Positions 1 to 64,000 of a stretch of 64,000 bases of DNA are shown here, piece after piece. A program made the position numbers and the translations under genes. The notes beneath the pieces are model-generated. The model searched no databases. It saw nothing but the letters and a program-made list of their open reading frames with translations, and had not been told where the DNA came from. Origin of the DNA: Notamacropus eugenii (lineage: Eukaryota > Chordata > Mammalia > Diprotodontia > Macropodidae); NCBI RefSeq assembly GCF_028372415.1, contig NC_092875.1:341241123-341305122 (forward strand), read 5' to 3'. The number at the start of each line of letters is the position of its first letter. Positions within the stretch are counted from its first letter, which is position 1.

Positions 1-215
1 AATGTTCCTCATATTGTTCTCATGAAGTTAATATTTTTTTAACTCAAGTTTAGACTTGACACTGATCTCTGCTAAATTTCCCTTTATTGGATTCAATCCA
101 TTCTTCTAATGTGTTGAAATCTTTTTGGATTCTGACTTTGTCACCCAACATGTTAGCTATCCACTCTAAGCTTCGTGTCCTCTACACAGGATAATATGCC
201 ATGTGTAACTTGTGG
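1..215 (-). mobile_element. Ancient LINE-like fragment, possibly CR1/L3, antisense
   Basis: The stretch resembles an ancient mammalian repeat I know from other genomes (phrases such as 'ttggattctgactttgtca' and 'gttagctatccactct'), seen here in diverged form. Orientation and family are tentative. No open frame of note. Confidence 0.3.
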
Positions 216-220
216 ACTAG

Positions 221-408
221 AACCGAAGAGCTGAGTTTTCATGGGCCATGTTCAATTTTGTGAACTGCTCATTAATCATCTCTTTTGGCTTGTGCAACTA
301 CCTATGGTAAATAGCTCATGGCTCAGAACAGAAGTTCTGAGTTTGCACAAAGGGGGTTCAATCTTGGGAGCTCTGTGCTCATCATCTCTTTTGGCTCATG
401 CCCCAACC
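221..408. repeat. Two diverged direct copies, about 106 bases apart
   Basis: The block from 221 (ccgaagagctgagtttt...) recurs from 327 (cagaagttctgagttt...), and both end with a shared ctcttttggct near 290 and 396. The similarity is clear but diverged, so this is an old tandem duplication or part of an unassigned repeat. Confidence 0.5.
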
Positions 409-670
409 CAGGGTTTCCCCCAGGAACATCAGAATTTGGTTCATTTTGCTTCTACTCAACCTCCTCCCCACTTCTCAAGGAACACTTAAATTTGGCTCAT
501 GTCTAGGTCTCTAGAGAAAAGAAAAACTATTGTCATAGAATACATAGAAGAGAGGCTTCATCATCCAATGAAAACAATGCAAGAACTTACACAAAATCTC
601 ACAAAAAGTCAAAACAACCCTGCTTCCTTTCCCAATGCACTTACCTCTCACAGGGTCTTATAATACTACC

Positions 671-1020
671 CCTGCAGACTTATAATACTGCCCTTGGGTT
701 GACAATTTCCTGACCCAAAAGGAAAAGTGTTTTAGGGTTGCTAGAAAGTTAAGCAAGTCACCCTCTTGTTGAACTCTAACTTCAACTGTTGCCTAGACAG
801 CCCTACAGACTTATAATACTATCTTGGGCATAAGGAACACTTGAAAGAAGAAATCACTTGGGTTTACTAAAGAGTCAGGAAATCCCCCTTCCTACAGTGA
901 GCTGCACCTCCCCCAAGAGACCTTTACAAACCTACAGATTTATGGTACTATCCTGGGGCTAACTCTCCTATCCCAGAAAGAATTTTGAGTTGCTAGATAG
1001 TCAAGCAACCCTCTTCCCCC
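671..1020. repeat. Tandem repeat, period about 130 bases, nearly three copies
   Basis: Unit starts are at 671, 802 and 931, each with a variant of cctacagacttataatact. Each unit then has a ...gttgctag-like or ...tttactaa-like block and a pyrimidine-rich stretch of cccctctt type. A partial copy of the start motif lies at about 652. The units are well diverged, so the array is old. No coding capacity. Confidence 0.65.
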
Positions 1021-1078
1021 AGAATATCATCATTCATATGATTCACAGAACAAGAGTCTATGTTTGCATTACTATTTG

Positions 1079-1131
1079 TTCTCTGTCTCTCTCTGTCTCT
1101 CTGTCTCTGTCTCTGTCTCTGTCTCTCTCTC
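1079..1131 (+). repeat. (TCTCTG)n-type microsatellite
   Basis: Runs of tctctg and tctc with few interruptions. An apparent short open frame over it is a by-product of the simple repeat. Confidence 0.9.
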
Positions 1132-1254
1132 CTTTGCTGATTTTTATCAGCTTCTTCCAGAAGGCAAAAGATGAAACTTAGTCATGGGATAAACACCTAA
1201 GAAAATACAAGAGAGAGTCAGAAGGGCCTTACACCCTCTATATATCTATTGCTT

Positions 1255-1470
1255 CATCTAATCAATCAATAAACAAGCATTCCTTAAACACCTGCTATAT
1301 ACCAAGTACCAGGTTAGGCTAGGCATTGGGAATACAAAGGCAAAAATGAAATAGACCCTGCTCTCAAAAAACTTACAGTCCTTTGGGAGAAATATGTACC
1401 TAAATAAACATATATTAAAAAGCACGAAGTAAATTTATAGGGAAAAGTCTTAATAGCTGGGAGAGGGGGA
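1255..1470 (-). mobile_element. L2 LINE 3' end
   Basis: Antisense L2 tail: caatcaataaacaagcattc, then acctgctatataccaagtacc and the usual 'tacaaaggcaaaaatgaaa...ccctgctctca' block. On the minus strand it reads towards the L2 3' terminus. Confidence 0.75.
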
Positions 1471-1491
1471 CTAATTTTTTTAGGAGACAAT

Positions 1492-1548
1492 CTGGGACTT
1501 GCCCAGAGTCACATAACTAGTAAGTGTCTGAGGCCAGAAGGGGCTAAT
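1492..1548 (-). mobile_element. MIR core fragment
   Basis: ttgcccagagtcacataactagtaagtgtc is the antisense MIR core. Only about 50 bases survive. Confidence 0.6.
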
Positions 1549-1554
1549 TTTTTA

Positions 1555-1700
1555 AAAAATAATTTATATCACTTTTCACTTTAACAAATGTCAAGTACCT
1601 ACGATATGTGAAACACTGTGTTGAGTGTTAGGGATATACAAAATTCAAAGAGATTTAATCCTTTCCCTTGTAGAACTTACAAACTAGCAGTTCCCCAGAG
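1555..1700 (-). mobile_element. L2 LINE 3' end, diverged
   Basis: Antisense L2-like order: 'tcaagtacctacgatatgtg', 'gttagggatatac', 'cctttcccttgtagaacttac'. Older and more diverged than the copy at 1255-1470. Confidence 0.55.
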
Positions 1701-1879
1701 TAAAGTTACATCTCCTTCCCTTTAGGATACAAGGGGGACCTCTGAGGGATCAAGGTGCCTTCTAATACTATCATTCTTTAGCCACCATCCAATGTGTTCT
1801 CCTTAATATCAGTCACTAGTTAATGTTCTCCAAATATTGCCTCAATGTCATTCTGACCGGTTGACATCTCTTCAATATC

Positions 1880-2500
1880 GATAACCAATTAAACTCAACT
1901 TTAACAAAGGAATATTTACTGAAAAGATATAAGGACCAAAGTATATCTAGGAAAACTTTTGTGAATTGATAAAGGGTGAAGTGAGGAGAACCAAGGAGAA
2001 AAAGTGATACAGTAGTATTATAAAGAAAAACAATTTTGAAAGACAACAATTTTTATCAACATAATGACCAAACATGGTTCTAGAGGACTGATGTGAAAAT
2101 ATACTACCCACTTACTGACAGAGAGTGAATGAACCTAAGATGCCTGGTAAAACACATTTGCAGATGTAGCCAGTGGAAAGATGTGCTTCACTTGGGTTTT
2201 GCTTTCTGTTTTCTTTTTTCTAATAGGAGGATCAGAGAGGAGGATGGGAATAGGATAAGGGAAATAAAAAAGACTCATTAAAGCATCTTTTTTAATGTAT
2301 TAAAGAGAACAGAAATAAGGCCAGAAAGAATCACAGACAATAGGATAGTTTTGACAGTTGCACATTGAATTTATTATATTAAATTTATTTAATTATTAAA
2401 ATTTATTATATTAAAAGAAAAATAAGCTATACAGGATAGAGATCTGAAGTTTCATATACAATCTTCTTCCTCTGTAATTTATGCATGTTGACATGCCCAT
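1880..2500 (+). mobile_element. L1 3' UTR fragment (old marsupial L1 family)
   Basis: Shares with other copies here the order 'tctagaggactgatg', 'acttactgacagagag', a purine-rich block and 'aagcatctttttt', ending in an AT-rich tail. Related copies lie at 17227-17922 and 58265-58880. No ORF2 coding remains. Confidence 0.6.
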
Positions 2501-2954
2501 TTTTTATTTGTTGAGAATAAAAAGTTTAACCCAAATTACAAAAATTCTGAAACCAAGAACTCCCTTTTTTTAAGACCACCTCACTCTCTAGGGAGAATGA
2601 CCTCAAACTTAGAGAGCTCTCTGCTAAAGGGGTAACTCACAGTTCTGGCAAATCCTTTTAGTAAAAGTTCCTTTTGTTCCCTTGTCCCTCATGCTTTAGA
2701 CATAGTGGAGCTTTTCTGCTTGAGTCCTTATAAGGATACTGAAGTTTTATTTCCTCAGCGTGTCTAGTTTGTCCCTGGCTCCAAATGCAGACACTACTGT
2801 TCATCACTATTGTTCTAAGAAACACTTCTAGGTTGTCAACGAAGTTCATGAGATTGTCCTCTGGTCAAGGAGGTGGGGAGGAGGCAAAGTTCTATTCTCT
2901 TACCCCTCCCCATTGAAATGATTCCCTCTCTAGGACTTGGCTAGGGCTGTTTTA
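2501..2954. other. No recognisable feature
   Basis: Non-coding, AT-rich DNA downstream of MOCOS. A 63-codon frame on the minus strand (2658-2849) has no family signature and no splice context. Confidence 0.5.
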
Positions 2955-3115
2955 ATTTAATCGAATAAGCACTTATTAAGCACCTGTGACATGAGGGGCA
3001 CTGTGATAAGTGCTGGGAATACAGTTTATAAAAAGAATGACAATCCTTGCCCTAAACAAACTTACAGTCTGAAGAGGGAGACAATACATAGAAGGAGGAA
3101 AGAAAGTTGGGGGGA
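2955..3115 (-). mobile_element. L2 LINE 3' end
   Basis: Antisense L2 tail: 'aataagcacttattaagcac', 'gataagtgctgggaatac', 'ccttgccctaaacaaactta', 'gggagacaatac'. Confidence 0.8.
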
Positions 3116-3504
3116 GGGCAGGACAATGGAGCTGGAACCAGGCAAAGCAAATGCAAAGTGCAGAGAGTCTAGTCTCTACCTTCTGTAAAGAAAGATAGTG
3201 TTTCCCTCCCACCGCAGTCCAGACACTAGGATGCTTTACGTTCTGAACTATTTTGTAGTAAACCTACAGAGTGTGATGGGGTCTCCTCAGTCAATACTAA
3301 CGTGTCATTTTGAAGAAGTTGTTCACCTAGCTGAAATACCTTTGATTGATTCAATAAATTCAAAATTCAAAAAATCTCACTTGGTAAAGGTATCAGAGCT
3401 AAAGTATTTTATTATTTACCTTAATTTTTATTGATCTTGATAACTAATTGGCTCAATCAATCCCCACTCTTCCTTATACCTGTATAAGTTGTCTCTTCCC
3501 AACA

Positions 3505-3615
3505 GAATACAAGCTCCTTGAAGTCAGAGACTGTGGAATATTGGGGTTTGTATTCCCAGTGCCTCATATGGTACCTGACACAAGGAACCGCGATTGATTG
3601 AATAAAGGAATGAAT
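3505..3615 (+). mobile_element. L2 LINE 3' end
   Basis: Sense L2 tail: 'acaagctccttgaagtcaga', then 'ttcccagtgcctcatatggt', ending in gattgattgaat. The element stops directly against an antisense L2 tail. Confidence 0.75.
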
Positions 3616-3617
3616 AA

Positions 3618-3990
3618 GCATTTCCTAAGTGCTTACTCTATGCCAAGCACATTGTTACTCACTGGAGATATAGTACAAAAAAGTAAAGACGGGCTCTGTC
3701 TTCAAAGAGTCTGCAGAGTCAGTTAATAAATATTTATTAAGCACCTACTGTGTACCACCCACTGAGTAAAGTGCTGGGGATGCAAAGAAAGGAAAAAAGA
3801 CAATGCCTGCTCCTGAGGAATTAATCACCTAACTGGGGAGACAACATGCAGATAACAACATACAAACAAGCCATATTAAATACAGGATAAACTGGAAATA
3901 ACCAAAAGAGGGAAGGTTCTAGAATTAAGAAGGATTTGGAAAGAATTTCTTTAGAAGGTAGAAGTTGAACTGAGACTCTTAGGAGACCAG
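3618..3990 (-). mobile_element. Two adjacent antisense L2 3' ends
   Basis: One tail starts at about 3605-3618 (aataagcatttcctaagtgc) and a second, better kept one at about 3722 (ttaataaatatttattaagc), with the following 'gctggggatgcaaagaaagg' and 'gaggaattaatcacctaac' blocks. Confidence 0.75.
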
Positions 3991-4394
3991 GAACTGGCTG
4001 ACTGACTGACTGAAAACCACGCAGGGAGGTTTTTTAAGGAGCTTGGCCAAGAAATGGAGGAGTGATACCATATGACAGCTTACGTGGATGGTGGGATCAA
4101 GTGAGAGTTTATTAAGGATGGAGGGACACTGAGCATGTTTGTAGGCAGTAGGAAAGGAAGTCGTAGATGGGCAGAGATTGAATACTAGAATGAGAGAGAA
4201 GATGGTTGAGGGAGCAAACTGCTGGAGGACTCATGAAGTACAGGGAGAGAGGCTGGAATTGCCAAGGAGAAGGGTCACCTCTTCATCAAAGACTGGAGCA
4301 AAGGAAGAAATATTAGTGGGGCAATAGGGAGAAGGTGGGAGGGCAAGAGCAAGGGACTGAGGTGACTTACTCTGCTTAATACCAGAGGAATGAA
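3991..4394. other. Probable ancient interspersed repeat, family not assigned
   Basis: Purine-rich text such as 'aatggaggagtgatacca' and 'ggagaagggtcacctcttca' resembles an old mammalian repeat I cannot name. No gene is seen. Confidence 0.3.
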
Positions 4395-4645
4395 CTAGAA
4401 GGAGTGAGTAAGAACTGTAAAGGCAAATTTAGGCTTGATGCCAGAAAGAACTTCTTAAAGATCATAGACTCAAAAACTAGAATTGGCTCCCTTGGGAGGC
4501 AGTGGGTCCCTCTCATTAAAAGTCTTAAAGCAAAGGCTAGAAGACTCCTTGTGAATGCTGTGATGAGGATTTTTTTCAGATATAGCTAGGCAGCTTTTTA
4601 GATTTTCTTTTGCTTTTTTAGCTGTAAGATTGTGTGATTCTATAA
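4395..4645 (+). mobile_element. CR1/L3-type LINE 3' end
   Basis: The order 'ttaggcttgatgccagaaag', 'gaggcagtgggtccctctca', 'cttaaagcaaaggctagaag' and a terminal 'tgtgattctataa' is the signature of a CR1-clade 3' end. Confidence 0.65.
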
Positions 4646-5139
4646 CATACTTTAGGAGTAATGGCTATTGGACATCTTTCCTTGTTCTGAATTACAGGGA
4701 CAAATGACTTCCTAATCCAGATGTTGGGTCATTGGACAAGTTTTAGTCCCTCTCTCATCAATTTGCATATCTAAGATCTCTTGCTTTTATAATCTACAAA
4801 GAAAAATTGTTTGTATAATCTATCCACAGAAACTATGTGTACATGCTGATTGATATACTCTAATTCTCCACCCTCACTGACATTCTCCGGTCAATAACCA
4901 GGCATGGGCCTCAGCACTAAGGATTTAAATGGCAAAAATCAGCTCATCATGTATGAAAAATGATGCTCCGTGTATTAAAATTTTGGTTTTACAGATGATG
5001 CTGGATGTAATTTGTAGTAGTATTTACTTAGGCTTTCCTATTGTGAAGTTCTCCCTAGGAAATCTTACCATCAAAAGTATTAACATGTGAACTGAGAATA
5101 GGTTGGGAAGTCTTCTTGAAATAGGAATTTGGGTAAGAG

Positions 5140-5355
5140 TCTTCAACTTCCAAGCCAGGAGACCTGGGTTTGAATCATATCTCCAGCCCTTACAGGCAGC
5201 ATGATTGAGAGTGATGCTCAACTTTTCTGTACCTCAGTTTCCTCATCTGTAAAATGGAAATGATAATGTTTACGTTATCTACCCATGGCATCACTGTGAG
5301 AGAACCACTTTGTAGGCTATAGAGATCACAGTTGTGTGCTGTTACTATTATTTTT
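5140..5355 (+). mobile_element. MIR SINE
   Basis: tRNA-like head with 'gacctgggtttgaatcat', then 'gtacctcagtttcctcatct' and 'gtaaaatggaaatgataatg', which is the MIR order in sense direction. Confidence 0.85.
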
Positions 5356-5825
5356 GAGTCTATTTTACAAAATAAACCGAGATAAAAAAAATTAATCTTA
5401 AACCCTCTTGAGAAGAACAAGGAAAAGCTTGCACTGCAGGCAAATGTGGACATTTTGGGAAAACAGTATCTTCTATAATGTAACATTGCATCAAGATTTT
5501 TAAATATAAGCTTTTAAAAAGCACAGTAAGAAAAAAGTGGCTATTGAAGTGTTCTAACAGATGTGGGGGAAAATACAAATGTGTTATTCTTAATGTGTAA
5601 AAATGCTGGCCCCTTTTTGTAGGATAGGCCCTTATCACTTAGTCTCCCTTGTACCAACTTAGAGCAGATATTTGTGAAAAAGCTGGTCAAAGAAAAGAAT
5701 ATATTACATAAATAAGGAACAGTTTTCCTCTGTGTAAAGCTAATAGGCTAATAATTAAATCCATCACTTTGGTCTCAGTAGACCAAGCCAGTTATCTAAT
5801 GCAGATATATCCATATTAATTGCAA

Positions 5826-6195
5826 TAGAATCAATCAATAAATATTTATTATTCCAGGTACTATGTTTAACACTGAAGATATTTTTTTAAAGCCATAGTC
5901 CCTACCCCCAAGGAGCTTCTATTCCAAAGGTGGAAAACAACTGAAGACTGAAAGACAATCTTAGAAGAGAAGGCTCTTTATTGCCAAGATTTGAATATAA
6001 TTTTGTCTGCTAAATATTTAATTGCAATTTACAAAAGGCAATAAATTGAATCTGGCTATGAAAAGTCTTTAAGACCAAAAAAGTAAAGTGTGTGCTTGGC
6101 ATGATAGGCAATAGGAAATCATTGCTGGTTCTTGAGGAGGGGAGTAACATGATGAAAATAGTTTTTGGACTATTTATCTACTAGGTATAGAATAA
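5826..6195 (-). mobile_element. L2 LINE, 3' end plus internal part
   Basis: Antisense L2 tail at 5826-5970 (aatcaataaatatttattat ...). Near 6110-6160 follows the antisense ORF2-end text 'ggagtaacatgatg' with 'aataggaaatcattgctgg'. The middle is diverged. Confidence 0.6.
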
Positions 6196-6239
6196 TCTGA
6201 AAGATAAGAAAGGTTAGAGTAACTAAGTTGTGTTCATCT

Positions 6240-6545
6240 CTGATCAATATAAGTCAAAGAAGAATTTGCCTTGGGCTGTGTTCCTTAGGAAATGAGGACT
6301 AAGGCTAATGGGAAGGAATTATAGGAAGACATTCCAACTTAGCATAAGAATTTTCTAAATCTTAGACCTGTCCAATAAAGTAACAAGCTTCTCTCCTTGC
6401 AAAGCATTAGTATTTATAGCCATCTGCCAAGAGTGGTGTAGAGGGGATTGACTAAACTAGAGAAGATTTTGGACCAGATGACTATCCAAGGTCCCCTTCA
6501 ATTCCAATATTCTCTGTGGTCAGTAGATTCAGTCTATATGTCAAC
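6240..6545 (+). mobile_element. Diverged CR1/L3-type LINE 3' end
   Basis: 'agacctgtccaataaagtaa', 'gtagaggggattgactaaac', 'ggaccagatgactatccaag' and 'tccccttcaattcc' match the order of a CR1-clade 3' end, although the copy is old. Confidence 0.45.
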
Positions 6546-7019
6546 GTGCAGGAGAGAAAAATGGTTCTACTCCCTTTGTGCAGGACCTACAGCCCTCTGT
6601 GCAACTATGGCAGGTACACAGACATAACAGGAATGTGACATAGGTTTGGAATATGGCAAAGAATAAGGGAAGTAATAAAAGAGTCTTTCTTTGATTTGCT
6701 TAATGGCTCCACTGGGGGGACTAAACAAAAACATGATGTTCTGAGTTGGTCTTCTCTGCTTGTTGCTGTAAAGCTAAGAATTTGGCTGTTGATCATCCCC
6801 TGGTACAAGTAGACACACTTTTGCCTGCAGTGGAGAATAGAGCAGGAGGGTAGATGCAATCTTCCAATCCTCTCAGCCCAGGTAGGCACTTACCACTCCC
6901 CTTGACAGCAAAGAGATAGTGGTAAAAAAAAAAAAAAAAGAACCCCCAAATTCTACATAAAGCATGAAAGTAACAATATGCAAAAATGGCATGATATCAA
7001 CAGAAATATAAATTAAAAC
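6546..7019. other. No recognisable feature apart from a poly-A run
   Basis: Contains a 16-base A run near 6925-6941. The 94-codon minus-strand frame at 6605-6889 has no family signature. The MOCOS transcript could end here or just above. Confidence 0.4.
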
Positions 7020-7427
7020 TCCCCACATATTTTAATAAACTTCTTGTTTCGAGATAATCTATAGTGAAATACATATTTGCATTTGAACAAGTGACTGTTT
7101 TGAATAATCTTTAATTATATGGGATATTTAGCCTAATTCTTTTCTCCATCTCATTCCTCTACTCTACTAGTATGAATCTATTCTGGATATCATTGGGATA
7201 TCATTCAGGAGAGGAAAAGGGAAAACACTCCCTCAAGTTCCTACTCTTCGTAGGAGCAGAATATCCCATTTTCCTTTTAAAAGCACTTCTTGAAGAACTG
7301 AGTTGACAGTATGTTTTTGTGGATGATTTGCAAATTGTAACAAAGATCATGGAGTCAGTTGGGAAAGACTTAATTTGTGCCTGAAAATGCTGCCCTGAAT
7401 ATTATCATCCTAAAGTCGGTCTGCTCC
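7020..7427 (-). other. MOCOS: Probable MOCOS 3' UTR
   Basis: This is the sequence directly after the MOCOS stop codon on the minus strand. I see no AATAAA on that strand here. ATTAAA-type signals lie on the complement at 7110-7115 and 7031-7036, so a 3' UTR of roughly 320-400 bases is possible. The exact cleavage site is not visible. Confidence 0.4.
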
Positions 7428-7553
7428 TCAATAACTTGGTAAAGAGTTGTTTTCTGTATCTTTTAACACTGGAAGCAACTGTGATCCCACTGAGAGGAAA
7501 CATGTCGCAGATGAGTCTGAAGGCTCATGCATCAGGTATACCCCAAAGTTAAC
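7428..7553 (-). CDS. MOCOS: MOCOS terminal coding exon (C-terminus, stop codon)
   Basis: The acceptor is a clean pyrimidine tract ending TTTTCTAG on the complement, and the exon is in phase 0, as the donor of the exon at 28115-28219 requires. It encodes 41 residues and a TGA at 7430-7428. It starts VNFGVYLMH and carries FLSVGSQLLPVLK, which closely matches the end of vertebrate molybdenum cofactor sulfurase. This is the last beta-rich part of the MOSC domain. After LPVLK the marsupial protein has ten more residues, about nine fewer than human MOCOS as I remember it, so the extreme C-terminus is short or diverged. The next intron is 20.6 kb and an L1 fragment begins within 80 bases of the acceptor. 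Confidence 0.93.
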   Translation of the reverse strand, partial: VNFGVYLMHEPSDSSATCFLSVGSQLLPVLKDTENNSLPSY

Positions 7554-7599
7554 CTAGAAAACAAGAAAAAAAAGATTTGTTTGAATATTATTCTTATTA

Positions 7600-8170
7600 A
7601 CAATAATAAACTTCAAAGAAAGTACATTAGAATCTTTAATAACAATCATTTTGGAGAGCAATTTGGAATTAAGTCCAAAGAATTATCAAACTGTCTATGC
7701 CCTTTGACCCAACAATATCACTACTAGGTCTATTTCCAAAGATGATAAGGGAAAAAGGAAAAGAACCTATGTCTTCTAAAATACTTATAGCAGTTTTCTT
7801 TGTGGTGGCAAAGAACTGGAAATTTCAGGGATGCCCATATGAGGAATGGCTAAAGAAATTGTGGTATATAATCATGATGGAATACTACTGTGCCATAAGA
7901 AATGATGAGCTCGATGATCTTAGAAAAACATGGATAGACTTGCACAAAATAATGATGAACAAAATGGGCAGAATCAAAAGAACAATGTATAACAGCAATA
8001 CTGTTTTAAGAACAACTTTGAGCAAATAAGTCATTTTGACTATTATAAATACCCAAATTAATTACAAAGGATCTGTGGAAGAAGATGCTATCTGCATCCA
8101 GAGAAAGAACTGATAAACTGAAGTATGTATAGAATGATTTTACATATATACATATTTGTGTTTTTTAACA
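7600..8170 (+). mobile_element. L1 LINE, ORF2 C-terminus and start of 3' UTR
   Basis: The translation includes the marsupial L1 ORF2 end (CPLTQQYHY, then KILIAVFFVVAKNWKF and MMEYYCAIRND) in two frames, so the copy is broken. Text 'tgcatccagagaaagaactg' begins the 3' UTR. It is 5'-truncated and lies antisense to MOCOS. Confidence 0.85.
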
Positions 8171-8690
8171 CAGACTGAAACTATGACCCAGTATGAGTAT
8201 AGTTTGCAGGGGAATCCAAGGGCCCTCTTAAAAGCTTTTAATCTGTTTTTGTCTTTATTGAGAAATGGATTTACATAGCACCATAATATGTTTAATTTAA
8301 AGAGTAGGAGGAATGAATGCTCTGAGTGAATGTGCTGAACAATGAATGGACCAAGAGAGATTGTATAGTCCTTGTAAAAGGTGGATTTTAGCATGCTTTG
8401 GTTTGAAAGCAATAATCTGGAAGATGTAGGTATTAGGTCACTCTAAGCCTAAAAATTGATTACATATAGCTAGAATTAGTAGCTGTTACTTTATTACTGT
8501 CACTTTGCATATTTCATTCACCTCCATGGCTTCAACTCCCACTTTTATGCAAGTGTCTCCCAGGTATATTTTCTCCAGAACCACATCAATAGCTGTTTGT
8601 ATGACATTTCTACCTGGGTGTGTCGCTGAACTTTGAACTCATTAGTTCTAAAATTGAGATTATTATCCTTCCCTCTTGCCCTACTCTTCC
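8171..8690. other. Intron sequence, nothing recognised
   Basis: AT-rich intron DNA without splice-flanked open frames or a clear repeat family. Confidence 0.5.
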
Positions 8691-8691
8691 T

Positions 8692-8985
8692 TCTAGGGGC
8701 AGCAAAGTGGTGCAGCGGAGCACCAGTGCAAGAGTCAGGAGGATCTGAGTTCACATCTTACCTCAGACACTTGACACTCACTAGCTGTGGCAAGTCACTT
8801 AACCCCAACTGCCTCGTCTTGGATCATCTCCAGTCACTGGATTCAGATGGCTCTGGAGGAGAAGTGAGGCTGGTGACCTACTCAGCCCTCCCTCACTCAG
8901 TACAAAGTCAAGTGCAAGTCATGTCATTATTTCTCTCTGATGGCATGGTCTTCTTCGGCAATGAAGGATGAATACACACACATAC
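8692..8985 (+). mobile_element. Marsupial SINE with tRNA-like head and RTE-type tail
   Basis: The head has 'gtggtgcagcggagcaccag' and the B-box-like 'gagttcacatctt', followed by 'gtggcaagtcacttaacccc'. The body is 'ggctctggaggagaagtgag'. The tail 'gatggcatggtcttcttcgg' with a caatgaagga and aca-repeat end is the 3' end used by marsupial RTE-type LINEs. A 112-codon open frame through it is a by-product. Confidence 0.8.
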
Positions 8986-9189
8986 ATATTTGTGTCTAAT
9001 GGTAGCCATTTCTGGGGTGGGCAGGGGCAGAAGAAAAAAGTCACATGCTAACTTTACTATATGTTTTAAAAGAACTGCAAGTAGTACATAATAGATATAT
9101 AGTTTCATGCGCAATTATCTTTTTTCTAGTCTACTGTTATAGAAATGCTTGCTTTATTTCATAAGTTCAGAATAAAATAATTTTTTTCA

Positions 9190-9330
9190 GTTTTTAAAAT
9201 TAGTCTTCTATTTTTACCAGTTCATGTAAAAATAATTTTTAATATGTTTTTAAAACTTTAAGTTCCAAATTTTCTTCCTTCCTCCCTCCCCACCCTACTT
9301 CCTATTTGAGAAGGCAAGAAATTTGATACA
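9190..9330 (-). mobile_element. Possible antisense L1 3' UTR
   Basis: 'ttaagttccaaattttcttc', a run of cctccctcccc, and 'gagaaggcaagaaatttgat' resemble the purine-rich 3' UTR of marsupial L1 read on the other strand. Confidence 0.4.
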
Positions 9331-9337
9331 GGTAAAA

Positions 9338-9342
<5 letters not shown>

Positions 9343-9410
<68 letters not shown>

Positions 9411-9415
9411 TGTGT
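9343..9415 (+). repeat. (TG)n microsatellite
   Basis: About 73 bases of TG with three TATG interruptions. Confidence 0.95.
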
Positions 9416-9524
9416 CTACTGAAATTTTTCTATAACCCTACTTGGTAAAAAGTAAAATTTAGTGTAAGGGAAGGTTCACTACTTCATTACTAGAAGCACC
9501 TCATTATGTGGCACCCCTTCTTAA

Positions 9525-9935
9525 CAGTCCTCCGATCACAGAATTGCAGAATTAGAAGGGATTTTACAGCTCACTTTGTCAAGCCTAAATCTGAACAGAA
9601 ATCCTTCTCTGCAGCTCCGGCCAAAGAAGCCACCATTTATAACTCTTCTTTCTGTCTTGGAGTAGAGCCCTGTGTCATCACTATTGTTTCTCACTCTGTT
9701 GATCCTTATCCAAATGTATTCCATCCTGTCCTGCCTGATCTTAGAATCATAGGATCATAGATTTAGAATTTATCTAATCCAACTCTCTCATTTTATGGTG
9801 AGGGAAACATGGGCTGGGAGAGGCTAAGTGACTTTGCCCAAAATCATTCAGGTAGTAGTAAATGGAAGAGACAAGATTTGAAACCAAGTCTTCTCTGTCC
9901 ACCTCTGTCCACTCTTCTACTGAGCCACAATTTCT
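9525..9935 (-). mobile_element. MIR-type SINE, with an older repeat upstream
   Basis: From about 9740, 'agaatcataggatcatagat', 'ctcattttatggtgagggaa' and 'ggctaagtgactttgcccaa' follow the antisense MIR order. The piece at 9525-9735 starts with a similar 'gatcacagaattgcagaatt' but is otherwise unassigned. Confidence 0.55.
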
Positions 9936-10811
9936 TTACATCTCTTAAACCAACCCTGCTATTCCACTAGTCTTTTTTATCTATTCTCTTCCTTTTGAAT
10001 AAGGCATATCCTTCCAGTTCCATTTCAAAGAATTTCAGCAAATTTTAAGGTCAAGTTTGATTTTTTTTAAATTAGGATCAATAGGTTGCCTTGTATTACT
10101 TATAGATTGCACATTTCTATATCGATACGTTAAAGCCATAAGTTTAACTTCTGTCTCTTGTCTTTGGATATTGTCTATTGTAAATTTCTAGTCCTCTCTT
10201 CTGTCATACTCATGCTTTGCTTGCTCCTCTCCCTGGTAGCAGGCTTGATAAATCTATGTGGACAGTATTTTTTCCTTTCTTTTTCCCTTTCAGTTTGTAG
10301 ACTTCCTGATTTTTTACTTCTGCACACCTAACCTCATCCCCTGGTCCTCCCACATCTACCACAGTTCAATTTTTTTTTTCTTTCTCATCCTATGAAGTTT
10401 TCTGTGCTTGAATTGCTATGTTATTCCAGAAATGAAAGCCATTCTGTGAAGATCAAAATGCTACAAGTTCCTAGTGAATTGAGCACAATGGTTACACTCT
10501 GACTTGGGGGAGAAAGGTGAGACTTAAAATGGATAAAATGAGAAAAAATCTAGTCAGAATTTTTTATCAGTTATGAGAATGGACAGCAAAAAAAAGAATT
10601 TTGATGGAAACTTAGAGGGAACAACTAAGAATATATTTTATGTATTGAAATGAATTTAAATATACATAGATGATGTGAGAAACACTTGGAGAACTAGACA
10701 TTTCCTCTGATCCCTACAACCTCTCCAAAATAGAAATTATGGTGTCAAAACCTGCAAGGGACCATAACCCTATAACCAGAACTGCAAAGCTCTGAGCTGG
10801 TGGGAGCAGAA
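9936..10811. other. Intron sequence, nothing recognised
   Basis: Pyrimidine-rich stretches around 10150-10390 do not adjoin any open exon. No repeat family could be assigned. Confidence 0.5.
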
Positions 10812-10824
10812 GTGTGTGTGTGCA

Positions 10825-10856
<32 letters not shown>

Positions 10857-10857
10857 C

Positions 10858-10895
<38 letters not shown>
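10812..10895 (+). repeat. (TG)n microsatellite
   Basis: About 84 bases of TG with a TGCA and a short GCGTGCGCG interruption. It produces spurious Thr-His and Cys-Val frames on both strands. Confidence 0.95.
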
Positions 10896-10897
<2 letters not shown>

Positions 10898-11699
10898 CAT
10901 ACGGTGCTGCACCAAGACTGAAGGAAAGAGCATGGCATCCAGCTGGACCCAGTTGTGACTATTCAAAAGTCACTTATAACAGAGGCCTAGGCTGGTGAAC
11001 TGAGTATTACCTAGCATACTAGATGCTTTGAGATCTAGTCCCCAAGAAAACCACAATAAGAAAGGAGTCAGAAAGTGAACAACATGGGAAATAACTGGGG
11101 GAGGGAGGAAGGAATGAAATTACCAAGAATTTCAGGAAGAAAACTCAAAGACTTTGAACATAAACAGATAAATCAATAGGAAAAACAGTAACAACAGAAC
11201 CAAATATGTCCTCCAGATGTAATAAACAAGTTCAGGCATCCATGAATAAATGGAAGTAGTTCCTAAGAGAATTTAATTAATTGCACTAATTTTCAAGATT
11301 GTTTTAATGTACCACTTCATTAAGAACAAATTCTATTTTGTTAATTTTCAAGACTCTTTTAGATAAGATGTTGGAAGAATTTGTAAAAAACCACTTCCAT
11401 AAAGTATGTTCTACTTCCCAAAAAGATCCAAGACCAAGTAAACATTAGGAGAAAAAGGTAACCTGCTGACTGCCTAGATCTATATATAATTATGATGGAG
11501 AAGTCAAAGATAACTCTCAAGAGTCAATGCTACATGATTAGAATGAGGCTCCTGACAAAAAAGGTGAGGATGATATTGCAAGAAGGAACTGGTTTGGGAG
11601 AAAGTTGGTGAATTTCACTTTCCCAAATCACTTTCCTAACTGCCTCTAAATCTTCTTCCCTGTTATTCAGAAGATTCTTTGATTTGTCAGCAGCATTAA
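10896..11699. other. Intron sequence, nothing firmly recognised
   Basis: A purine-rich piece at 11030-11200 could be an old LINE 3' UTR, but I cannot place it. A 70-codon minus frame at 11530-11742 has no signature. Confidence 0.4.
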
Positions 11700-12005
11700 A
11701 AACTTCCTCTCTTCTTCCTGCATCACTGGCCCTGTGGATCAAATTAACCTCACTGTCAGTTTCTCTTCATTCTTCCTTTATCTATACTATGATAGCCTAA
11801 TTTCCCTCCCCAGACACTAGTGGTTTCCCCATATCAAAATTCCCTTGTATTGCAAATGTATTTACTTAGATGGATTCATGTTTTTCCCACAATTGAATAT
11901 AAACTCCTTCAGGGCAGGAACTGATTTTTTTAGTGTCTGTATCCTCAACACCTAGCACAATACCTGGAACACAATAGATGTTTGATAAATGCTTCCTAAT
12001 TGATT
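11700..12005 (+). mobile_element. L2 LINE 3' end
   Basis: Sense L2 tail: 'ataaactccttcagggcagg', 'tgtatcctcaacacctagca', 'gtttgataaatgcttcctaa' and a final ttgattg. The part before 11850 is diverged. Confidence 0.75.
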
Positions 12006-12029
12006 GAAATGTAGTGTTTGTCATAGCCA

Positions 12030-12360
12030 GATTGGTAATGTAGTGGTAGATAGTGGTAGATAATGTGTTGGCTCAAAATCTGGCCCAGGAACTTACTAGA
12101 TAATGACCTTGACCAAGTCACTTAATCTCTTTCTACCTCAATTTCTTTATCTAGAATAAAAGCACTTATATTACAGAGTTGTTGTGAAGATCAAATATGA
12201 TCATGTATATAAGTATATAATAGATATGTACATAAGATCATGTATGCAAAGCCTTTTGCAAATCTTAAAGTGCCTTATAAAAATAAACTATTATTTTATA
12301 CGGTAAAAGCTTTCTGCAGAACTTAAACCACCATATAAATGCAAGCTATTGTTATTTTTA
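12030..12360 (+). mobile_element. MIR-type SINE
   Basis: 'cttgaccaagtcacttaatc', 'cctcaatttctttatct' and 'ttgttgtgaagatcaaatat' follow the sense MIR order, with the tail text 'gcaaagccttttgcaaatc'. A short TATA-rich expansion sits near 12210. Confidence 0.8.
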
Positions 12361-12379
12361 TGTCAAGAATCTGAGCTAG

Positions 12380-13325
12380 TTTATTTTGGAAAGAACTTAC
12401 TCAAGGGCTATAAATTTTTCTTTATCACCATCATCATAAGAACATATTTCTGCAAGGATAACACTAGGCTACAATTTCCTGAGAGACCTCCTTAATATTG
12501 AATATTTAAAAGAATCCTGGGTGCAAATAGCATTAAATATTAATATTTTATGTTTTAAAAGGAGCTGAGATGGATCAAATTTCTTATGAATTCTCTTCTC
12601 TAATAACATTTTGTAGTCTGAATAATACCCTTGTCCTCAGCTAGAAGTAATATTAGCAGACAGGAAGATGGTCAAAATATTCCTAGATACCAACCCTCAG
12701 GTCTTCTCTATTATTTTCTAGTGTTCCAATAGTTTTGCTATCCTCAGGTAATCTTTATATTTTAAATTATTCTTTTGTTAAAGGTAAAGCTATAACATAG
12801 CCAACCAGAAGAAGTTACTTCTTTTTTCCATGTATTAGACACATTCTATGAATATTACATAAATCTAAATCATTAGTTTTCAATAATTAATATTTACCTT
12901 TTATGAGAGTCTACAATATTGACAAACTCAAAATCATCCAGCTTTTATTCAGCCTGAACCTTGGGGAACTTGACTTACCAGTTAAAGCAGAATTTTGCCA
13001 GCATCAAATTTAGCTTAGAGGGAACCAAGCCTCAAAATCCAACTAGGCTTCAAGGGTATGAAATAGACAACAGATTTTAGAAGGACAGATGGAAGTCATT
13101 TAAGATCGATACTATAAGTTTATGGTGGTATGGTTCAGTATTAGGATAAGCAACACAAATGACCAGAAGATAGCAAAGGCAAGTGGTAACAGTGACATCA
13201 CTTGGGAGGAACAAAGTCTTGCAGAAGAAGCAACTTGCTCCTAATGAAGATAGGAAGAGATGAATGGGCTGAGTTGGGATATAATGAGTTCTTCTTCATC
13301 TGACATCTTCAAAGAGAGATTTATG
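12380..13325. other. Intron sequence, nothing recognised
   Basis: AT-rich, no open exon-like segment and no repeat I can name. Confidence 0.5.
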
Positions 13326-13930
13326 GTTGCTTGTCAGACGTTGTAGATTTTTTAAAAATCTTAATCACCTGTCATTTCATCACTCCCTTTACCTCGAGCT
13401 TCTCCCTAAATCTATCCTTTGTCCTCATCACAATCTCTGGTCCTTCCACCCCTCCCTTTCTATGATTTCTGCTCTGGTTTCACTTTTCTTCCTTGATAGC
13501 CTTTACACAATAGTTGACCAGTTTAACTAATACACTGCTTTCTACCCTTTAATCACTTCCCACTTTGTCCTTTGGCTTCTCACACCAGGCTGATCCTCAG
13601 TGCTTGGGTCATTCTACCCATCTACTTTCCCTGTCCTTACTCCTAGACTCCTAAATGCCACTGACTAAAGCAGGGCCACATGTGGCCCTCTAGGTCCTCA
13701 AGTGTGACCCTTTGAATCCACACAGAACAAATCCCCTTAATAAAAGAATTTTTTCTATAAAACTTGGACTGAGTCAAAAGGCCACACCCAAGAACCTAGG
13801 ATGTCAAATGTGGCCTCAAAGCCACAGGTTCCTCACCCCCAGACTGGGAGGAAGTCTCACAACCATTCTGACTATGTCCACTACAAACTCGTGCTCTCTC
13901 AAGTTGAAATTATGCATAAAAACTGACTAA
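13326..13930 (+). mobile_element. L2 LINE internal fragment, split by a DNA transposon
   Basis: Pyrimidine-rich text such as 'cctcatcacaatctctggtc' and 'gtccactacaaactcgtgct' resembles L2 coding sequence. It is interrupted at 13671-13849. Many breaks; no usable frame. Confidence 0.45.
13671..13849. mobile_element. Non-autonomous hAT-type DNA transposon (MITE)
   Basis: The two ends are inverted copies. The left side has ggccacatgtggccctctag, and the right side, read on the complement, has ggccacatttgacatcctag. The right terminus ggttcctcacccccag, on the complement, is a hAT-like end starting CTGGGG. The left terminus seems shortened. I could not define an 8-base target duplication. Confidence 0.6.
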
Positions 13931-13949
13931 ACTGTCTAATCTCATAACC

Positions 13950-14345
13950 CAGGTCTGACTATTGGATCTCTATCCCAAGGAGATAAGTAATAGGAAGGAA
14001 CTACCCATGTATACAAAAAGATTCATAGTAGCATTGTTTGTGATAACAAAAAGCTTGAAACCTTGAAAGAAGGATCATTTTTTTTTTGCTTTTTTTCATT
14101 ATACTCTGAATGCTTAAGACAGTGTCTACAATACAATAAGCACTTAATATGTGCTTATTCATTGATTAATATGCATCATGATGGGAATGGTTGAACAAAT
14201 TATGGTTGAAGTATATGATTGGATCTAACTAGGCTGGACATTAAGACAAAAACAAAGAATTCAAAAAACATTAGGAAACTTATACAAAGTGATGTAAAGA
14301 AAATGGAGTAAAAAAAAGAATAACAAGCAATTATTCCAATTCTCT
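13950..14345 (+). mobile_element. L1 ORF2-end fragment with a nested L2 3' tail
   Basis: 'ctatcccaaggagataa' and 'catagtagcattgtttgtga' are the L1 ORF2 end. 'gatgggaatggttgaacaaa' resumes at 14180. Between them (about 14078-14178) is a sense L2-like end, 'aataagcacttaatatgtgc', flanked by short atcat repeats. Confidence 0.65.
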
Positions 14346-14419
14346 GATGCATCTTTGACCTCAGTGATGTGCATATTGTCTCCAATGGGACAGAGTGCAA
14401 TTCACATATGTCTGCCTAT

Positions 14420-14690
14420 GACTTTCATCCAGGTCTTCCAATGAATTCTCCACTGGGACCACACCAAATCTGCTGAGAGTGGAGGCAATTTCCCTATTGA
14501 CAATGTAGGAATACCAACAGTATTCACAGAGTACTAATAGTGGTCACAAATCCATCAACTCTAATTCTCACCATGTGACCAGCAAATCTTTCTTTTCACT
14601 TCTTTGAGGGCATCCTTCACACTACTTCCCCTGCATAATTCCTCATTTGTAATATGTTGAAGTCTACTCATGCTCACCACGCACCTTTCC
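14420..14690 (-). mobile_element. Probable RTE-type LINE fragment
   Basis: 'caccatgtgaccagcaaatc' and 'atttgtaatatgttgaagtc' resemble antisense coding sequence of the RTE-type LINE seen in sense at 22320-23560. Tentative. Confidence 0.4.
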
Positions 14691-14694
14691 ACTT

Positions 14695-14860
14695 GGGTTG
14701 TTGTTCAGCTGCTTTCAGTCATGTCCAACTCTTTGTGACCCCATTTGGCATTTTCTTGGTGAAGATACTAAAGTGGTTTGCCATTTCCTTCTCCAGCTTA
14801 TTTTACAAATGAGGAAACTGAGATAAACAGGGTTAAGTGATGTCATTCATTATCAACAGA
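14695..14860 (-). mobile_element. Marsupial tRNA-type SINE, 3' half
   Basis: Antisense tail 'gttgttgttcagctgctttc', then 'catgtccaactctttgtgac', 'ggtttgccatttccttctcc' and 'caaatgaggaaactgag'. The tRNA-like head is lost. Confidence 0.85.
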
Positions 14861-14934
14861 AGATAGTATTAAATAGTATTAAAAATGGGCCTTTCCAAAA
14901 AGAACCAGAGACTAGGTAGGTGGCTTTAAAAGCT

Positions 14935-15085
14935 ACCTGTTGAACTTATTATTTATTTAAAAAGAAAAGCAAGTTGTATGTAATATAGATCTTCTAATGT
15001 GCAATGCTTTTTTGTTCTTTATGTGGAAATGCCTATTTACTTTGATGTTTGTTAAGCTCAGAATAAAAGTAGGATTTATTTTCAA
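14935..15085 (+). mobile_element. L1 3' terminus (old family)
   Basis: 'aagcaagttgtatgtaatat' and 'agatcttctaatgtgcaatg', ending 'gttaagctcagaataaaag'. Related ends are at 17760-17914 and 19415-19550. It may belong with the ORF2 end at 13950-14345, split by later insertions. Confidence 0.55.
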
Positions 15086-15224
15086 AAGATTTTAGAATAT
15101 GGGCTTTTACTTCAGAGAGAAATTTGGGGTTACTGAGTCTAGTCCAGATGATACAGGTACTGACAGAGAAGTTCTAGAGTTTGTCCATCAAACTATATAT
15201 TATGACAGTCTGGAAAACTGGCGT

Positions 15225-15545
15225 TCTTCACATCCTTTATCTTCAACAAGACACCTAGCTGGAAAAGAGCCCTGAGGTGGCATTTTGCTCTAACAAATCA
15301 AACTTGCTTTTTATAATTGTTGTTATTGTTCATTCTTTGTTCTTGAAAAGGACCATGACATCAGGAAGGTAATGTCATAACTTGCAAGTGAATTGGGTTT
15401 AACTGAGGTAGGGCTGTGCAAAGTCACCAGCCTCACTTTCTTCTCCAGAGCCAACTGGGTCCAGTGGCAAGATACAGATCAGGATGATTAGTGATGGCCC
15501 TGGATGCAGTGGGAGACCTTAGCCTTTTTAAGTTAAAGTCTTTCC
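15225..15545 (-). mobile_element. RTE-type LINE or RTE-derived SINE 3' end
   Basis: On the plus strand 'gttgttattgttcattcttt', 'gaaaaggaccatgacatcag' and 'ttcttctccagagccaactg' are the complement of the RTE-type 3' tail also present in the SINE at 8692-8985. Upstream text 'gaggtggcattttgctct' recurs at 62940-62960. Confidence 0.65.
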
Positions 15546-15654
15546 CAGATCTCAAGCACACTGGGATCTTGTATTCCCCATACCTTTCAGTCAATTATGT
15601 TATTGCAAAGAGGTAGCAAATTATGTGGAATATTACCTGCAAAAGCCTGTCTAT

Positions 15655-15870
15655 TTCATTCTGTCTGTCTGAAGAAGAAGACCATGACATCAGAGAAATG
15701 ATGATATAACTTGCACTTGACTTTGTTTTGAGTGAGGGAGGGCTATCCAGGTCACCAGCTTCACTTCTCCTCCAGAGCCATCTGGGTCCAGTGACTAATA
15801 ATATCAAGGACTCCTCAGCATGTGCATATTGGTGGTCTGGGGTGGGGGGTAGAGGGTAGTGGTCTAGACT
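15655..15870 (-). mobile_element. Second RTE-type 3' end
   Basis: 'gaagaccatgacatcagaga', 'gagtgagggagggctatcca' and 'cctccagagccatctgggtc' repeat the tail seen at 15225-15545. Confidence 0.65.
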
Positions 15871-16097
15871 TGTGATTTCATTGTGCAGTTCAGTCACTCC
15901 TGTGTAACTTCTATTCTTAGAGAATTATCTAGGCTACTGAGAGGGTAAGTCCTACATCTAGAGTTTGCATAGGCAACACCTGAACACAGGTTTTCCTGAA
16001 TCCAAGGCTTTCCTTCAATCCGTTATCATTCTGCCTCTCCTCATGAAAATGTTGTATAGGTGGGAAAGTAGAAGTCTATATACTACTACAACAATAT

Positions 16098-16355
16098 AAG
16101 GCAGTTAGGGGGTACTACAGGGCCTGGAGTCATGAAAACTCATCTTCTTGAGTTCAAATCTGGCCTCAGATGCTTACTAGCTGTGTGACCCTGGGCAAGT
16201 CACTTAATTCTGTTTGTCTCAGTTTCCTCATCTGTAAAATGAGCTGGGGAAGGAAATGGCAAACCACTATAGTACCTTTTTCAAGAAAGTCTCAAATGAA
16301 GTCACAAAGAGTTGGATACCATTGAAAACGACTGGACGACAAGAACAACAATGTA
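16098..16355 (+). mobile_element. Marsupial tRNA-type SINE, near full length
   Basis: The head 'ctggagtcatgaaaactc' is followed by the B-box region gagttcaaatctgg. Then come 'gtgtgaccctgggcaagtca', 'cagtttcctcatctgtaaaa', 'gaaggaaatggcaaaccact' and the tail 'gacgacaagaacaacaatg'. This is the best-kept SINE of this family in the window. Confidence 0.9.
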
Positions 16356-16639
16356 AATAAAGAACATGTGAAAAAGCAACAAAACACAAATCCTAGCTCA
16401 CTATCAGAGCTCAAGGCACACATCCTTCTTTTCTGTTAACAACTGTTAAACTACAAAAGTGGAACAGAACATGTCTTATCAATCCCAATCACACTCCTAG
16501 AAGGTTTTGTTTTGCTGTTTTCAGGAAATATACTTTGTGAGGAGAAGGTACATTGAGAATTATCTATTGTGTCATTGATAAACTGCATCAAGGAAATAAA
16601 AATTCATGTTATCTAATCTTAACTGAGCCTTTGCTACAC

Positions 16640-18312
16640 AGTAATCTTTTGATTCTTCTCCAACTGAGTCACTATCATGCTGTGAATGGTAGCTGTTCCT
16701 AAACTTCCTCTGCCTTTCTCCACACATCCCTGCATCATCCCCCATATCCACCTTTCCGAAGATCTTGCTTCCTAATTACTGAGAAAATCAAGGCCATCAT
16801 TCCTGAGTTCTGTCTTTTGCCTTACTCTTCAAAATCCTCTACATACTCTTTCAATTTCTGACTTAGTCTCTGCAGGGAAAAGTGACTATTTTCCTTGGAA
16901 GCTGCAGAACTTGGACTCCTTATTCCCATCCCCTCTGGAGGTTTGTCCAAACAATCTTTACCATCAGCAGAACCAATCCCTCCATTATCTTCAATCTCTC
17001 CATACATACTGGTTCCTTCTCTACTGTCTACAAAAATAGTAAGTCAGATCCTTCAAAAAATCTTCATTTGACCTTGCCATATCCCCAAGCTATCATACTA
17101 TATCCATTCTCTCTTTCACTCTTTCTAGGAGCTAAGTCCATTGCTCCTCACCAAGCATTTAATTTCTACTCCTTGCCATCTGGCTCCCAATCCTACCACT
17201 TAATGAATTTCCAGACTGCTACATCAAAAGTTATTATTAAGAGAAGACCTTCATCAATATGAACAGATGCAGAATGAGTAAGTAGAACTACAAGAATAGT
17301 TTACTCAATAACAATATTATAAAGAAAAACTGCTTGAAAGATATGAGAACTCTGGTCAATTAAATGACCAATGATGATGCCAGAGAACTGATGATGAAGT
17401 GGCTACCCACCTCTTGGCAGAATGGTGATGGACTCAAAATGCAGAATAAGGCAAATATTTCCAGACATAGTCAACATAGCAATTTGTTTTGCTTAATGAT
17501 ACATATTAATTTCAGGGCCTTGTTCTTTTTCTTTCCAATGGAGGAGGAATGGAAAAGTAAATGGGAATAGGGATGGGAAGGAAGAACGACGAAAGTAAGA
17601 AAGGAGGGAAGGGAAGCAGAAAGAAAGGAAAGAACAAAAGGAGAGAAGGAGAAAACAGGAAGAAGAGGAAAAAACAGGAAGAAGAAGAAAAGGTTATTAA
17701 GGCATCTTTTTTTAATTCAGAGAATGGAAGGAACGCCAGAAAGAAACAGTAACAAGCAGGAGAGCTCTGAAAGTTACAAGTTGAACTTAGTATGTATTTT
17801 TTTAAAGCAAGCTGTACATAAAAGAGATCTGTAGTTTTAAATACAAGCCTCTTTATATTCTACTATTTTGACAAAAAAGTTCATTTTCTTTGGTGTTTAA
17901 GTTCAAAATTTTTTAAAGTTATGAGTGACCTCTTAACTACGTTAAAAAAAAATGTTTTCTCAGTTTTCAGTCATTTTAACAACTCTGTAACCTTTGACAA
18001 CTACATCCACCACTCATTTATACTTTGTCCACACTTACCCCTATAACACTGATCTCTCCTCATTCTCTCCCTACCTGTCCCATTCTTCCTTGGGCTCTTT
18101 TGCTGGATTATCAACTATATCCCACCCCCTATGCATGTTTCTTCCCTTCAATACTCTATTTGGGACCCTCTTTTCTTCTACACTTTCTCAGAAGCAATGG
18201 GTACAATTATCATCTCTACATAAAACTCTCATAGCTATATACGTAGTCCTCACCTCTCTCTTTAACTACAGACCTTCCATTAGCACCTCCCCATTGGACA
18301 TCTCTACTTAGA
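16640..18312 (+). mobile_element. L2 LINE internal fragment, split by an L1 insertion
   Basis: The left half (16640-17226) and right half (17923-18312) are L2 ORF2-type text, e.g. 'gctaagtccattgctcctca', then 'gagtgacctcttaactacg', 'aacctttgacaactac' and 'tgggaccctcttttcttcta'. The last part lines up with the L2 reverse transcriptase region. Several frames remain open for 60-126 codons but the gene is long dead. Confidence 0.7.
17227..17922 (+). mobile_element. 5'-truncated L1 3' end with 8-base target-site duplications
   Basis: aaagttat at 17227-17234 recurs at 17915-17922. Between them are 'ccagagaactgatgatgaag', 'gatggactcaaaatgcagaa', a long purine-rich block (17520-17700) and the L1 terminus. 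The host L2 resumes directly after the repeat. Confidence 0.75.
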
Positions 18313-18424
18313 CAGCCCAGGGGCAGCTGAAATGCAACATATCTAGAAGGAACATGATCTTCTCTCAAACATACTGCTCTTAATATTATAGATGGTATCA
18401 CCATTCTTCCAGTTTCCCAGGTTT

Positions 18425-18540
18425 ATAAACAACTCATTTCTTTAACATTTATTAAGTACCTACCATGTGCCAGACATTGTTCAATAATCCCTACCCTCGA
18501 GGAACTTGTAATTTAATGAGGGAAGACACCACACTGAAGG
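18425..18540 (-). mobile_element. L2 LINE 3' end
   Basis: Antisense L2 tail: 'aacatttattaagtacctac', 'gtgccagacattgttc', 'ctaccctcgaggaacttgta'. Confidence 0.8.
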
Positions 18541-19410
18541 AAACTGGAAAATTAGGCATGGGGGGGCAGGCAGAAAAATACCCAATGCAGGAGCATGGTG
18601 ATGGTGGAGTTAAAACCAAGGCAGGAAGCTACTGGGAAATGGTTGTGCCCTCTGAATCTTTCTAAATGGTGGTTTGGGCAGGAGGTTTCTACTATGCCAT
18701 CCGGGCCTTCAATCAGAGGGTACTGATTGGGTATGAGAACTAAAGTTAATGCAGCCTCCTTCATGATGAGTTTCCTGGTGATGAGCTTTCTCTAGGAGTT
18801 GAATTCATGGAGCTATTTAGAAAAGATTAGCAGGAATAAAGGAGAATCAAGATAGGTGGAAATGGTTGTTATATTCTCCGAAATTGTTTTCCCTTACCTT
18901 GTAGTACTTGCAGAGATCTTTGCTTAAAGCAAGCTTCCCCTAGTTGGGTGATCTTGACTCAAACCCACACCTAGTGGACTGTGGAGCCAATAGCCACATC
19001 TATGGTCTCTCCTTATACCCGATTCCCACTGATGGTTCTCTCTCATCACCCTCTTTCCTGTCCTTTGTTCCCTGACTCATAGTGGCAATAGCCTGGGAAA
19101 TGAAGAGTAGTTATTCCTCTGGGAAAGATTGGAGACATTACTGAGATAGTGCAGGCCTCAAGATAACTTGGTGTGTGCACATGCATTCTTTGGTTATGCT
19201 ACCCTATACACAGTTTATGGCTATATCATGCATTTAGGTTCATTTTTGTTTAGATAGATTAAAATGAAATCCTGATTCTCATCCAGAAAAGGAAGTAGCT
19301 ATAGCAAAATTTGGCCTATATCACTCATTTGGCATCTAATCATATATGACTTTATATAGTTATCTGCATTGCTACGTGTATGTCTTATCTCTGTTTTATG
19401 GGCTGCCATG
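18541..19410. other. Intron sequence, nothing firmly recognised
   Basis: 18560-18790 may be an old repeat ('ggcaggaggtttctactatg'), but I cannot name it. The rest has no exon-like frame. Confidence 0.4.
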
Positions 19411-19414
19411 AAGC

Positions 19415-19550
19415 ATTCCAAACATTACAAGTATATGTGATAGAAATTCACAGTTTCTAATAAAATTCTTTTTCTTGTTCCTTTATGCATATTGCAATGT
19501 TTGTGTTTGTTGATGATTAAGTTCATAATAAAAAGGATCATTTAAAAAAA
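19415..19550 (+). mobile_element. L1 3' terminus
   Basis: 'tatgcatattgcaatgtttg', 'gttgatgattaagttcataa' and a final A-rich stretch match the old L1 ends at 14935 and 17760. Confidence 0.5.
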
Positions 19551-19869
19551 ACCTTATGAAAAATAATAGCTAAAGAAAAAGTGTTGCAAAAGAATGTCTT
19601 CAGAGACATGTATGACTCAGGAGGTGCAGTAAGGATGGAAGAAAGAGAAGTTGAACCAGTCCCATAGTAAGAGTAAGAGGTTACTGATGGACAGGCTGCA
19701 TGCTCCAGTGCCAAGAGATCTAGAGGAAACCTGTCCCCTCAGCAGGGCTGTTGGAGATCCTGCAGAAGATACAAGAGAAGAGCCCCACAGGATGGACAGA
19801 TGGGCATGAATAGGTTATGATCTGAAGCAATGGAGGCAAAGTTCCAGTAGATCCATAGACACAGGTCCA

Positions 19870-20215
19870 TAGAGTCAATCAATCAACAACTGCTTACTAA
19901 GTACTTACTATACACTATGCTAAGCAGTGGGAAAAAGAGGCAAAAATGAAACCATATCTGCTCTCACAAAGCTTATATTCTAATGTGGCAATCAATGGTA
20001 TAAGCATATGCAGAATATATGCAAAATAGACACCAGATAGTTTTGGGAGATAGGACATTAGAAGCAACATGGATCAGGAAATGTTCTGTGAAGAAGGTGG
20101 TGCTTCATCTGCATCTTATAGGAAATCAGAGAGTCTAAAGGAAGAGGGTAAGGATGGAGTGCATTCCAAGCATAAAGGATGGAAGGTAGAGTTTAGTGTA
20201 CGTGGAAGATCAAGT
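19870..20215 (-). mobile_element. L2 LINE 3' end
   Basis: Antisense L2: 'aatcaatcaacaactgctta', 'ctaagtacttactatac', 'aggcaaaaatgaaaccatat', then the 'aaggtggtgcttcatctgc' segment further upstream in the element. Confidence 0.8.
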
Positions 20216-20234
20216 TCCACAAGTATATTTATAT

Positions 20235-20325
20235 ACTCAACAAGACTATAATAAGCTTCTCCAGGGCAGGGCCCCTCTTTTATTCAGATCCCTTTAAACA
20301 CACAGCACAGTACTATAGCGCCTTT
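20235..20325 (+). mobile_element. Short L2 LINE 3' end
   Basis: 'aagcttctccagggcagggc' and 'ccctttaaacacacagcaca' are a sense L2 tail, diverged. Confidence 0.45.
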
Positions 20326-20361
20326 ACACACAGAGGCAGTTTACAAAATGCATAGAGAAAC

Positions 20362-20590
20362 TACACGTAGATAAAAGTACTGGCCTTAATATCAGAAGAT
20401 CTGAGTTCCAGTTCCGATGTTTATTAGTCATATGACCAGGGACAAGTCATTTAACCATGAGGAGTCTCAATTTGCTCACTTATTAAATGAAATTATAATA
20501 ATAGCAATACAGGATTGCTATAAGAAAAGAACTTCATAAACCATAAAATGCTACATAAATGTGAGTTACTATTATGAATAAAATATTTTA
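20362..20590 (+). mobile_element. MIR SINE
   Basis: 'gatctgagttccagttccg', 'gggacaagtcatttaaccat', and 'ggattgctataagaaaag' with the 'aaaatgctacataaatgtga' tail. Confidence 0.8.
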
Positions 20591-21002
20591 GTTAATCAAA
20601 GTTTCACATCCAGAATAACTCACATCATTGCAGATGTTTTCCATTTTAAAAGTCTCACCCCATATTGATCATCACTCGCTTGCTTTGCATTCCTCACTAT
20701 ATATGAATCCCATATTTGCCAGCATAATTTCTCTTTTTCTCCACATGAGATATCTTTTTTGCAGGTGGAAAAAAAGCAGAATCTCTTTTCCTTTAATCAA
20801 AAATATGAGCTTAAACCTGTCAGCTCTTTGTTCACTTGTTTCACAATAATAAGTTGCACCCTGGGAAGACATGAGCTGGAATGGGGTATGGAAGGAGCAG
20901 TGCTCTAGGGGTAGCCATTATGAGCTTAAGCAGTAGCAGATGGAATGTGAAGTCACTGGACAGGAAAAAGTTGGCAGATGCTCATCTTTCTTTTCCATTT
21001 TT

Positions 21003-21520
21003 CCATTCATTCATATATTCCACAAACATTTACTGAGTACCCACCATGTATGTAACACTATGATGCAAAGATGCAAAAATGAAGATGACATAGTTCTTGC
21101 CATCAAAAAGTTGCCATCCAGTAAAGGAATTAATGCTTATACACAAAGAAGCATAGAACAAAACAGCATGGGATAATTGCATGAAAAACAGAAAGTACTA
21201 TGAGAGTTCGGAAGTGGGATCTTCTAACTTGGAAGATCAAGGATGTCTTCATGGAATAAATGGCCTGGAAGGATGGGCAGAATTTCAACAGACAGAAACA
21301 GAGGGAGGGATATTGCTGAGAGGGAATGACAGACACAAGTAAAGGCAAATAAATAGGAAGGCTCAAGACATAGGAAATAATGAGTCACTGGGAGTGAAGT
21401 GGGCTGGTAGGAGATGGCAGGAAAGGCCAGTTAGAGAGAGACAGAATATGGTGACCCTTGAATGTCATGCTAAGGATTTTGGAATCCTAGCCAATTGCTG
21501 GATTTGATCAGAGTTTTCTT
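21003..21520 (-). mobile_element. L2 LINE 3' end, longer copy
   Basis: Antisense L2 from 'caaacatttactgagtaccc' through 'ttgccatcaaaaagttgcca' to the 'ggaatcctagccaattgctg' part of the ORF2 end. Confidence 0.75.
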
Positions 21521-21979
21521 TTAAACCAATGAGGTTATCTTGTAAAAGCACACAACATGTATATTCAGGGCCTTATAAATAGGTAAGAAAGTATAAGAAG
21601 TTGGTCTGATAGTCAGTTGAGGAGACAGCACATATCTTCTAAAAGACAGAACGACCAGAATTTACAGGATTTTTATTCCTCTACTCTTGGCAGCAAATCA
21701 GACAGAAGTTTTGAAAGCTTGTCAGGCAAAACAAAATAAAGTCACTTCAAACACCACCAAAAAATTCATAGTTTGATGTCCTCTCGTTGTATAGTAATAA
21801 CCACCTGCCAGGTTCAGGATTTGTTGTGGATTTGGAAATTGTCTTTTCAAACAAAAATAAATTTCTCCTGTCCTCAATTTCATTTCCAAAAGAATTTTCT
21901 ACTTTCATCTACTGTACATTTCAGGCCTTTTCACTTATACATCATATTCCTCTAGCTAAGCATTTATTTCCATAATATC
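21521..21979. other. Intron sequence, nothing recognised
   Basis: Two overlapping 60-codon frames (21773-21975) have no splice sites in suitable places and no family signature. Confidence 0.45.
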
Positions 21980-22285
21980 TAGAGGTAACTGGCTACGTGA
22001 CCTTACACAAGTCACCTGACTCACAGATTCTCCACCTATACAATGAAGAGGTTGCACTAGATGTGAACTGCTATGTGTAGAACATTTTACAAAGCATTTT
22101 CTTCACAACAACTCTAAGAGGTCATTGGCAGATAGCACAGCAATTATCATCTCCATTTTTAAAATGAAACTGAATCTCACATAGAGAATAAATTGTCTCA
22201 CTCATTGTTCCACAGCTTGTAAGTGTCAGACCTGGGTCTTCAGACTCCAATTTCAATGCTCTTTCCATAGAACAATACTGATTAA
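21980..22285. mobile_element. Two MIR-type fragments in opposite orientation
   Basis: 21980-22080 is sense ('gtgaccttacacaagtcacc'). 22085-22280 is antisense: 'ttcttcacaacaactctaag', 'tttttaaaatgaaactgaat', 'cacagcttgtaagtgtcaga'. Confidence 0.65.
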
Positions 22286-22319
22286 GTTGTCTGGGCAAGT
22301 TGCCTGGAGAAATTCATCA

Positions 22320-23560
22320 GTATTATACATCAGTTCCATGTGGCATTCTTGCACAGGTTCTGGATAATGTACAATGTTCTAGAGATCTCAGTCACCAATG
22401 GAGTGAAACAAGGCTGTGTACTTGCTCCCATGCTTTTTAGCACGGTATTTTCAACAATGTCAGACACTTTCAATGAGAATGAAAACCACATCAAAGTCAG
22501 CTACTGCAATGATGGCAAGTTATTTAACTTGAAAAGGCTACAAGCCAAGATTAAAGTAGAAGGAGAGTTGCTGCATGGTTTTTTGTTCATAGATGACTGT
22601 GCACTCAGTGTAGCCTCTGATGCTGAGATGCAATAAAGCATGGATTGATTCTCTGCTGCTTTGCTAATTTTAGCCTAGGTTCTTGACTAGCCAGCACCGC
22701 ACCATCCATACATGGAACCATGTTACAGCAAATGGAGAAACAGTGAATGTGTGAATAAGTTAACATACCTTGGCAGTATATTTTCCAGGGATATACATAT
22801 AGATGATGAGGTTGATGCACACATTACCAGAGCTAGCTCAGTGTTTGAGAGGCTCCAAAGGAAAGTGTGGGAGAGGAGAAGTATTAGATTGCCTTCCAAA
22901 CTGAAGATCGATGGAGCCATTGTGTTGACTTCATTATTGCATACCTGTGAGACCTGGACAGTCTACCAGTACCATGCCAGAAAAGTGAATTACTTCCATT
23001 TGAATTCTCTTAGGAAGATTCTAAAGATGACCTGGCAAGATAAGTTACTGGGCACTGAGGTCCTTTCTCAAGCTGAACTGCCAAGCATTTAAACTCTACT
23101 ACAGAGAGTGCAACTCTGATGGGCTGGCCATGACTTCTGAATGCCAAATATACATTTGCCTAAAAGACTATTTTATGGAGAACTTATGCAAGGTAAATGC
23201 TCACATGAGGGTCAGAAGAAGTGATACAAGGACACTCTCAAAGTTTCTCTGAAGAACTTTGGAGACTGCATGACATAGGAGACTCTGAGAAACCCAACAT
23301 GGTGTGCCTGCATCAAAGAAAGTGCTGTGCTCTCTATGAAAAGCAGAAATGCCATAGTTCAAAAAGAAACATGAGCTGTGTCAATTTAGAAACATCTCTA
23401 CTGCAAATGTTTATGCGGATTATTTGTGCCTGATCTGTGGAGGAGCCTTCCAACCTTGTATTGGTTTGATAAGCCACAGTTGGACCCACTCTACTTTGAC
23501 TCCAACATAGTGAAGTCATTTTGGTCCTTTTCAAGAACAGACAACAATCAACCACTGGTT
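22320..23560 (+). mobile_element. RTE-type LINE, reverse transcriptase and C-terminal part, degraded
   Basis: 22340-22636 encodes VTNGVKQGCVLAP, the conserved palm-entry motif of non-LTR reverse transcriptases, and FIDDCAL in place of the YADD catalytic box. 22712-23092 continues with LTYLGSIFSRDIHIDDEVDA and CETWTVYQYHA, typical of the region after the RT. Stops and shifts separate the parts. The 3' end near 23510-23560 ('ttttggtccttttcaagaac', then 'agacaacaatcaacc') is the same tail type as the marsupial RTE-tailed SINE. The nearer family name within the RTE group is uncertain. Confidence 0.8.
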
Positions 23561-24129
23561 AAGTGATTTCTGACAAATGTTGGCCCACATTGATGACTCC
23601 CTTGTTTTTCATTCTTCTGTGTACCATATATACCATACATACTAGCATAATTTCTCCTTTCTCTCACATGATATTTTCCACTTTAAAATGAATGTACAGA
23701 AGAATTGTGGAGAAATGTGTATACTGAAGTGCTAGTCTGCCACCATCCTTAGTAAGATGAAAGAATCCCACTCTCATTTACTAAAGAAGTGGCTAAGTGA
23801 GATTTAAATAAATGGCAATTGGCAATAATGTTAATGAAAACATAGTTCTCTCCTAATTTTTCTTCTTCAGGAATTTCTCAGTGCTAAGCATAAAAGACTG
23901 CTTTAATCTAAACTCCATAGATTTGGTTATTCTTAATTTTGATCCTGACAAATATCAACAAACATTAACAATTCTATGTACAAATAAGAAGACTATATAT
24001 GAAAACACAAATCTCAGTCACTTTCCTCTTACTTATAAATAGTAAATTTAACATGTCAGTTCCAGAGCTATCTTGCTCATCTCTATCTCCTTCTGAACTT
24101 CCTTCATTTTCTTCTGGGTATTTTAAAAA
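23561..24129. other. Intron sequence, nothing firmly recognised
   Basis: Text at 23620-23690 recurs loosely at 20640-20760, so an unnamed old repeat is likely. No exon. Confidence 0.4.
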
Positions 24130-24395
24130 TGCTTCATGAAAACTCTTTTTTCTTTTCTTTTTTTGGGCATCACTATCACTATTCCCTTTAGCCCCACTCA
24201 TACACTCCCCCCAATAATTTTTTTAAGCTAAACTTTTTGTTACAAATAAGCAAAGTAAGTTCACATATTGATTTTATCCAAAAATACACGTCTCATTCTT
24301 TATCTCTAGTCTATCACCTCTCTGTCAAGAGGCGGATACCATATTTCATGATTGGCCGTCTGGCTTCATGAAAGGTCACTACATTTCTAATGCGG
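24130..24395 (-). mobile_element. Antisense L1 3' UTR fragment
   Basis: 'tatcacctctctgtcaagag' and 'catgattggccgtctggctt' are the complement of the L1 3' UTR block 'gacagagaggtgat' and its neighbours. The lysine-rich frame on the minus strand at 23974-24201 lies at the purine-rich end of this fragment. Confidence 0.55.
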
Positions 24396-25005
24396 CTCTC
24401 CCATGTGATGTGCAGAAGTGACCTCGCATCCAGCAATGGAACATTTTTTGAGGCTAATGAGCCCATGCGTGCTTCTGGTTACATGACAGCACCACACCCA
24501 AAACAAAGACGAACAACCATAGAGATTTGGGATGAAGAAATAAACTCCAGGTGATCCTGTGATCCTATCTGTGCCCCCTGACAGTAGCAAGGGAAGGGAG
24601 GTTACTTTGTCAATTAAAAAGAAGAGACAGCTTCTGGCTAACTTTAACTTTCTTTAACTGCCGTAGTGGCAGTTAATTTTTCATTAGACTTCCAAGAGGA
24701 GTGGGAGGGGGTTGGGAAGAGGAGGGGAAGGACAGTTTACCCCACCCCCCACCCAAACTACCATGCAGCCGTGAGCATGAAGCCACTAAAGTCAATTCCC
24801 AGCATAGGTAAGCCTGATTCTAGGTTTGGGGCTGACTCTTCTTTGCTTTTAGGAAGTGATCTTGTGAGTTCAAGAAGTCCTGGGTACATTGCATAGAGCC
24901 AACTGTAGTAAGGGAATTTTTTTCATGAAAGAAAGTGACCACTAGCACAATAGGATGGGCTCAACCCCTTCCTTGCCTGGATTAATAAAAATCATGATAA
25001 CAACA
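24396..25005. other. Intron sequence, nothing recognised
   Basis: Includes a purine-rich tract at 24690-24740 and a C-rich tract at 24741-24760. No repeat or exon assigned. Confidence 0.5.
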
Positions 25006-25009
25006 ATAA

Positions 25010-25220
25010 CAATATATAGCAAAATTATTTCATTTGATCCTCACAACAACCTTGGGAGGTTGGTGCTATTATTATTATCCCCTTTTCACAGTTAAGGAAA
25101 CTAAGAGCTGAAGTGACTTGCACAGGTTCACACAGCTATAGTATCTGGGGCAAAATATGAACTCAGGTCAATCCAAACTCCAGAACCAACACTCTATTCA
25201 CTGTGCTACGCAGTTACTTC
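25010..25220 (-). mobile_element. MIR SINE
   Basis: Antisense MIR: 'tttgatcctcacaacaacct', 'attattattatcccctttt', 'gtgacttgcacaggttcaca' and 'ctctattcactgtgctacgc'. Confidence 0.9.
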
Positions 25221-25899
25221 TAATTTAGCAGGAAACAGAAACCAGAAGTTGTTTAGACAATACAGTATAGAACTAAGGTGAAATATGGTATGCCTATTAG
25301 GAAGCCCCATAAAGCATTAGCCTCCTGAGAGATTATAATAGTAGTTGTGTCATACATTTATTAATATGCAAATATTAATATATCATTTATATTCTTGATT
25401 GCTTAAGTTTTGACAATCCATACTCTAACTCTTGCGTTTCCTTTAACATTCCTTTTGTGTGTAGGAAATAAATTCCTGTCCCACATCTAATTTATGTAGT
25501 ACAATGAGTACTTTTCTACTTCCCTTTAGGGAGACTTAAAACATGAGTCAAAACTTAAGCTTTGAATACTTAAAGCAGGGTAGGAGATATGATGGGTCAA
25601 AGAGGGAGAGAAGAGGAGTCTGATCCTTCTTCTAGGTTAGAGGCTTTTTTCTTTTCCATATCATGGGCATCTTTTGTAGTCTAGTTATGTCTATAGATCT
25701 CTTCTCAGTATACATATAAAATTAAATTCATAGAATTACAAAGGAAATTAATTATAATGAAACAGCTATCAAAATAATTTAAAAGCAAGTTTACAAATTC
25801 CAGGTTAAGAAATTCTGTTCTAGGTGGTCAGATGCCTCTATGACTGAACCTACTTAAAAGGAGCCCCTTAGGGAGACAGAGTGGGTGCAGTGTTCCATC
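25221..25899. other. Intron sequence, nothing recognised
   Basis: No exon-like frame and no repeat I can name with confidence. Confidence 0.5.
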
Positions 25900-26345
25900 C
25901 CTTTGGCCTAGCAACACATTAATAATATGAGACAGTAATCAGTTTTTATGTTTTTCTAAATTGTTGGGGTTATTTAATAATGTTTTAGCCCATGTTTAAT
26001 TTAGTTTTCTGATTCTACTCATTTCATTCTAGATTAGCTTATGAGTAAGACTTCCCAAGTTTCTCTGAATCTATCCCTTTTCTCATTTCTTATAGTGTAA
26101 TAATATTTAATTACATATTTGTATCATAATCTTTTCAGCCATTCCCAATTATAGGTGCCCTTTTAACTTCCAGTTATTTCTACAGCGAAAAGAGATATTA
26201 CAAATATTTTTATACAAATGGGTATTTTCCCCCTTTTTGTAATTTCTTTAGAGTATGTCTAGTAATAGAATTACAGAGTCAAAGGGCATAAACAGTCCAA
26301 TGAGTTTTGGGTATATAGTTCCAAAACGTTTTCCAGAGTAGCTGG
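25900..26345 (-). mobile_element. Antisense L1 ORF2-end fragment, old
   Basis: 'acaaatatttttatacaaat', 'agtaatagaattacagagtc', 'aaagggcataaacagtccaa' and 'ttccaaaacgttttccagag' are the complement of the L1 ORF2 C-terminal region. Confidence 0.6.
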
Positions 26346-26974
26346 ACTAACGACTCCATGTATTTGTGAAAAAGACAGAACAGAGGTGACTGATTAGTGG
26401 TATTTCCCTTCCATTCAGATTTCAGAGCTTCAATAACTTTAATCCAAGGAATGAACTGTGCAATTGCTGCAGCCTCTGGCTCCTGATAGCCACAGGGCTC
26501 GAGATGTAGTTGGAGACACATAACTGTCCATTCCTAATCAAGAGAACTAGGAAGGAGCACTGGGAGGATCTCTCAGGAAGAGGCTATGCTATGAGTTCTC
26601 CCGTACCCCATCCTTGCATTGGCATGCCTGCTTCTTTAACTGATTCCTACCAGTATAGGGCTCACCGAGATTAGCTTCTACGAGCAGTCAGGTTGATGTT
26701 TCAAATAATAACAAAGTGGTAGAAAGGAAATTATATGTGGAAAACATTTTGAAAATGTATGTGGGTATAGAAAACAGGAGGGGAATTATACACTGGTAAA
26801 AAAAAATAGTCTTTCATATTGCATTGTTTTTAATTTGTTTACATATGGTCACTTTATCTATGTTTTAGTTTCCATAACTTTATTGCAAGCTCCTTGAGGA
26901 TAAAGACAATGCTCAGGAAAGAGTTTGGTCTGCTGTAATTGTAATTTAAGTGGGAAGATCTTTCCCATTCATTA
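26346..26974. other. Intron sequence, nothing recognised
   Basis: The 80-codon minus frame 26279-26521 starts in the L1 fragment and runs into unassigned DNA. No splice context supports an exon. Confidence 0.45.
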
Positions 26975-27335
26975 ATAGGCCCAGGTGATCTGCTTAAATC
27001 ACATGGAAGCCTAAGTCACATGTGGTGGGAGGAGCTTGGTGAACAGGTGGAACAGGAAGGATGGAGCAGAGTTGAGAGGAAGTCAGGCTAGTCAGAGCTG
27101 GGAAGGCAGGCAGGAAGGCACAGCTAGTCTCATGGATGTTTATTTGTTTGTGGGAAGGCCCTAGCAGGACCAGGGAGGCTTTGCCCTCTGCAATTATAAT
27201 GTGTATTGACATCTTGGCTACTATGACTGATTTTACTTTCTGGTTCCGGGATTTGGCTCTCTGGCATCTGAATAAATGTTCTTCTTCTGGCTTCTATGTG
27301 GAGAGTCTGTTATACTCTGCAATTCAGAATTACAC
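26975..27335 (+). mobile_element. Possible old solo LTR, family unknown
   Basis: GC-richer segment with 'aagtcacatgtggtgggagg' and, towards its end, 'gaataaatgttcttcttctg', which looks like a polyadenylation signal in an R/U5-like region. No retroviral gene lies beside it. It would be a fossil only; the boundaries are not defined. Confidence 0.3.
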
Positions 27336-28114
27336 TGGCATATGCATAGTCACCCTCAGTGCTATGAATATTGCCTGAGTGATACATCGACACTTCAGTC
27401 TTTGGGCAGATTGTGTGCCCAGGGAGTGTATACCTTTGCAGGTGAAAATTACAACCCATTTATAAATTTTCATTCTGTGTGATTTTTCCTCATGTAGTTT
27501 CATAAATCTTCTATAAGAAGATCTACTTGCCACACTGGGAGTCTTCCTCTGGACTTTTTAATACTTAGGAGATATTAATATGATACCTGATTTCCCCATA
27601 TGTTGCTTCTTAGTTTTGCTATAGGTTGTCTCTTCCTACTTTTCCAGGCCCTAATAACTTCTTCAATAACTTTCCTGAATTCTCAAAGGTCACATCAGCA
27701 GCATATAAACTTCAGCAGATTCTACTGAACTTCAAAGACTCCCCAATTTGGTCCAAGGAACAGCATAGATAACTATAAATATGTTTCATCACTAGCAAAC
27801 TGGCCACTAAGCAACAACTTCTTCAACCCAAGGACCCATGAAATACTTCATTCCCTAGTAATCTAATAGAAGTTGTTTGATTAAGTGAATCAGTGAATGA
27901 TTGATCATTTACCTTTCTACCTCTGGAGGTAAATAAACCCATGGAAACATTAAATCATAATCCTGTTTTCCTTATAATTCCAGACTGTAAGGAAAATAGC
28001 CAATCACAGTTATAAGGAATTCTTAATAGCAGATGTGAACAAAATACTGGTCACAAACAATATGCACAGCATCTTAAATATTATGCCATAGGGATACTTT
28101 GTAGTTCTACTTAC
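27336..28114. other. Intron sequence, nothing recognised
   Basis: Directly 3' (minus sense) of the exon at 28115-28219. The donor GTAAGT is at 28114-28109. Confidence 0.5.
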
Positions 28115-28219
28115 CCTCCTCTCTCGAACAGAAGAAAGTGCTTGGAATACATTTTGGTTTCTTTGTCCAGTTTCTTGATCAATGCAAATCATTTGGCATC
28201 TGTGACAAGGTCCTAACAC
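28115..28219 (-). CDS. MOCOS: MOCOS penultimate coding exon (MOSC domain cysteine motif)
   Basis: Exactly 105 bases, 35 codons, phase 0 at both ends. The acceptor is ...CTTCTTCAG and the donor GTAAGT on the complement. It encodes VLGPCHRCQMICID followed by QETGQRNQNVFQ and ends in SSVRERR. The CHRC segment holds the cysteine that is conserved across MOSC-domain proteins and is linked to molybdenum-cofactor handling. The protein carries sulfur from cysteine to the molybdenum cofactor, thereby activating xanthine dehydrogenase and aldehyde oxidase in the cytosol. The near-identity to vertebrate MOCOS and exact splice phase leave little doubt. Confidence 0.96.
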
Positions 28220-28494
28220 CTGAAGAAGCAGGAAAGACAAGCGGTAGAAGGAGAAACCTTCATAGAGTACAGGACTGCAGTAAAATAGGTCTGTGACACT
28301 GGGAATTGTTAATTTTCTTCACAGGGATGGCTGCAGTGGGTCTACACATTACTAACTACAGACCTTCCCAATAATACCAAACAGCCTGAAGACACCATCA
28401 TCATCATCATCATCAAGACCTGACCCCAGGCCCTCCACATTTACAATACAGTACCTACCTGTGAATCATTCCTACCTTACATCAAATAAGATAT
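28220..28494. repeat. Intron with a short (TCA)n run
   Basis: atcatcatcatcatcatcaa lies at about 28394-28415. The rest is unassigned. Confidence 0.7.
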
Positions 28495-28560
28495 TTAAAA
28501 AGCATTTAGCACAGTGCCTGCCACCTGGTGGGAACTTGATCAATGCTTCCTCCTTTCCCC
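28495..28560 (+). mobile_element. Short L2 LINE 3' end
   Basis: 'agcatttagcacagtgcctg', then 'ggaacttgatcaatgcttcc': a diverged sense L2 tail. Confidence 0.6.
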
Positions 28561-29004
28561 ATACCAATTGTTTAAGTACCAACAATTGCGTGTGTATATA
28601 TTGTATACTTCTTATGCAGGGAAAAAGAGAAAGACTTTGACCTGTAAGTGCTCCTCTTGGAACAACAGAACAAAAGGGGAGATAGGGAAAGATGAGCAGA
28701 GACATAACTGGAAATCACTGTACCTCGAGCAGCAGTCAGGAAAGGTGTCCATAGCTAGGGAGATGGGGGACAGGTTACAGAGGAGACCTATGGACAGGTG
28801 TCAAGAAGCTGACTCCTGCACATCATGTGGTAACTGCCAACACAATTCAAAGAGCTGGTAGGCAATGGAGGAACACAAACAAAATGTCCTCAAGGGGGCT
28901 GGGAAGCAGGAAGATACCATATGTAAAAAGATATGTACATGATAATTTGAGCAAGGAGAGAACATGGTGTTGCTCTAGGAAAATCAGGAAGGTTTCCTGT
29001 TGGA
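28561..29004. other. Intron sequence, nothing recognised
   Basis: A 115-codon plus frame (28514-28861) has no signature and starts inside the L2 tail. Confidence 0.45.
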
Positions 29005-29815
29005 GGTAACACAAGAATTGAGTTTTTTCAGGAAAGTAGGACTTCTAAGAAGCAAAGATGAGGAGTCCATCAAAGATGAGGAAGTCAATCTTCCTTCAAT
29101 CATGGAGGAAGCTTATGCAAAGGCACAAAGACAGGCAATAGAATGCCAAGACCATTGAACAGAAAGTAGGCCAATATGGCTGAACTACAGAGTTTGTGAA
29201 AGTCATAACATGCAATAAGTCTGGAAAGATAAATTGGAGCCAGGTGGTCAAGGACTGAAATGCCAAACTGGGGGGAGGGGAAAGTTGTATTTTATCCTGG
29301 AGATAAAATTGAAGCTTTTTGAGCAGGAGAATGATGTGGTCAACTTTGTGCTTTGGGAAGATTATTTTTGGTAGCAATATGGAGAATGGATTTGAGAGGT
29401 AAGAGTCAAAGCCAAGAGTGCCAATTAAATAATTATTATAATAATCTAGACAAGAGGTGATGAATACCTGAACTAGGGTATTATTTTTATAGTGAAAAGG
29501 GATTGTGTAGAAGAATAAACAAGACTTGGCAACTCAATGGTTAGGGGTGTAGGATGAGTAAGAGGGAAGAATCAAGGATGATGATGAGGTCGCAAACTTG
29601 GGTGACTGGTAGGGTGGTGCTATCCTCAACTGAAACAATGAGTTTCAGTCACAATTTGAGATGCCTATACTATATTCATCTGAATATTTTCAAGAAATAA
29701 TTGGAGATAAGGGACTGGGGATGAGGAGATAAAGTAGGGCTGGATATCTAGATCTGGGAGGCATCAGAAAAAAAATTACCATTGAGCTGATAGGAACTAA
29801 TGCAGTCACAAATAA
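29005..29815 (-). mobile_element. L2 LINE ORF2 end and 3' part
   Basis: Long antisense L2: 'gaaagtcataacatgcaata', 'attttatcctggagataaaa', 'ggagaatgatgtggtcaact', 'aataatctagacaagaggtg', 'tcgcaaacttgggtgactgg'. This is the complement of the L2 reverse transcriptase C-terminal coding part. No frame survives. Confidence 0.8.
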
Positions 29816-29869
29816 GAGACAAAGAAAAAGAGAAACCTGGTCTATGTTCACATGGGGCATTCCAATGGC

Positions 29870-29945
29870 ATACCCAACATACAGATATATGTATAGCCAA
29901 CATGTATATATGTATGTATGTATATACCCATATGTGCATATATAT
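29870..29945. repeat. TATG/TATA-rich simple repeat
   Basis: Runs of tatatgtatgtatgtatata within the L2-flanking intron sequence. Confidence 0.8.
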
Positions 29946-30139
29946 CAGTGACATAGCTTTAGAAGATAAGGCACTAATAGCCTAAAAGACCAGAACAGGA
30001 TTCCTACGGGAGTTGTGCTTGTACTAAATCTTAAAGGAAGCCAGGAACCTAGCTTGTCTCTAGTTCAGAGGTTTAAGGAATGGGGACCACCCATCCTTCT
30101 CAGCCCCATTACTCTCATCCTGATCTTGGCTTGGGTACA

Positions 30140-30245
30140 GGAGAATGAAAGCTTCTTGAGGGCATAGACTATTTTATTTTTCCCTTGTATCCTCAGTGCT
30201 TAGAACATAGTGGGTACTTACTATATGTTTATTACATTGAATTGA
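30140..30245 (+). mobile_element. L2 LINE 3' end
   Basis: 'aaagcttcttgagggcatag', 'cttgtatcctcagtgcttag', 'tactatatgtttattacatt'. Confidence 0.75.
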
Positions 30246-31365
30246 AGCCTTGACCTGAAGGAAGAGGAGATACCTGCCTCCAACTTCCCCACACTCTAGT
30301 GGAGAGGTCATGGATGAACTGAGTTTGCATAATGAGCCCTAAGTGTTGGTGGTCCTACCCCTTTCAAGCCACCCTCCCAAGAATGAACTCTTAGCCTCAT
30401 ACTCCCAACAATACGGCATCCTCTAAATTTGTCTTTGCTTGGACAAAGCCCTGATTGTCCCATCCTGGTTATGTTCGTGAAGAAAATTAATAAACACCCC
30501 TTAGGTTGGAATTTCATAATTGGAGAGTAGTAAATATGATGATGGATGAAGACAGGGATGTGAGGGAAGTAGGCTGTGACTTTAAGCAACTGCTCTTAGA
30601 AAATAAGACATCACTCCAGTGATGTGAGACATACGTATATTGTACATATGAAAAACATAAACATTAAACACCAGCTTGTTCTCTCCTCCTTCACTCATTG
30701 AGTAAAAAGCCAATGGTATCTGATACTGTAAGTTAAGTCTGGACATATGCTGCCATCTTGGGATCAAATCTATTCCCATCATCATCCAGATCTCCAGGTA
30801 AAAGGTATTGCTAAGTGAGAACAGAAAGATGCTTTGTAGATATTTGATCAAAACGCCCAAATCTCATCCTGTTGGGTTATTGCAAATGGGCAACAAACTA
30901 TGGTGCTAGAAACAGAGTCTTCCCTCAGACAAATAAGGAAAACAATAAAACTAAAGCTATAGTATGTGACACTATAGTATGTGACACCCAGCACACCTGG
31001 AGGAAACTGTAAATGCTCCTCTCTGAGGTTGACCCTAGAGTAAAGGCAACTAAGACAACAACTTATCAAGAAAACAAGTTTACTCTTCTAGCCTTGCCTC
31101 AACTATGTTATTCTGAGTGGACATGGTTCTCCAGATATCTTTAACACCACAAAAAAAGAATAAGCTAAAACAAATATACTCTCAGACTCAACCTCATTCC
31201 ATAGCATTGTGGAACAACCTCATCCCAGGATATATCACTCCTACTCCATTCTCTAGTCTTTCTAATGAGACTATAAGTAGTAGATCCTGGACTCAAAAAG
31301 AATAATGAAATGCCTCTACTATATTGTAGACTAAGAATTGTTGTTATTATTATCATTAGTAGTAT
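30246..31365. other. Intron sequence, nothing recognised
   Basis: The minus-strand frames of 60-93 codons here (for example 30308-30589 and 30582-30860) carry no family signature, and no acceptor-donor pair brackets them. Confidence 0.5.
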
Positions 31366-32020
31366 TAATAGTGGACTGGACACTTGGCACAGTGTTTTAC
31401 ACACAAGCCATGTTCAATAAATATTGGATGACTAGCCTCCTAATTGCTCTCCCTGCCTCATGTCTCCTCACTCCAATCCATCTACCACAAACTTCTAAAG
31501 TCCAAGTATGACCATGTCACACTCCTCAATAAATTCTAGCAGCTTCCTATTATCTTTAGGATCATATAGAAACACTTTTAGTTGACTTTCTAAAGTCCTA
31601 GACAACCTGCACCCAACCGATCTTTGCAACCTCATCATGCATTGCTCTACTTCCCTCACTCTATGGTATAGCCAAAGTAACCTTTCTGCTCCTCACTTCT
31701 AGCATCTCTCTTCACTCCCATCTCCCATGCTTGAAATGCCCTCCCTCCTCAGCTTCACCTCTTAGAATCCCTCATTTTCTAAGTAACACCTTTTGCATAT
31801 AACCTAACCTTATCTCCCTAGTTACTAGCACCTTCCCATCCAAATTACCTTGCACTTTAAATATATGTATACATAATATATATATATATATATATACATA
31901 TATAGTCTCTCATACAATGTAAGCTCCTTGAGAGCAAGTACTGTGTAATTTTTGTTTTTATATCCCTAATGCTTAGCACAGAAAAAGTGCTTAATAAATG
32001 CTCATTGATGAATGATTCTA
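31366..32020 (+). mobile_element. L2 LINE, ORF2 end to 3' terminus
   Basis: A second short tail at 31370-31430 is followed by 'gctctccctgcctcatgtct', 'aagtatgaccatgtcacact', 'ctagacaacctgcacccaac', 'aatgtaagctccttgagagc' and 'gtgcttaataaatgctcatt'. A TATA-rich simple repeat interrupts it at 31860-31905. Confidence 0.85.
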
Positions 32021-34309
32021 TAAATCTGAAGTTCAATCCTGGATATATGTACTCTGGCCAAATTCTTTGATTTCCATTGTGTTCATCTTAATTAAATCCA
32101 GATCCTAAAAAGGAGGTGCAGATGTATAGTAAGAATATGATGTACCCCAAGATTTTATACCTTAATCCTAGCTACAATCAGAATGCTATCAGAGTATGAT
32201 TAATTATTTCTTACTTTATACCTCACCCACACACTACTACCAATCACTCTGAGAAGGAAGTATAATATAGGCCAAAGGGCCCTCAGATGAAGTTCCCTCT
32301 TGTTTTTTGGTTGCTGGTAGTATCTTATTTTACCTATCATCCTGAATGCTGGAATCATGTTTCCCTTGAATATCAAGGCCTACTTGTCCTTTTGCACTTC
32401 ATATTTTGTCCTCTTGGTTCTTAGATGATTGATTTATTTCTGGCAATTGAAAACTCTTATTACTTCACCTCTATCTTGGCCTCTTGGTTTCTAGACTTCA
32501 AGCTAGTCCTTTTTCATGGATGCCGTAATTCCCTTGTTACCTTAATCACTAGGCTTGTAGATGCTTGGCTTACTTTTGATTCCTAGCAGCAATGAGAACC
32601 TTAACCATCTGTCTTCAAGGTATCAGGCCTGAACCTCTGCCCAGGCATCTCTTACTAAAGACGTTAACTATTGCTGTTTCTGAGAGAACTGCAATCTATA
32701 TGAAGAAATTAACGGAAGTCCACTAAAAGACTATCCCTAGTCCCAGCTTTAAAATCTCATACAAACAATGCCCTTGTCAAATGCAGAAATATGGCCACCA
32801 AGGACAACAACAGTTTAGACTGCAATCTCATTTCCAAAACATTGCAGAGAAGAAGGATAGGAAAATTGTGAATTGTTTCACCTTGGGAGAAAAAAAAATG
32901 TACAGAGCAGTTGAAAAGAAAACAAGATTTAAACCTTAAGCAGATAAAAATTCCCTGGCTGAAGCAAAGTGTTGGCATAGTATCAAGGTCTTCTTTGATG
33001 CCGGTGTTCTGTAGTCAATGCCCAGATTCCTTGCTTAGCTTCTGACTCCTCTTGCTCAGAATGTGGGCCTGGCTTCTGAGTGCTCAGAACCAGGCTGTGT
33101 CCCTGGATTCCAGACTAGGTTGTCTCTTTTGACCTTCGAGAATTGTGGTCCTTTGAGCCTGCCCTCTCACCTACTGCTTGATCCTGACGTTGGTGCTTGT
33201 ACATTTTCTCATTTCTGATGATCCACCTGATTCCTAATCCAAAGTGTTGGTCACCACTTTGGTGGTCCTTCTCCAAATTGGACCCATTCTCATGCCTACA
33301 CCCTCCTACCACCCCCAGTCTTAGCTTAGATTCTTTGGTCTTGGCTCCTGAGTCTATGACCCATTTTCACCTATATTACTGATACTGATATAATCTCTAT
33401 AGAAAACTTCTAACAATCAGGAATACAGAAACCAGTGCAAGTGAAAAGACAGATCTCTCAGAGCAGATTTTGGAGTCATTCCCAAGAAGTGATAGATAAG
33501 ACTATGTATGTGGGTGGGGTTTTTGAAGAACAGTGTAGAAAGAGAAAAAAAAGACTAAAGGAAAACTTAGGGTGAAACCCCAATTAGGGATAGGGGAATA
33601 ATAGGAGGCATCAGAAAAGATGGTGAAGGTGTGACCAAAAAGGAAGGAGAACCAGAAAAGGAGAAGGAATGGGGTGGGGGGAGGGGAGAGTTAAGGAAAG
33701 GAGAGAGGCAATGTGCTTATGGAATTAATAATTAATAACTAGCACATAATAAGCACTAAATGAATGCTTTATCTCTCTATCTAATGTTTATTATTTAGAT
33801 AGCCAGAGAGTTGAAATCAGAATCATTAACTACCTGGCTTTTGGAGCTCTAACTATAACCAACCACTTTATATAGACTTTCTCCTTCAAAAAACACCAGA
33901 TCAAATGTGTTCTTTGTTCTCCTTTAGATGTCAAACCACCCCCTACTTGCCCCACCTCTCCTCAAGTCCTTGTTTCTCTTCCTTTCCTTGACTGCCTTGA
34001 AACCCAAAGCAACAGAAAAATGAAAAGTGAAGAATAGTTAGAATTTATTGAGAGGAACTCATTTGGCATCTTTCTTCTCCCAAAATTCTGACTCCAATTT
34101 TCAAGTGTTGTTATCTTGGGCAGTTGGCCCAAGACCACAACTGGCACTGAAAGGCAACTTACTGATAGTTAAGCTTCAATTTCAGGTCAGTGGCAAAGAT
34201 TTGATGACCTGGAATTCTGTAAATTTTTCAGGAAAGGAAACCATCTCATACGTAAGTACATTTCTATTTCATTTTTATCACTGACCTAGTGAAGAGAGTT
34301 TTGAAAACT
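32021..34309. other. Intron sequence, nothing firmly recognised
   Basis: A pyrimidine-rich piece at 33000-33340 with two 'ggcttctgag' copies and a purine-rich piece at 33540-33710 stand out by composition only. No exon or named repeat. Confidence 0.4.
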
Positions 34310-34481
34310 CTTTGGGAGACACAGAATACATTCCTGGGAGAAATTAAAGAAGCTGAAATTTTGGGTAGCTCTTAAATTATCCTTTACTAAAGACATGAAA
34401 GTCTTGGAAAACCTGGGAGAAAGATCATATACATTTAATAAATGGTTGTTGATTAATTAGTGTGAGCTGACTACTGAAATG
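34310..34481 (+). repeat. Locally duplicated segment, copy 1
   Basis: Matches 39147-39303 over about 160 bases: both contain 'aagaagctgaaattttgggt', 'agctcttaaatta', 'taataaatggttgttgatta' and 'gtgagctgactactgaaa'. The two copies sit on either side of the MOCOS exon at 38781-38919. Confidence 0.75.
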
Positions 34482-36461
34482 GAGAGGAGACATTAAGGGG
34501 AATAGAATATACTAAATTTATACATTCCCTGCTAAGGGAACCTCTTGGTAAGGAAATTCCCTCTGCCAGTACAGACTAGCATTTGTTCTGCAACCTTGAG
34601 CATTAGAGAATTGCCTGTGATATAGAAATGACCAAGTGACTTGTTTAGGGTCATCAGACAATATGTGGTAGAGGTTGGCACTCTACTCACAAAGCCAGGC
34701 TGCCTCTCTATGCAAGATTATATCTTTAAAAAATAATATTCTGAGGGCAGAGCCAAGATGGTAGAGTAGAAGTAGGGACCTGCTTGAGGTATCCCCCCAA
34801 ACTCCTCAAAAAACCTGTAAAAAAATGACTCTAAACAAATTCTGGAGCAGCAGAAGCCACAAAATGACAGACTGAAGCAAATTTCCAGCCCAAGACAATC
34901 TGGAAGGTCAACAGGAAGGATGTATCATAGCAGGATAGGAACAGAGAACAGTTCAATGTGTGAGGCAACGGCACAGATAGAGCTGGAGCAGGCCTTAGAG
35001 GACTGAATCACTGATGGCTGTGGCAGTTTCCAGACTTCTCAACCCACAAAAGCCAAACACAGCTTTGAAGGTCAGTGGGAAGGGTCTCTCACCTGGATGA
35101 GAGGGGAACCTGGTCTGGCCCTAGCCCCAGCCCCAGCCCTCAACCTGGCCCCAGTTCCAGGGCAGTGGCAGCCACTATCGAAGCAGAGGCTGCTTCTGGA
35201 GCCCTACATTTAACAAAGAGCTCAAAAGTTAAGTAATTGGCTGGGGAAATGAGCAAATGGGGGGAAAACAGACTATAGATTCTTACTTGCTCAGTGAAAA
35301 GGCATTTTCTTATGTCACTGATGACAAGGAAGATCAAAACCTACAACCAGAAGAAGACAACAAAGTCAAAGCTTCTGCACCAAAGCCTCCAAAACAGATA
35401 TGAACTTGTCTGAGGCCAAGGAAGAGCTCAAAAAAGGATTTCAAAAATCAAGTAAGAGAAGTAGAGGAAAAATCGGGAAGAGAAATGAGAGTGATACAAG
35501 AAAAATCATGAAAAATTAGTCAACAGCTTGCTAAAGGAGACTCAAAAAAGTGCAGAATTAAAATTAGACTAACCCAAAAGGCAAAAGAGATCCAAAAAGG
35601 CAATGAAGAGAATGCCTTCAAAAGCAGAATGGGCCAAACTGAAAAAGAGGTCCAAAAATTCACTGAATAAAATACTTGCTTAAAAATGAGAATGCAGCAA
35701 ATGGAAACTAATAACTTTATGAGAAATCAAGAAATTACAAAACAAAACCAAAGGAATGAAAAAATAGAAGACTGTGAAGTATCTCACTGGAAAAATAACT
35801 GACCTGGAAAATGGATCCAGGAGAGATAGTTTAAAAATTATTGGTCTACCTAAAAACCATTATCAAAAAAAAGAGCCTAGACATCATCTTTCCAGAAATT
35901 ATCAAGGAAAACTGCCCTGATAGTCTATTACCAGAGGGTAAAATAGAAATGGAAAGAATCCACCAATCATCTCCTGAAAGAGATCCCAAAAGAAAACCTC
36001 CTTGGAATATTGTATCCAAATTCCAGCGTTTCCAGGTCAAGGAGAAAATGTTACAAGCAGGCAGAAACAAATAATTCAAGTATTGTGGAAACACAATCAG
36101 GATAACACAAGATTTAGCAGCTTCTACACTAAGAGATCAGAGGGCTTAGAATATGATATTTCAGAGGTCATAAGAGGTAGGATTAAAACCAGGAATTACT
36201 TACCCAGCAAAACTGAGTATATTACTTCAGGATAAAAAATTTCAATAAAATAGAGGACTTTCAAGCATTCTCGTTGAAAAGATCAGAACTGAATAGAAAA
36301 CTTGATTTTCAAATACAAGAATCAAGAGAAGCATGAAAAAGTAAACAGGAAAGAGAAACCATAAAGGACTTATTAAAGTTGAACTGTTTAAATTACTACA
36401 TGGAAAGATGATATTTGTAACTCATGAGACCTTTCTCAGTAATAGGATAGTTGGAGGGGAT

Positions 36462-36498
36462 ATATATGTGTATGTATGTATATGTGTATATGTGTGTG

Positions 36499-36531
<33 letters not shown>

Positions 36532-36555
36532 ATTTATGTATATGTATATATGGAA
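36462..36555 (+). repeat. (TATG/TG)n microsatellite inside HAL1 3' UTR
   Basis: Alternating tatatgtgtatg and tgtgtg units. The other HAL1 copies have a CA-type repeat at the matching place (41257-41295 and 60870-60910), so the simple repeat seems to derive from the source element. Confidence 0.8.
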
Positions 36556-37139
36556 AAAGAGACAGAGGGCACAGGGTGAGCTGAATATGAAGGGATGGTA
36601 TCTAAAAAATAAAATTAAGTGTTGAGAGGAATGTACTGGGAGAAAGAGAAAGGGAGAGGTAGAATGTAGGAAATCATCTCACATAAGAGGCAAGAGAAAG
36701 CTTTTACAATGGAGGGGGAGAAGGGATAGGCAAGAGGGAATAAGTAAGCCTTACTTTCATTGTTTTGGCTTCAGAAGGAATAGCATACACGCTATTGTGT
36801 ATGGAAGTTTATCTTACCCTACAGGAAAGTAGGGTGGAAGGGAATAAGAGGATAAGGGATAATAGAAGGGATGGCAGTTTGGGGGAAGGGGTAATCAGAA
36901 GCAAACACTTTTGTTGAGGTATAGGTCAACAGAGAGAATAGAAGAAATGGGAGGCAGGACAGGATAGAGGGAAATATAGTTAGTCTTTCACAACATGACT
37001 ATTATGGAAGTGTTCGTCATGACTACACATGTATAATCTTTATCAAATACCTTGCCATCTCAATGAGGGTGGATGGAGAGCAGGGAAGGGAGAGAATGTG
37101 GAACTCAAAGCTTTAAAAATGAATGTTAAAAATTGTTTT

Positions 37140-38128
37140 TTAAATAGTCAAAGGATATGAACAGGCAGTTTTCAGAGGAGGAAATTAAAGCTATCTATAA
37201 TCATATGAAAAAATGCTCTAAATCACTATTGATTAGAGAGATACAAATCAAAACAACTCTGAGGTACCACATCACACCTATCAGATTGGCTAACATGACA
37301 AAACAGGAAGATGATAAATGTTGGAGAAGATGTGGGAGAGTTAGAACACTAATTTATGGTGGAGCTGTGAGCTAAACCAACCATTTTGGAGAGCACTTTG
37401 GAGCTACGCCCAAAGGACAAAAATGTGCATAGCCTTTGACCCAACAATACTGCTTCTAGGACTGTACCCCAAAGAGATCACAAAAATGGGAAAAGGATCC
37501 ACATGTACAAAAATATTTATAGCAGCTCTTTCTGTGGTAGCCAAAAACTGGAAATTGAGGAAATGTCCATCAATTGGGAAATGGCTGAACAAGTTGTGTT
37601 ATATGAATGTAATGGAATACCATTGTGCTATAAGAAATGACCAACAGTTGGACTTCAGAAAAACTTGGAAAGACTTATATGAACTGATGCTGAGTGAAAT
37701 GAGCAGAACCAGGAGAGCATTGTAACATTATAACACTATAGCCACAGAGTGCAAAGACTGTTTCTGATAGACTAAGCCCTTCACAACTATGCAAGGACCT
37801 AGAACATTCCCAAAGGACTCTTGAGGCAAAATGCTATCCACATCCAGAGAAAGAACTATGGAATCAGAATGCAGAATGAAGCAGACTATTTTCTCTTGTG
37901 TTGTGTTTTGTTTTGTTTTGTTTTTTCTTATGGTTTCTCCCATTCGTTTTAATTCTTTAATGCAACATGACTAATGTGAAAATGTGTTTAATAAGAATGT
38001 ATGTGTAGAACCCATTTGAGATTGCATGCCATCTCAGGGAAGGAGGGGAGAGAGAGGGGGAGGAAATTTAAGCTTATGGAAGTGATTGTTGAAAACTGAA
38101 AACAAATAAATTAATTAAATTTTAAAAA
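37140..38128 (+). mobile_element. 5'-truncated L1 (ORF2 end and 3' UTR) nested in HAL1 copy 1
   Basis: It encodes SEEEIKAIYNHMKKC and, in another frame, KIFIAALSVVAKNWKL with MEYHCAIRNDQQLDFRKTW, the C-terminus of marsupial L1 ORF2. The 3' UTR ends with gaaaacaaataaattaatt. Short flanks aaaaattgtttt and aaaaaatttt resemble a target duplication. HAL1 sequence resumes at about 38130. Confidence 0.85.
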
Positions 38129-38594
38129 ATTTTATATGCAACTAGAAAATAAGATGTATAAGCAATGGGGTATAGAAATCTATCTTGCCTACAGGAAAAC
38201 AGAAGGGAAGGGGATGGGGGGGAAGGTGATCAAAGGGAGGGCAAATTGAAGGAAAACTTAATCAGAATACATGCTGTCCTGGGGTGAGGGAAGAGGAGAG
38301 ATGGGGAGAAAATTTGAAATTCAAAATTTTGTGAAAGTGAATGTTGAAAACTGAAAATAAATAAATTTAACTTAAAAAATAATAATATTCTATATTGAGT
38401 ATAGAGACAAGTAATTGAAATTTTATGATAATTGGTTACTCTGTTCCAAACCTGAATCTTCAAAATTGGCCAGGCTTACCGAGACAATGCTGATAACCTG
38501 GGAAGGAATTCCAACCAGCTAGTTTCTATTAAAATGCCATCCTCTTAGCTTGACTTAAAATGTTGACAAGGTAAGGGAAAGGGGGCATAGGATC

Positions 38595-38725
38595 CTTACA
38601 CATAAGGAAACTGAGTAAGGGTTAGGGAGGCTAAGGTCACACAGGGAGTGAAGATCAGAGGCAGAATTTGAACACAGATCCTTGAACTCTTAAGTCAGTT
38701 GTTTGTTCCATAGTACCATGGACAG
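38595..38725 (-). mobile_element. MIR fragment
   Basis: 'acataaggaaactgagtaag', 'ctaaggtcacacagggagtg' and 'gaatttgaacacagatcctt' are antisense MIR. Confidence 0.75.
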
Positions 38726-38780
38726 TTTGGATCTATGTGGGGATCTCTGGGCACAAATAACAGAACTTCTTTCTACTTAC

Positions 38781-38919
38781 CAGAAAACGTAGAGAGCCAA
38801 TGGAAATCTCATCCCATTTCTCTTCTTCAAAAGCTTTATTTCCACAGATAACTATGTTGGCACGGAAACGTTGAATTAGCTCTCTCATTGGCAATAATTC
38901 TTCTGTTCCATTTTCACCA
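38781..38919 (-). CDS. MOCOS: MOCOS internal coding exon (MOSC domain)
   Basis: 139 bases. The acceptor TTGACAG completes a serine codon (AG|T) with the exon at 48587-48692, and the donor is CTG|GTAAGT in phase 0. The translation has GENGTEELLPMREL, then RFRANIVICG and AFEEEKWDEISIGSLRF. The RFRANI...W.EISIG order is a hallmark of MOSC domains and matches vertebrate MOCOS nearly residue for residue. The acceptor lacks a good pyrimidine tract: the preceding 25 bases are G- and T-rich. HAL1 elements lie in both adjacent introns, one ending only 400 bases downstream and one starting 441 bases upstream. Confidence 0.96.
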
Positions 38920-39146
38920 CTGTCAATACACAGCCCCCCAAAATTGGGAGTAACGTATCAATTGTACTGTAAAAACTACTTATCTGTCTGACTAAATGAC
39001 TACTATTGTTTATTTATTGACATCTTACTTGTACTTGGGGCCTTGGTAATTAGGGGAAATTGTTTACAAAACTTGATTACCAAGATTTTGGGGAACAGAC
39101 GTTGCTCTATAAATGGAAGATGCTGGTTCACCTACAGCTTATATTT

Positions 39147-39303
39147 AGACACAGAGCACATTCCTGGAAGAAAGCAAAGAAGCTGAAATTTTGGGTAGCT
39201 CTTAAATTACCCGTTGCTAAAGACACGAAAGCCTTGGGAAACCTGGGGAAAAGATCATATACGCTTAATAAATGGTTGTTGATTAAGGTGAGCTGACTAC
39301 TGA
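39147..39303 (+). repeat. Locally duplicated segment, copy 2
   Basis: Counterpart of 34310-34481. It ends 57 bases before the HAL1 insertion point at 39360. The flanks beyond the shared block differ. Confidence 0.75.
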
Positions 39304-39343
39304 AAGAACTAATTCTCCAAAAATAAAATAGAAGAAAGCTTTT

Positions 39344-39360
39344 AGAATAATAATACTGAG
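39344..39360 (+). repeat. 5' target-site duplication of HAL1 copy 2
   Basis: agaataataatactgag occurs here and again at 42135-42151, directly after the A-tail: 17 of 17 bases match. The upstream ttttaga context suits the L1 endonuclease preference. Confidence 0.9.
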
Positions 39361-40035
39361 GCGGAGCCAAGATGGCGGAGTAGAAAGACGCACATACATA
39401 TAGCTCCGAACCCACAACCCATAGAACGGCTACAGGGAAGTAACTCATGGCGAATTCTGCACCCAGAGACCACGGAACATTGGAGCGAGGGAGATTTCTG
39501 TTCCGGAGAGACCTGCAAACCTCTCGCGGGGGTCCTTCGCGCTGCGGACTGGGCGCAGGGACTGGGAGCTGAGTGCAGCCCTGCCGTGATCGCGGCACCG
39601 AGAGGAAAAGATCCGAGCGGGCTTCAGGGATGGGATCTCCAGCGGTCGCACAAGTCCCTCCACCCACAGGTGGGGGTCAGTGAGAGAGTCTCTTTGGTGG
39701 GTCGAGAGGGGAGTGGGGTGCCCCCATAACTCAGGCCCCCCCGGGAGGTAGAAGCTGAGAGGCGGCTGCAGACCGGGGCTCCCCAAGGGGGCAGGAGCCT
39801 GGATCCATTGTGGAAGGTCTGTGCATAAACCCCCTGAGGGAACTGAGCCTGAGAGGTGGCCCTGCCCCGACCTGACCACCTGAACATAATCTCATACTGA
39901 ATAGCAGCCCTGCCCCCGCCAAAAGCCCTGAGGCTGGAAGCAGCATTTGAATCTCAGACCCCAAGCACTGGCTGGGAGGATCAGGAGGCGAGGTGGGTGT
40001 GAGAATATTCAGAGGTCAAGTCACCGGCTGGGAAA
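39361..40035 (+). promoter_or_regulatory. HAL1 5' UTR, likely internal promoter with YY1-like site
   Basis: ccaagatggcgg at 39367-39378 matches the YY1 core that positions transcription start in L1 5' UTRs. The first 350 bases hold many CpG pairs (for example around 39518-39560 and 39585-39640), unusual for this AT-rich window and unusual for an old repeat, so few CpGs have decayed. Promoter activity is an inference. Confidence 0.65.
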
Positions 40036-41124
40036 ATGCCCAGAAAAGGGAAAAGAAATAAGACTATAGAAGGTTACTTTCTTGGTGAACAGGCATTTCC
40101 TCCCTTCCTTTCTGATGAGGAAGAACAATGCTTACCATCAGGCAAAGACACAGAAATCAAGGCTTCTGTGTCCCAGCCCACCCAATGGGCTCAGGCCATG
40201 GAAGAGCTCAAAAAGAATTCTGAAAATCAAGTTAGAGAGGTAGAGGAAAAGCTGGGAAGAGAAATGAGAGACATGAAGTCAAAGTATGAACAGCAGATCA
40301 GCTCCCTGCTAAAGGAGACCCAAAAAAATGTTGAAGAAAATAACACCTTGAAAACTAGCCTAACTCAATTGGCAAAAGAGGTTCAAAAAGCCAATGAGGA
40401 GAAGAATGCTTTCAAAAGCAGAATTAGCCAAATGGAAAAGGAGATTCAAAAGCTCACTGAAGAAAATAGTTCTTTCAAAATTGGAATGGCACAGATGGAG
40501 GCTAAGGACTTTATGAGAAAGCAAGAAATCATAGAACAAAGCGAGAAGAATGGAAAAATGGAAGATAATGTGAAATATCTCATTGGAAAAACAACTGACC
40601 TGGAAAATAGATCCAGGAGAGACAATTTAAAAATTATGGGACTACCTGAAAGCCATGATCAAAAGAAGAGCCTAGACATCATCTTTCATGAAATTATCAA
40701 GGAAAACTGCCCTGAGATTCTAGAACCAGAGGGCAAAATAAATATTCAAGGAATCCACAGAACACTGCATGAAAGAGATCCAAAAAGAGAAACTCCTAGG
40801 AACATTGTGACCAAATTCCAGAGTTCCCTAGTCAAGGAGAAAATATTGCAAGCAGCTAGAAAGAAACAATTCAAGTATTGTGGAAATACAATCAGGATAA
40901 CACAAGATCTAGCAGCCTCTACATTAAGGGATCGAAGGGCATGGAATAGGATATTCCAGAAGTCAAAGGAACTAGGACTAAAACCAAGAATCACCTACCC
41001 AGCAAAACTGAGTATAATACTTCAGGGGAAAAATTGGTCTTTCAATGAAATAGAGGATTTTCAAGCATTCTTGATGAAAAGACCAGAGCTGAAAAGAAAA
41101 TTTGACTTTCAAACACAAGAATGA
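40036..41124 (+). CDS. HAL1/L1 ORF1 protein (RNA-binding chaperone), intact
   Basis: 362 codons from ATG to TGA with no break. The N-terminus is basic (MPRKGKRNKTIEGYF). Roughly residues 60-190 form a coiled coil with heptads such as EELKKNSENQVREVEEKL and LLKETQKNVEENNTLKTSL. The RRM starts near residue 194 with LENRSRRDNLKIMGLPE, equal in place to the RNP motif of L1 ORF1p. The C-terminal domain has RAWNRIFQKSKELGLKPR and YPAKLSIILQG (YPAKLS at 321-326), residues needed for nucleic-acid binding in known ORF1 proteins. ORF1p trimers coat the element RNA in the cytoplasm. Length is close to that of other L1 ORF1 proteins. The start is chosen because it follows the 5' UTR directly and fits the two related copies. 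Confidence 0.95.
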   Translation: MPRKGKRNKTIEGYFLGEQAFPPFLSDEEEQCLPSGKDTEIKASVSQPTQWAQAMEELKKNSENQVREVEEKLGREMRDMKSKYEQQISSLLKETQKNVEENNTLKTSLTQLAKEVQKANEEKNAFKSRISQMEKEIQKLTEENSSFKIGMAQMEAKDFMRKQEIIEQSEKNGKMEDNVKYLIGKTTDLENRSRRDNLKIMGLPESHDQKKSLDIIFHEIIKENCPEILEPEGKINIQGIHRTLHERDPKRETPRNIVTKFQSSLVKEKILQAARKKQFKYCGNTIRITQDLAASTLRDRRAWNRIFQKSKELGLKPRITYPAKLSIILQGKNWSFNEIEDFQAFLMKRPELKRKFDFQTQE

Positions 41125-42134
41125 AGAGAACCATGAAAAGGTGAACAGCAAAGAGAAGTCATAAGGGACTTACTAAAGTTGAACTGTTTACATTCCTACA
41201 TGGAAAGACAATATTTGTAACTCTTGAAACATTTCAGTATCTGGGTATTGGGTGGGATTACACACATACACATGCACACACGCACACATACATAGAGACA
41301 GAGTGCACAGAGTGAATTGAAGAGGATGGGATCATATCTTAAAAAAAAAAAATGAAATCAAGCAGTGAGAGAGAAATATATTGGGAGGAGAAAGGGAGAA
41401 ATTGAATGCGGCAAATTCTCTCTCATGAAAGAGGCAAGCAAAAGACTCATTAGTGGAGGGATAAAGAGGGGAGGTGAGAGAAAAACATGAAGTCTACTCT
41501 CACCACATTCCACTAAAGGAAGGAATAAAATGCACACTCATTTTGGTATGAAAACCTATCTCACAATACAGGAAAGTGGGGGATAAGGGGACAAGCAGGG
41601 TGGGGGGGATGATAGAAGGGAGGGCATGGGGAGGAGAGTGCAATTCGAGGTCGACACTCATGGGGAGGGATAGGATCAAAAGAGAATAGAAGTAATGGGG
41701 GACAGGATAGGATGGAGGGAAATATAGTCAGTCCTATACAACACAACTATTATGGAAGTCATCTGCAAAACTACACAGATTTGGCCTATATTGAATTGCT
41801 TACCTTCCAAAGGGAAGGGGTGGAGAGGGAGGGAGGTAAAGAAGTTGGAACTCAAAGTGTTAGGATCAACTGTCGAGTAATGTTCTTGCCACTAGGAAAT
41901 AAGAAATACAGGTAAAGGGGTATAGAAAGCTATCTGGCCCTACAGGACAAAAGAGAAGACGGAGACAAGGGCAGGGAGGGATGATAGAAGAGAGAGCAGA
42001 TTGGTCATAGGGGCAATTAGAATGCTTGGTGTTTGCGGGGGGAGGGGAGAAAAGGGGAGAAAAATTTGTAACCCAAAATTTTGTGAAAATGAATGTTAAA
42101 AGTTAAATAAATAAATTTAATTTAAAAAAAAAAA

Positions 42135-42151
42135 AGAATAATAATACTGAG
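42135..42151 (+). repeat. 3' target-site duplication of HAL1 copy 2
   Basis: Perfect partner of 39344-39360, immediately after the A-run. Confidence 0.9.
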
Positions 42152-42744
42152 CCTTAGCTGTCCAAGTGCATCCACATCACCTAAAACCATTTACCTTTAA
42201 GCCAAAAAAAAATATCACCAGGAGTTACAAACTAGATCTCAGTGACTTGTCCTATTACCCTGAAGAAAACCATCAAAAATCACCAGTGTGACAAAAATCT
42301 TGGTAGGGTGTAGAATGAAGTTGGAGTGAACAACTGTGAATCATGAAGACAGGATGAATTTTCAGCAGTGTACACTGAAAAAATCAGTGAACTGAGTGTC
42401 AGGAGGTCTGGGTCCTGCCTGCCTCTGACCCCCAGAAGTTGAGTGGGTAGCAGTGTTGCTTCTTTATTTCTAGAGAAATTTAATTCCTCTCTCCAGAAGC
42501 AAGAGTGCTATCTTTCCTCACTAGAGGGTCCTATAGCATGGGAAAATATTACCATCTAGTGGTATATTAGGATACTGCTACCAAAGATTTCTAAAGTCAG
42601 AGGTTAGAAGGTCAATTTCTCAAAGCAGAATCCCTTATAAGTTTCATAAGGTGATGGCTTCATTTATTCCTACAGGTGTGAAAATGTGACACATCTTTAA
42701 AAGTACTTAGTGGAAAGTCCTGAAAGGCTCCAATACCAAAGAGA
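42152..42744. other. Intron sequence, nothing recognised
   Basis: Resumes the pre-insertion intron sequence. 'tattaccatctagtggtat' near 42548 hints at an old repeat, not assigned. Confidence 0.45.
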
Positions 42745-43834
42745 GTCAGTCATAGAATGTCAGAGGGACCTAAGCTGCCTTTCACCAACCTAAAGAAGTA
42801 TCAACAGGGAAAGAAGGGAGGAGGTAAACCCAATCCAGTGCCAGCCCAGAACCCTCTGCAACATCCCTTGGAGGTTGTGAGCTTCACTATTCCTGTTTCA
42901 CTGACTCCTGTTCCTGTAACTAACAATCTCCCATCTCCTGGGTCTCTCTCTATACCTGTATTAATCAATGGAGCAACTCTTATCTTCCACTGACTCAGTC
43001 CTATCCTACTCAACCCACCTCTACTCATATCCTACTCCATTGCCTCCTACCCTTTCCTCTGTGCCCTATGAAATTCCCTTAATTCTGGTTCTTTTTCTCT
43101 CATACATCCTTCTACCGACTAGTCCTCACTGAACCTTGTGTCTCCTATGACGCTCCACCCTTGGCCTCCTCACTAACACTCCTCTCTAGCAGCTTCTCTC
43201 CCACCCTGCCTCTCCCTCACATATACACTGATCCTAGAAGAAGAGTCAGACTATTCTCTGTTTCCCAGTGAAGCTTCCACCCTCTCCCTCTGACTCCATT
43301 AGTAAGCAACCTCTCCTATTTTGAAGTTCAATCACAATTTTCTTCCCAACTGAAGTCATGATGGCAATTGAATGCAGTCCCCAGGTTGTTCTCCCTTCTT
43401 TGTTAAGGTGTTCAGCCTCGTGTACACTTCTGCTTCTCTTTCCCAAATCCTTCTCTTACACTAGGGGACTTCAATATTCACACTGTGATATTCACACTGA
43501 TGATCCCATCTCCTCTACCTAATCCCCCAATCCTTTAGCCTCCTTGAATCCCATGACCTACGATTCCTTCAGTTGACTTTAGACATACATAAGGAAAGTC
43601 ACACACCAGATCTCTACATTGTTCACAAGTTCACAAGTGTTCTGCTTTTCTAATTAAGAAATGTGATATTCCTCTATCTAGCCACAAAGTCCTCTCATTG
43701 CATCTCTCCCTATCCCCCCTCATCGTGGTCCTCACTAAGACTTTCAAGCCCCCCTCAGGTCTTTTTCAAGACCTTATCCCTATTCTTAATTCAATTTCTT
43801 CCCTTCCCACTTTATAGTTAGCCATTTCAACTCA

Positions 43835-44054
43835 GCTAGGTGGCTCAGTGGATAGAGTTCTGGACCTGGAGTCAGGAAAACTTCAGTTCAAATCCAGCCT
43901 CAGAGACTTACTAGCTGTGCAACCCTGGACAAGTCACTTAACCTCTGTTTGCCTTAATCCACTGGCAAAGGAAATGGTAAACCTCTCCTTTGCCAAGAAA
44001 ACCCCACTGACATTATGGTCCATGGGGTCACAAAGGTTGGGAAACAAGTGAACA
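43835..44054 (+). mobile_element. Marsupial tRNA-type SINE with 11-base target duplications
   Basis: atttcaactca at 43824-43834 recurs at 44055-44065. The SINE reads 'gctaggtggctcagtggata', 'cttcagttcaaatccagcct' (B box), 'ggacaagtcacttaacctct' and 'ggggtcacaaaggttgg'. Confidence 0.9.
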
Positions 44055-44261
44055 ATTTCAACTCAACAATATCCTCTCAAATTCCTCCCTCCTTTATCTT
44101 TCTTCTGTTCATCTCTTGCCAAACCTCAGCCCTAGATGATTCCCACCATCCACCTTGTCTATTTCTGGTCACATGGGCATTAGAGATGAAAGGAGTTCAC
44201 AACTATGCTGAGTTGGTACATTAAAATTTCATATTATTCAACTTTAATTGGACTCTCATTC

Positions 44262-44512
44262 CAGTGGACAGAGAGCCAGCACGGAGTCAGGAAGATCCGA
44301 GTTCAAACTCTGCCCCAGACACCTATATAATAGGTGTGACACTGGGCAAGTCACTTAACATCTGTTTGTCTCAGGTTTCTCATCTGTAAAATGGAGATAT
44401 TAATAGCACCTATCACCCAGGTTTGTAACAAAGATGAAACAAGATATTTGTAAAATCCTTAGGACAGTGCATGGTACATAGCAAGTGCTATATAAATGTT
44501 ATCTGTTGTTAC
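44262..44512 (+). mobile_element. MIR-type SINE
   Basis: 'gatccgagttcaaactctgc', 'gacactgggcaagtcactta', 'caggtttctcatctgtaaaa' and the tail 'gtacatagcaagtgctatat'. Confidence 0.85.
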
Positions 44513-44924
44513 AGTTTTTATTCCTCACTAAATGATTCTCTGTCTCACTCCTTACAGAACTTATTTCAAACCTTTCGGAGTCTGCTATAAATTCCTCCTC
44601 TCTCTCTCACTCAGTTGAAGACCTTGTCTCTTACTTTAATGAGATAAATGAGATTATTCCTTGTGAACTCTCCCATCTCCCATTCTCTTCATCTGACAAC
44701 TGCCTGACACCATCTCTTGTCCCGTAGACACTGATAATGAACTAGCTCTTTTCCTTCCCAAGGCTAGCCTCTCTACATGTGCACTTGATATCATCTCCTC
44801 TCATCTTCTTCAAAACTCCCCATCCTTAAAAAAAATTCCTGTGTCCTACCATCCCCATGAAGCTCTCATTTTTTATCTCCCTTCCCTTTCTCAATCAAAA
44901 TTCTTTAAAAAAATTTGCCTTTCC

Positions 44925-45448
44925 AGGGCATGAGGAGGAGAGTGCAATTCGAGGTCGACACTCATGGGGAGGGATAGGATCAAAAGAGAATAGAAGTAAT
45001 GGGGGACAGGATAGGATGGAGGGAAATATAGTTAGTCCTATACAACACAACTATTATGGAAGTCATTTGCAAAACTACACAGATATGGCCTATATTGAAT
45101 TGCTTGCCTTCCAAAGGGAAGGGGTGGGGAGGGAGGGAGGAAGAGAAGTTGGAACTCAAAGTGTTAGGATCAACTGTCGAGTAATGTGCTTGCCACTAGG
45201 AAATAAGAAAAACAGGTAAAGGGGTATAGAAAGCTATCTGCCCCTACAGGACAAAAGAGAAGATGGAGACAAGGGCAGAGAGAGATGATAGAAGAGAGAG
45301 CAGATTGGTCATAGGGGCAATTAGAATGCTTGGTGTTTGGGGGGGGAGGGGATAAAAGGGGAGAAAATTTGTAACCCAAAATTTTGTGAAAATGAATGTT
45401 AAAAGTTAAATAAATAAATTTAATAATAAAAAAAAAAAAAAAAAGAAA
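44925..45448 (+). mobile_element. 5'-truncated HAL1 3' UTR with 18-base target duplications
   Basis: Nearly the same as 41625-42134: I count about 17 differences in about 500 bases. aaaaaaatttgcctttcc at 44907-44924 recurs at 45449-45466. It inserted into the old L2 described above. It has no coding part; open frames in it are chance. Confidence 0.92.
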
Positions 45449-45739
45449 AAAAAAATTTGCCTTTCCTGATCTCCTCACTGTTAATGCCCACCACCCTTAA
45501 CTGCCTTATACTTATCTACTTTATATTTATGCTATATATAATTATATATGTATTTGTTCCCCATTAGAATCTACATTCCTTGTGAGTAGTTTGTTTTGCT
45601 CTTTGAACTTTGCATCCCTAGCACCTAGCACTCTGCCTGATATAAGCAAGTACTTAATAAATGCATGTTGATTGGTTAAAGATTAAAAAATCATATCCAA
45701 TGCTATCAATTACAAAAATTTCCTTTATCGTATCCCCAG

Positions 45740-46260
45740 CCAGTGCTGAGGCATCTTTTTCTTGAAGACCTCTCATGAGAGGATGTCCAACGCCACCTGA
45801 AGCAGCCCACTGAATTGATGAATTGGGAGATTTATATTTGAGAAAGGCCTCTCTACAACTTCCAAACAGTGTTCCTACATCTTCCCTCTGTGGTCAAGTA
45901 ATATAATCTCATGCCTTGAAGACATGGCCCCTTTAAATTTTTCTTCTTTGGGTCAAGCACCCCCAGTCCTTTCAAATATTCTTCATGGGGTATGAACTTG
46001 AAGGCCTTGACTATTCTAGTCATGCTCCTCTGTTGCTCTCTAGGTTATCAGTTTGATTTTGGAAAGCATGACATCCATTCTAGGCTGATTTACCCTGAAG
46101 AATTTTATGTCATTGTGTCTGCCTATACTTTCTTTGAACCCTTTGGTATGTGTTTTCCCAGTTCAAGCCTGGGCAGAACTATGTTCACAGAGCTAGCAAA
46201 GAGTTATGATCAAAAATCAAGAAACTCAGTTGGCTATGCTGTCCCAGATGCTTAATCGAA
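45740..46260 (-). mobile_element. CR1/L3-type LINE, antisense
   Basis: 'cctctctacaacttccaaac', 'aagcacccccagtcctttca', 'gaacttgaaggccttgacta' and 'tcatgctcctctgttgctct' are the complement of the CR1-clade 3' end, in the same order as in mammalian and bird copies. Confidence 0.75.
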
Positions 46261-46379
46261 TGCCTGACATGTTACCTTGTACACAGTTGGCATTTGATAT
46301 ATGTTGAACAGAAAATAATTGGATTAAGCTCCTTTCACCTGTTCCTTTAAACTAAGATAAAGAATAAAATTAAGTATAA

Positions 46380-46815
46380 CCAGCATTTGAAAAGATTTTG
46401 ACAGACTTGAACGTAAAACTGGATCCTAATACATTCAGCTTAATAGAGATAAATGTAAAGTGTTACAGTTGTGTCCAAAAAATCAATTCACAAGTACAAG
46501 ATGAGTAATTACAGCTAGACAACAATTCACCCAAGGACTTACGGGGATTGTAAGATTTACATGAGTAAATGGTGGGTACAACTACCAAAAAACCCCCAAA
46601 CTCTACATGTAATTTGAGCTATTTGAAGGGAGGTAGAGTATCTAAAGTTAGGGATGTGACAGTCTCAGTGTACTCTGCCCTAGTTAAACCATAACTGAGG
46701 TATTATATTTAGTCCAGACATCATATTTTAGGAAGGACATAGTGAGGCTATAGAACATCCAAAGGAGGAAACCAGGAAGGGATGGTGAAGGACATCAAGA
46801 TCACTTCTAATCAAT
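46380..46815 (+). mobile_element. CR1/L3-type LINE, sense
   Basis: 'gataaatgtaaagtgttaca', 'aatcaattcacaagtacaag', 'gtactctgccctagttaaac' and 'ttttaggaaggacatagtga' are the CR1-clade ORF2 end. It faces the antisense copy at 45740-46260. A short (AAT)n run follows at 46818-46835. Confidence 0.75.
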
Positions 46816-46869
46816 AATAATAATAATAATAATAGCAATGCTATCTTTAGTAGTTATCACTTAACACGT

Positions 46870-47265
46870 TTAAAACACCTTTGGAATATGAACAAATATT
46901 TCTCAAAATAAGAACTGTAAGCAATTAATATTCTTATGAAGAAATGCTCCAAATCCCTACTCATAAGAGAAACGCAAATCAAAACAACCCCAGGGTTTCA
47001 CCTCAGACTCAGTAAATCGGCAAAGATGACAACAAAAGGGAATGGTGAATACTGAAGGAGACATAGAAAGATGGTTACATTAATTGTAGGTGGAGCCATG
47101 AGTTAATACAGCCATTCTGGAAAGCAATATGGAATTATGCAAAGAAAGTGACTAAAATGCCCATACCCTTTGATTCAGACATTCCACTGTTAAGCATAAA
47201 CCCCAAAGAGGTCAATGACAAGACATGGAAATATTTGTTTATCTACGCCACAATATTTCAAGTAA
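46870..47265 (+). mobile_element. L1 ORF2-end fragment, old
   Basis: 'gaagaaatgctccaaatccc', 'aaacgcaaatcaaaacaacc', 'cattctggaaagcaatatgg' and 'taaaccccaaagaggtcaat' are the L1 ORF2 C-terminal coding region with many changes. Confidence 0.75.
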
Positions 47266-47760
47266 TACTTTGTAGCTGCATTACTGTCCATCCTTTAAAG
47301 TCTGATGCAAATATCGTCTTGGCCATAGAATCACAGATTAGTAGCTGAAAGTGAGCTCAGAGATCCTGTAGTCCAACCTCCTCCTTTTACAGATGAGAAA
47401 ACTGAGGCTCAGAGAAAGGAAGAGGCTTGCTCAAACTGCAGTTAATTAAGTAATAGAAGCAGGACTCCAACCTTGGTCCTCTGGCTCCAAATTTCAAAAG
47501 CCTTTCCTGATCTCCCCTATCCTGATTTACCCTATTATTAATGATTACCTCAGACATTACATCCATTTTGCTTTACACCTGTCAAAGACTTACAAATTAA
47601 CATCGCTTGTTATATTTGTGTCTAATCCTCTCACAATACTGTAAGCTCTTTTGCAGAAGGAAGCTTATCTTATCTAACCTTTAAATCTCCCCTACCTCCA
47701 GCAACTAACACAGTATCCTACATTCTGTACAGACTTTAAAAATGCTTCTTGAATTGAATT
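47266..47760. mobile_element. L2 3' end (+) interrupted by an antisense MIR
   Basis: MIR lies at about 47312-47495 on the minus strand ('catagaatcacagattagta', 'tttacagatgagaaaactga'). L2 continues at 47500-47760 ('aagcctttcctgatctcccc', 'actgtaagctcttttgcaga', 'ttaaaaatgcttcttgaatt'). Confidence 0.7.
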
Positions 47761-47799
47761 TGGTTTCTTTTTCATCATGAGCCTTCAATTCCTACAGGT

Positions 47800-48300
47800 G
47801 ATCAAGTCCCTTACCCCATTTTTGGAAGGACTAAGGACTCGTCTGAAATAGCTATACCCTGTCCTGCCCCCATCCTACGCATATAAATAGATAAGAAGGC
47901 TCCTTCACTGATCCAGTCTCAAGTATGGCTATGAATTACATTTTAAATTTGCTCTTCGACCCCATAAACCTTATAGGGCACAGATCTTGAAAAAGGGGGA
48001 AACCTGCTAAGAATTTCATAGCTCACGACAGAAAATGTGCCAATCTCTGCAAGACCTTCATCCAAAGTGTTAGCGCTTACATCAGAGGGAATGGCAGCTG
48101 CCTGAAACCAGAGACCCCCACAGGCCTGGAGGAACATGTTCTACCTGAAAAAGCTCCAAAAGCCCATATTTCAGCACGTATGTCCCCCCACCTCCATTCA
48201 TGATCAAGCACAAACTGGAACCCTGAATTTCATCACAATAAATTTGGCGTCTGACCTGCATGTTTTATGAGACATAAGGGCTATCTTTCATTTCTCTGCT
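47800..48300 (+). mobile_element. Possible old solo LTR, family unknown
   Basis: Has a TATA-like catataaatagataa near 47880 and, about 350 bases on, 'caataaatttggcgtctgac', which looks like a polyadenylation signal in an R/U5-like setting. No viral gene is near. Ends and target duplication were not found, so this is a weak call on a fossil. Confidence 0.3.
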
Positions 48301-48377
48301 ATGGCGATAAAGTCACCTCCTTAGAGGACATCTACTGCTAAGTGATTGGGAAAACTACACGCTCTTGAGCTGCCAAT

Positions 48378-48432
48378 TCACTAGTACAGTACTTTGTACA
48401 TAATAGACACTGAATAAATATTTGTTGAATTT
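48378..48432 (+). mobile_element. L2 LINE 3' terminus
   Basis: 'cagtactttgtacataatag', 'acactgaataaatatttgtt'. Confidence 0.75.
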
Positions 48433-48586
48433 GTTGAACACCAATAAGATGAGTCACATTTTGAAATGAACAGGAGGACCACCCCAGAGAGCAGCAGAAG
48501 CTGCTAAAAAACGGTTGCCTACAAAATATCCATCATTTGCCAACAGCTTACATGGCTCTGACTCTTCTTAAGAAAGTATTTCTTAC

Positions 48587-48692
48587 CTTGCATTTAACAG
48601 CTGATAAAGGTCCAAAACACTAGCTCTATTTATCAGGAGATATTGTGCTTCATTTACCAGAGAAAGGGTGGCTGTTGTGGCATGCGATGGAT
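48587..48692 (-). CDS. MOCOS: MOCOS internal coding exon (MOSC domain, N-terminal part)
   Basis: 106 bases. The acceptor is TTTCTTTTTAG and the donor CAAG|GTAAGA on the complement. It enters with two bases that complete an Asp codon (G|AT) from the exon at 55748-55872 and leaves two bases (AG) for the Ser codon of the next exon. It encodes PSHATTATLSLVNEAQYLLI, then NRASVLDLYQLLNA. The SLVNEAQYLLIN block is almost identical to vertebrate MOCOS. Phase agreement on both sides confirms the exon order. Confidence 0.95.
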
Positions 48693-49361
48693 CTAAAAAG
48701 AAACAAGTCAGTATTTTAATGTCATAGTTAGAAGCAAATATGCTACGTCTTGTTTAGTAAAATACCGTCATTCCAGCAAGGTTTGCTTTAAAGATTTTCA
48801 AAAAACGAGTCCAGTCCCCATTCATTTGCATTCAAAAAATTAGAGAAGTATTTTGCCAGAAAAAAAGTTGGAAGGCCTAGTCATAACACAAAAAATGATG
48901 ATGATAAAATAATATGATTTTGTAATTAAAAGCATACCCAAAATAGAAACAATCAATAAAAAAATTTTGCAACAAAATAAAATCTTTCCAAAGGGAAAAT
49001 AAACCACAGAACCAGAAACTTCAACCATCTCCTTCCTCCCTGTGTTTCACATTGTGTTCTTACCACAGAAAAAACAGTACCTTAGGGCTGGTCTTAGATG
49101 AACTTAACCTGTGACTTTGAAACCATGGTGATTCTTTACTTCCCCCTCCCCCACTTTTTCAATCAGTTGAATTTGCTGGTCTCTTTCCAAATACCTTCGC
49201 CCAGTCATACTCACTTTGTGTGACCCCTTATAAAGCTTAGACTTAGTTTGAATACCCCACCCTATGAAACTCACCAAAGGAAGACTCAGTATTTCTAAAT
49301 GTGCTTTGCAATGGAGGGTCATGCTAATGTGTTTTGGGACAGGTGAGTTTCTAGCTAATAA
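48693..49361. other. Intron sequence, nothing recognised
   Basis: The minus-strand frame at 49104-49367 (87 codons) has no family signature or splice pair. Confidence 0.5.
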
Positions 49362-49585
49362 TAACAATAATTCACATTTATATAGTTCTTAGAGATTTAT
49401 GAGATACTTTCCTAACATCTCCATGAGGAGACTGGTGCATGGGCAGTTATTGCCATTTCTCAAGGTGGCTGAGAGATTAAATAATTTGCCTGTTTGCCTG
49501 AGATGTCACAGGTAGTATAAGTATCAGAGGTAAGGATTCAAATCCGAGGAGCATGGCTAGAGTTAGTGCTCCTTCCATTAATACA
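49362..49585 (-). mobile_element. MIR SINE
   Basis: Antisense MIR: 'atttatatagttcttagaga', 'tccatgaggagactggtgca', 'aataatttgcctgtttgcc', 'ggtaaggattcaaatccgag'. Confidence 0.8.
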
Positions 49586-49591
49586 CATGAG

Positions 49592-49840
49592 GAAGTTAAT
49601 GTGGTACAGTGGAAAGAGCTCCTGCATCAGGAGTCAGGAGGACCTGAGTTCAAATCCAGTCTCAGGAACTTAATAACGGTGTGACCCTAGGTAAGTCACT
49701 TAACCCCATTTGCCTCAGTTTCCTCATCTGTAAAATCAACTGGAAAAGGAAACAGCAGACCACTCCATTATCTTTGCCAAGAAAACCCCAAATAGGTCAC
49801 AGAAGAGTCAGACACAACTGAAATAACTCAACAACAATAA
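49592..49840 (+). mobile_element. Marsupial tRNA-type SINE, near full length
   Basis: 'gtacagtggaaagagctcct', 'gagttcaaatccagtctcag' (B box), 'taggtaagtcacttaacccc', 'ggtcacagaagagtcagac', with an aacaacaataa tail. It abuts the MIR at 49362. Confidence 0.9.
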
Positions 49841-50249
49841 AAATATATCATCTGCAGGTTATTTAGATTATATTAAGGTTACTTCTGTTTGCAGAGCAGT
49901 CTGGTACAGAGCTAGGGGCTTCACTAAGGGTCCTTGACTCATCAAAACAAGTTTTATTATATCCACAAAGGGTTGACCATCACTGGGCATTGACTGGTTG
50001 CTATAATTCAGCTGTGATACATCTAAAGAAGCTGGACAGAGCAGTTGGGAGCAGAGACAGTTGTAAGAAGGTAGATATGAATTAGTGTCATGTGACTCCC
50101 AAATTCAGAAACTTCACAACATGCTGAAATGAACTGATTTATTAATTCCTTAAGATTAGTTGTATAGCCAACCAAATTTCAGTTGGGTAAAATATATCTG
50201 TATAAAAATATACTTCTTCAAACTAATTATAACAATAACAGTAGTCGTT

Positions 50250-50790
50250 GTCATAGAATAATAGAGCTAGAGCCAGGAGGAACCTCGGACTCATCAACCT
50301 TGGACTCAACAACCCTCCTTTTGTTGTTATTCAGTAGTTTCAGTTGTGTCTGACTCTTTGTGACTCTTCTTTGGGTTTTTCTTGGCAAAGATACTGGAGT
50401 GGTTTGCCATTTCCTTCTCTAGCTCATTTTACAGATGAGGGAACTGAGGCAAACAGGGCTAAGTGTCTTACCCAGGGTGACGTAGCCAGTGAATACAACA
50501 TACAGTATATACAATATACTGAATACAGTGAATACAATACAAATCTGAGGCCAGATTTGAACTCAGGATGATGAGTCTTCCTGACTCCAGGTCCAGCACC
50601 TTATCCACCATACCACTTAGATACCCAAATCTTCCTTTTACAAATAAGAAATGATGGTTCAGAGAAATTAAACAACTTCTCTTAGGTTACAACGAGGAGA
50701 AAAATGGCAGCCAGAATCTGAACTTGGGTCCTGTAACTTTCGATTCATGGTTATCTCCAGTATACCACACTGCCTCCCCCTAAGTCCATG
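50250..50790 (-). mobile_element. MIR-type element split by a SINE
   Basis: 'catagaataatagagctaga' (50252-50312) and 'caaataagaaatgatggttc' to 'taccacactgcctcc' (50640-50780) are the two halves, both antisense. Confidence 0.75.
50318..50625 (-). mobile_element. Marsupial tRNA-type SINE with internal 10-base array
   Basis: Antisense tail ttgttgttattcagtagttt, then 'gtctgactctttgtgactct' and 'gaactgaggcaaacagggct', ending at the tRNA-like head near 50620. Short flanks of tccttt type mark the insertion. At about 50495-50540 a gaatacaa/tatacaat unit is repeated several times. Confidence 0.85.
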
Positions 50791-51149
50791 CTTCATCATA
50801 ATGTGGAGGATATCTTGGGTTCTGGAATACTATGCCAACAGAGCTGAAGCTCTGGCAGGTTCTAGCCAGCTAGAAGTGCTTTAAATATGGTCTGAAGACA
50901 AAAGGAAGTTGTAGCTGAATAAAAGGTGAATTTACAGGTCCTCCTTGAAGAGGCAAACAGTGCTCATGATAAACAAATGCCAAAAAGAAAATGACTATAA
51001 AAATAAGCTTATGCAATAGCATCTTTTGGAGAGGAGGAAAAAGTAGAGAAATTCTAAGATCCTGATAATATCATCCAATTAAATCAACACAATTAATACA
51101 CACACAGTGTGAAATCACTCAAGGATAACAACGAATTATGTTACAAAAC

Positions 51150-51330
51150 AAAAACTCAAAGATCAAGAATTAGAAAAGACCTCAAACCCATCTGATTCAG
51201 CTCCCTCATTTTATATGAGGAAACTGAAGTTCAAAAAGGTTAAATGATTTGCCTATTGTCCCACAAGTAGTAAGTATCAGAATCAGCATATGAATCAAAG
51301 GTATCTGACTCCAGAGCTAGTATTCTCCAA
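51150..51330 (-). mobile_element. MIR SINE
   Basis: 'ctcattttatatgaggaaac', 'ggttaaatgatttgcctatt', 'caagtagtaagtatcagaat'. Confidence 0.8.
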
Positions 51331-51374
51331 GGAAACAAATGGTTACCAATGTGGGAATAATTTCTAAATTATTA

Positions 51375-51512
51375 ATTTCAAAGGTAACACCACTTTGAGG
51401 AACTGAAATTCAAGATATATTAAAGAAGGAAATTAAACTCTTGGGGGAAAGCACAGATTTTTATTAATGCCCCCCCAAATGTGACAGAGAAAATATTGAT
51501 AACTGGCTCGTG
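51375..51512 (+). repeat. Dispersed direct repeat, copy 1
   Basis: Shares with 52340-52480 the text 'gaaattcaagatatattaaa', 'gaaggaaattaaac', 'attaatgcccccccaaa' (attaata in copy 2) and 'gagaaaatattgataactg'. It is not a family I know. Confidence 0.75.
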
Positions 51513-51560
51513 TTATTAATAATTAATTAATTTTATATTATTATAATTAATTGTGAATTA
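51513..51560. repeat. AT-rich imperfect palindrome
   Basis: taattaattaattttatatt with attataattaattgtgaatt: nearly self-complementary AT sequence. Confidence 0.6.
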
Positions 51561-51807
51561 TTCATTAGTCCTTGGTGTATAGCCAGGTCATCAACTTGTA
51601 GGAGCAAAGGTCAATATCAAATTATATGATTAAATAAAAACCAGAGGATAGGGCATTTTATTAAAACAGCCATGGCCTAACCTAATTAACCAAGCTATTG
51701 ATGCTAAAAGACGGGAAATAAATAAAAGAACAGACATCAATGCAGACTGTCATCATTTCCTAAGGAAATTTAATCAACATAAGTTATCACAATGAATATA
51801 CATCCAA

Positions 51808-51965
51808 AGAGCCTAGAATCACCCTGCCTCTGATACTTAGTTTTGTGACCCTGTGTAAGTCACTTAACCACTTTGCCTCATTTTCCTCGTCTGTAAAACG
51901 AGAGATCTGGCCTCAGTGATGTCTTTAAGATTCCATCTACTTCTAAATCTATCGTCTTATGATCC
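51808..51965 (+). mobile_element. MIR SINE
   Basis: 'gtgaccctgtgtaagtcact', 'gcctcattttcctcgtctgt', 'gtctttaagattccatctac'. Confidence 0.8.
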
Positions 51966-52339
51966 TTGCTTAGAGAGCTATGGCAAACAGTGGTTGCTGG
52001 TTTAGAAAGTAAATTTAATTAATTCTTAAGGAAGAGGAGAGCAAAAGCATATGATACTACTTCATTAAACATCAAGAAACAAGAGAGGGGGAAAGAAGGT
52101 TTATAGAAAGCTTGCACTTAGAGATAAAACTGGAAAGAGGGTAACAGAGAAAAAATGGAAAATATATGCTACGATTTCTATAGCAAAGTCTGTTCTTATC
52201 AATACCAGTGGAACCACCCTATTTTAACAACCAACATAGCCCTAGTATGCTATCTGAAGAAGCAGCATAAATGACACTAAAGAAAAAAAGAAGGTAGAAA
52301 TAGCAAGGATTAAATCAGATGTAGACAGAGGAGGTCCAC

Positions 52340-52480
52340 ATTGAAGGTAACATGACTGAGAGACTGAAATTCAAGATATATTAAAGAAGGAAATTAAACA
52401 CTAGGAGAAAAGCATGGATTTTATTAATACCCCCCCAAAAAAAGTGCCAGAGAAAATATTGATAACTGACTGGTGTGACT
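52340..52480 (+). repeat. Dispersed direct repeat, copy 2
   Basis: Partner of 51375-51512, about 965 bases downstream. The flanks outside the block do not match. Confidence 0.75.
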
Positions 52481-53449
52481 ACTCTCTGATCTCTTCACAA
52501 TCTTCATAAGACTTATCCTCATTTATATAAAAGGCATCCTTGATGAAAACATAAGTGAAAGAAAGAAGCAAGTCTTTACAAATGCTGTTCTACAAGGTAT
52601 CACATCTTTACAGTCACATAATTGATGAAAGGTGTAAACAATAAAAGATGCTACTGGACTTAGACTGTTAACTATAAAAAAGTGTTCAACTGTGGGATAA
52701 AATGAGGTCTCACTTCACATGTTCTCAACGAACAAGGAGTCCTTACAGGCATATGTCAAAATCATATGAGATTTCCTAAAAGATGTCACATTGCTTGTCT
52801 GATGACCACACACACATACACACACACACTTATTAATTGCAAGTGAATCATAACACAAGAAGACATGGTTTCCACAGGTATTTTCCACTTTTATCAAGGA
52901 TATCCAGTGCAAAGAGCAAATTGGAAGATTAAGTCCCTTTGGATGTTCCCACTTGTGCATTATACTATTTTCATCCATTTCATCCAGTGCCAAATCATTA
53001 TAGAACTTCCTAAATGAGACCTATACTCACTTAAAAGAATGTGGCTCCATTATACACACAGGGGGGAAAAGTGAAAATTACAGATGAAGATGAAAATTAT
53101 CTACTGTCCTGATTGTGAAACATAACTAGATGAACAACCCATACAACTAGACCAACAGCACATGTATCTTGTGACTAACAGTGGACAACAAACTAGATCC
53201 CAGCTTGAATATGAGGAGAATGGTCTGGCTTGTCTTTGGAAAATCTCATCATGTTTTTAATAGTCCAAAGACAATCCAGCCCGCTTTCCTCCTATGGCTC
53301 ACTTCTGATCCAACTTATTGTATCTCTCCAAGTTATATGTACTAATGGACCAGCTCCATAAGTTGTCCATACCACTGCAAATCATAGTCTGGACAACAAA
53401 ATCTTCAAAAAATGAGTTTAATCAAATGAGATCAAATAAAATAGTAATC
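52481..53449. other. Intron sequence, partly likely antisense RTE
   Basis: 53150-53400 could be a further part of the antisense RTE-type LINE that follows, but I see no firm motif. A 92-codon minus frame at 52715-52993 has no signature. Confidence 0.35.
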
Positions 53450-53515
53450 ATAAAGTGTTTTAGCACAGTGCCTGGCATATAGCAAATGCTATAAAAATAC
53501 TAGTTATTATTATTA
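53450..53515 (+). mobile_element. MIR or L2 3' tail
   Basis: 'agcacagtgcctggcatata', 'gcaaatgctataaaaatact', then tattattatt: the common MIR-type end. Confidence 0.7.
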
Positions 53516-55200
53516 ATCCACTTTTTTTTCCTGGGTGGATAGTTACATCAACTTCTTTAAAGTGCTTGTACACAAATGTTAGAAGGATCTGCACTATTCT
53601 GGAGTTTACTACAATCAGTATATCATCTGCAACCAAGAACATTTGGAAGACTTCACCATCTAGAGGGACTCTCTTCTCAACTTGGGCTCAATTTCCTCCA
53701 TGACAGTAGCAAATATCTTGGAGGAGCATGTGTTTCCCTGCTTAATATTAATAGTCAGATGGCTGAACAAAGTTATCTCTGTGACCTCTGAGAGTCATTT
53801 ATGATGTTGACATATGAGAGATCTATTATTGGACAAGAGTCTCTAAGGTGGTATTTGGTTTTACAAAATCAGAGCCTTTTTAAAAGTTAAACAGAGTGGC
53901 ATCTTTTGGTCTTTACATCTTTCAGTCAGTTGTGTGATCTACTGTGGAATATTGCTTTCAAAGACTTGACTATTTTACAAGGCCTCTATATATGTGTAGT
54001 TTATTCTCATTAACATTTATATAAATTGGAAAGTGAGCTATGTACTGGAAGTTATTAGTGTTCTTTCAGTTGCTTCCTTGAGGGTGACAAAGAGCTGAGA
54101 TTCTTTTATACACTTTCAGTATGTTCCCTTCCTTCAGACACCACAATGCCCTCTTAATTATGTTGGCTCTATAAAAGACCTCTTCTGTCGAGCTGTTTTC
54201 CTAACTTTGTTTTCTTCATTGTCATTTCCATTTTCTCCACAAACAGGTCTAGAGCTGTGATGTTTGAGTCCAAATGGGTTGGCTCTACTATCCTTGGTGA
54301 TGAAAAGAATTTTGTAGAAAAATACTTGCATTTCCATTTTTCATGTGTGTTCCCCTCCTTCCCTTTTGATCCTTAAATTCCTTCAATTTGACTTTGCTTA
54401 TTTGGGTCTTATGCCAAGCTTTCTTTAAACTTGTTTTTTCTTTCATTGTTTCTTACTGTTTTATGAGGTGATTCTGCTCATAATTTTCTACTATACTTCT
54501 CCATAAAATTTTACCAATGAGTTTATATTTTAAACTGGAGTTGCCCTGGGCTGTTCTATCTCTGTACTTCTAAAAGAACAAGTATTTACTGGCTAATGAG
54601 TCTTTTATGCTTTTCTTTTAAGTTCTTGTTATAGCAATGGATTTACATCAGTTAAATTATTGTATAAAATTGCTATCATCCATGTCAATGTACTTTTCTA
54701 TAACCATTTTCCACTTTAGATATTAAGAACTTGTTTGAATATGTCAGATTGGAGTTATTTCGATTGCACGCCATATCTTTTTCTCATTATTCTTTCTTCT
54801 GCTAGCTTTATATCTGTTTTAATATTTGCCCTAAAAAGCTGATGGTTTCACCATACACATAACTACCACAACAGTACCAAGTTATTTCCTGTATGTCAAA
54901 ATACTTTCAATTTCTTTTTTTTTTTTTTTATCACTTGGTGTTCACTGTATCTGGGACTTGCCGATTCTTTTCTCTACAAAAATGTTGATAATTTATAGAC
55001 AAAATTTCTGAGTAGTCTACAAACCTAGATCCTACTCCTGATTCTACTTTCCAATATATTTTTTACCATTTTTGAGTAACATGAGTTACCAACTATCATA
55101 GCTTATGTTAATGCAATTTTTGAGGGTCTTTGAATGATTTCTTTGTAGAATTCATATACCTCAGCAACAGATGTTGATACATCAGCTGCAATTATTTTCA
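53516..55200 (-). mobile_element. RTE-type LINE (BovB-like), antisense, degraded
   Basis: On the minus strand, about 53790-53690 reads INIKQGNTCSSKIFATVMEE and 53640-53560 reads FLVADDILIVVNS. The first is the RTE 'VRQGDTxSPKLF' motif and the second holds the catalytic ADD box of the reverse transcriptase (YADD became VADD). The two lie in different frames. Sequence up to about 55200 appears to be the upstream coding part. It is in the same orientation as MOCOS. Confidence 0.7.
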
Positions 55201-55254
55201 AGGTAAAATTAAGCAATTTGCAGAGGGACAGAGGCAAGATTAGAATTTATATCT

Positions 55255-55445
55255 TCTGATGGTAGTTTAATGCTTAATAATTTATTAAGTGCATTATTAT
55301 CATTATTTATTAGGTGCACATTATTATAATATTATTATAGTGCATATTATTATAATTATATATTATATATAACAATTAAATATATAATTATAATAAATTA
55401 TTAATTTATTGCATTATATCAATTTATTAGGTGCATTATATCAAA
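55255..55445. repeat. AT-rich low-complexity block
   Basis: Runs of tta, tat and ata, with two copies of 'ttaggtgca' (about 55308 and 55427). It lies about 300 bases downstream (minus sense) of a MOCOS donor site. Confidence 0.85.
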
Positions 55446-55747
55446 AACTTCTGTACGTAAGCTCAGTACAAGTCTGAGACCTGAACCCTAGGAAGAGAGG
55501 GGTTGAGATCAACCCTCATAACCCTCTCAAACAGCCTATCTACCATTACACATTCACTAATCAATAACATGTCACCTTGCCTGGAATAGAGTCAGTAATT
55601 TCTCCTTTCTAATATGAAAGATGGCACATGCATAAGAATATGTCTTCCTATAAATTAAGTCCACATGTAATACTGATATATGCAAGGGCCAACATACTAG
55701 ATGAACCTAGATCCCAATTTTCCGAGAGCCAAGCTAAATTGATTTAC

Positions 55748-55872
55748 CTTTTCCAAATTTCTTATTTGCATTTCTTTTGAAATTTGAACTTTGTTTGATC
55801 AAACGACATTGACGACCAAAAAATTTTGACAACCAGTCTGAAATTTTTTCCCCACAATCATATGTATTTACC
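55748..55872 (-). CDS. MOCOS: MOCOS internal coding exon (start of C-terminal MOSC segment)
   Basis: 125 bases. The acceptor is CTTTTTCTTTCTAG and the donor AAAG|GTAAAT on the complement. One base enters to complete an Arg codon and one G leaves for the Asp codon of the next exon. It encodes VNTYDCGEKISDWLSKFF, then CRLIKQSSN and a lysine-rich end. It aligns with the vertebrate MOCOS stretch that links the MOSC beta-barrel N-terminal part to its core. This is the most upstream MOCOS exon I can see; exons for the NifS-like cysteine desulfurase domain (PLP lysine, catalytic cysteine) are not in the window up to 64000. Confidence 0.95.
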
Positions 55873-57310
55873 CTAGAAAGAAAAAGACACAGAGATCATT
55901 AGTGTTTCCTTAAACAATAATTTATAATCGCTCCCAACTTTCTTTCAATTTTCAAATGCAAGGACAAAAAAAATTTTGTCTAGGCAACACTCAGGGTAAG
56001 TGAAATCTCTCATATTTAAAGGCAAATGAGATGGTGGGAAAGGGGAGAGAATGAATGTTTTTAAAGGCAGAGAGAACTGACAATTTTGATAAGATACTTA
56101 AAAGCTGCTGCCTGTGTGAACCCTTCATGGGGAGAATAAAGCTTTAGAAATCATTTTGAAAAGCATTATATATGTAATTATAGCCATCAAGAACCACAAA
56201 GCTTAGAATTTCACACTTTATAAGAATTACAACCTTGTTATTTGAAAAAGCCCTAAGGTCACAGTTCTGACTTGTTTCTTGAATCAGATTTAGTTTTTTG
56301 TTTTGTTTTGTTTTTCCTTTTGAGGGGGCAGGGAGCAAGTAGGAGCTGCATGCAAGTCTCTGAAAAATAGGCAAACACTGCCAGGTTTTGTTCTACAATG
56401 TCCTAAATGTGATTTGGAAGGTACAAACACAGGTGTTCTTAAAATCCTCTTTACTTCTTTTTCTACCAAGGAAACATCTTGCTCTGGAAAGGTGAGGCAA
56501 ACACAAGATCTCATTATGTAGCTTTCCCTTTCTTGTGGGCTTTTAGGAGATTATCTATAATTTGGCAACTAATTTTGTCACAAATATAGAATAACACCAA
56601 GCTAACTGGATTTTTTTACACGGTACATCTTATTCCTCTTCTATCCATGTGGTGATCTGAGGTGTTATTTAATAGCTTCTGAAAATATTCAGTCCAATAA
56701 TTTCTTAGTCTGTGTAGTACACAAAACTACAACTGTTAAAACACAGAAACATAAAATAATGAAGAATTTTTGAAGTTCCATTATATTCCAATATTCAATG
56801 GCTCTGTGAGCTTCTTGATGGGAATGCCAATGGTATAGATTTCAATCCATCCATGTCCTGCCCTTGTCCTCCTAGGAATACCACAAAGGATTTGCCCAAC
56901 CCAGAAAGATGGAGACATTTCTCTAGGCCTATCAACATTCCATGAGTAACAGAGCTGCACTTGAGCCTGTCTATTATCTCCTCCTTTTCCAATCATACAT
57001 TTCCTACAAGATATCTTTTATGCTATTTTCCAGCTCATAAATAATCTTCAGTAATATGAAAAAGCAGGTTCAACCCACTTATACCCATCATCCAGCTGTC
57101 AACAATCCCTGAACTACCCATGATTTCAACTCCCCAGAGACTGTGGTATATATGATTTGCAGCCATTTAGCATCGCTGGGAGAATACTAGTATTAAAAAG
57201 ATGGCTTGTAGAGCCCTAGCTTGTAGTCATTAAAGGTACAGATCAATTTCCTAACACAATCTAGTCTGAATCCTTCTAGTTCTTATCCATTTGCAGTATT
57301 TGTCTAAGAG

Positions 57311-57311
<1 letters not shown>
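55873..57311. other. Intron sequence, nothing firmly recognised
   Basis: Two overlapping minus-strand frames at 56781-56996 and one at 56290-56514 are open by chance as far as I can tell. None resembles the missing MOCOS exon. A TTTTG-rich run lies near 56296-56315. Confidence 0.45.

Positions 57312-57378
<67 letters not shown>
57312..57378 (+). repeat. (TG)n microsatellite
   Basis: An uninterrupted run of about 33 TG units, followed by catacatacagagaggg and GA-rich sequence. The longest uninterrupted microsatellite in the window. Confidence 0.95.
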
Positions 57379-57380
<2 letters not shown>

Positions 57381-57439
57381 ATACATACAGAGAGGGAAAG
57401 AGAGAGAGAGGCTCTGAATGGGCTGCCATACAACTATAT

Positions 57440-58255
57440 TTAACAACCATTTATTTATATATTATTACCATGTAAATAATGAAATATGTACAAGAATTAT
57501 ACAGAGTACATAGAAGGTAATCTCAAAAGGCGAGGCACAATCATCTTCTATAGAATGTAGGAGCCAGGTCTTAAAGGAAGCCAGGGAAACTAAAAAGAGA
57601 AGATAAGGGCAGAGAGCAAGCCAAGCATGAAGCACAGCCAGTGTAAAGGTACAGAAAAAGGAAACAAAGCATCATATTTGAGGAACAACTAGTAAGCCAG
57701 TTTAGGAAGATCATAGAATATATGGAAGGGACAAAGTATGAGACCAGAAATATAGGCAAGGGACAGATTATAAAGGGCTTTAAGTGCCCAATAGAGGACT
57801 TTATATTTCATCCTGGAGGTAATACATAGCAACTAGAGTTTATTAAGCAAGAAATGACATAGACAAATCTAAACTTTGGGAGAATCATTTGACATAGGGA
57901 GACCAATTAGAAAATTAATGCAATAATCTAGTCAAGCAGTCATGAGGGCTTGAACTAGAGTTGTGGCTATGTGAGTGAAAGAAGTAATTGGAGGTGAAAA
58001 ATGTTGTAAAGGTAGATTTGTTGATTGATTGGATATGCAGATCAAGGGACAACCAGGAGTGGAGGATGACATCAACTTTACAAACTTGAGTGGCAAGGAA
58101 GATGGTGATGTCCTTCCCAGGGAAGTTCAGAAGGGAGAGATTTGGAGAAAAGATGAATCCTGTTTTGGACATGTAGAGCTTGAGATATCAATTAGACATC
58201 CAGTTTGTTGAAAAAGTTTTTTAAGATTAGAGACTGGAACTCAGGAGAGAAACTC
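57440..58255 (-). mobile_element. L2 LINE ORF2 end and 3' part
   Basis: Antisense L2: 'ggtcttaaaggaagccaggg', 'aaagggctttaagtgcccaa', 'atttcatcctggaggtaata', 'caataatctagtcaagcagt', 'cctgttttggacatgtagag'. Broken in all frames. Confidence 0.85.
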
Positions 58256-58264
58256 TCCTGGGAC

Positions 58265-58880
58265 AAGAGGTATTCTTTCATCCATTTGTATTTTCCTTTG
58301 TGGTCCAATTTCACTTTAATAGTTGCGGATATCCAAAGGAAAAAGGAAAAACATCTATATGTGCAAAAATATTTATAACAGTGGTGACAAAGAATTGGAA
58401 AGTGAGAGAGTACTCATCAATTAGGGAAAGACTGAACAAATTCTGGTATGTGGACATAAGATTAAATACTATCGCTCTGTAACAAAGAAGAAGGGATGGT
58501 ATCAGAGAAAATTGGGAAGAGTTGTATGAACTGAAGCAGAGTGAAGTGAATAGAGCCAGAAGAATAATTTATACAATTACAATATATAATAGTTAATTAT
58601 AATTACAAAAAAAACAACTTTGGAAGACTGGAATTCTGATCAACACAATGACCAGCCATAGTTCCAGAGAACTATGCTACCCACCTTCTGACAGAGAGGT
58701 AATGAACTTCAGAGAACAGATTAAGACTTTTTTTTGGATATTGCTAATGTAGAAATTTGCTTTGTATGACTATGCATGTTTATAATAGAGGTTTCTTTTT
58801 CTTGCTTTCTCAATGGGAGGGATTTAAGAGAGGTGAGAGGGGGAAAATTTGGATCTTCATGAAAATAAGATAAAATTGAA
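58265..58880 (+). mobile_element. L1 ORF2 end and 3' UTR, old
   Basis: 58300-58482 encodes a diverged ICAKIFITVVTKNWKV, as in the L1 ORF2 end. It is followed by 'ccatagttccagagaactat', 'cttctgacagagaggtaatg' and a purine-rich 3' UTR. Confidence 0.8.
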
Positions 58881-58934
58881 TTTTCAAAAACAGTTGTAGA
58901 TCTCATTGAGGACACTTTATTCTATTCCAGAATT

Positions 58935-59150
58935 TGATACTACAAGGCACAGTGGAGAGAACCCTGAATTTATAGTCAGAGGACCTGGATTCAAATCTTC
59001 TTTTGACAATTTATCATCATTTATGAGACCTTGGGCAAATCATTTTACATCTCTGGGCCTCAGTCCCCTCATCTATATAATAAGAGAGTTGGTCTAGATT
59101 ATCTGAAACGTCCCTTCCAAAGCTAAATTTGTAATCCTAGAACCAGGTGT
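58935..59150 (+). mobile_element. MIR-type SINE
   Basis: 'cacagtggagagaaccctga', 'cctggattcaaatcttcttt', 'gaccttgggcaaatcatttt', 'gggcctcagtcccctcatct', 'cgtcccttccaaagctaaat'. Confidence 0.85.
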
Positions 59151-60867
59151 TATTTGAGGAGGGAATTGAAAGTTCCTTTAATTTCTAAAAGCATGATCCT
59201 ATGGGCAGAACCAAGATGGCGGAGTAGAAAAAAGCATTGACTCTACTGCTTCCCCCACAGCCCACAAAATACCTGTAAAAAATGACTCTCAACAAAGTCT
59301 AGAGCAGTAGAAGCCATAGGACAACAGAGCAAAAGAGATTTCCAGCCAAAGGTAACCTGGAAGGTCGACAAGAAAGGTCTACCTCACAGGACCCTGAGCT
59401 GAGTGGAGCCCAGCCCTGGCCATGAGGCATGGGGAAGAACAGGACCAGAATAGGCTTCCAGGGCAGAATCCTAGCAGGGAGGGTCCCAGATATCTCAACC
59501 CACAAGTGACAAAGAAAGCTCCAAAGGTCAGTGTGGGAGGGCTTTACCAGCTGGGCCAGAGGGGAAGGGATTCCTCCACCAATAGCCCCAGGCAACAGTG
59601 GAGGCAGTGGCAGCAGACTGCAGGCAGCTACGGTGGCAGGAAGCAACCTGGGTCCATTGTCCAGGTAGCTCAGCTTAAAGCCTCTGGCAATAGGGAGCAG
59701 CTGATTTAAATCCTAGCCCTGAGTGACAGCCCTACCCCTTCCCAAAGCCCTGGGAAACAGAGCAGCTGAATCTAATCTCTTGACAAAGGATTCAGAAGTC
59801 AAGTAACTAGCTGGGAAAATGCCCAAAAAAGGGGAAAAAAATAAGACCATAGACCAAGAAGACCAAAATAAGACTTTCTTGGTGAACAGGTGTCTCTTCC
59901 CATCCTTTCAGATGAGGAAGAACAAGGTTTACTGTCACAAGAAGTTAAGACCTCTGCCTCCAAAGTGAACTTAAATTGGGCTCAGGCAACAGAAGAGCTC
60001 GAAAAGCCAATGAGGAGAAGGAAGCATTAAAAAGCAGAATCAGCCAAATGGAGGAGAAGGTTCAAAAGCTCACTGAACTCTGAAAGAGAGAATTGAGTTC
60101 AAGGAAATGAATGACTATGAGATAAACCAAGGAGTTAAAAAACAAAACCAAAAGTTTGAAAAAATAGAAGATAATGTGAAACATCTCATTGGAAAAAAAA
60201 GTGACCTGAAAAATAGATCCAGGAGACAAAATTTAAAAATTATGGGATTACCTGAAAGCCATGATCAAAAAAAGCCTAGAAATTATCTTCCATGAAATTA
60301 TCAAGGAAAACTGCCCTGATATTCTAGAACCAGAGGGTAAGATAAATATTGAAAGAATCCACTGATCACCTCCTGAAAGAGACTTGAAAAGAGAAACTCC
60401 TAGGAATATTGTGGCCAAATTTCAGAGTTCCCAGGTCAAGGAGAAAATACTGCAAGCAGCTAGAAAGAAACAATTCGAGTACTGTGGAAATACAATCAGG
60501 ATAACACAGGATCTGGCAGCTTCTACATTAAGGGATCAAAGGGCTTGGAATAGGATATTCCAGAAGTCAAAGGAATTGGGATTAAAACCAAGAATCACCT
60601 ACCCAGAAAAACTGAATATAATACTTCAAGGGAATAAATGGTCATTCAATGATAAAGAGGACTTTCAAGCATTCATGATGAAAAGACCAGAACTGAAGAG
60701 AAAATTTGACTTTCAAACACAAGACTCAAGAGAAGCATGAAAAGGTAAACAGAAAAGAAAAATCATAAAAGACTTTCTAAAGCTGAACTGTTTACATTCC
60801 TACATGGAAAGAAAATATTTATAACTCTTGAGGCTTTTCTCAGTATTTGGGTAGGTGGAGGGATTGT

Positions 60868-60869
<2 letters not shown>

Positions 60870-60910
<41 letters not shown>
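60870..60910 (+). repeat. (CA)n microsatellite in HAL1 3' UTR
   Basis: About 20 CA units at the same place as the CA- or TG-type repeats of the other HAL1 copies. Confidence 0.9.
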
Positions 60911-60920
<10 letters not shown>

Positions 60921-61671
60921 GTACAGGCTACATTGAATCAGAAGAGATGATATCCACAAAAAAATAAAATAAAAATTAAGGGATGAGGGAGGAAAATACT
61001 GGGAAGAGAAAGGGAGAATTGGAATAGGGAAGGCTATAACTCATAAAAGAGATAAAGAAAAATCTTGTTCAATGGAGGAGAAAAGGGAGAAGGGGAGAGG
61101 GGAAAAGTGAAGCTACTCTCTCCACATATAGCTTAAGGAGGGAATAACATGCTCACTAAATTTGGTATGAAAATCTATCTTATACTACAGGAAAGTAGAG
61201 GAGGAGGTGGCAAGTGGGGTGAGGGGAATGATAGAAAGGAGGGCAAATGGGAGAAGGGAGTAACTAGAAATAAACACTTTTGGGAAAGGACAAGGTATAA
61301 GGGGGGAAAGAGTAGGACAGAGGGCAATATAGTTAGTATTACACAACATGATTATTATGGAAGTCTTTTGCAAAATGACACATATATAGCCTGTATTGAA
61401 TTGCCTGCCTTCTCAGTGGGGATGCGTAGACAAGGAGGGAGGGAGGGAATGAATTTGGAATTCAAAGTATTAGAAATTAATGTTGAGAATTACTATTGCA
61501 TATAACTGGGAATGGGGTATAGAAATTTATCTTGCCCTACAAGAAAAGAGAGAAGATGGGCATAAGGGAAGGGTGGGGTGTGATAGGAGGGAGGGCTCAT
61601 TGAGGAAAAAGATAATCAGAATGCAAGGTATTAAGGGGTGGGGGAGGGGAGAGATGGGGAGAAAAATTGGA

Positions 61672-62619
61672 CATGCTACAAAGTGATATAAAAGCAATTA
61701 GTATTAAAACAATTGACTGAATTAATTACTGAGAATAAATCAGAGACATCTTTAGTTTGGGAAAAGAATTTTAGTCTAAATCTCCTAGAGGTTGGTAACC
61801 TCAGGTAAAATTTGGCATTGATGGAAAAGTTAAGGTTTTAATGGTAAATTTGATTTTATGATCGTCATTTAATCAGGAACTAGAACATGTATAGAGAGGC
61901 ATGTAAGCCACTTAAGACTTGCCTCAAAAGATGTTCCTTAGCCAATGTGAAATTATAGTCATATCTGAAATCTGGTTATTGGAACTTGGTATTTTAAGAT
62001 TCTACGGGACCATTAACTGACTGTTCTTCTGAGTCTAACTCCAGGTATGGATAGCAACAAAGGTGGTCTGAGCCTCTAATCCATGATGCCAGTAAGCCTG
62101 TGAGATGCTGGTATGAACTGCAAAAGGTGATCTCATGGGAAGAGTGGGAGAGTGGCTGTTCAGCCTGGGCTGAGGTAGGATTCTCCTCACTCAATTTCCC
62201 CACTGACACATGGCAGACTTTAAGCCTCACCGAATGCACGTTGACAATCTAATCCTGCCTGGAATTGACATGAAATTGGAGAGATATTGTTTTCCTGCAA
62301 TGTCCCTACTCTTAGAGGCAATTTCCTATAGTCAAAAGGTTTGTAAGCTTAATACCAGATCTATTAAATTATAGATTGTTGGTAGGGGAACATCTGAGGT
62401 TAAGTCTAAAATTAAGCTATTAGGCTTAGGACTTTAGACCAACAACAATAAGTTAGGGTCCTTTAATTCTTAGTAATAGCGTGGAGACAATTAGGTCAAG
62501 GGCTTATGAAGTTACCATATATAGTTATTATTTGTGTCTCAGCTAGTTAATGTTAAAAAAAAGATTTGTTTGTGGTCTATATTGTAAATGCTTTAAAAGA
62601 AATATCACCTGACCAACAG
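61672..62619. mobile_element. Unassigned 948-base insertion in HAL1 copy 3
   Basis: HAL1 3' UTR text breaks off after gagaaaaattgga and seems to resume after a second ttgga (61667-61671 and 62620-62624) with 'tatgtggtatgaactgtgtt', which aligns to the HAL1 end 'tttgtgaaaatgaatgttaa'. The insert has no long open frame and no inverted ends that I can see. A solo LTR-like fossil or an old non-autonomous element would both fit. Confidence 0.45.
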
Positions 62620-62689
62620 TTGGAGTTGTTTTATGTGGTATGAACTGTGTTAAAAATGAAAAATTTTAAAAAATATATGATTCTATGAT

Positions 62690-63110
62690 CCACCAAAAGG
62701 AATATCAGAAAGGCTTCATTATCTATGGAAATCTCTCTGATTTGGACGCTACAGAGGACACTATGATGATGTTTTTGGGGGCAGAGATGGTTACATATCT
62801 CCATGTTTTATTCCTCTTTTGATGTTAATGATCAAAGGGTCACTGAACGAAGTAACCTCTGTGGTTGCCTCTATCGAAGAACTTCGTATGATTATAGCAT
62901 ATACATGGAAGATAGCTTGTTAGAGAAGAGTCCTTAAGGCTGCATTTTGCTCTACTGAAGAAAATGCTCTTTTACAATCTACAAACAATAAACACTTTTC
63001 ACTAAATTTTGTATCCATAAAGAAAGGGTCTGCTGGAGAATATAATTTGTAAAAGCTTATCTATTCCTTCCTCATATTCTCAAGGTTCATATTCTTTATT
63101 GTCATAAATA
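62690..63110 (-). mobile_element. Antisense RTE-type LINE fragment
   Basis: 'gagtccttaaggctgcattt' and 'tgctctactgaagaaaatgc' recur in diverged form at about 15260-15300 and 53840-53890, both in antisense RTE-type sequence. Confidence 0.5.
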
Positions 63111-63419
63111 TTTTATAGAACTAAGAAGGTAAGCGCATGGCCCATGTTGCTGATGTCATAGCCTTGTTATCTTTTTGTTGTCTTTTCTTCTCCCCCTTTT
63201 CATTTGCTAACAATTGATATTTGTTCCCAAACATTTAGTATCATTTCTTCTTCTGGGATATCTAGAAAACCAGAATTAAACTCATATTGTATATTCTTCT
63301 CTTCTAGAAATTTACTTTGTTGACTCTTTCTGTACTTGCTGGTTGATCCATCTCATAGAAATAAGAAACCCTCAACTTACCTAGTACTGAAAAAAAAAGC
63401 TTTGAGTATACTGTTAACC
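63111..63419. other. Intron sequence, nothing recognised
   Basis: A donor-like cttacctag at about 63377 on the complement is preceded by only a few bases after an acceptor-like T run, so no exon is called. Confidence 0.4.
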
Positions 63420-63655
63420 TATACATTGTTGTAGTTTAGTCAATTAGTCGTGTTCAACCCCTTGTGACCCCATTTGGGATTTTCTTGGCAAAGATACTGA
63501 GTTTGCTACTTCTTCTTCAGCTCATTTTTCAGATGAAAAACCTGAAGCAAACAGGGTTAAGTGACTTGCCCAGAGTCATACAGCTAGTAAGTGTCCAAGG
63601 CCAGATTTGAACTTCAGGCCTGGAGCTCAATCTACTACGCTACCTAGCTGTCGTC
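63420..63655 (-). mobile_element. Marsupial tRNA-type SINE, near full length
   Basis: Antisense: 'ccccttgtgaccccatttgg', 'ttcttggcaaagatactgag', 'cagggttaagtgacttgccc', 'cagatttgaacttcaggcct' (B box complement) and 'ctacgctacctagctg'. Confidence 0.9.
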
Positions 63656-63714
63656 AACCTGTTTACTGCCCCTATAAAGCACACTTTAATTTAAAGCATG
63701 CAATCATGAGTATA

Positions 63715-63860
63715 ATTGTGCTACAAGAAAAGATGAGACCTGGGTTCAACTCATATTTCTTATACTTATTTATTTGGAAAGTCACTTAAAGTCCCTAGAT
63801 TTCAGTTTTCTCATCTGTTAAATGAGAGGCTTGGACTCTGAATCTATAATGCTCTAGATC
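63715..63860 (+). mobile_element. MIR-type SINE
   Basis: 'gacctgggttcaactcatat', 'atttcagttttctcatctgt', 'taaatgagaggcttggactc'. Confidence 0.75.
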
Positions 63861-63914
63861 AATAATGATTGAATGATCTTGAAATTGTTCCTTCTTTAAA
63901 TATGCATTCCCAGA

Positions 63915-63972
63915 AGGGAGCAGAATGCCTGGCACATAGTAGACATTTAATGTATGCTTGTGAATTGATTGA
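63915..63972 (+). mobile_element. L2 LINE 3' terminus
   Basis: 'gaatgcctggcacatagtag', 'acatttaatgtatgcttgtg', then gattgat. Confidence 0.75.
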
Positions 63973-64000
63973 TTAATCTTATGAATGATGTTGTACAAAA

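What the first reader, a model, noticed from the sequence alone, without database searches (positions are those of the whole stretch)
39344..42151. Full-length HAL1 with intact ORF1 and perfect target duplications
Seen directly: a 362-codon open ORF1, L1-type 5' end, A-tail and 17/17 matching flanks, with no ORF2. Known: HAL1 elements are ORF1-only L1 derivatives. Inference: an intact ORF1 in a non-autonomous element suggests recent insertion and perhaps that ORF1 protein is useful in cis to the element RNA.
Basis: partly seen in the sequence, partly recalled or inferred. Interest (0 to 1): 0.75.

Follow-up and report, generated by a model that had tools for sequence, protein, structure and literature searches.

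The report
Recent half-L1 jumping gene, selected ORF1
This is a young copy of a "half-L1" jumping gene that has lost its copying enzyme but still carries an intact RNA-binding protein gene; related copies in this genome show signs that selection has kept that protein working, so these parasites seem to need their own version of it while presumably borrowing the enzyme from active L1 elements.

Summary
Confirmed. Window 39344-42151 is a full-length HAL1-type (half-L1) insertion: L1-like 5' tip, 362-aa ORF1p, no ORF2, A-tail, 17/17 target duplications. It belongs to a large, recently amplified family. All 40 scored DNA matches (itself included) run from ORF1 into the same ORF2-less 3'UTR, and 29 of those 40 have an intact ORF1. 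A younger sister subfamily is intact in 20 of 20 fetched copies. No ORF2-bearing source was seen; old subfamilies already show the ORF1-only layout.

Changes private to single copies look neutral (omega 0.83-1.13). Differences between HAL1 subfamilies do not (0.14-0.53), most clearly in the RNA-binding domains. So ORF1 was under purifying selection in the source lineages; this copy's intactness needs only youth. L1s with open ORF1 and ORF2 exist in the same genome and could supply ORF2p. Part of the HAL1 3'UTR is homologous to this L1's 565-bp inter-ORF spacer. ORF1 retention in HAL1 is already in print for guinea pig (quoted in PMC3627910), so this is a new member of a known kind. Cis action of ORF1p is inferred, not shown.

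The parts
39344..39360 (.). 5' target-site duplication, 17 bases; its last G may belong to the element
   Evidence: TTTT/AGAA context as expected of L1 endonuclease (motif recalled)
39361..40035 (+). 5' UTR / promoter region; the first ~25 bases (with AAGATGGC, YY1-like by recall) resemble L1, the rest is not detectably related to the L1 5'UTR; element positions 163-326 (window 39506-39669) are present twice in many relatives but once here
40036..41124 (+). ORF1, 362 aa: N-terminus, coiled coil, RRM (Transposase_22, aa 195-291), CTD (Tnp_22_dsRBD, aa 294-354)
41125..41170 (+). start of the 3' UTR; the element-to-L1 blastn match through ORF1 ends at 41148
41171..41737 (+). 3' UTR part homologous and collinear to the 565-bp L1 inter-ORF spacer
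   Evidence: SW 174 against shuffled 49.5 +- 8.9, 0 of 200 reach; controls
41738..42123 (+). distal 3' UTR; contains a partial repeat (41545-41626 again at 41919-41998) and a weakly L1-like 3' terminus
42124..42134 (+). A-run (tail)
42135..42151 (.). 3' target-site duplication, 17 bases
44925..45442 (+). second young copy of the same family, 5'-truncated (element 2278-2795, 96% identical), with an 18-base TSD 44907-44924 / 45449-45466
34732..38385 (+). old HAL1 copy (B), ORF1 broken, ~11-base TSD, interrupted by an L1 3' fragment at about 37131-38135
59204..61668 (+). old HAL1 copy (D), ORF1 broken, part of the coiled-coil region missing, different 3' tail, no TSD found

Best explanation
A recent insertion of a HAL1 (half-L1) non-LTR retrotransposon. 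Shown: an L1-like 5' tip, L1-type ORF1p, a 3'UTR partly homologous to the L1 inter-ORF spacer, an A-tail and target duplications. Shown: the ORF1-only layout is found in young and old subfamilies, and ORF1 differences between subfamilies carry a signature of purifying selection. Inferred: RNA from a full-length copy is translated into ORF1p, which preferentially binds that same RNA (cis) and packs and chaperones it. ORF2p (endonuclease/RT) comes in trans from the active L1 and performs target-primed reverse transcription. A copy whose ORF1p fails leaves few descendants, which explains neutral private changes but constrained differences between subfamilies.
For: Anatomy. Family: 40 of 40 scored matches and 40 of 40 in the younger-copy search have the same layout past ORF1. 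Target duplications of at least 9 bases at 28 of 36 loci, of at least 12 at 20 of 36 (no shuffle control). ORF1 intact in 29 of 40 (A group with this copy) and 20 of 20 fetched (Y), but 0 of 21 (B) and 0 of 16 (D). Selection: private omega Y 0.83, A 0.84, D 0.97, B 1.13; between subfamilies A-Y 0.14 (9 S: 4 N, p 0.0024), A-B 0.50 (p 0.0024), Y-B 0.45 (p 0.00014), D-B 0.41 (p 0.00016), A-D 0.53 (p 0.027), Y-D 0.49 (p 0.0084); to L1 0.31-0.42. Shifted frames give 0.84-3.22 in the 7 comparisons tried; RRM omega is 0.12-0.27. ORF2 source: 6 of 150 rows have a 1298-aa ORF2 frame; two of these read in full have open ORF1 and ORF2 (ORF2 domains of one); 40 of 40 scored matches to one ORF2 piece round to 100% over 1250 bases.
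Against: Cis action and trans-use of ORF2p were not tested. At a stricter cut-off A-D (p 0.2) and Y-D (p 0.072) lose significance. Copies are the best hits per search, not a random sample, and only part was fetched for Y (20 of 39), B (20 of 39) and D (15 of 39). Allele classes within A alone were inconclusive (omega 0.57 for alleles in 3 or more copies, p 0.07; private against shared p 0.24). Stops among private changes of Y and A are fewer than expected (0, and 9 at a stop/S of 0.12 against 0.21), so those private changes may not be fully neutral. The D copies share a foreign 3' tail and may be carried inside another repeat. An extinct ORF2-bearing L1 with HAL1-like ORF1 could have carried part of the constraint.
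Confidence: 0.85

Rival explanations
1. HAL1 ORF1 is passively inherited: HAL1s are regenerated again and again from autonomous L1s by deletion or template switching, so the constraint on ORF1 arose in L1 and HAL1 itself has none.
For: HAL1s are reported to have arisen several times in mammals (PMC5753468 passage). HAL1 and L1 share a spacer and similar termini.
Against: HAL1 ORF1 groups differ from each other (A-B 17.5%, B-D 18.1%) less than from the L1 ORF1 (25-27% in aligned parts). The HAL1 3'UTR follows ORF1 in both old window copies and in 5 of 6 fetched old copies, with ORF2 similarity only in a later L1 insertion in copy B. The recent A-Y step (9 S: 4 N) lies between two ORF1-only subfamilies.
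Confidence: 0.1
2. Intact ORF1 reflects youth only; HAL1 is mobilised wholly in trans like a SINE and its ORF1 is neutral.
For: 28 of 39 scored relatives are intact, changes private to single copies are near neutral, and allele classes within the A group were inconclusive.
Against: Between-subfamily omega of 0.14-0.53, with private changes and shifted frames as controls.
Confidence: 0.05
3. A private or young deletion derivative of the current L1 family.
For: Same layout minus ORF2, with homologous spacer.
Against: ORF1p is only 62% identical to L1 ORF1p over 280 aa with no BLASTP match in the first 81, the rest of the 5'UTR is not detectably related, and dozens of relatives share the layout.
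Confidence: 0.01

Closest known systems
HAL1 (half-L1) elements of mammals (Smit 1999; Bao & Jurka 2010, neither read; seen through citing passages in PMC5753468 and PMC3627910)
   Same: ORF1-only L1 derivatives; long retention of ORF1 coding capacity reported for guinea pig (29-44 Myr, quoted in PMC3627910)
   Different: Here a genome taken to be marsupial, with very young subfamilies; a test of private against between-subfamily changes; 3'UTR traced in part to a 565-bp L1 inter-ORF spacer
Autonomous L1 of the same genome (L074, L075)
   Same: Similar 5' tip, ORF1 RRM and CTD, spacer; L1-like 3' end (clear for old copy B, weak for this copy)
   Different: Has ORF2 with endonuclease and RT domains (L074); ORF1 N-terminus and most of the 5'UTR differ
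SINEs mobilised by L1 (e.g. Alu; recalled)
   Same: Presumed dependence on L1 ORF2p in trans
   Different: SINEs encode no protein; HAL1 keeps a selected ORF1

Membership tests
HAL1 | Encodes L1-type ORF1p | tested here: met
HAL1 | Lacks ORF2 as a family trait | tested here: met
HAL1 | L1-like 5' tip, A-tail and target-site duplications | tested here: met
HAL1 | Multi-copy family derived from L1 | tested here: met
   spacer homology
HAL1 | Mobilised by L1 ORF2p in trans | not testable with these tools
   only consistent evidence: young L1s with open ORF2 in the same genome
HAL1 | Match to a named Repbase/Dfam HAL1 consensus | not testable with these tools
   no repeat library available
Autonomous L1 | ORF2 with endonuclease and RT | tested here: not met
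   best tblastn E 0.45

The most novel reading that the evidence does not exclude
HAL1 in this lineage is a long-lived semi-autonomous parasite that has evolved its own ORF1p assembly specificity. In the older HAL1 comparisons the coiled coil changes faster (omega 0.50-1.23) than the RRM (0.12-0.27), the N-terminus shows 12 N: 1 S between A and B, and the first 81 residues have no BLASTP match to L1 ORF1p. HAL1 ORF1p trimers might therefore not mix with L1 ORF1p, which would enforce strict cis packaging while ORF2p is taken from L1. Against it: coiled-coil omega is only 0.42-0.44 against L1 and 0.19 for A-Y, and the N-terminal count rests on 26 codons beside an insertion in B.
Probability: 0.2. 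Interest if true: 0.65.

Novelty: new member of a known kind. Interest (0 to 1): 0.42.

Why it matters
Whether L1 ORF1p must act in cis on its own RNA is hard to test with autonomous L1s, where ORF1 and ORF2 are linked. A HAL1 family separates them: ORF2 is gone, yet ORF1 is conserved between subfamilies while single copies decay about neutrally. That makes the family a natural experiment for the cis requirement of ORF1p, and one with very young copies adds to the guinea pig case already in print.

Tried and rejected
Private deletion of an L1: rejected. The apparent stop of many matches at element 2458 looked like a different 3' end; for L012, the one such copy held with flanks, the alignment runs on to 2789 when redone, so it is taken as an alignment break. 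HAL1 distal 3'UTR against the modern L1 3'UTR or spacer: no clear signal (43 and 21 of 200 shuffles reach it, 12 of 200 for L075), against the 3'UTR of the older L1 in copy B 1 of 200. The tail of this copy against L1 tails is weak (2 and 15 of 200; 1 of 500). Within-group allele classes alone were inconclusive. A three-way codon count of A, B and D pointed the same way but was too small (A branch 11 N: 10 S, B branch 40: 18, D branch 20: 13). A first count on a mixed set (shared 20 N: 22 S) was dropped because L010-L038 were ranked by protein similarity; of these only L012 (also a DNA hit) and L016 (the DNA query of the Y group) stay in the tests. In one search eight copies were compared; L034 (about 95.5-95.8%, different 5' part) is not in the range quoted. 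ORF2-like fragments occur in 13 of 38 loci (L001-L038), all outside the element, never between ORF1 and its 3' end. Searches for a marsupial HAL1 report: no listed title or abstract start reports one. Listed papers PMC5322556, PMC7586669 and PMC6501411 hold the words but were not opened, and Bao & Jurka 2010 is not held, so prior description cannot be excluded. Structure prediction was not run.

Full report
Observation. The element is as described: 17/17 target duplications at 39344-39360 and 42135-42151, ORF1 40036-41124 of 362 aa with both L1 ORF1p domains and a clear match to solved human ORF1p, an A-run at 42124-42134, and no ORF2. Three other HAL1 copies lie in the window: old copies B (34732-38385) and D (59204-61668), and a second young, 5'-truncated copy C (44925-45442, 96% identical) with an 18-base TSD.

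Family. The window lies in a 3.445-Gb assembly. A DNA search with the element had 12,925 first-look candidates, of which 40 were scored, this copy included; all 40 run at least 561 bases past ORF1 into the same 3'UTR. Of these 40, 29 have an intact ORF1. A protein search scored 113 of 301,303 candidates; 112 have no stop inside the match. The 28 fetched protein-search copies other than this one and one duplicate differ from this copy by 19-24 of 1089 bases and from each other by a median of 6 (0-29); L015, L019 and L020 are identical in ORF1 at three different places. L015 and L019-L022 are 99.0-99.7% identical over the whole element with different flanks. A DNA search with one of these (L016) scored 40 of 7,417 candidates, L016 included; the other 39 are 98-99% identical and near full length. 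Of these 39, 20 were fetched, and all 20 have an intact ORF1. This copy has 4 private ORF1 changes against 35 others (3 N, 1 S) and a terminal branch of 0.67%, roughly 2-3 million years at a recalled mammalian rate. TSDs of 9 or more bases were found at 28 of 36 loci, 8 bases at one, none at 7 (no shuffle control).

Selection. Four groups were compared: Y (21 copies), A (40), D (16), B (21), plus two L1 ORF1s. Groups B and D are the window copies plus 20 of 39 and 15 of 39 other scored matches. Old groups are all broken (0 of 21 B, 0 of 16 D). Private changes inside groups are near neutral: S/N/stop 15/40/0, 74/200/9, 69/217/20 and 106/401/30 for Y, A, D and B, omega 0.83, 0.84, 0.97 and 1.13; stops are below expectation in Y and A, at or above it in D and B. 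Differences between groups are constrained: A-Y 0.14, A-B 0.50, Y-B 0.45, D-B 0.41, A-D 0.53, Y-D 0.49; to L1 0.31-0.42. With a stricter frequency of 0.7 the HAL1 values are 0.04-0.63; A-D (p 0.2) and Y-D (p 0.072) lose significance and the others hold (A-Y p 0.00025, A-B 0.01, Y-B 0.0011, D-B 0.032). In shifted frames omega is 0.84-3.22 (7 of the 10 comparisons). By domain, in the older comparisons within HAL1, RRM 0.12-0.27 and CTD 0.17-0.47 are constrained; coiled coil 0.50-1.23 and N-terminus (A-B 12 N: 1 S, 26 codons) are less or not so; against L1 the coiled coil is 0.42-0.44, and for A-Y 0.19 on 5 changes. Tests share groups and are not independent. Allele classes within the A group alone did not reach significance.

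Layout and origin. Flanks of about 1 kb after ORF1 were fetched for 3 B-type and 3 D-type copies. Both window copies and 5 of these 6 carry the HAL1 3'UTR; L134 matches for about 200 bases and then diverges; ORF2 similarity appears only in B, from a later L1 insertion. Two L1s of this genome have open ORF1 and ORF2 frames and a 565-bp spacer between them (domains of one). HAL1 element positions 1828-2394 align collinearly to that spacer (SW 174 against shuffled 49.5 +- 8.9, 0 of 200); so do the 3'UTRs of B and D (0 of 200 each), while the reversed and reverse-complemented controls do not stand out (15 and 14 of 200). The B tail matches the tail of the L1 inserted in it (71 against 20 +- 3.5, 0 of 500); this copy's own tail does so weakly (1 of 500). 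The simplest reading is that HAL1 arose from an L1 by loss of ORF2 between the spacer and the 3' end, before the present subfamilies (inference).

Mechanism. Shown: a signature of selection on ORF1 without ORF2, and L1s with open ORF2 in the same genome (6 of 150 rows have a 1298-aa frame; 40 of 40 scored matches round to 100% over 1250 bases). Inferred: ORF1p acts on its own RNA in cis and ORF2p is supplied in trans by L1.

Literature. PMC3627910 (passages) states that guinea pig HAL1 kept ORF1 coding capacity about 29-44 Myr and draws the same conclusion, cis ORF1p and trans ORF2p. PMC5753468 (passages) defines HAL1 and its repeated origins. A 2011 table (PMC3183009, passages) lists no HAL1 among families under 1% divergence in opossum or wallaby, but does in guinea pig and marmoset. 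A review reports HAL1 activity in rat (PMC8535693, passage). So the idea is known; this adds a young family with a direct test.

Noticed in passing
window 61666 onward; L135, L136: Three D-type HAL1 copies (window D, L135, L136) share a 3' tail unlike that of A and B, either a chimeric 3' end or a HAL1 carried inside another repeat; no TSD was found for window D.
   Followed up: partly
element positions 163-326 (window 39506-39669); relatives: A ~164-bp 5'UTR unit is present twice in many relatives (19 of 40 with an almost complete extra 5' piece, more with partial ones) but once in this copy, reminiscent of mouse L1 monomers (recalled).
   Followed up: partly
L074:2686-3250; L075:2485-3049: Two L1s of this genome have an inter-ORF spacer of 565 bp, far longer than the few dozen bases recalled for human and mouse L1.
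   Followed up: partly
window 41545-41626 and 41919-41998: Partial repeat in the HAL1 3'UTR (72%); by eye, B-type copies show an L1-like 3' end between the two units, suggesting a duplicated 3' end.
   Followed up: partly
window 37131-38135: 5'-truncated L1 3' fragment inserted in HAL1 copy B; only an 8-base flank repeat was found.
   Followed up: yes
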